From a virus: a stretch of DNA of 25,069 nt. Position numbers and translations under genes: made by a program. Location of the stretch: the IMG/VR virus record IMGVR_UViG_3300043313_001183, positions 1 through 25,069 of that record. One strand, given 5' to 3'. How positions within the stretch are numbered: the first letter of the stretch is position 1; the number at the start of each line of letters is the position of its first letter. This document shows, in pieces, positions 1-25,069 of the stretch. Below the pieces are notes generated by a model. That model worked only from the letters and a program-made list of their open reading frames with translations, was not told the DNA's origin and did no database searches.

Positions 1-50
1 AGACCGTCGCCGCCGCTGGCAATCCGAGTCACCCATTGGAGCAACCCGAC

Positions 51-275
51 ATGCTCTCCCGCTGGCCCATCCACGAACGAGTCCTAGCCAGCCTCATCGA
101 CGGATCCGCGATAGACGGCATTCTCATCGACCGGCGAGGACCGCTACTCATCATGGCCGACTGCACCCTCTACACCGCCACGTCGGAACCGGCGCCACTC
201 GACGGGGAAATCTACATCGAACGGGACCGGGTCCTGTACCTCCAGACAGCACCGGCGAAACACCTGCCGTCGTAA
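51..275 (+). CDS. small conserved-type phage protein upstream of portal
   Basis: A 74-residue protein of unknown function. The ATG at 51 is preceded by GGAG at 38-41, so I prefer it to the in-frame TTG at 36. It lies 49 bp upstream of the portal gene, the slot where many actinophages carry a small protein between large terminase and portal. The middle of the protein reads as alternating beta strands with turns (GILIDRRGPLLIMADCTLY, then DGEIYIERDRVLYLQ). This vaguely recalls a small SH3/LSm-like barrel, but that fold is my inference from strand pattern only. It has no membrane segment or cysteine cluster. A packaging or capsid-assembly role is possible from position alone. Confidence 0.7.
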   Translation: MLSRWPIHERVLASLIDGSAIDGILIDRRGPLLIMADCTLYTATSEPAPLDGEIYIERDRVLYLQTAPAKHLPS

Positions 276-324
276 GTGCCCACCGGCAACAAATCCCCCA
301 CTTGTCACCCGAAAGGAGTACAGG

Positions 325-1623
325 GTGCCTTTCGCGTTGACCTCCGGGGCCATCAACCACGTCCGGCCCGCCCAATCGACCCTCGGCTACGGGATGCCGT
401 CCTACATCCAGATCGGGCCCGAGCAGTACCGCACCTACGAGACGCTGTGGAAAACCCAACCGGCGCTGCGGACCGTCATCGAGTTCCTCGCCCGCAACAT
501 CGCCGAACTCGGCCTGGACGTATTCACCTCCGACGGTGACACCGACCGGGAGAAAGTCCGGGACCACCCACTCGCGACACTACTGAACAACCCGTGGCCC
601 GGCAGCAAATGGACGAAATACCGGCTGATCAACTGGACCATCCAGGAGTACTGCCTGTTCAACAGCGCCTTCTGGATCAAAGGGAAATCCCCCGACGGCA
701 CCAACGGGGTACTGCCCATGCCCCGGCGCTACATCCAACCCCACGGTGAAAACCTGTTCTACCCCGACTTCTACCGGCTCACCGGCACCAAAGGCACCCG
801 GGACATCTCCCCCGACGAGGTAGTCCACTTCTTCGGCTACAACCCCGACGACCCCCGCGACGGCTGGTCCCCAGTGGAAACCCTGCGGATGATCCTCGCC
901 GAAGAAACCGCCGCCACGAAATACCGGGAACAGATGTGGCGCAACGGGGCCCGGATCTCCGGATTCATCAGCCGGCCCGAAAAAGCCCCCCGCTGGTCCG
1001 ACGTGGCACGGAACCGCTTCAAAAGCGACTGGGGTGAATACAGCTCCGACCAGCTCGCCGGCGGCACACCCATCCTCGAAGACGGCATGGTCTGGCATGA
1101 GGGTGGCATCACCCCGAAAGACGCGCAGTACGTCGAAGCGCGGCAGCTCACCCGTGAAGAGGTCGCCTCCGCGTACCACATCGACCCGTCCATGATCGGC
1201 CTGTCGAAAAGCGCCAACCAGTCATCGATCGCCGAACTCCACCAGATCCTCTACGCCGACGCCTTCGGCCCCCTGCTGGAAATGCTCCAACAGGACATCG
1301 AACTGCAACTGCTGCCCGACCTGGACCCCATCGGCGCGAAACGCACCTACGTGGAGTTCAACCTGCGGAAGAAGATGCAGGGCTCCTTCGAAGCGCAGGC
1401 GGCGGCGATCAGTGCATCCGTCGGCGGTCCCTGGATGACCCGCAACGAAGGCCGGGCGCTCTACAACCTGTCCGACCTTGCTGAAGGCGAAGACCTCATT
1501 ACCCCGCTGAACGTCGTCGAAGGTGGCCTGGCCTCCCCACGCGACACCGCACCCGACCACCCGTCCAACGAAGAAAGCAACGGTCAACCACCGAAACCGA
1601 AACCCGTCGGGAGTGGCTCGTGA
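325..1623 (+). CDS. phage portal protein (HK97 family)
   Basis: The 432-residue portal subunit, expected to form the dodecameric ring at the capsid vertex through which DNA is packaged and to which the connector binds. The GTG start at 325 follows AAAGGAG at 312-318. Recognisable family features are the N-terminal PALRTVIEFLARNIAELG helix, the segment SAFWIKGKSPDG, DEVVHFFGYNPDDPRDGWSP (typical of HK97-type portals) and the later VASAYHIDPSMIG and ANQSSIAELHQ helices. The last 40 residues are polar and Pro-rich, as is common. The stop overlaps the protease start by 4 bases. Lysine is coded almost only by AAA (about 15 of 17), unlike the capsid gene downstream. Confidence 0.95.
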   Translation: MPFALTSGAINHVRPAQSTLGYGMPSYIQIGPEQYRTYETLWKTQPALRTVIEFLARNIAELGLDVFTSDGDTDREKVRDHPLATLLNNPWPGSKWTKYRLINWTIQEYCLFNSAFWIKGKSPDGTNGVLPMPRRYIQPHGENLFYPDFYRLTGTKGTRDISPDEVVHFFGYNPDDPRDGWSPVETLRMILAEETAATKYREQMWRNGARISGFISRPEKAPRWSDVARNRFKSDWGEYSSDQLAGGTPILEDGMVWHEGGITPKDAQYVEARQLTREEVASAYHIDPSMIGLSKSANQSSIAELHQILYADAFGPLLEMLQQDIELQLLPDLDPIGAKRTYVEFNLRKKMQGSFEAQAAAISASVGGPWMTRNEGRALYNLSDLAEGEDLITPLNVVEGGLASPRDTAPDHPSNEESNGQPPKPKPVGSGS

Positions 1624-2249
1624 AACACAAAGCGATGCCGGCGACAGTCGCTGAGCAGAAAAGCGACGACGGGACCTTCGAAGCCGTCGTCTCCGTCTTC
1701 AACAACCGGGACTACGGCGGTGACATCGTCCGGCCCGGGGCATTCAAACGCAGCCTCGAACACTGGGCCAAAGCTAACAGCCCCATCCCTGTCTATTGGT
1801 CGCACCGCCTCGACGACCCTTCCATGAACATCGGTGAGGTCATCGAGGCTGAAGAACTCACCGGCGGGTCGAAGTCGATCCCCGACTGGGCCAACCCCTG
1901 GGTGCAGGAAAACGGCGGCCTGTACATCAAAGCCCGACTCGACGACTTCGGCATGGGCGCGCAAGTCCGGCACCTGATGAAGCAGCGCCGGGTCAAACAG
2001 TTCTCGTTCACCTACGACACCATCACCGAGCAGCGCAGCAAAGACAACGAATCCAACGAGCTGCTCGATGTGTTCCTGCACGAGGTGGGCCCGACCCCGC
2101 TGGGCATGAACCCGCTGACGGAACTCCTCAGCGCGAAAAAGGCCCCACCCCCGGACCCGACGCCGGACCCCTACCGCCCTTCCGGGGCGGTTTTTTTGTG
2201 CCGTCAGCGCGCCCGAATGGCTGCGCTTGCGGCCGAACTCAGCGACTGA
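1620..2249 (+). CDS. prohead maturation protease (HK97 / S78 type)
   Basis: A 209-residue serine protease that should cleave the capsid delta domain during head maturation. The GTG start at 1620 overlaps the portal stop. The N-terminal part (FEAVVSVFNNRDYGGDIVRPGAF) is the family signature. H62 in VYWSHRLDDP and S129 in KQFSFTYDT are the likely catalytic His and Ser, by position in known family members. The family core ends near residue 175 (NPLTELLSAKK). The remaining ~35 residues, Pro-rich then Arg/Ala-rich, are unlike a protease. An intrinsic terminator-like hairpin with seven T's (2173-2197) lies inside this tail-end coding stretch. The true protein end is therefore less certain than its start. 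Confidence 0.92.
   Translation: MKHKAMPATVAEQKSDDGTFEAVVSVFNNRDYGGDIVRPGAFKRSLEHWAKANSPIPVYWSHRLDDPSMNIGEVIEAEELTGGSKSIPDWANPWVQENGGLYIKARLDDFGMGAQVRHLMKQRRVKQFSFTYDTITEQRSKDNESNELLDVFLHEVGPTPLGMNPLTELLSAKKAPPPDPTPDPYRPSGAVFLCRQRARMAALAAELSD
2173..2197 (+). terminator. terminator-like hairpin inside the protease reading frame
   Basis: A perfect 7-bp stem (ACCGCCC at 2173-2179, GGGCGGT at 2185-2191) with a 5-nt loop is followed directly by a run of seven T's (2191-2197). This is a textbook intrinsic terminator shape, yet it lies about 50 bp before the protease stop codon and 83 bp before the capsid start. It could set the ratio of upstream to capsid transcripts, be read through by an antitermination system, or act as an RNA-processing site. 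Confidence 0.75.
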
Positions 2250-2279
2250 CCGCCAGGTCATCGAAAGGACAAAGGAAAA

Positions 2280-3569
2280 ATGCGTAAGAGTATCCGAGAC
2301 GCGATCCTGGCGGAAACGAACGCTGCCAAGGGGATTCTCGACGTCGTCACCCGCGAAGAGCGGGACCTGACCGACGTCGAGCGCGGCACCATCGACACCC
2401 ACATGAAGAAGGCGGAGGAACTCACCGGCAACGCCGCCCGGGAGGAAGCCTTCCGCAAGCAGATGACTGACCTGTCCGGCGGGCTGGGCCTGGGGGAGGA
2501 GACCCAGGAGATCCCCCCGGCGAAGGCGGCCGGTAAGGGCTCCACCAAGGGCATGAGCGCCGGCGAGCTGTTCACTAAGTCGAACGAATACACGTCGCTG
2601 CTGGCGAGTGTCCCCAACGGATCCTTCGGCGAGAAGTACAGGGTGCAGTCGACGCCCATGCACATCGGTTCCATGAAGACGCTGTTGACCTCCGGGAACC
2701 ACACCACCTCCGGCGGTGTGACGATCGAGACGGACAACCGGGGCCTGCTGTCGCCGTTCTACGAGCGCCCGCTGAGTGTGCGGGGTCTTTTCGCGTCGGG
2801 TTCCACCACGTCGGACACCATCGACTACGTCCGGATGATCAACACCGTCAACAACGCGGCAGTGGTCCCTGAGGCCACCTCGACGGCACCCATCGGCGGC
2901 GGCGCCACCACCGTCACCGGTGGCGTCAAGCCCGAGAGCGGGTTCGACTTCCAGCGCGACTCCACGACGGTGAAGACCATCGCCCACTGGATGCCGATCA
3001 CCAAGCGGGCCCTTGCCGACGTTGCGCAGATCCGCACCATGATCGACTCGTTCCTCCGCTACGGCCTGGAAGAGGAATTCGAAGACCAGCTCCTGACCGG
3101 CAGCGGCACCGGCGAGAACTTCCTGGGACTCAACAACACCCCCGGCATCCAGACCCAGACCGCTGCCGGTGCTGACGATGTCCTTGACGTCACCCGCAAG
3201 GCCCGCACGAAGGTCCGCATCGGAGGCCGGGCCACCCCCACCGCGTATGTCATGAATCCCATGGACATCCAGGACATCGACCTGCTGCGCAATGTGAACG
3301 GTGACTTCTACGGGGCCGGGCCGTTCCAGATGGGGGTTCCGCGGCTGTGGGGCCTGCCGATCATCGAGAGCGAGGCAGTCGCGCCGAAAACGGCCTGGTG
3401 TGCCGCCTGGAACTGGGGCGTCATCTACGACCGGGAGCAGGCGACGGTTACCGCCACAGATAGCCATGCTGACTTCTTTGTCCGGAACTTGGTGGCGATT
3501 TTGGCCGAAATGCGTGCCGCGTTCGCTATCCTCCGTCCCGCGGCGTTTGTGAAAATCACCCTCCCGTGA
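2280..3569 (+). CDS. major capsid protein (HK97 fold)
   Basis: The 429-residue major head protein. The ATG at 2280 follows an AAAGGA-type ribosome site. Residues 1 to about 90 are charged and helical (EERDLTDVERGTIDTHMKK), as in the scaffolding delta domain removed by the protease. The rest carries family landmarks: RPLSVRGLFASGSTTSDTI, PITKRALADVAQIRTMID, YGLEEEFEDQLLTGSGTGE (the spine helix and following loop), GLPIIES and the C-terminal DFFVRNLVAILAEMRAAFA. The exact cleavage site cannot be read from sequence. Lysine codons are nearly all AAG, the reverse of the portal gene, which fits strong translational selection or a different origin. Confidence 0.96.
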   Translation: MRKSIRDAILAETNAAKGILDVVTREERDLTDVERGTIDTHMKKAEELTGNAAREEAFRKQMTDLSGGLGLGEETQEIPPAKAAGKGSTKGMSAGELFTKSNEYTSLLASVPNGSFGEKYRVQSTPMHIGSMKTLLTSGNHTTSGGVTIETDNRGLLSPFYERPLSVRGLFASGSTTSDTIDYVRMINTVNNAAVVPEATSTAPIGGGATTVTGGVKPESGFDFQRDSTTVKTIAHWMPITKRALADVAQIRTMIDSFLRYGLEEEFEDQLLTGSGTGENFLGLNNTPGIQTQTAAGADDVLDVTRKARTKVRIGGRATPTAYVMNPMDIQDIDLLRNVNGDFYGAGPFQMGVPRLWGLPIIESEAVAPKTAWCAAWNWGVIYDREQATVTATDSHADFFVRNLVAILAEMRAAFAILRPAAFVKITLP

Positions 3570-3585
3570 CCGTTTCGCCGAATCA

Positions 3586-4137
3586 GTGACCGTCTACTGC
3601 CGAATCTGTGGAGCACCCGGAGCGGCCTGCGGTGACAGCCACCAAAGCCTCCCGTTACTCACCAGCGCCGCATTCAGAGGAGAACGAACCATGACCGATG
3701 AGCAGCAGCCAGAACAGTCGGGCCCCGACAAGCGCCGCGAACAGCAGGAACGCAACCGGGTCAAGCACGAAGAGCACCAGCAGGGCCGCCAGGAGCAGCA
3801 CGAGGCAAACAAGCAGAAGGTGGGCCAGGTCGCCGGGCGCATGCAGGAATGGGCCGACGACCCGAAGGAGCTTGAGGAGTACCACTACTACGTCGGGCAT
3901 GTGGAGATCACCGCCATGATGACCCCGGAGATGGCCGAACAGGTCGGTGCGGTACCTGTCGACGAAGACCTCGAAGAGCCCGAAGGCGGCAAGGAAGGCA
4001 ACAACGAGGCCAACCGGCTGTCCACGCGCAGCCGCGAAGCCGACGACGCCGGAGTGACCTCCGAAGAGGACCCCGACGGTAAGACCGCCACCGGCAAAGC
4101 CCGCAACGCTCGGAACAAGCGAGCCGGCGGAAGCTGA
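3586..4137 (+). CDS. capsid-downstream phage protein with Cys motif at N terminus
   Basis: A protein of unknown function placed between capsid and connector. Two starts are possible. GTG 3586 gives 183 residues beginning with a Cys motif (VYCRICGAPGAACG) that, from memory, recurs at the N terminus of similarly placed actinophage proteins. ATG 3691 gives 148 residues and has a much better ribosome site (AGAGGAGA at 3676-3683). I give the long form because of the Cys motif but am not sure of it. The middle is a very polar Gln/Glu/Arg coiled stretch. The short segment YYVGHVEITAMMTPEMAEQV looks like the folded part, and the C-terminal 60 residues are disordered. The stop overlaps the next ATG. 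A head decoration or connector role is only a guess. Confidence 0.75.
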   Translation: MTVYCRICGAPGAACGDSHQSLPLLTSAAFRGERTMTDEQQPEQSGPDKRREQQERNRVKHEEHQQGRQEQHEANKQKVGQVAGRMQEWADDPKELEEYHYYVGHVEITAMMTPEMAEQVGAVPVDEDLEEPEGGKEGNNEANRLSTRSREADDAGVTSEEDPDGKTATGKARNARNKRAGGS

Positions 4138-4646
4138 TGGACCCGCTCGTCACCGTTGGCGAGCTGGAGATCCACCTGCAACGCACCGTAGAACCTGACG
4201 TCGGAGAGCTGGCGGTAACGCTGGCCTCCGGCGCCGTGCGGGCCTACTGCGGGTGGGATTTGGCCCGCGAAACCACCACCTTCCACATCGTCAGCGACGG
4301 CGGGAAACTCCTCACCCTGCCGACGCTGCACCTTCTCTCCGTCGATGAGGTACGTGCCGGCACCGATGTCGTCGATGCCGCGGTGTGGCCGTACAGCTAC
4401 TCCCAGAAAGGTCAGATCTGGGGGTACTGGGCCCGCGGCGTCGAATATCAGCTCGACGTCGTCCACGGCTACGAACCCATCCCCGACCTGATCAAACTCG
4501 TCACCCTCGACGTCGCCGCCAGGCACCTGAACAACCCCGAAGGCCTCACCTCCGCGGCCACCTCATCGGTCAGCCGCACCTGGGCAACCGGGAGCAAAAC
4601 CATGTCCACGCTGCATGAGCGGCTGCTGGACCGCTACGCCCTCTAG
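4137..4646 (+). CDS. head-tail connector (adaptor, gp6-like)
   Basis: A 169-residue protein, probably the adaptor that binds the portal ring. The ATG at 4137 overlaps the upstream TGA by one base. The N terminus (VTVGELEIHLQRTVEP) and the helix GELAVTLASGAVRAYCGWDL, then a beta region and the helix PDLIKLVTLDVAARHLNNPEG, match the layout of small helical connector proteins in which residues like AVRAYCGW recur in actinophages. The C terminus (TLHERLLDRYAL) is also typical of this slot. Position directly after the head genes and before the stopper supports the call. I rely on gene order and sequence pattern, not on a database match. Confidence 0.8.
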   Translation: MDPLVTVGELEIHLQRTVEPDVGELAVTLASGAVRAYCGWDLARETTTFHIVSDGGKLLTLPTLHLLSVDEVRAGTDVVDAAVWPYSYSQKGQIWGYWARGVEYQLDVVHGYEPIPDLIKLVTLDVAARHLNNPEGLTSAATSSVSRTWATGSKTMSTLHERLLDRYAL

Positions 4647-4656
4647 GAGCCAACCC

Positions 4657-4857
4657 ATGCCCACAGCCAAAGAGGTACTGAAGATCGGGTTCACCGTCGT
4701 CGCGAACAAAGGCGGCTACGTCACCAAACAGGCCGTCAAAGACAACGGCTGGGAATCCAAAGTGATCGACGGCCCCGACATCGGCGGCACCAAACTCACC
4801 ACCGTGCCGACGAAGGACGAGAAGGCCCCGAAGGGTCGCGCGCAGAAAGGCTCCTGA
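4657..4857 (+). CDS. small unknown protein in connector module
   Basis: A 66-residue protein that I do not recognise. The ATG at 4657 has TAGGAG at 4643-4648, so the longer in-frame version starting at 4615, inside the upstream gene, is rejected. The first 45 residues are a compact mix (KIGFTVVANKGGYVTKQAV, WESKVI). The C-terminal 20 residues are Lys/Gly-rich and probably flexible. It lies 10 bp after the adaptor stop and its own stop abuts the next start, so it is co-transcribed and likely structural or an assembly factor. Confidence 0.75.
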   Translation: MPTAKEVLKIGFTVVANKGGYVTKQAVKDNGWESKVIDGPDIGGTKLTTVPTKDEKAPKGRAQKGS

Positions 4858-5190
4858 GTGATTCCCCTGGCGACGACCAGCATCGACGTCCTGCGGGGAG
4901 AGCCGGTCAATGAGTACGACGAGCCCTACGGCGACGCCAACGACCCCTCCACCTGGCCGGCAGTCGCCACAGAGATCCGCGCCGTCATCGACCACCCCAC
5001 CGGCAACCTGGATCTGGGCGGCGGGCAGCAGAACGTCGTCAACTACCACCTCACCAGCGACCCGGTAGAGCTGCAACACACCGACCGGATCTTCGAACCC
5101 TCCACCGGGCGGACCTTCCGGATCGTCTGGTACCTGGCCTACCCCGAGCATGTCGAAGCCGGACTGAGGGATGTCGAAGGTGAGGTGTGA
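4858..5190 (+). CDS. head-tail stopper protein
   Basis: A 110-residue protein, probably the stopper that closes the connector channel after packaging. The start is GTG 4858, directly after the upstream TGA. It is a small beta-rich protein with the layout SIDVLRGEPVNEYDEPYGDA near the N terminus, VRAVIDHP-like strands in the middle and the closing motif DRIFEPSTGRTFRIVWY. That last element, a tolerated-range statement followed by strands, is characteristic of stopper and closure proteins in this slot. Its last codon overlaps the next gene's ATG. The call rests on gene order and size as well as on sequence pattern. Confidence 0.75.
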   Translation: MIPLATTSIDVLRGEPVNEYDEPYGDANDPSTWPAVATEIRAVIDHPTGNLDLGGGQQNVVNYHLTSDPVELQHTDRIFEPSTGRTFRIVWYLAYPEHVEAGLRDVEGEV

Positions 5191-5501
5191 TGGCCGCCAA
5201 AGCCTACCGAGCCATCGGGCGCATCGAGAGGAAAGCCGAAGTTCGGGCCTACCGCCTCGCGGAAGACCTCGTGCGGCTCATCGCCCTCTACGCACCCCGC
5301 GACCCTCACCACGAAACGAACACCGGCGGGCCCCCACTGTGGAAGTCCTACTACGTCCGCATCGACCCCGAAACCGGTGACTCCGTCGTCAAATGCCGGC
5401 GCCGGTACTGGGTCTACGTCGAATACGGCACCCGCGAACACGGCGACGCGCAACCGCACGTGCGCCCCGCCCTGCGTGCCCTGAAGCGGGTCAACCAATG
5501 A
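5190..5501 (+). CDS. neck / tail completion protein (HK97 gp10-like)
   Basis: A 103-residue protein with the hallmark YWVYVEYGTREHGDAQPHVR followed by PALRALKRVNQ. This is the conserved C-terminal signature of HK97 gp10-type minor tail or neck proteins (EYGT, then P-H-x-RPA). The ATG at 5190 overlaps the stopper TGA, and a GTG immediately upstream (5187) would add a single residue. The N-terminal third is an amphipathic helix (RIERKAEVRAYRLAEDLVRLI). The stop overlaps the start of the tail terminator gene by 4 bases, so the two are translationally coupled. It is expected to sit at the head-tail junction. Confidence 0.85.
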   Translation: MAAKAYRAIGRIERKAEVRAYRLAEDLVRLIALYAPRDPHHETNTGGPPLWKSYYVRIDPETGDSVVKCRRRYWVYVEYGTREHGDAQPHVRPALRALKRVNQ

Positions 5502-5914
5502 TCACTTACGCCGATACCGAAGCCACCATCAAAACGTTCCTGCTCAGCACCGGCGTCGCACCACTCGTCAGGCGCCCAGACGGCGGCTACAGCATCTACA
5601 ACGCAATGCCGCCCGCCGCGCCGAACCCCGCCGTCGTCGCCTTCCAAGTGTCCGGGGCGCCCAAAGCACCCAAAGACTTCCCCGAACAGGAAGCCCTCAT
5701 CCAGTTCGACTGCTGGGGAAAATCCCGACAACAGGCCGGTGACATCGCCCGCATGCTCATGTCCGAACTGGAATGGCTCGGACGCACCGGCGGGGAAGTC
5801 ATCAACGGCGTCTACCTGGGCGTCGCAACCGTGCACAACATGCGGTGGATGCCCGAACCCGACTCCGACACCCCGCGCTACATCGTGGATGCGTTGATCA
5901 CCACGGTCACCTGA
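5498..5914 (+). CDS. tail terminator protein
   Basis: A 138-residue protein that probably caps the finished tail tube and joins it to the head. The ATG at 5498 overlaps the upstream stop, and the longer frame opening at 5393 lies inside the previous gene. Size, position (between gp10-like protein and tail tube) and the pattern AVVAFQVSGAPKAP, then ALIQFDCWGKSRQQAGDIAR, then YIVDALITTV match tail terminator proteins, which carry a central strand-FDCWG-helix element. A perfect intrinsic terminator follows 15 bp after the stop. Confidence 0.85.
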   Translation: MITYADTEATIKTFLLSTGVAPLVRRPDGGYSIYNAMPPAAPNPAVVAFQVSGAPKAPKDFPEQEALIQFDCWGKSRQQAGDIARMLMSELEWLGRTGGEVINGVYLGVATVHNMRWMPEPDSDTPRYIVDALITTVT

Positions 5915-5929
5915 AAACGCACGCTCACC

Positions 5930-5959
5930 AGCCCCAACCGCCACCGGTTGGGGCTTTTT
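5930..5959 (+). terminator. strong intrinsic terminator between tail terminator and tail tube genes
   Basis: A perfect 11-bp stem (AGCCCCAACCG at 5930-5940 with CGGTTGGGGCT at 5945-5955), a 4-nt loop and five T's (5955-5959). The tail tube ribosome site and GTG start follow only about 20 bp later, with no room for an obvious promoter. Either the late transcript reads through with help, or the hairpin stabilises or defines RNA ends around the highly expressed tail tube message. Confidence 0.85.
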
Positions 5960-5978
5960 CGTCTGGAAGGAAAGCACC

Positions 5979-6551
5979 GTGGCTGACTTCAACGCCGCAG
6001 CCGTCCGATTCGGTATGCCGGGCAAGCTGTACATCGCACCCCTGGGAACAGCGGAACCGGCAACGGAAACCGCCGTCTGGCCCGCCGGGTGGGTGCCGCT
6101 CGGATACACCGATGAGGGCTCCGCATTCAACTACGAGATCAGCACCGACAACGTCGAAGTCGCTGAAGAGTTGGACATCCTCGCCCGGGTGACAACCGGC
6201 CGGGACGCCTCCATCGAGTTCGCCCTCGCCGAAATCACCTACCGGAACCTGACCATTGCGTTCAACGGCGGGATTGTCGCCGGTGACGGAACAGCCTGGA
6301 CCTTCGAGCCCCCGGACCTGGGCAACGAAACCCGCACGATGATCGGCTGGGATGCCCTTCCGACCGTCGCCTCCAATGACCTTCGCATGATCTTCCGGCA
6401 GTGCCTGCAAGGTGGATCGCTGGGCCTGGAGAACCGCAAGGGCGCAACCAAGTCCACCATCGCCGCGAACTTCCAGTTGGAGAAGCCCTCATCGGGCAAG
6501 AAGCTCCTGCTGATCATGGGCTCCGCGGTCCTGAACCCCGACGAGAGCTAG
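5979..6551 (+). CDS. major tail tube protein
   Basis: A 190-residue protein expected to stack as hexameric rings forming the tail tube. The GTG start at 5979 follows GGAAGGAAA. The opening GMPGKLYIAPLGTAEP and the segment PLGYTDEGSAFNYEISTDNV, then DASIEFALAEITYRNLTIAF, are typical of actinophage tail tube proteins. These have an AP.GT turn near the N terminus and a 'G.T.G...' stretch about 40 residues in. Its place just before the chaperone frameshift pair and the tape measure gene is the canonical one. It is preceded by a strong hairpin that may insulate its message. Confidence 0.92.
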   Translation: MADFNAAAVRFGMPGKLYIAPLGTAEPATETAVWPAGWVPLGYTDEGSAFNYEISTDNVEVAEELDILARVTTGRDASIEFALAEITYRNLTIAFNGGIVAGDGTAWTFEPPDLGNETRTMIGWDALPTVASNDLRMIFRQCLQGGSLGLENRKGATKSTIAANFQLEKPSSGKKLLLIMGSAVLNPDES

Positions 6552-6553
6552 CC

Positions 6554-6646
6554 GTGCTGAAAGTACTAGCCGGCATCGCCGCTGGAACCATCGCCACCTG
6601 CACAGCCCTGTGGATCTGGGCCGTGCGCAAAAACCCGATGCAATAG
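6554..6646 (+). CDS. 30-residue single-pass membrane peptide
   Basis: A short frame opens at GTG 6554, two bases after the tail tube stop, and ends at 6646, nine bases before the chaperone ATG. The product has one hydrophobic helix (VLAGIAAGTIATCTALWIWA) followed by a basic end (VRKNPMQ), so it should be a single-pass inner-membrane peptide. It fills the gap between two well-defined genes exactly, which is the main reason to take it as real. No strong ribosome site is visible, so translation would depend on coupling to the tail tube stop. Its function is unknown. Confidence 0.5.
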   Translation: MLKVLAGIAAGTIATCTALWIWAVRKNPMQ

Positions 6647-6655
6647 AGGAGCACC

Positions 6656-7078
6656 ATGACAACCCGCGACTTCGATGCGATGCTCGCCGAAAAGGCCGGC
6701 ATTCGCCCGACCTTCAAAGTCGGTGGGCAGGAATTCACCCTGCGATCCAAGCTCCCCTACTCCAAATGGAACAAGCTGCTGGCGGTCATGCGCGACGACG
6801 ACACCGACGCCGAAACAGCGACGGACATGTTCTTCAACACCGTCCTCGTCAAAGCAGACCGCCAGCGCTTCCTCGACCTACTCGCCAAAGAAGACGACGA
6901 CGATGACGACGACAACGTCATCGGACTCGACCAGATGAACTCCATCACCGACTGGGTCATGGAACACTTCACGGGAAAACACCCGACCAGTTCCGATGGC
7001 TCCTCGCCTGGTGTGAAAGGAACTGGTCCACAGCCGAACGTGGTCTCCTTGTCGTCGAAAAAGCCGGCAAACGCCTGA
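6656..7078 (+). CDS. tail assembly chaperone, short form (G-type)
   Basis: A 140-residue product read without frameshifting from ATG 6656 (GAGGAG just upstream). It corresponds to lambda gpG-type chaperones that hold the tape measure protein before tail tube polymerisation. The N-terminal ~108 residues are shared with the long form. They include the strand/helix stretch PTFKVGGQEFTLRSKLPYSK, helices rich in acidic residues and an unusual run of seven Asp (KEDDDDDDDNVIG). Residues after about 108 are a low-complexity Ser/Pro/Lys tail made only in the zero frame. The real second half of the protein is encoded in the -1 frame. Confidence 0.9.
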   Translation: MTTRDFDAMLAEKAGIRPTFKVGGQEFTLRSKLPYSKWNKLLAVMRDDDTDAETATDMFFNTVLVKADRQRFLDLLAKEDDDDDDDNVIGLDQMNSITDWVMEHFTGKHPTSSDGSSPGVKGTGPQPNVVSLSSKKPANA

Positions 7079-7317
7079 CCGTACGGCAAGCGATGAACGT
7101 GCTGTGGGAAACGATGGTCGCCGAAATGCGGGCACTGCGCACCGAACTCGACAACCGGCGCCACTTCACCGGCGAAAAAGAACCCATCGAAACAGCACGC
7201 GGACTGCTCGAACAGTGGACCGAACCCCGCGAAGTAGAAGACCCGCAGATCGTCGCTGCCCGCACGGCGTCGAACTTCACCATGGCAGCCAGGCACGATC
7301 TCTTCGAAGTGGGGTAG
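6656..7317 (+). CDS. tail assembly chaperone, long form by -1 frameshift (GT-type)
   Basis: Reading 6656-6979 and then stepping back one base (6979-7317) gives a continuous 220-residue protein. The junction runs FTGK|TPDQFRWLLAWCERN, followed by GLLVVEKAGKRLTVRQAM and helices to the stop at 7317. The -1 frame is open and protein-like from the slip site on, well before the first possible start codon at 7093, so the downstream frame is not an independent gene. This is the lambda G/GT arrangement, in which the T-like part binds the tail tube subunit. The tape measure gene starts 3 bp after the stop. Confidence 0.9.
6973..7028 (+). promoter_or_regulatory. -1 programmed frameshift signal: slippery heptamer plus hairpin
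   Basis: The heptamer GGGAAAA at 6973-6979 is in phase as G GGA AAA, a canonical X XXY YYZ slip site. Five bases later a perfect 10-bp stem begins: GACCAGTTCC at 6985-6994 pairs with GGAACTGGTC at 7019-7028, enclosing a 24-nt loop. Slip site, 5-nt spacer and stable stem are the classic layout for programmed -1 frameshifting. Confidence 0.9.
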
Positions 7318-7320
7318 CTC

Positions 7321-10300
7321 ATGGCGGGCAACGACGACCACGTCATCGAAACCGATGTCGTCCGGATCGAACCGGACCTCAAAGGATTCCGCAAGAAGCT
7401 CGAAAAGGATCTGGCGGTAGCCCTCAAAGGCGTTGAGGGCACCGTCCCGATCGAAGCCGTCCCCGACAAGCAACGTGTCGAGCAGCAGCGGGCCATCAAC
7501 TACGTTGCCGGACTCCGCACCAAGTACATCAAAGACCAGCTCAAGCGCACCCGTGACGGCAACGAGCAGGTAGCCCGCGCCAACGACCAGGCCCGAGCAC
7601 ACGAACTCAAGCAAGAGCGTTCCTTCCAGGAGACCCTCGACCGTCTGCACCTGCGTGCCACTGAGGTTGAAGTCGACCGAGTCCGGTCCACGTCGGAGAA
7701 AGTCGCACGGGCACACGACCAGGCGCGGAAGCAGAACCTAGAACGGGACATGACGCAGGTCCGCACCCTCGCCGAGAGGGTTGCGAAGGCTGAGGTCAAC
7801 GCCCGGCTCACGGCACTGTCCCGGGAAAACTCGCGACTGCGCAGCGAGTCGGAGAAGCTGGAGAAGTCCCTAGCCGAAGCGGTCCTGGCCGACAGGGAAC
7901 GCACAAGCCGGCGGATCCGTAACCTCGATGAGGGGTTCGAGCGCACCCGCGACCAGGCGCAGCGGGCGAACTACGACCGGGAACGGCAGCGGTACCGCAC
8001 CCACAGCGAGTACATGGACGCCCTGCACGCGGCGGCGTTCAACCAGGAGCGGAACCGGACCCGGTCATACACGGAGTCGTTGGCCAGCGCTCAGGAGGCG
8101 GCGCTCCGCGAGGATCAGGCGCGCGCGAAGAGGGCGTCGGATGAACGCACCCGGATCCTGGAGAAGGAGCAGACCCGAACCCAGAAGATCCGCAAGCAGC
8201 TCACCACCGGGCCGAAGCTGATCGACTACGGCGGCGCGGGTGTCAAGCCGACGAACCTGCTCCTGGGTGTCGTCACGGCTATGACCCCGGCACTTTTTGC
8301 AATGGCATCATCAGCAGTTCAGGCATCGACGTCTATCGCTGCGTTGGGTTCAGCGTCCATCGGCGCGGCCCTCGGCATCGGAGGTCTGGCCGTCGCGTTC
8401 CAGGGCATCGGCGACGCCCTCACCCTGCGCAAAAGCGTGCAGAACGAAGCCCTCACCGCTGCTGCCAACGCCATCAACGCCACCGACGACCTCGCCCGCG
8501 CCCGACGCGCCCTCGCCGACGCGCAACGCGACGAGAAGACCGCCAACGAAGACCTGCACACCTCCCGCCTCGAAGCCATCCGCGACCTCCGGGACCTACG
8601 GCAGTCCGTCAAAGACCTCAACAACGAATACAAAGACGACGCCCTCACCGTCGAAGAGAAACGCCGCGACGAAGACACCACCCTGCGCAACTTCTTCGCC
8701 ACCAGCCTCGAAAAGCGCCGCGCCACACAGGACCGCAAAAACGCCGAGACCGAACTCAGCGACACGGCCCTGCAACGCAAGCAGAAAACCGACGACCTCA
8801 AAACGTCGGTGCGCAAAGGCATCGAAGGCTCCGACAAAGTCCGCGACGCCAGAGAACGCGTCCGGGACAGCCGCGACCGGGTACTCGACGCGAAAGACTC
8901 CGTCCGTCAGCAGCAGAAAGCCGCAGCCGGCACCGTCAACAAAACCAGCTCGGCAGCAGCACAGCTCAAGAAGAAACTCGCCGAGATGGCACCCGCCGCC
9001 CGGGACATCTACTACTGGTTCGACAAGAACGAGCAAGTCTTCAAGCGGCTCCAACGCAACGTCGCGCAAGCCGTCCTGCCCGGCTTCTACGACTTCCTGA
9101 AAGCCGTCAACTCCCAACCGAAGGGCGGCGGCAAAACCACCCTGGAACTGGCCGCGCAGTACGCCGGTGAGCTGGGCGGCATCATCGGCAAGTACGTCGG
9201 GAAACTCGGCGAATGGTCGAAGTCTCCGTTCTTCCGGACCCGCATGGACCGCATCCAGAAGACCAACGCCGACGCCTTCGAAACCCTCGGCCGGGCCCTG
9301 ACGATCCTGGCGAAGCCGTTGCTGCGGATCATCGACCGTGCCGCGCCCGGTTTTGAGTCCATGGCGGACGGACTCGAACGGTTCGCCAAATGGTTCGACA
9401 AGGTCATCAAGAAGGCCGACGAGAGCGGCGCCCTGAAGAAGTGGTTCGACGACGCCCGGGTATCGGCCGGCAAGTGGCTCGACATCGGCAAGAACATCCT
9501 CGACACCATCGGCATCCTCTTCGGTGCGGCGCTGCCTTCCGGTGGGTCCCTGCTCGATCAGTTCCTCGCGTTCACCGAAGGCATGAAGACCTGGACCAGT
9601 GACCACCAGGCGAAGATCACCGAGTTCTTCGACAAAATCGCCAACCTGCCGTTCGCGAAGATCGCCGACTTCTTCGTCAACGCCACCGCCTTCTTCGTCG
9701 CCTTCCGGACCCTGAAGTTCCTCACCTCACTCAACCCGTTCTTCACCGCCTTCGCCGCGTTTGCCGCTGCGCACCCCGAAGACACCGCCGAGTTCTTCAA
9801 GTGGCTCGGCGACGGCCTCGCAAAAGGCGTCAAAGTCCTCGCCGACAACCCGAAGGCCGTCGCCGCCCTCCTCGCCATCCTCGCCGCCGGCAAGCTCGCA
9901 AAGACCGTCGGGTTCGACATCAAAATCCCCGTCGTCAACGCGCTGCGGGACACCCTCGTCAGCCGGTTCAAAGTCCTGGACAAGTTCGTCGGTGGTGGCG
10001 CCAACACCGCCACCATGACCGTCCACGCCGGAGTGGTCAACGTCTACGGCAAAGCCGTCGGCGGTGCAGGCTCCGTCGGTGGCGGCCTCGACTACCCCGG
10101 CAAGGACGGCAAGGGCAAGCCGGGCAAGGTCAGCAAAGCCACCAGGATCAGCAACGCCGCCGGTGGAATCGGCACCGGCAACATCATCATGGCCGGAGCC
10201 CTCGCCGGGTACACCATCGGCAAAGACGAACTCGACCGGGTCACCTCCGTGCTGTCCGGCAAGAACAAAGACGCCTACCACTCCTGGTCCGACGCCATCA

Positions 10301-12267
10301 CCAAGAAGCCGTTCGACGCCGGCAACTGGTATGACACCTTCGTCGACAACTCCCTCGTCGTCATGCTGCCGCTGATTGCGAAGAAACTCCTCGGCGGTAA
10401 GACGAAGAAGGCGGCAGAGCCCATCACGGCTGCCACCAGGACCGACGAGAAGTATCAGCTCAGCCGGCTCACGAACAACCTGCAAGCCTTCGGCAAAGAC
10501 TCACCCGTCACCAAAGGCGCCCTCAACGACTACATCGCTGCCCGGCGTAAGTCGGTCAAGGAATACGTCGACTACATCAGGGGCAAGGACGGGCCCGTCG
10601 CTGCCGACAAGGTGCAGCAGGCCGAAGACGAAAAGTCCCGCACCGTCCTGTCGAAGCTGCTCACGCAGTACGGGTGGACGAAGACCGCCGCGAACGTCTA
10701 CACCAAGCAGGTCTTCAACACCGCCACCCAGACGAAGGCAGCCGACGATAAAGCGAAGGCCGCCACTGAATCCTTCGACAGCATGGGCAACGCCCTCATC
10801 AAAACCAAGGGCAAGGCCGCCAAGCTCAACACTGAAGTCACCGGCCTCAAAGACACCATCGACGCCACCATCGGCCCGCACGTCATCGCGTTGTCGACGA
10901 AGAACTACGACGCGGTCAAGAAGCAGCTCGACATGCTGTACGCCACCCAGCACGTCCTCTACAACCCGACGTACAGCAACAGTGCATCAGGCGCCGACAC
11001 CGTCTCGTCGCAGAATCAGTTCCTCGACCCGAAGACTGGACTGCCGAAGAAGTACATGAAGGCCGACGGTGGACCCATCCGGGGGCCCGGCACGGCAACG
11101 TCGGACTCCATCCCGGCGCGGCTGTCCAACGGCGAATACGTCATGCCCACCAAGGCCGTCCAGCACTACGGGCTCGGAGTCATGGACGCCATGCGCAAGC
11201 GGGAAGTCCCAGGCTTCGCTAAAGGTGGCCCGGCCGCCATGCCCTTCACGGTGAACCTGCCGACGAAGGGTTTCCAGTTCCCGGCACCCCCGTCCGCCTA
11301 CTACCCCGGAGGTGGCAAAGCCTCCGGCAACATCAAAGTCGCCGAGATCGCAGAAGCCACCGCCCGTGCCATGGGAGCCACCGAGAAGCAGTTGGTGGCG
11401 CTGATCGAAGCGGGCCTGGTCGAATCGGGGCTGCGGAACCTCACCTACGGCGACCGTGACTCCGTCGGCTTCCTTCAGCAGCGTGCCGGCTGGGGCTCCC
11501 TCGCCGCCCGGATGAACGTTGCCACCGCCACCAGAAAGTTCATCAGCAAAGCCCGGCGGATCAACGACGCGAAGATGACCTCCGGGCAGTTGGCGCAAGC
11601 AGTACAAGTGTCGGCGTTCCCGGACCGGTACGACAAGCGCCAGGCCGATGCTGTCGCCGTCCTCAACCGGGCCATCCCGTACCTCTCCGGGGGAACCGGA
11701 GGCGCGGGCAGCAAAGCCGGGCTGATCTCCTTCGGACGTTGGTTGCAGGCCAGGGGCTACGACGTGTCCGAACACCCCGCCTTCGGAGGCGTCAAGCAGG
11801 GCGCCCACGTCAAGAACTCCCAGCACTACCGGGAGTCCGCCATCGACGTCAACCACGGCGCCGGGACCAGCGCCAAAGAACAGGCCTACCTGCGGCAGAT
11901 CCTGCCCGAAGCACACCGGCGCGGCTTCCATTCCATCTTCATGGACCCGAAACTCGGCCACTACGACCACGCCCACTTCGACCTGGGCAGAGGCCACGCC
12001 GACGGGGGCCTCGTTCGAAAGTACGACTCCGGCGGGAAACTCCCACCCGGCTACACCCTGGCGTTCAACGGCACCGGCAAAAACGAAACCATCCGGACCG
12101 CCGAACAAGAAAAGCAGGTCACCGCTGGGCTGCGCCTCGACCGGCGTGACATCGCTTTACTCGCCGCGCACATCGCCGGAGCAACCGGCACCGCGGCGAT
12201 CACCATGGACGGCCGGAAAGTCGCCGAAACCACCAACCGCTACAACTACCTGCCGGCGGGGGTGTGA
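7321..12267 (+). CDS. tape measure protein with C-terminal transglycosylase-like and M15-like domains
   Basis: A 1648-residue tail length ruler. At the usual ~1.5 angstrom per residue this implies a tail up to about 245 nm. Residues ~20-290 and ~380-560 are long charged coiled coils. About 310-365 (LLLGVVTAMTPALFAMASSA onward) and ~775-815 are hydrophobic, fitting membrane interaction. Near 1250-1290 stands GPGTATSDSIPARLSNGEYV, a motif common in tape measures. Residues ~1340-1400 look like a lytic transglycosylase domain with E1368 in LVESG and later YGDRDSVGFLQQR. Residues ~1466-1560 look like an M15-type Zn peptidase with H1502 and D1509 (SQHYRESAID) and H1550/H1552 (GHYDHAHFDL). Both probably open the cell wall during DNA entry. 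The start is ATG 7321, and the stop overlaps the next start. Confidence 0.95.
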   Translation: MAGNDDHVIETDVVRIEPDLKGFRKKLEKDLAVALKGVEGTVPIEAVPDKQRVEQQRAINYVAGLRTKYIKDQLKRTRDGNEQVARANDQARAHELKQERSFQETLDRLHLRATEVEVDRVRSTSEKVARAHDQARKQNLERDMTQVRTLAERVAKAEVNARLTALSRENSRLRSESEKLEKSLAEAVLADRERTSRRIRNLDEGFERTRDQAQRANYDRERQRYRTHSEYMDALHAAAFNQERNRTRSYTESLASAQEAALREDQARAKRASDERTRILEKEQTRTQKIRKQLTTGPKLIDYGGAGVKPTNLLLGVVTAMTPALFAMASSAVQASTSIAALGSASIGAALGIGGLAVAFQGIGDALTLRKSVQNEALTAAANAINATDDLARARRALADAQRDEKTANEDLHTSRLEAIRDLRDLRQSVKDLNNEYKDDALTVEEKRRDEDTTLRNFFATSLEKRRATQDRKNAETELSDTALQRKQKTDDLKTSVRKGIEGSDKVRDARERVRDSRDRVLDAKDSVRQQQKAAAGTVNKTSSAAAQLKKKLAEMAPAARDIYYWFDKNEQVFKRLQRNVAQAVLPGFYDFLKAVNSQPKGGGKTTLELAAQYAGELGGIIGKYVGKLGEWSKSPFFRTRMDRIQKTNADAFETLGRALTILAKPLLRIIDRAAPGFESMADGLERFAKWFDKVIKKADESGALKKWFDDARVSAGKWLDIGKNILDTIGILFGAALPSGGSLLDQFLAFTEGMKTWTSDHQAKITEFFDKIANLPFAKIADFFVNATAFFVAFRTLKFLTSLNPFFTAFAAFAAAHPEDTAEFFKWLGDGLAKGVKVLADNPKAVAALLAILAAGKLAKTVGFDIKIPVVNALRDTLVSRFKVLDKFVGGGANTATMTVHAGVVNVYGKAVGGAGSVGGGLDYPGKDGKGKPGKVSKATRISNAAGGIGTGNIIMAGALAGYTIGKDELDRVTSVLSGKNKDAYHSWSDAITKKPFDAGNWYDTFVDNSLVVMLPLIAKKLLGGKTKKAAEPITAATRTDEKYQLSRLTNNLQAFGKDSPVTKGALNDYIAARRKSVKEYVDYIRGKDGPVAADKVQQAEDEKSRTVLSKLLTQYGWTKTAANVYTKQVFNTATQTKAADDKAKAATESFDSMGNALIKTKGKAAKLNTEVTGLKDTIDATIGPHVIALSTKNYDAVKKQLDMLYATQHVLYNPTYSNSASGADTVSSQNQFLDPKTGLPKKYMKADGGPIRGPGTATSDSIPARLSNGEYVMPTKAVQHYGLGVMDAMRKREVPGFAKGGPAAMPFTVNLPTKGFQFPAPPSAYYPGGGKASGNIKVAEIAEATARAMGATEKQLVALIEAGLVESGLRNLTYGDRDSVGFLQQRAGWGSLAARMNVATATRKFISKARRINDAKMTSGQLAQAVQVSAFPDRYDKRQADAVAVLNRAIPYLSGGTGGAGSKAGLISFGRWLQARGYDVSEHPAFGGVKQGAHVKNSQHYRESAIDVNHGAGTSAKEQAYLRQILPEAHRRGFHSIFMDPKLGHYDHAHFDLGRGHADGGLVRKYDSGGKLPPGYTLAFNGTGKNETIRTAEQEKQVTAGLRLDRRDIALLAAHIAGATGTAAITMDGRKVAETTNRYNYLPAGV

Positions 12268-13193
12268 TGAACACCGACCCGAAACCAGCCGAACTCAGGC
12301 TCGTCAACGGAACCGACACCATCGTCATCCGCCCCCGCTCAGCAGGCGGCCTCGACCCCATCATGTGTAAACAGTGGGACCTGGGCTCACCCGAAATGCG
12401 GTACACCTCCGTTGCCAACCCCGGCGCGGACGGAGTCACCTACAGCGAAGGGTTCACCGGATCCCGGACTGTCACCCTGGATTTAGCGATCCTCGGTGGC
12501 CGGGACCCGATCACCGGGCTCAGCCACGACGCCTACTGGTACGCCAACAAGCTCACCCAGATGGCACACCCGAAGGCCCTACCAGTCCTTCAGATCACCC
12601 GCGACGACGAGATCAACGCCGGAGCCACCTGGAGCATGGACCTGCGAGGCTCGCCGTACTCGCTGCCCTACAGCTCCCGCTCGGCGTCGCTGCTGGAACT
12701 GCAACTGACGTTCACCTGCCCCCTCGGCCTCATCGAAGGCCCCCTGCTGTGCTTCACCACCCCCGCCCCCGACGACACCGGCGACACCGACCTTGACATG
12801 CCATTCATGCTGCCGTTCACGTTCGGGCTCACCGGGGCGAAGTATCCGCACATCACCATGGAAGTCGGCGGCGACTCCATGGTCACCCCCATGGTCTACA
12901 TCTCCGGGCCCGTCACCAACCCCGACCTGCGGATGGACGACGGGGACCGGTTCGCGTTCAAAGGCCTCACCCTGCCCGTCGGCCAGACCGTCCAGATCGA
13001 CATGGGCGCCGGCACCGTCCGACTCGGCGACGCCGACACCGGGATGGTCACCGACGACATGGGCGCCTACAACCAAGTCGACTGGGCCGTGTCGTCGTTC
13101 TGGCAATGGCAGCCAGGCACCCACACCCTGCTGTACCGCAACACCACCGGCAACGTCACCGTTCAATACCGGGAACGCCGGCTCACCATCTAA
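12267..13193 (+). CDS. distal tail protein (Dit-like)
   Basis: A 308-residue protein in the slot right after the tape measure, expected to form the hexameric ring at the tail tip. The ATG at 12267 overlaps the tape measure TGA by one base; a GTG at 12264 would add one residue. The N-terminal half has the Dit-like flow: GADGVTYSEGFTGSRTVTLD, then AYWYANKLTQMAHP (the helix over the ring), then the strand block LELQLTFTCPLGLIEGP. The C-terminal half is a beta domain (GDRFAFKGLTLPVGQTVQID and HTLLYRNTTGNVTVQYRER) like the galectin-type domain of longer Dit proteins. The next gene follows after 15 bp. Confidence 0.85.
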   Translation: MNTDPKPAELRLVNGTDTIVIRPRSAGGLDPIMCKQWDLGSPEMRYTSVANPGADGVTYSEGFTGSRTVTLDLAILGGRDPITGLSHDAYWYANKLTQMAHPKALPVLQITRDDEINAGATWSMDLRGSPYSLPYSSRSASLLELQLTFTCPLGLIEGPLLCFTTPAPDDTGDTDLDMPFMLPFTFGLTGAKYPHITMEVGGDSMVTPMVYISGPVTNPDLRMDDGDRFAFKGLTLPVGQTVQIDMGAGTVRLGDADTGMVTDDMGAYNQVDWAVSSFWQWQPGTHTLLYRNTTGNVTVQYRERRLTI

Positions 13194-13208
13194 GAGGAGG
13201 GCCGGACA

Positions 13209-14078
13209 GTGGCCAACGTCGTCAGCTCCACCATCGAAGGCAACCCGTTCTTCCTCCAAAAGGAAACTGGCGCCAGCGACCCCATCTACTACAGCGCCGC
13301 CGACATGCGCAACGTCCTGAACGGAATCATCAGCAGGCCCGGCGTACTCGGAGCCTCACACATGCTGGTCCAACAAGGCGACAACGTCGGCATGCGCATC
13401 AAAATCAACTCCGGGTACTGCATGGTCGGCGGCTACCTCGTCTACCTACCCACCGACCAAACCCTCGACCTGGGCTCCTTCAACGGCAGCCCCGACGCCA
13501 CCCGCAGCCACGCCGTCTACGTCACCGTCCACGACGGGCAAGTAGCAGCAACCGGCACCTACGCGGCGAAACTCGAAGTCATCGAAGACACCGGCGGCGG
13601 CGCAGGCACCCCCAACGCCGCCACCGCCTCCACCAAAATCGCCACCATCAGCGTTGCCAAAAACCAGGGCAACATCCAGAACAAAAACATCACCGACCTT
13701 CGCGAACACGGCGGCGTCATCTCCGTCAAGTACTTCCTCGCCACCTACCTCGACCCCGCCTACTCGGCCGCCGGCACCGACATCAACACGTCCAACCCCT
13801 ACGCGATGATCGGCTCCGGGACCGTAAGGCTCGGCGGGTCCATCAAACGCAGCTACGGCGTCGACTCCAACACCTTCTCCGGCAACAGCGTCACCTTCGC
13901 CACCCTCACACTCACCCTGCGACCCAAACGGGACCGGTACCTGCTCGGCGCAATGAGTGGCAGCGCCCAATGCTGGCGGCTCCAGATCACCACCGACGGG
14001 CAGATGAAATTCACCATCCCCGCCGGTGCCGCACCCCCGTATTTGATTCTCGACGGCATCACCTACGACATCGACTGA
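13209..14078 (+). CDS. minor tail / baseplate-type protein
   Basis: A 289-residue protein from GTG 13209, with GAGGAGGG at 13194-13201 as ribosome site. Residues ~25-165 (YYSAADMRNVLNGIISRPGV, IKINSGYCMVGGYLVYL, ATASTKIATISVAKN, ending NITDLREHGG) follow a pattern seen in many actinophage tail-tip proteins: a beta domain that closes with 'ARV.V....I..I.DLR'. The C-terminal ~110 residues form a separate beta-rich part (FATLTLTLRPKRDRYLLGAM, QCWRLQITTDGQMKFTIP), probably a surface or adhesin domain. It should be a structural component near the tail tip. A terminator-like hairpin follows. Confidence 0.8.
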   Translation: MANVVSSTIEGNPFFLQKETGASDPIYYSAADMRNVLNGIISRPGVLGASHMLVQQGDNVGMRIKINSGYCMVGGYLVYLPTDQTLDLGSFNGSPDATRSHAVYVTVHDGQVAATGTYAAKLEVIEDTGGGAGTPNAATASTKIATISVAKNQGNIQNKNITDLREHGGVISVKYFLATYLDPAYSAAGTDINTSNPYAMIGSGTVRLGGSIKRSYGVDSNTFSGNSVTFATLTLTLRPKRDRYLLGAMSGSAQCWRLQITTDGQMKFTIPAGAAPPYLILDGITYDID

Positions 14079-14096
14079 CAGCACCTGCACACACAG

Positions 14097-14123
14097 GCCC
14101 GTCCCATACCGGGGTGGGCTTTT
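14097..14123 (+). terminator. terminator-like hairpin between two tail genes
   Basis: GCCCGTCCC at 14097-14105 can pair with GGGGTGGGC at 14111-14119 (9 bp with two G-U pairs) across a 5-nt loop, followed by four T's. It sits 18 bp after one stop and about 20 bp before the next start. Loop and flanks (GTCCCATACCGGGG) closely resemble the hairpin at 22300-22327. Confidence 0.6.
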
Positions 14124-14142
14124 CCTATGAGGAGACCCGTTC

Positions 14143-14574
14143 ATGGCTAACGCCAGCTACACCGCATTCAAAAACGGCATCCTCACAGGTGCCTACGATC
14201 TCGACACCGCCGTCCTCAAAGTCGCGCTCGTCGGTGGCTACACCTTCAGTGCCGCGCACACCTCCATGGCTGACGTCACCAGCGCCGGAGGTGTCGTCAA
14301 CGGCACCCCCGCCACCCTGGCCAACGTCACCATCGTCGCTGGAGTGTTCGACGCCGACGACAACACCATCACCACCACCGCCTCCGGCAGCTCCCACGTC
14401 CTGATCGTCTACCAGGCATCGGCGATCACCGGCGGCGCCGACGTCACCGCAGCGAACCAGAAACTGTGCTGGTACTTCGACACCGGCACCAACCTGCCGA
14501 TCACCCCAGGCGCCGGCTCGTTGACGATCACCTGGCCGTCGACAGCGGCGAAGATTTACAAAGTCGGCGCGTAA
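14143..14574 (+). CDS. tail-region protein of unknown function
   Basis: A 143-residue protein from ATG 14143 with a strong ribosome site (ATGAGGAG) upstream. The sequence SYTAFKNGILTGAYDLDTAVLK, then VALVGGYTFSAAHTSMADV, then ITTTASGSSHVLIVYQAS and WYFDTGTNLPITPGAGSLTI is a type common in phage tail gene clusters. It resembles the family that begins with '...F...L.G..DL....KVALV...Y.....H....DV', whose role is unsettled. It is beta-rich, has no membrane segment and is likely structural. The large hub/adhesin gene starts 24 bp after its stop. Confidence 0.8.
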   Translation: MANASYTAFKNGILTGAYDLDTAVLKVALVGGYTFSAAHTSMADVTSAGGVVNGTPATLANVTIVAGVFDADDNTITTTASGSSHVLIVYQASAITGGADVTAANQKLCWYFDTGTNLPITPGAGSLTITWPSTAAKIYKVGA

Positions 14575-14597
14575 CCAACTAGAGGGGGGCTCGGCCG

Positions 14598-17500
14598 GTG
14601 GCACTGATCGAAACCCTCAAAGATCCGCTCGACTCCTTCACCGCCACGTGGGGGGGGTCGAACACCGCCACCTATAGCAACACTTTCATCGGCGGCCGAT
14701 ACCGTGCCGGTGGATCATCGACGACACCCCTGCCTTACGCCAAGATCGAATCCGTCGCGAGCTACACGCTGACGAACAGCTCCGTCTACGTACAAGTCTT
14801 CCCGTACGTCGGTAGTGCCTCCTTCCGCACGTTCATGCGCCTGAAGAACGCCAACGGGCAAGACCTGTACTTCGGCTGCAACGGAATCAACCTGCTCTTC
14901 AGCCTCGACAACGGGACGACAATCCCGTACTACACGCCCTACAACGCGACCAACGACGCGTGGTGGCGGATCCGGCACAGCGGCAGCACCGCATACTTCG
15001 AAACGTCCCCCGACAGGGCAACCTGGACGACGAAGTACACGACATCGATGGACCCGACGGCGGACTTCCAACTCGAACTCGGCGTCCACGTCACCGGCGG
15101 CCTCACCACCGACCTCTACAGCTACTTCGACAACGTCAACGGTGGCGGCCTACTCGACTCCCTCATCGACGACTTCACCGGCACCACCCTCAACAGCGCA
15201 CTGTGGACGCCGGCGGGCTCCGGCAGCGCCAGTGTCAGCGGCGGGCAGCTCGCCATCACCTGCTCCTCCGGCCAAAGCCTCAACGTCACCAGCAAGGCTT
15301 CCTACGCCATCGCTGGAAGCTGGATCACCGCGAAGATGGCCCCTGGCGCCGGTCAGGTAGCAGCCATCACGGTGGTGCCGATTGCCGGTAACGGAAACGT
15401 CTACGTCCAGGTCGCCGGGGGCACCGCGACCTTCTCCGCCAGGGACTCCGGCAACATTCTGCGCGTCAGCACTTCCGTCGCCTACAACGCGACCACCATG
15501 GCGTACTGGCGGATCAGTTTCACCGCCGGTGTCAGCTTCGAATACTCGGCCGACGGTATCGCGTGGACGTTAGCTGCATCAGCGGTGACCTTCGCTGTCG
15601 CCCAGCCTCATCAGGTCTACCTGCAAGGTCAGTACAGCACCGGTTCTGGCACCACGTATTTCGACAAGATCAATATTCGCCCCTTTGCCGTCACCGCCAA
15701 CCCGACAGGCATCAACGACCCCGACGCCATCGGCAACCCGGCAGCACCATGGATCCGCAACGTCAGTCCTACCGGCATCAACGACCCGGAAACGCTCACC
15801 GCCCCGACACCCGGCACGCTCATCGAAACCCTCATCGATGACTTCGACGGGCCCACCCTCGACAGCAAACTGTGGACACCGGGCGGCACCGGAACCGCCA
15901 CCATCAGCGGCGGGCAACTCAAACTCACCTCCCCCAGCAGCTACATGCAAGTCGCCGCTCGGAGCAGCTACTACCTCACCGGAAGCCGCGTCACCGCGAA
16001 GATCAACGTTCCGGTCGACAACAACGGCCGACTCCAACTCGTCGCGCCCAGTGGTCCCGGTTTCGTCCGCATCATCTTCAGCAGCCTCGCCGACATCTAC
16101 GCCGTCGACGAGACCGGCGCAGCCCGCATCCCCACCGCCTACGTCGCCTACAACCCTGTCACCATGCCGTATTGGCGGATCAGCTTCGCCGCCGGCATCT
16201 CCGTCGACTACTCGGCAGACGGCCTCAACTGGACTGTTGCAAAATCGGCGGCAACGTTTGTCACAAGCCTGCCGTACACCGTTACGCTGCAAACCTTTGG
16301 CCCCAGCACCGCCTACTTCGACAAATTCAACATCCTGCCGACGGTGATCAACCCTGCCGGGATGAACGACCCGGAGACGATCAACGGGCCCGCAGTCACC
16401 TTCACTGCCCCCCCGCCGAACTACGTCGAACCCGGGAGCATCACCGACCCCGACACCACCACCGGGCCTGACGTTGACCTTGCCGTCACCGTCAACGCCG
16501 AACCCGACGGCATCACCGACGACGACACGGTCAACGGGCCGACGATCACCGACTACATCGCCCCGAACATCGTCTACCCCGACAGCACCGAAGACCCCGA
16601 CACCCTCGGCACCCCCGACGTCGCCTTCGTCGTGCCCGCCGAACCCGAATCGAACCGCGACGACGAAACCTTCGGCGAACCCACCCTCGGCGTCGCACTG
16701 TGGCCCGAACCGGACTCCCTCACCGACGCCGAAACCCTTGGCACCCCCGACCTGAAATTCGTGCCCGGCACCGTCTACCCAGCCGGTATCGGCGGCAACG
16801 AAGCCATCGGCACCCCCGCCGTCACCTTCATGCCGGGCACCCTCTACCCGCAGGCCATCAGCGACGTCGGCACCATCGGCACCCCCAGCGTCGTCTTCAA
16901 AACCTTCTACACCGGCGGCTACGGACAAGGCCCCTACGGCGTCGGGCTCTACAGCGGCATGTGGATCGGCCTCGACCCGTCCATCACCGACCCCGACGCC
17001 CTCGGCAAACCCGAACTCCAAGCCCTCAAAGCCGTCATCCCGGCCAGCATCACCGACCCCGACCTCACCGGCGGCCCGGCACTGTCCGGCAGCAGCGTCG
17101 GCAACGCCCTCGCCCCGCTGTCCATCGTTGACCCGGAAACCCTCGCGGCGGCCATCGACGTCGACTTCGTCGGCAACGACCTCTACGGGCAAGGCCTCTA
17201 CGGCGTCGGCCTCTACGGCTCCGGACAGCAAGGCGCCGGGGAACCCTACGACCCGGCCATCCCCGGCACCACCAACTACAACTACGGCGCCGGCATCTAC
17301 GGCGAAGGCATCTACCCCGGATCCGTCGGCGCACCCACCGACGACAAACCCCGCGACAACCCCACCTACGGCTCCGGCACCTACAACTACGGCATCTACT
17401 ACGGCCCACAGAAAGCCGACGTCGGCTGCGCACCACTGTTCACCAACATCGTCGGCACAACCCGGCCGCCCATGCACATCCTCGGCATCGGCCCCTGGTC

Positions 17501-18710
17501 ACCGGCAATCGACTGGCGCGGCGCACCCAACTACAACATCGCCGCAGGAGCCCGCGCATCCCGGCCCGCGATGGCACTACCCGCGACGACGTCTAAAGGG
17601 TTCACGCTGCGCCTCAACGACGGATCAGAAGCCCGCACAGACCTGGCCCTGCCCCGGGGTGCCGCCGTCATCATCGACGAAATGGACACCGACCTGTGGT
17701 GGCGCCGCAAAGACCCCCGCACCAACGAACTCGAAGTGATCGGCCGGTTCAACACCAGCCACGTCAACACCGCCACCTCCGACACCGGCGTCACCGTGAG
17801 CTGCCAGTTCGACGACTACCAGACGCTGCTCGCAGACCGGCTCGTCCTCAAATACAAAGACACCAAACACAACGAATCGCTGTGGGACAAGAACACGAAG
17901 GTCACCGACATCCTCGCCTTCGCCATCCCCGGCAACACCCGCCTCGACCTGTCCGAAGTCACCGGAACCAACCCCTACGACCTGGGCACCATCACCCAGC
18001 CGTACCACCTACCCCCCGGCACCGCCGTCGGTGAAGTCTTCGAACAACTCGTCGTCATCAGCAAAACCCGATGGGAATGGTGGATCGAAACCCCCGCCGA
18101 CATCGACGCCCCGCCGAAACTGCGCTTCCAGATCGGCACCCGCGGCCTCGACAAAGGGGTAGTCCTGCACGACTTGGGCAAAGGGCCGTCCAACATCGCC
18201 TCATGGGTTCGCAACGGTGCAGCCGACAGCTACGCCAACAGCCTCAACTACAGCGGCTCAGACGGCAGCGTCGTGGAAGTCATCGACGACGACATCATCC
18301 GATACGGCCAACGAGACGCCACCGCCAGCAACAGCAACCTCGACGGCACCCAGATGGACCTCCTCCGCGCGGCAGCGAAACGGAAACTCGAAAAGCTCGC
18401 CGACCGGACACCCACCTACACCGTCATCCTCGCCGCCGGCTTCTGGCGAGGACGCAAACACATCGACGTCGGCGACACCGTCACCCTGATCATCCGACTC
18501 GGCAAAGACCACTTCGACCAGAAATACCGGGTCGCTGAGATCGCCGTCGAAATCGACGACGTCGGCATGGAAACGGTGACCCTCACCCTCGGCACCCCCC
18601 ACGCCTCCGCAGACGGCCGCAGCAAGAAATCGCCCCTCATGCGGATCGTCCGCTACCTCATCCAGTACACGGCCCCGAAGGGTGCCCTCGAAATCCCCAC
18701 CGACGAATAG
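14598..18710 (+). CDS. large tail hub / adhesin with jelly-roll-like domains, short repeats and Gp37-like domain
   Basis: A 1370-residue protein from GTG 14598 (AGAGGGGGG upstream). Residues ~1-185, ~186-365 and ~408-580 look like three related beta-sandwich (lectin/laminin-G-like) domains. The last two share DDFTGTTLNSALWTP / DDFDGPTLDSKLWTP, YWRISF and FEYSADGIAWT-type motifs. Residues ~367-405 and ~580-860 hold about a dozen ~20-residue units of the form P..I.DP(E/D)T.G.P. Residues ~772-936 include four Tyr/Gly-rich blocks (YGQGLYGVGLYG). Residues ~955-1340 resemble the ReqiPepy6 Gp37-like tail hub domain (GFTLRLNDGSEARTDLALPRG, SCQFDDYQTLLADRL, FWRGRKHIDVGDTVTLIIR). I infer a tail-tip protein that joins baseplate structure and host-surface binding in one chain. 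Confidence 0.88.
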   Translation: MALIETLKDPLDSFTATWGGSNTATYSNTFIGGRYRAGGSSTTPLPYAKIESVASYTLTNSSVYVQVFPYVGSASFRTFMRLKNANGQDLYFGCNGINLLFSLDNGTTIPYYTPYNATNDAWWRIRHSGSTAYFETSPDRATWTTKYTTSMDPTADFQLELGVHVTGGLTTDLYSYFDNVNGGGLLDSLIDDFTGTTLNSALWTPAGSGSASVSGGQLAITCSSGQSLNVTSKASYAIAGSWITAKMAPGAGQVAAITVVPIAGNGNVYVQVAGGTATFSARDSGNILRVSTSVAYNATTMAYWRISFTAGVSFEYSADGIAWTLAASAVTFAVAQPHQVYLQGQYSTGSGTTYFDKINIRPFAVTANPTGINDPDAIGNPAAPWIRNVSPTGINDPETLTAPTPGTLIETLIDDFDGPTLDSKLWTPGGTGTATISGGQLKLTSPSSYMQVAARSSYYLTGSRVTAKINVPVDNNGRLQLVAPSGPGFVRIIFSSLADIYAVDETGAARIPTAYVAYNPVTMPYWRISFAAGISVDYSADGLNWTVAKSAATFVTSLPYTVTLQTFGPSTAYFDKFNILPTVINPAGMNDPETINGPAVTFTAPPPNYVEPGSITDPDTTTGPDVDLAVTVNAEPDGITDDDTVNGPTITDYIAPNIVYPDSTEDPDTLGTPDVAFVVPAEPESNRDDETFGEPTLGVALWPEPDSLTDAETLGTPDLKFVPGTVYPAGIGGNEAIGTPAVTFMPGTLYPQAISDVGTIGTPSVVFKTFYTGGYGQGPYGVGLYSGMWIGLDPSITDPDALGKPELQALKAVIPASITDPDLTGGPALSGSSVGNALAPLSIVDPETLAAAIDVDFVGNDLYGQGLYGVGLYGSGQQGAGEPYDPAIPGTTNYNYGAGIYGEGIYPGSVGAPTDDKPRDNPTYGSGTYNYGIYYGPQKADVGCAPLFTNIVGTTRPPMHILGIGPWSPAIDWRGAPNYNIAAGARASRPAMALPATTSKGFTLRLNDGSEARTDLALPRGAAVIIDEMDTDLWWRRKDPRTNELEVIGRFNTSHVNTATSDTGVTVSCQFDDYQTLLADRLVLKYKDTKHNESLWDKNTKVTDILAFAIPGNTRLDLSEVTGTNPYDLGTITQPYHLPPGTAVGEVFEQLVVISKTRWEWWIETPADIDAPPKLRFQIGTRGLDKGVVLHDLGKGPSNIASWVRNGAADSYANSLNYSGSDGSVVEVIDDDIIRYGQRDATASNSNLDGTQMDLLRAAAKRKLEKLADRTPTYTVILAAGFWRGRKHIDVGDTVTLIIRLGKDHFDQKYRVAEIAVEIDDVGMETVTLTLGTPHASADGRSKKSPLMRIVRYLIQYTAPKGALEIPTDE
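15700..17405 (+). repeat. coding repeats: P-x-x-I-x-DPET-x-G-x-P units and YG blocks
   Basis: Protein-level repeats within the large tail gene. Units include PTGINDPETL, NPAGMNDPETINGP, EPGSITDPDTTTGP, EPDGITDDDTVNGP, YPDSTEDPDTLGTP, EPDSLTDAETLGTP, YPAGIGGNEAIGTP and PSITDPDALGKP. Two lie near 15700-15812, before the third jelly-roll-like domain (about 15813-16335), and the rest are at 16336-17165. Tyr/Gly blocks occur at about 16912-16965, 17170-17230, 17275-17330 and 17356-17405. DNA identity between units is modest, so this is an old, diverged array. Confidence 0.85.
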
Positions 18711-18723
18711 GGAAGGACCCCCA

Positions 18724-19494
18724 GTGACTGTCGTACTGCCCGTCATCAACGGATCGTCAGGCGTATGGGGGCAAATCCTCAACACCGCCCTGACCGACAT
18801 CGACGTCCGGCTCACCACCGCCACCAACGCCAACGCGACACAAGACACCGAAGTCGGCGCACTCAAAACCCGCGTCGGCACACTCGAAAGCGGCGCATCA
18901 GCCGGCGGCAAACTCACCGTCACCACCAGCGCCAGCCGACCCCCGATCACCGTCGGCCAGATCGCCCTGGAAACCGACACCGGCTACCTCTACTACGGCG
19001 CCAGCGTCAACGGCACCGCCACCCGCGTACCATTCCCCGGCTCCTACGTCGCGAAAATGCGCTCCACCGCCGCGCAGAACCTCACCACCAGCGTCGCCAC
19101 CCGCATCACCCTCGGCGCCACCGACTTCGACCGACTCGGCGGATGCACTTCCACCCGCTACACCGCACAGGTCCCCGGCATGTACGAACTCACCGGTGCC
19201 GTCTCATTCGAAAACCACTCCACCGGATACCGCGGAACCTACTGGTACCTCAACGGCGCCCAGTACAACGGCTCCACCACCACCCTCGCCGCAACACCGG
19301 GAACCGCCGCACCGACAGTGGTACCGATGCGCACCATTGTCGCCAAGCTCGACGCGGGCCAGTACGTGGAGGTGTACGCCATCCAGAACTCCGGCACCAC
19401 CCTCGCCACCGAAAACGGATTCCAGTACCAGTCGACGGCGCACATCAAATACCTCGGCTACGTCACCCCTGCCGGCGGCGGAAACCCGGGCTAG
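18724..19494 (+). CDS. tail fibre protein with C1q-like head
   Basis: A 256-residue protein from GTG 18724 with GGAAGGA at 18710-18716. The N-terminal ~60 residues (VWGQILNTALTDIDVRLT and ALKTRVGTLESG) look like a baseplate anchor plus short trimeric coiled coil. Residues ~75-100 (SASRPPITVGQIALETDTGYL) match a linker often seen before tail fibre heads. Residues ~110-250 (TRITLGATDFDRLGGCTSTR, AQVPGMYELTGAVSFENHST, IVAKLDAGQYVEVYAIQNSG) follow the C1q/TNF-like jelly roll, a trimeric receptor-binding fold. It is the last rightward structural gene. Its TAG stop shares the bases CTAG with the stop of the convergent HTH gene. Confidence 0.85.
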   Translation: MTVVLPVINGSSGVWGQILNTALTDIDVRLTTATNANATQDTEVGALKTRVGTLESGASAGGKLTVTTSASRPPITVGQIALETDTGYLYYGASVNGTATRVPFPGSYVAKMRSTAAQNLTTSVATRITLGATDFDRLGGCTSTRYTAQVPGMYELTGAVSFENHSTGYRGTYWYLNGAQYNGSTTTLAATPGTAAPTVVPMRTIVAKLDAGQYVEVYAIQNSGTTLATENGFQYQSTAHIKYLGYVTPAGGGNPG

Positions 19495-19700
19495 TTCTTA
19501 CCGTTCAAGATCTGCCACACCCGGGCGACGGAAAGGTCCACCACCTCAGCCATCTCCCGGTACGTGAGGCCCGCATCGTGCATCCCCTGCAAGATCTCCT
19601 GACGCTGCCCGGCCGCATCCTGGGCCGCCTTGATGAAATCGGCGATCTCCGCAGACAGGTTGTGGAACTTGCGGGCATCAGACTTCCATGGGTCAGACAC
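19491..19700 (-). CDS. small helix-turn-helix protein A
   Basis: A 69-residue basic/acidic helical protein on the minus strand. The GTG start at 19700 is preceded by GGAGG, which overlaps the last codons of the neighbouring gene. Residues ~40-68 (AGLTYREMAEVVDLSVARVW, then QILNGKN) form a clear helix-turn-helix of the sigma/ parB-like 'reading head' kind. The first 35 residues are a helix that may dimerise. It is similar in layout to the protein encoded just upstream (19703-19903), so the two are probably paralogues in one transcript. Possible roles are repressor, integrase partner (directionality factor) or accessory binding protein; the sequence does not decide. Confidence 0.8.
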   Translation of the reverse strand: MSDPWKSDARKFHNLSAEIADFIKAAQDAAGQRQEILQGMHDAGLTYREMAEVVDLSVARVWQILNGKN

Positions 19701-19702
19701 GG

Positions 19703-19903
19703 CTAACCTCCGTGAACGATCTGGGAGATACGGGCGAGGGTGATGCCGGTGCCCTCGGCGATCTCTTTGAGGAGGAGCCCGGAGTCCCGGAGCTGCCTCA
19801 CCAACTCGCGGTGCTCATCGGAGAGTTCCTTGATCGCCACCTCGAAGTCCCGGATCTGGGCGCAGACATCACGCAACCTGGCGGCTACTTCCTCGTCACG
19901 CAC
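19703..19903 (-). CDS. small helix-turn-helix protein B
   Basis: A 66-residue protein on the minus strand. The GTG start at 19903 has AGGG seven bases upstream, and an in-frame TAG just beyond rules out a longer form. Residues 1-38 form an acidic/basic coiled helix (VAARLRDVCAQIRDFEVAIK). Residues ~40-65 (SGLLLKEIAEGTGITLARIS, then QIVHGG) are a helix-turn-helix closely parallel to that of protein A. The ribosome site of protein A overlaps its final codons, so the two are translationally coupled. A tandem 12-bp repeat lies about 55-75 bp upstream of the start (19956-19979) and is a candidate operator for these proteins. Confidence 0.8.
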   Translation of the reverse strand: MRDEEVAARLRDVCAQIRDFEVAIKELSDEHRELVRQLRDSGLLLKEIAEGTGITLARISQIVHGG

Positions 19904-20128
19904 ACAGGGACCCTATACAGCGAATACCGATCTTGCGCTGCGGGCCCCCGGAATCTGCAACTTGCACCGCAACATGCACGCCGAAAGCAGAAAAACGCAC
20001 CAGGAACGTGAAGTGGCGGCCAAGCCGTAGACAGGCGGGGCACCTTAACGCACACTCAAGTCAGCTCACCCGAAAGCTGCCACCACCGGGCGAGCGGGCC
20101 GTGATGGTTCCCGCCTCACATGGCCCAC
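19904..20128. other. 225-bp non-coding gap between HTH genes and integrase 3' end
   Basis: No convincing gene on either strand. It should carry the promoter for the leftward HTH pair (TAGGGT, TAnnnT-type, as complement of 19910-19915; no clear -35 seen) and contains the tandem repeat at 19956-19979. A small inverted repeat (CAGCT ... AGCTG) lies near 20063-20080. Confidence 0.5.
19956..19979. repeat. tandem 12-bp direct repeat, candidate operator
   Basis: Two abutting copies, TGCAACTTGCAC (19956-19967) and CGCAACATGCAC (19968-19979), match at 10 of 12 positions. They lie upstream of the leftward HTH gene pair in an otherwise non-coding gap, as expected for a protein-binding site. Confidence 0.5.
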
Positions 20129-20158
20129 AGCCCCGCCTTCTTGCCGGAGGGCGGGGCT
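20129..20158 (-). terminator. hairpin at the 3' end of the integrase gene
   Basis: AGCCCCGCC at 20129-20137 pairs perfectly with GGCGGGGCT at 20150-20158, immediately after the integrase stop codon. The 9-bp G/C stem fits a terminator, but the T tract is missing on both strands, so it would be a weak or stem-only terminator of the kind common in actinobacteria. Confidence 0.6.
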
Positions 20159-21676
20159 TCACTCTTTCAGGGAGTCCCCGGTCCAGTCGATTCGATCGGC
20201 GGGGTCCCCACGCATACCCGACACGATTCCAGGGCGGATCGTCAGCAGAGGGAAAGCCTCCCGCACCAAGGCCCTTTTTTCCGCAAGGGTGCCGCTCTCC
20301 ATCGTCGCCACGACCTCATCCGCCGCCTTCGAGGGAGTTTCAGGTACGGCAAGACTCTCGAACTCGGCATTGAGGTCATTCAGCAGGCGGCGGTGCCCGA
20401 CGCGCCAAGCCTGGTACTCGTCTTCATCAAGCTCACCAAGCCCCAGCTTCGTGGCCATATCTCGCCCCAGCTTCTTACGGTTCGCGATCTTAATGGCGAG
20501 GGCCGCCTTCGCCTCGTTCCCACTAGCCGCCTGCTCGACAAGCCGCTCCGCATTCCGACTGTCGCCGAGCTTTGCAATGACGGCCTCCTTGACCGCGGCA
20601 TCCAGAAACCGCCAGTCGATGTTGAGGCGCGCGCACCCCAGAGTTGCAGCACGTTGACGCTTGATCTTCATGCAGAAGTAGCTCCGGCGCATTTCACCAT
20701 CGCGGTAGGTCGGCTTCTTTGCCTCCGGTCTTCCGTACAGGACCGCACCACAGCGACCGCAATGCGCCAACCCCGACAACAGGTAGAACGAAGCGGCGGC
20801 ACCACGACGCCGTGAGCCAAATAGCTCCATCAGGTTGCGCCACTTCTCCTCGGTGAGAGCGTGCGCGCCGGGCAGCTTCTTGCCGGGGACAATCTCACCC
20901 CCGTACGCAATGAGACCGCATAGGGCAGGCGACAGAAGGGTCTGCTTGAGGGCCGCATTGCTCCACGGCCTCCCGGTCACAGTGGTAAACCCGGAGCCAT
21001 TCAAGTACTCGGCGGCGACCTGTAAAGACTTCCCTGCCAAGACGAGATCCGTGGCCGTGTTGAGTGCCCCCTGCTCGCGCTCAAGGACGTCGGCGGCGAT
21101 CCCCTCACCCTGCCTACCGAAGCCTCGATAACTCGCGTTCGACTTACCCTTGTGGGCCTTCAGTCGCTTCCCCCGCTTGGTGCGCTTCTGGATCTTGTCA
21201 CTTTCCAGGGCGGCAGCGGTCATAGCGTCACGGAAGTGCCCCTTCCCCTCAGGGATCGAGAGGTCGTACTCAGAATCCCCGCTGAGGACGACAAGGCCGC
21301 GCTCTGCGATTTCGATAAGCCGCTCACCCTCGATCGGCTTCCGGCTGAATCGGGTCAGGTCGTAGACCCACATCCCGTCAGCCTCCCGCGCTTCCAGCCG
21401 CTGCATGAGAGAGTTGAACTGCGGCCGTACGAGGTTCTTCTTCCATGCCGACTTGTGGGGGTCTCTCCACACCTCGCCGATCACGTAGCAGCACACACCC
21501 TGCTCCGCGACGCTGAGCCGGCCATCGGTCTCCTGATCATCCACGGAGCGCTCGCCACCGTCGCCGTCGTAATCCTCAGAGATCCGGCAGTACAAGTCGA
21601 TGATCTTGACGGGCTTGCCGCAGGTCTTACAGGCGGCGCGCGCGTTTGTCCTGGTCAGAGGCTTGAGGGCTGGCAT
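20159..21676 (-). CDS. int: large serine integrase (site-specific recombinase)
   Basis: A 505-residue large serine recombinase that should join attP to a host attB to form the lysogen. It starts at ATG 21676 with AGGG eight bases upstream. Residues ~24-170 are the catalytic domain, with S33 in LYCRISED as probable nucleophile, later MWVYDLTRFSRKPIEGERLI and GHFRDAMTAAALESDKIQ. Residues ~185-290 are the recombinase domain (AAEYLNGSGFTTVTGRPWSN). Residues ~308-360 form a Zn ribbon (HCGRCGAVLYG, then RSYFC and GCARL). About 370-470 is a coiled coil. Unusually, a 23-residue extension with CKTCG precedes the first catalytic strand. Codon use is less G/C-biased than in the tail genes. Confidence 0.95.
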   Translation of the reverse strand: MPALKPLTRTNARAACKTCGKPVKIIDLYCRISEDYDGDGGERSVDDQETDGRLSVAEQGVCCYVIGEVWRDPHKSAWKKNLVRPQFNSLMQRLEAREADGMWVYDLTRFSRKPIEGERLIEIAERGLVVLSGDSEYDLSIPEGKGHFRDAMTAAALESDKIQKRTKRGKRLKAHKGKSNASYRGFGRQGEGIAADVLEREQGALNTATDLVLAGKSLQVAAEYLNGSGFTTVTGRPWSNAALKQTLLSPALCGLIAYGGEIVPGKKLPGAHALTEEKWRNLMELFGSRRRGAAASFYLLSGLAHCGRCGAVLYGRPEAKKPTYRDGEMRRSYFCMKIKRQRAATLGCARLNIDWRFLDAAVKEAVIAKLGDSRNAERLVEQAASGNEAKAALAIKIANRKKLGRDMATKLGLGELDEDEYQAWRVGHRRLLNDLNAEFESLAVPETPSKAADEVVATMESGTLAEKRALVREAFPLLTIRPGIVSGMRGDPADRIDWTGDSLKE

Positions 21677-21841
21677 GCTGGATACCCTAGCAAATTAGCT
21701 ACTAGCCTCCGCTAGCACTGTATTTATTGGGCATAGAAACATGCCCGTATGGGTGATTCGTGCAGCGTGAGCAATCGACTGGAACGCAACCAAAACACAC
21801 CTCACTGGACATAGCGGTCAGGTGAGCCGAAGGTTCTCACC
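21677..21841. promoter_or_regulatory. integrase upstream region, candidate attP and divergent promoters
   Basis: This 165-bp A/T-richer gap separates the leftward integrase from rightward small genes. It contains CTAGC-type motifs at 21687-21691, 21702-21706 and 21712-21716 (the last inside the palindrome GCTAGC), plus a variant TTAGC at 21695-21699. It also contains an inverted repeat, GGGCAT-6 nt-ATGCCC, at 21729-21746. Large serine integrases usually have attP just 5' of int, so attP most likely lies here. The exact core cannot be assigned from sequence. Confidence 0.45.
21821..21841 (+). promoter_or_regulatory. hairpin presenting the ribosome site of the 44-residue gene
   Basis: GGTGAG (21821-21826) pairs with CTCACC (21836-21841), and the 9-nt loop holds GAAGG (21829-21833), the only ribosome-site candidate for the ATG at 21842. 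In RNA the Shine-Dalgarno would sit in the loop with the stem abutting the start codon, which may modulate translation. Confidence 0.4.
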
Positions 21842-21976
21842 ATGACCACCCTGACGCCGGAGCAGGCGGCGAAGATCAAGGCCGCCGTGGACGCGATGCC
21901 GCCGATGTCCGACGAGTCCATTGCCCGCGTCGCGGCCGTCCTCTTCGCGGGTCGCAAGCGGCGAGTAACCCAATAG
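21842..21976 (+). CDS. 44-residue unknown protein next to attP region
   Basis: A short protein (MTTLTPEQAAKIKAAVDAMP, then SDESIARVAAVLFAGRKRR) from ATG 21842, with GAAGG nine bases upstream. Two amphipathic helices are separated by a Pro-Pro turn and end in a basic tail. Similar 'PP.SDE...R.A.L' helices occur in many small Streptomyces plasmid, phage and chromosomal proteins, but no function is established that I know of. It reads away from the integrase. Its last codons and stop form the beginning of the repeated element at 21963-21984. Confidence 0.65.
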   Translation: MTTLTPEQAAKIKAAVDAMPPMSDESIARVAAVLFAGRKRRVTQ

Positions 21977-21984
21977 CTTCACCC
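21963..21984 (+). repeat. intergenic repeat element, copy 1
   Basis: GAGTAACCCAATAGCTT then CACCC, nearly identical to 22274-22296 (one substitution and one extra T in copy 2). It covers the 3' end of the 44-residue gene and is followed by a G/C-rich hairpin-prone stretch up to about 22010. Confidence 0.75.
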
Positions 21985-22018
21985 GTCGGGGTCGCCTCTC
22001 CGGGGGCGGCTCTTCGTT

Positions 22019-22279
22019 ATGTCCGGCATGACGAACAAGATTCAGCAGGTGCCCAACCTGGCCATGACCAAGCTTTTCCTGGAGCCCACACAGAGGGGCG
22101 CTGACGCGGTGGAGGCCAGCGTCGGGAAGGCGAAGGCCAACTTCATCAGGGGGAGCAGCGCCGCCTTCTTCGAAGCCATCCTGGGCGTCATGTCGGAAGA
22201 GGGCATCGTCTTCGCCGAGTGGGTTGACGCCGACGAGTTCACGGTACGCCCCGCTCCTGTTCATGAGCTGGACGAGTAA
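22019..22279 (+). CDS. 86-residue unknown protein in a repeat-bracketed cassette
   Basis: A protein from ATG 22019; ATG 22028 in frame is an alternative. I see no known family. It is helical with hydrophobic stretches (VPNLAMTKLFLEPTQRGADA, then FFEAILGVMSEEGIVFAEWV) but no membrane segment, and it has an acidic C terminus (HELDE). The upstream region has a G-rich stretch (GGGGGCGG near 22002-22009) as a poor ribosome site. The gene is bracketed by two nearly identical intergenic elements (21963-21984 and 22274-22296), each followed by a hairpin. This makes it look like a discrete, separately acquired unit. Confidence 0.65.
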   Translation: MSGMTNKIQQVPNLAMTKLFLEPTQRGADAVEASVGKAKANFIRGSSAAFFEAILGVMSEEGIVFAEWVDADEFTVRPAPVHELDE

Positions 22280-22296
22280 CCCCATAGCTTTCACCC
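22274..22296 (+). repeat. intergenic repeat element, copy 2
   Basis: GAGTAACCCCATAGCTT then TCACCC. It covers the stop codon of the 86-residue gene and leads into the hairpin at 22300-22327, as copy 1 leads into a G/C-rich hairpin-prone stretch. Confidence 0.75.
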
Positions 22297-22299
22297 ACA

Positions 22300-22327
22300 G
22301 GGCCGTCCCATTCCGGGGCGGCCCTTT
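22300..22327 (+). terminator. terminator-like hairpin upstream of Pro-rich gene
   Basis: GGGCCGTCCC (22300-22309) pairs with GGGGCGGCCC (22315-22324), 10 bp with one G-U pair, across a 5-nt loop, followed by TTT. The core GTCCCAT-CCGGGG is shared with the hairpin at 14097-14123. Confidence 0.65.
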
Positions 22328-22352
22328 GTCATTCCCACGAAAGGGGCCCGTC

Positions 22353-22541
22353 ATGGGCAAGTTCGGAAAGAACCCGCAGAACCCGAACCCGGACGAGGAG
22401 AAGGAGGAGAGGGGCACCCCGGAGCAGTATCCGACGCAGCCGACTCAGCCGACCCAGCCGACCACCCCGGAGCCGGAGACGCAGCCGGCGGGAACGCCCC
22501 CGTCGACTCCCCCGGCGTATTCGACGGGTGGCGGCGCCTGA
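22353..22541 (+). CDS. 62-residue Pro/Thr/Glu-rich disordered protein
   Basis: A protein from ATG 22353 with GAAAGGGG upstream at 22339-22346. The composition is low complexity: a Lys/Asn/Pro start (GKFGKNPQNPNPDEEKEE), a triple TQP repeat, then Pro/Thr/Gly to the end. It has no fold signal and is surely disordered. The good ribosome site and tight spacing (the next ATG lies 1 bp after its stop) support translation. It belongs to the small gene group leading to the endolysin. Function unknown. Confidence 0.6.
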   Translation: MGKFGKNPQNPNPDEEKEERGTPEQYPTQPTQPTQPTTPEPETQPAGTPPSTPPAYSTGGGA

Positions 22542-22542
22542 C

Positions 22543-22719
22543 ATGACTGACGTTCCGGAACCCACCGATCCGGATGTCAACATCGACATCGACGCCGAGG
22601 AGGCGGAAATCGCCGCGAACGTTCTGGTGATCGACGTTGACCCGATCCCCGGTTTGGGTGAAGCACCGCCGAATGAACCCGACGAGAGCTACCTTCCGGA
22701 GCCACCATGGCTACGGTAG
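22543..22719 (+). CDS. 58-residue acidic protein overlapping the endolysin start
   Basis: A protein from ATG 22543 (a GTG at 22528 in frame lies inside the previous gene). It is very acidic and Pro-rich (DVPEPTDPDVNIDIDAEEAE, then IAANVLVIDVDPIPGLGE) with no basic residue until the last codon. It overlaps the endolysin ATG by 13 bases, so the two are coupled. The function is unknown. The strong negative charge invites thoughts of DNA mimicry, but size and sequence do not support that beyond speculation. Confidence 0.65.
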   Translation: MTDVPEPTDPDVNIDIDAEEAEIAANVLVIDVDPIPGLGEAPPNEPDESYLPEPPWLR

Positions 22720-23429
22720 CTACTGTCGCGGTCAAGGGTCTCGCGGCGGATTGGAAGAAGTGCTACACGTCGGCGAAGCTCAGCGGAATCGTTCCGGACC
22801 GAACTCACCTTTCCAAGGGTGGATACCACTGCTCCCGGCAGGACCAGCCGCGCGCAAGCAACTACAGCGTGGTTCGGCCCGACGACAAAGGCGGCCGGAG
22901 CGATGCCGCATCGGCTATCGATATGACGATGAACCCGGCGGACATGCGCAAGTGCACGGCGCGTTTGGTCGCCGCTTACAGCAACCTGAAAGATCCGCGG
23001 CGGAAGTACATCAACGCGTTCAATGGGACAACGAACAACAGAACTGCGACTCGTTGGGACGTGTACGCCCGGAAGCAGAAGTCGGCTACGAAGGACCACC
23101 TGTGGCACGTTCACCTTTCGATCCGCCGGAAGTACACGTCGAGCCCCACGGCGATGAAGGCCATTCTCTCCCTGCTGAAGGGGGAGTCGCTGGATTCGTA
23201 CCTGAAGGCGAACGGTGGGGTGAGCGTTTCTTCACCGGAGTACAAGCGCAACGACAAGCAGAAGACCCCGAGTTCTCAGGTGAAGAAGATTCAGGAGAAG
23301 TTGGGTGTGAAGGCGGATGGGTTTTTCGGCGCCGACACCGAGAAGGCTGTGAAGGCTTTTCAGAAGAAGAAGGGTCTGAAGCCGGATGGGATTGTCGGTC
23401 CGAAGACTTTGGCCATGCTGTTCAAGTAA
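22707..23429 (+). CDS. endolysin: M15-like Zn peptidase plus peptidoglycan-binding domain
   Basis: A 240-residue wall hydrolase, probably releasing progeny by cutting peptide cross-links. The ATG at 22707 follows GGAG. Residues ~1-155 form the enzyme domain. H41 (GGYHCSR), D72 (SAIDM) and H134/H136 (DHLWHVHLS) are the likely Zn ligands or catalytic residues, in the order H..D..HxH seen in D,D-carboxypeptidase-like phage lysins. A linker (~160-180) leads to a C-terminal peptidoglycan-binding domain (VKKIQEKLGVKADGFFGADT, then TEKAVKAFQKKKGLKPDGIV). It has no signal peptide, so export needs a holin. Codon use is unlike the tail genes: lysine is AAG about 29 times against AAA twice. Confidence 0.92.
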   Translation: MATVATVAVKGLAADWKKCYTSAKLSGIVPDRTHLSKGGYHCSRQDQPRASNYSVVRPDDKGGRSDAASAIDMTMNPADMRKCTARLVAAYSNLKDPRRKYINAFNGTTNNRTATRWDVYARKQKSATKDHLWHVHLSIRRKYTSSPTAMKAILSLLKGESLDSYLKANGGVSVSSPEYKRNDKQKTPSSQVKKIQEKLGVKADGFFGADTEKAVKAFQKKKGLKPDGIVGPKTLAMLFK

Positions 23430-23437
23430 ATGAGTTG

Positions 23438-23512
23438 GTGTTCGGTGTCTTGGCCGGTGTGGTGGTCTCTGTTCTGTTCACCGCACTTCTGTTGATCATC
23501 CTCGTCAAGTAA
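23438..23512 (+). CDS. possible 24-residue membrane peptide after endolysin
   Basis: A short frame from GTG 23438 (or TTG 23435) encodes FGVLAGVVVSVLFTALLLII and LVK: one complete membrane helix with a single basic end. It begins 8 bp after the endolysin stop, so translational coupling is possible; no ribosome site is visible. It is the only membrane-helix candidate in the lysis region, so a holin or holin-modulator role is tempting. At 24 residues it is far below typical holin size, and the call is tentative. Confidence 0.4.
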   Translation: MFGVLAGVVVSVLFTALLLIILVK

Positions 23513-23606
23513 GGTCAGCGCTGTCAGATACAACGTGTCATGCGTGGTGTCGGACCGGATGATGTTGGGGTCGACTGGGACGCGGCCAAGAGTTCGTAGT
23601 GACAAA

Positions 23607-23647
23607 GAGCGGGTCACCCCCTTACCGGGGTGGCCCGCTCTTTTTTT
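23607..23647 (+). terminator. strong terminator closing the lysis gene group
   Basis: A 14-bp stem (GAGCGGGTCACCCC at 23607-23620 with GGGGTGGCCCGCTC at 23627-23640, one G-U pair), a 6-nt loop and seven T's (23641-23647). On the minus strand the stem is followed by a shorter T run (TTTGTC), so it may also stop the convergent genes from the right. Confidence 0.92.
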
Positions 23648-23651
23648 GTGC

Positions 23652-23912
23652 CTACTGCTCAGTCGGGGGCCACTTACCTTCCCGGAAGATCTGCGGCTCA
23701 CCGACGGGCAGATGGTTACGACACGCCTGTTTCCACCAGCGGCCTTCGCCATCCACCCATGATCTGACGTAGTTGCCATTCACCGAGACGTCATGGACCC
23801 GGCGGTCAAGTTCCGCGGCGAAGTACGTGCACGTCAACGCTTCGGCTTCCGTGCACGGCCAGGGACTCTCGGGGGTCCCGTGGTCGGGGCAGTAGTAGAT
23901 CTGTTCCTCCAT
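23652..23912 (-). CDS. 86-residue Cys/His-containing unknown protein
   Basis: A minus-strand protein from ATG 23912 with AAAGG seven bases upstream. The much longer frame reaching 24425 is a shadow of the next gene and is rejected. The N-terminal part has YYCPDHGTPESPWPCTEAEA, then a third Cys (LTCTYF), and a later block is WWKQACRNHLPVG. The Cys and His spacing could bind a metal, but no family is recognised. It starts 10 bp after the stop of the 170-residue gene, so the two are co-transcribed, and it ends next to the bidirectional-looking terminator. Confidence 0.75.
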   Translation of the reverse strand: MEEQIYYCPDHGTPESPWPCTEAEALTCTYFAAELDRRVHDVSVNGNYVRSWVDGEGRWWKQACRNHLPVGEPQIFREGKWPPTEQ

Positions 23913-23922
23913 GGGCGCCTTT

Positions 23923-24435
23923 CTACTCAGTGAGTTCCCGCAGCCGGTAGGCGGGGACGAGTTCGGTGACTGAAGGGATCCGGTTGAAGAACTGCTTGGC
24001 TTCGGCGGACTCAAGGGCTGAGGTGGCCAGCTCGGTGAGGAGTTCGTTTTCCTGCCGGTCGAGTTGCAGCAGGGCGGCCATGACGCGGCGTTCGATTTCG
24101 ACGCGCCCTTTGTTCGTCCGCTCCCATCGTTCCCGCCTGCCGGGCTTGTCGATCTTCGCGCAGGCGATGATCGGCTTGTCATACTTCTCGCCCCACTCAT
24201 CGCGGCCCCACAGTTCGCGGCCGATGTCGTTGGCAACCCGGTTGGCCTCATCGGCGGCCAGCTTGATCCGGTACTCGGCGTCGTCGTAGGCCTTGTCGCT
24301 GGCGGCGAATTCCGCGTCGAGCTGGCGACCGAGTTCGACTTCGAGTTCCGCCTTGCGGGCCTGAACGTCGGCCTTGAGGACTTTGAATCTTGACCGCAGG
24401 AGCCGGCGCAGCTCTTCCCTCTCACCTTTGTTCAC
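23923..24435 (-). CDS. 170-residue coiled-coil unknown protein starting at the tRNA 3' end
   Basis: A minus-strand protein from GTG 24435, only one base beyond the tRNA-Lys 3' end. It is mostly helical and highly charged (MNKGEREELRRLLRSRFKVL, KADVQARKAELEVELGRQLD), with a coiled-coil N-terminal half and a C-terminal end RIPSVTELVPAYRLREL. Proteins with a similar 'K.ERE.LR.L...RFK.L..DV..RKAEL' opening are, from memory, common in actinophage genomes without known role. The protein-like sequence runs from the first codon, so an internal start is unlikely. The mRNA therefore has no room for a ribosome site outside the tRNA. Confidence 0.8.
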   Translation of the reverse strand: MNKGEREELRRLLRSRFKVLKADVQARKAELEVELGRQLDAEFAASDKAYDDAEYRIKLAADEANRVANDIGRELWGRDEWGEKYDKPIIACAKIDKPGRRERWERTNKGRVEIERRVMAALLQLDRQENELLTELATSALESAEAKQFFNRIPSVTELVPAYRLRELTE

Positions 24436-24436
24436 G

Positions 24437-24510
24437 TGGCCCGCCCGGGATTCGAACCCGGAACCCGCAGGTTAAAAGCCTGCTGCTCTAGCCGGTTGAG
24501 CTAGCGAGCC
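24437..24510 (-). tRNA. tRNA-Lys (anticodon UUU)
   Basis: A 74-nt minus-strand cloverleaf. The acceptor stem is GGCTCGC with GCGGGCC (one G-U pair), the D stem GCTC/GAGC, the anticodon stem GCAGG/CCTGC with loop CTTTTAA (anticodon TTT), and the T arm CCGGG-TTCGAAT-CCCGG. The discriminator is A, and CCA is not encoded (CG follows). It lies inside the phage early-type region and decodes AAA, which is the preferred lysine codon of several structural genes here. Confidence 0.97.
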
Positions 24511-24563
24511 TTAGACCCGGCCCCGTTCGTGGCGCTACCCGGAGAGGGGGAGCCGGGGCCGGG

Positions 24564-24598
24564 GACGGGCTGTGCGAAGCCCGTCGGGAGACATCATA
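24564..24598 (-). promoter_or_regulatory. candidate promoter and leader hairpin for the tRNA-Lys transcript
   Basis: On the minus strand TATGAT (complement of 24593-24598) is one base from the -10 consensus; no good -35 is seen. Just downstream a perfect 8-bp hairpin (24564-24571 with 24578-24585, GACGGGCT/AGCCCGTC) would lie at the start of the transcript. The stretch 24511-24640 has no gene. Confidence 0.35.
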
Positions 24599-24640
24599 TG
24601 TGCATTGCCGTTACGCGACCGGCCCGCCACTCGAAAGAGA

Positions 24641-25051
24641 TCACGCCCTGACGTAGGCGCCGGAACCGATACGGCGGATGTGGCCCTGCTTCGCCAGCCG
24701 CGCCCGGACCCGGCGGATCGTGTATATCGAGGCGGGATGGGTGAGGAGAAGTTCAGTCATCGACGGGAGTAGCTCGCCCGGCTTGAAAGTCAGCAGGTGC
24801 GCCTCAACAAGATCCTTCGGCCGGTCGGTGCGCACTCCGGTGTTGCCGTCTTCGATGACGTAGACCCCCCGGCCCTGCACGACATCGACCAGGCCCTCAT
24901 CGGCGAGGATCCGCAGGGCGCGCATGACTGTTGTCCGTGTGGTTTCGTGCCGTCGTGCGAGTTCGGTGGTGGTGGGGAGCCGCTGGCCTGCTGCAAGCTT
25001 CTCTTCTTTGATGTCCCACCGGAGTCGCATCGCTAGTGTCTGGTATCCCAT
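24641..25051 (-). CDS. GntR-type regulator made of two tandem winged-helix domains
   Basis: A 136-residue DNA-binding protein on the minus strand. Residues ~5-66 are a GntR-type winged helix (AAGQRLPTTTELARRHETTR, TTVMRALRILADEGLVDVVQ, GRGVYV). Residues ~80-136 repeat the same pattern (PGELLPSMTELLLTHPASIY, TIRRVRARLAKQGHIRRIGS, GAYV). There is no ligand-binding domain of the usual GntR kinds. It reads toward the tRNA-Lys group and may control it or lysogeny. AAGG abuts the ATG at 25051 too closely to serve it, and the frame stays open to the window edge, so the true start may lie outside. Confidence 0.8.
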   Translation of the reverse strand: MGYQTLAMRLRWDIKEEKLAAGQRLPTTTELARRHETTRTTVMRALRILADEGLVDVVQGRGVYVIEDGNTGVRTDRPKDLVEAHLLTFKPGELLPSMTELLLTHPASIYTIRRVRARLAKQGHIRRIGSGAYVRA

Positions 25052-25069
25052 CCTTGTCTGCCCCTGCTC

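What the first reader, a model, noticed from the sequence alone, without database searches (positions are those of the whole stretch)
14598..18710. Tail hub fused behind a repeat-built adhesin
Three jelly-roll-like domains come first, then a dozen short P..I.DPET.G.P units and Tyr/Gly blocks, then the Gp37-like hub domain at the C terminus. Domain duplication (copies 2 and 3 share several motifs) and a spacer of repeats before the hub suggest an extendable host-binding arm in a single hub protein, an unusual order.
Basis: partly seen in the sequence, partly recalled or inferred. Interest (0 to 1): 0.6.

Follow-up and report, generated by a model that had tools for sequence, protein, structure and literature searches.

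The report
Phage tail hub with N-terminal lectin-like arm
A soil bacteriophage protein joins a string of sugar-binding-type domains and short repeats to the front of the ring-shaped hub at its tail tip, and related phages carry zero to five of these domains, so phages appear to restyle their host-gripping arm by adding or dropping modules.

Summary
ORF 14598-18710 (+, GTG, 1370 aa) has three homologous N-terminal beta-sandwich domains. One is modelled at about 95 pLDDT as a concanavalin-A-like fold; copies 2 and 3 are 44% identical. It also has 13 roughly 22-residue P..I.DPET.G.P units (two of them between domains 2 and 3), four Tyr/Gly blocks, and a C-terminal domain of about 385 aa. That domain is most likely the gp27/Gp37-type tail hub, but sequence matches stay below Pfam cut-offs and cover only its last quarter; the case also rests on synteny, profile comparison with Tal hubs, and elimination. 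Five complete sister proteins and one truncated one keep the hub (46-62% identity) and vary the arm: 0, 0, 1, 2 and 5 sandwich domains (window 3), with differing unit numbers. Domain duplications are lineage-specific. One sister also has the domain-plus-unit cassette fused in front of a different baseplate protein. Known Tals put adhesins after or inside the hub, and 23 chromosomal Gp37 hubs have at most 221 aa upstream (window about 980). So this is a new variant of a known kind, an 'evolved Tal' with inverted order. Ligand, trimer geometry and repeat fold are untested.

The parts
14598..18710 (+). whole fused protein, 1370 aa, GTG start
   Evidence: ORF; same hub with a variable N-terminal arm in five sister contigs plus one truncated
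14604..15140 (+). ConA-like beta-sandwich domain 1 (aa 3-181)
   Evidence: window-free HMM iE 3.1e-27
15150..15683 (+). ConA-like beta-sandwich domain 2 (aa 185-362)
   Evidence: window-free HMM iE 1.8e-31; sister of domain 3
15693..15809 (+). two P.GINDP.. units linking domains 2 and 3 (aa 366-404)
   Evidence: unit HMM from relatives
15819..16340 (+). ConA-like beta-sandwich domain 3 (aa 408-581)
   Evidence: window-free HMM iE 3.6e-29; AF2 pLDDT ~95, Foldseek ConA-like hits
16347..17150 (+). eleven 22-26 aa P..I.DPET.G.P units (aa 584-851)
   Evidence: unit HMM/regex; AF2 pLDDT ~40-55, fold not determined
16893..16961 (+). Tyr/Gly block 1, YGQGPYGVGLY
   Evidence: motif count against shuffles
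17181..17240 (+). Tyr/Gly block 2, YGQGLYGVGLYGSG
   Evidence: 15-bp DNA tandem repeat 17180-17219
17271..17318 (+). Tyr/Gly block 3, YGAGIYGEGIY
   Evidence: 15-bp tandem repeat 17282-17315
17361..17408 (+). Tyr/Gly block 4, YGSGTYNYGIYYG
17466..17519 (+). conserved junction P(L/M)HILG(I/V)GPW... between arm and hub
   Evidence: sequence shows it in the complete members including L126
17520..18710 (+). C-terminal hub domain (gp27/Gp37/Tal-type), about 385 aa
   Evidence: PF14594 sub-threshold in 3 members; hhalign to S. thermophilus Tal score 48 against decoy maximum 24; 46-62% id in sisters
12264..13193 (+). Dit (distal tail protein), docking ring for the hub
   Evidence: Pfam SPP1_Dit 33.6 bits, above cut-off
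14143..14574 (+). phrog_644 baseplate-region protein; in sister L010 a second copy is fused behind a sandwich-plus-unit cassette
18727..19494 (+). probable separate trimeric tip fibre with a receptor-binding-type head (start reassigned from 18682)
   Evidence: phrog_13989 virion structural E 8e-14; conserved behind the hub in sisters; head fold from sequence only

Best explanation
The protein is a siphophage tail hub (Tal/BHP/Gp37-type) of a temperate, probably actinobacterial, phage, with a modular host-surface-binding arm at the 'wrong' end, the N terminus. Inferred mechanism: three copies trimerise through the C-terminal hub domain under the Dit hexamer and around the tape-measure C terminus. 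The N-terminal arm of each copy (three lectin-like ConA-fold domains on a rod or tether of 22-residue units and Tyr/Gly blocks) projects from the hub and gives up to nine low-affinity glycan contacts per virion. Because the hub ends about 37 residues after its last conserved segment, the axial position stays free for a separate tip fibre, most likely 18727-19494. The arm evolves by duplicating, losing or swapping sandwich-plus-unit cassettes while the hub is kept. Shown: domain homology, ConA-like fold of copy 3 (predicted), unit counts, variation among sisters, lineage-specific duplications, cassette fusion to a second anchor protein, gene order. Inferred: trimer, lateral geometry, glycan binding, role in adsorption.
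For: HUB: order TMP-Dit-BppU-like-phrog_644-hub-fibre kept in four further phages, and no other hub candidate between Dit and the fibre in the window. PF14594 weak hits in three members, at the same C-terminal place. All 207 phage records weakly hit by the L002 hub are Streptococcus phages, and the rows listed are mostly Tal/antireceptor-type proteins; the matched region in the one scanned carries PF06605 at 5e-19. hhalign hub vs that Tal: prob 83, score 48.3, against a maximum of 24.2 in 60 column-shuffled decoys; vs genuine Gp37 (Kromp gp19) 33.3 against 24.3. C-terminal tail length (37 aa) matches 23 chromosomal Gp37 hubs (about 30 aa). ARM: sandwich domain homology; relatives L080 and L081 pass Pfam DUF1349; AF2 pLDDT ~95; Foldseek top hits GH43 C-terminal domain, GH16, L-type lectins, CBM66 and a Douge baseplate chain. 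No E.D..E GH16-type motif in the three copies, so a binding domain rather than a hydrolase. MODULARITY: 0/0/1/2/3/5 domains over a conserved hub; domain identity between phages mostly 20-45% against hub 46-62%; sister pairs WIN2/3, L005_3/4 and L002_1/L010x_1.
Against: The AF2 model of the hub alone failed (pLDDT 41, 5-row alignment), and sequence similarity to known hubs covers only the last 80-95 residues. No PDB sequence relative was found. No direct evidence of glycan binding or of the virion position. Repeat and Tyr/Gly structure is unresolved (pLDDT 40-55). Two family members (L004, L126) have no sandwich domains, so the arm's lectin-like part is not essential for a hub of this family.
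Confidence: 0.74

Rival explanations
1. The C-terminal domain is not the hub but another baseplate or tail-fibre anchor that merely resembles the end of the gp27 fold; the adhesin is then an ordinary fibre with a C-terminal anchor.
For: Similarity to hubs is sub-threshold and limited to the last quarter; the hub AF2 model failed; the protein is three genes after Dit rather than directly after it.
Against: No other hub candidate in the tail-tip operon; the only tblastn hits of the L002 hub in 50,697 phage records are Streptococcus phages, with Tal-type annotations in most listed rows; length, C-terminal tail and the position before a tip fibre all fit a hub.
Confidence: 0.14
2. The arm is mainly a spacer or decoration: the sandwich domains are structural (stability, virion stickiness, non-specific environmental glycans) and do not determine host recognition, which lies in the separate fibre 18727-19494.
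For: Hubs of the same family exist without any sandwich domain (L004, L126); a separate fibre gene follows the hub.
Against: Domains diverge far faster than the hub and are duplicated and swapped lineage by lineage, as expected of receptor-contacting modules; CBMs in S. thermophilus Dits and Tals bind their hosts specifically (PMC9437275).
Confidence: 0.22
3. The sandwich domains are enzymes (GH16-like depolymerases) that cut host polysaccharide.
For: GH16 enzymes are among the best fold matches; Ponzi gp58 with the same domain is annotated glycoside hydrolase.
Against: No E.D..E-type motif in the three copies; best matches include non-catalytic lectins and CBM66; in Ponzi the domain is a C-terminal appendix of an 827-aa protein.
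Confidence: 0.04
4. Assembly or frameshift artefact joining separate genes.
For: The window is a metagenomic fragment; Kromp encodes the sandwich domain as a stand-alone gene.
Against: The same uninterrupted sandwich-to-hub fusion occurs in three further independent contigs, with unit repeats leading into the hub in all five complete sisters.
Confidence: 0.01

Closest known systems
Tal / 'evolved Tal' of S. thermophilus and other siphophages (PF06605, gp27-like hub with CBMs; PMC9437275, PMC7291167)
   Same: hub-type domain in the TMP-Dit-Tal region; adhesin extension of variable length built of repeated sugar-binding modules and linkers ('LEGO-like')
   Different: order inverted: adhesin array at the N terminus, hub at the C terminus; different linker (22-aa P..I.DPET.G.P units and Tyr/Gly blocks instead of collagen-like and 3-beta modules); sandwich domains are DUF1349-like ConA folds
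Sipho_Gp37 (PF14594) hubs of actinophages, e.g. Streptomyces phage Kromp gp19
   Same: weak but position-matched similarity over the last ~80-95 aa; same length of domain and C-terminal tail
   Different: below the Pfam cut-off; known members are stand-alone (23 chromosomal places: N-extension median ~19 aa, maximum 221), here about 980 aa
Mycobacteriophage Douge baseplate (BHP hub, BppU with C-terminal CBM, separate central fibre; PMC13033339)
   Same: CBMs around a trimeric hub with a separate central fibre; a Douge baseplate chain is a Foldseek hit to domain 3
   Different: in Douge the CBMs are on BppU and the central fibre, not fused to the hub
phrog_14065 / DUF1349-like tail proteins (Hiyaa gp13, Kromp gp22, Ponzi gp58, Charlie gp21)
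   Same: homologous ConA-like domain, often in tail proteins and in tandem
   Different: stand-alone or attached to other partners; no DPET units
L080/L081 (IMG/VR): two or three sandwich domains in front of a ~530-aa domain directly after the tape measure gene
   Same: same sandwich-array-first order in a probable central baseplate protein
   Different: C-terminal domain unrelated in sequence; its identity as a hub is not shown

Membership tests
Sipho_Gp37 (PF14594) | score above curated cut-off (26.2 bits) | tested here: not met
   16.9-19.4 bits for the window, 22.3 for L126
Tal / gp27-like tail hub | detectable profile similarity to known hubs | tested here: met
   hhalign to S. thermophilus Tal score 48.3 against decoy maximum 24.2 over 93 columns
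Tal / gp27-like tail hub | four-subdomain gp27 fold over ~350-400 aa | tested here: inconclusive
   domain length ~385 aa fits; AF2 model pLDDT 41, not usable
Tal / gp27-like tail hub | gene in the TMP-Dit-Tal block | tested here: met
   TMP 7321-12267, Dit 12264-13193, hub third gene after Dit, same block in four sisters
Tal / gp27-like tail hub | trimer on the Dit hexamer | not testable with these tools
   no multimer prediction available
Classical Tal architecture | hub domain N-terminal, extension C-terminal | tested here: not met
   hub at aa ~985-1370, adhesin arm at aa 3-950
ConA-like beta-sandwich | fold | tested here: met
   AF2 pLDDT ~95 for domain 3; 94 PDB hits at E<=1e-3, ConA-like folds at the top
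DUF1349 (PF07081) | score above curated cut-off (32.4 bits) | tested here: not met
   window copies below cut-off; homologues L081 (41.4) and L080 (33.0) pass
Carbohydrate-binding module / lectin | ligand binding | not tested
   fold resemblance only
GH16 hydrolase | E.D..E-type catalytic motif | tested here: not met
   no such motif in the three copies

The most novel reading that the evidence does not exclude
A class of tail hubs with inverted polarity: variable numbers of lectin-like domains sit on N-terminal arms that radiate laterally from the hub trimer, while the axis is left to a separate fibre; the same sandwich-plus-unit cassette is traded between different baseplate anchors (hub and phrog_644 protein) within one genome.
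Probability: 0.5. Interest if true: 0.5.

Novelty: new variant of a known kind. Interest (0 to 1): 0.42.

Why it matters
It shows that a hub can carry its host-binding modules at the opposite end from the textbook Tal, which implies a different geometry (lateral arms instead of an axial fibre) and leaves the axis to another protein. The sister set (0 to 5 domains over one conserved hub) is a natural module-number series for testing what multivalency does in phage adsorption to soil actinobacteria. It also warns annotators that 'minor tail protein' with a lectin-like start may be the hub.

Tried and rejected
AF2 of the hub domain with five sequences: pLDDT 41, discarded. PDB sequence searches with the hub, Gp37 and Tal profiles: no relatives. 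Genome-contig scan and a 297-genome search with the hub profile: nothing, so host inference rests on neighbours only. The window's own hub domain searched alone against phages gave nothing even at E 10; the Tal link came through the L002 hub. A search of phages with a regular repeat array from L003: no match, perhaps because of low-complexity filtering, although similar ~22-aa units were later seen in Micromonospora (L201, L202), Roseibium (L203) and other neighbours of phrog_644. A first base-rate script ignored strand and gave nonsense for minus-strand loci; redone. Considered and rejected: GH16 enzyme (no motif) and fusion artefact (independent contigs). Literature searches found no description of an N-terminal adhesin array on a tail hub, but the library is open-access only.
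Full report
The window is a 25,069-base metagenomic virus record that runs from a portal gene through head, connector and tail genes to an endolysin, with a serine recombinase and a GntR-type regulator on the other strand. It is therefore probably a fragment of a temperate siphophage. No isolated phage is similar at the DNA level. Sister tail regions were found in IMG/VR contigs of 48-52 kb. A marker protein from the same operon (phrog_644) has its closest chromosomal relatives in Micromonospora prophages, so an actinobacterial host is likely but not shown.

Observation. ORF 14598-18710 encodes 1370 aa. A profile of the N-terminal domain built only from other phages finds three copies in the window. 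Copies 2 and 3 are sisters at 44% identity; copy 1 is a distant homologue. A unit profile built only from the sisters finds 12 of the short repeats, and a 13th is clear by eye. Two units link domains 2 and 3, the other eleven follow domain 3. The four Tyr/Gly blocks far exceed shuffled expectation.

Sandwich domain. Alignment of 69 sequences gave an AlphaFold2 model of domain 3 with pLDDT about 95, while the repeats stayed at 40-55. Foldseek puts the model with ConA-like folds: the GH43 beta-xylosidases (C-terminal domain), GH16 enzymes, L-type lectins, CBM66 and, notably, a chain of the mycobacteriophage Douge baseplate. [quoted passage not shown] Homologues in L080 and L081 pass Pfam's DUF1349 cut-off. 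No GH16-type motif was found, so a binding role is more likely than catalysis. The domain is common in phages: 123 IMG/VR matches confirmed by tblastn and Streptomyces and Mycobacterium phages, as a stand-alone gene (Kromp gp22), behind a glycoside hydrolase (Ponzi gp58) or in the middle of Hiyaa gp13.

Hub domain. Pfam Sipho_Gp37 matches only weakly and only at the end, so by the curated cut-off the protein is not a member. Other evidence points the same way. The L002 hub searched against 50,697 phage records at a loose threshold hits only Streptococcus phages (207 of 207 records), at proteins that in the rows listed are mostly annotated as antireceptor, host specificity, receptor binding or structural proteins. 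In the one scanned, that region is a Tal hub (PF06605, 5e-19). Profile-profile comparison with four of these Tals scores 48.3 against a maximum of 24.2 in shuffled decoys, and 33.3 against 24.3 for genuine Gp37 hubs. Gene order is tape measure, Dit, BppU-like, phrog_644, this protein, fibre, in the window and four sisters (L010 and L012 have extra ORFs before the hub), and no other gene there looks like a hub. The tail of about 37 residues after the conserved segment matches the roughly 30 residues in chromosomal Gp37 hubs. The AF2 attempt on the hub failed, so the fold itself is not shown. I put 'hub' at about 0.85.

Variation among sisters. Over a hub conserved at 46-62% identity, the sisters carry: L004 no sandwich domain, about 9 units, four Tyr/Gly blocks, 765 aa; L126 none, degenerate units, a Phe/Gly block, 605 aa; L002 one domain, 7 units, 847 aa; L003 two domains, 13 units, 1191 aa; L005 five domains, about 11 units, 1780 aa; a truncated L124/L037 at least two. 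The tree shows lineage-specific pairs: window 2/3 (100/98), L005 3/4 (100/100), and L002's hub copy with a second copy in the same genome (97/78). That second copy (L010, 4711-5796) is a sandwich domain plus one unit fused in front of a second phrog_644 domain. In L004 and L126, unrelated small proteins occupy the place of the domains. The arm is thus swapped and extended while the hub stays. At the DNA level only the Tyr/Gly blocks within this gene are tandem repeats, so unit-number change is old, not a rapid switch.

Base rate. In 297 actinobacterial genomes, 23 scored Gp37 places have a median N-terminal extension of about 19 aa (maximum 221) and about 30 aa after the domain. Published Tals have the gp27-like domain first, followed by CBM-bearing extensions, or CBMs inserted in it; lambda gpJ is a partial exception, its hub starting near residue 185 (PMC7291167, PMC9437275). 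No paper found here describes an adhesin array N-terminal to a hub. Outside this family, L080 and L081 also place two or three sandwich domains before a large domain directly after the tape measure gene, which suggests that the arrangement may have arisen more than once, but that domain is not proven to be a hub.

Mechanism. Shown by computation: homology and predicted fold of the sandwich domains, their number variation, cassette copying, and operon position. Inferred: trimerisation, lateral projection of three arms, multivalent glycan contact, and an axial fibre from 18727-19494. Overall this is a new variant of a known kind, the CBM-decorated tail hub, with reversed order and a distinct repeat linker.

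Noticed in passing
L010:4711-5796 (IMGVR_UViG_3300005327_000005): Sandwich domain plus one P.GIND...G.P unit fused in front of a second phrog_644 domain, next to a normal phrog_644 gene: the cassette sits on a second anchor protein in the same genome.
   Followed up: partly
window 20159-21676 (-): Large serine recombinase (Resolvase, Recombinase and Zn-ribbon domains) between the tip-fibre gene and the endolysin: probably the integrase, in a position right behind the tail genes.
   Followed up: partly
window 24641-25051 (-): GntR-family regulator near the right end of the fragment, possibly a lysogeny or host regulator.
   Followed up: no
L095:4656-9257 and L107:4998-9341: Proteins like L080/L081 are split: sandwich domains plus half of the following domain in one ORF, the rest in a separate ORF; in L095 a beta-helix/K1-lyase-C depolymerase-like gene lies between the halves.
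   Followed up: partly
L201:7443-8708, L202:8363-9502 (Micromonospora), L203:7496-10078 (Roseibium), L149:7971-10685: Proteins near phrog_644 with a globular N-terminal part followed by arrays of related ~22-aa P.G(I/V)......G.P.V units and no hub: the unit looks like a widespread phage linker repeat with no Pfam family hit here.
   Followed up: partly
L006:7756-11088 (Hiyaa gp13), L039:4295-6940, L111:3221-7170: Sandwich domain followed or flanked by other short repeat arrays of different sequence (e.g. LSGTG.LGGTA..., GKTGSGIS...): sandwich-plus-short-repeat is a recurring pattern.
   Followed up: no
window 14143-14574 (phrog_644): Very conserved (63-77% in sisters) protein of unknown function just before the hub, found from actinophages to proteobacterial prophages.
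   Followed up: no
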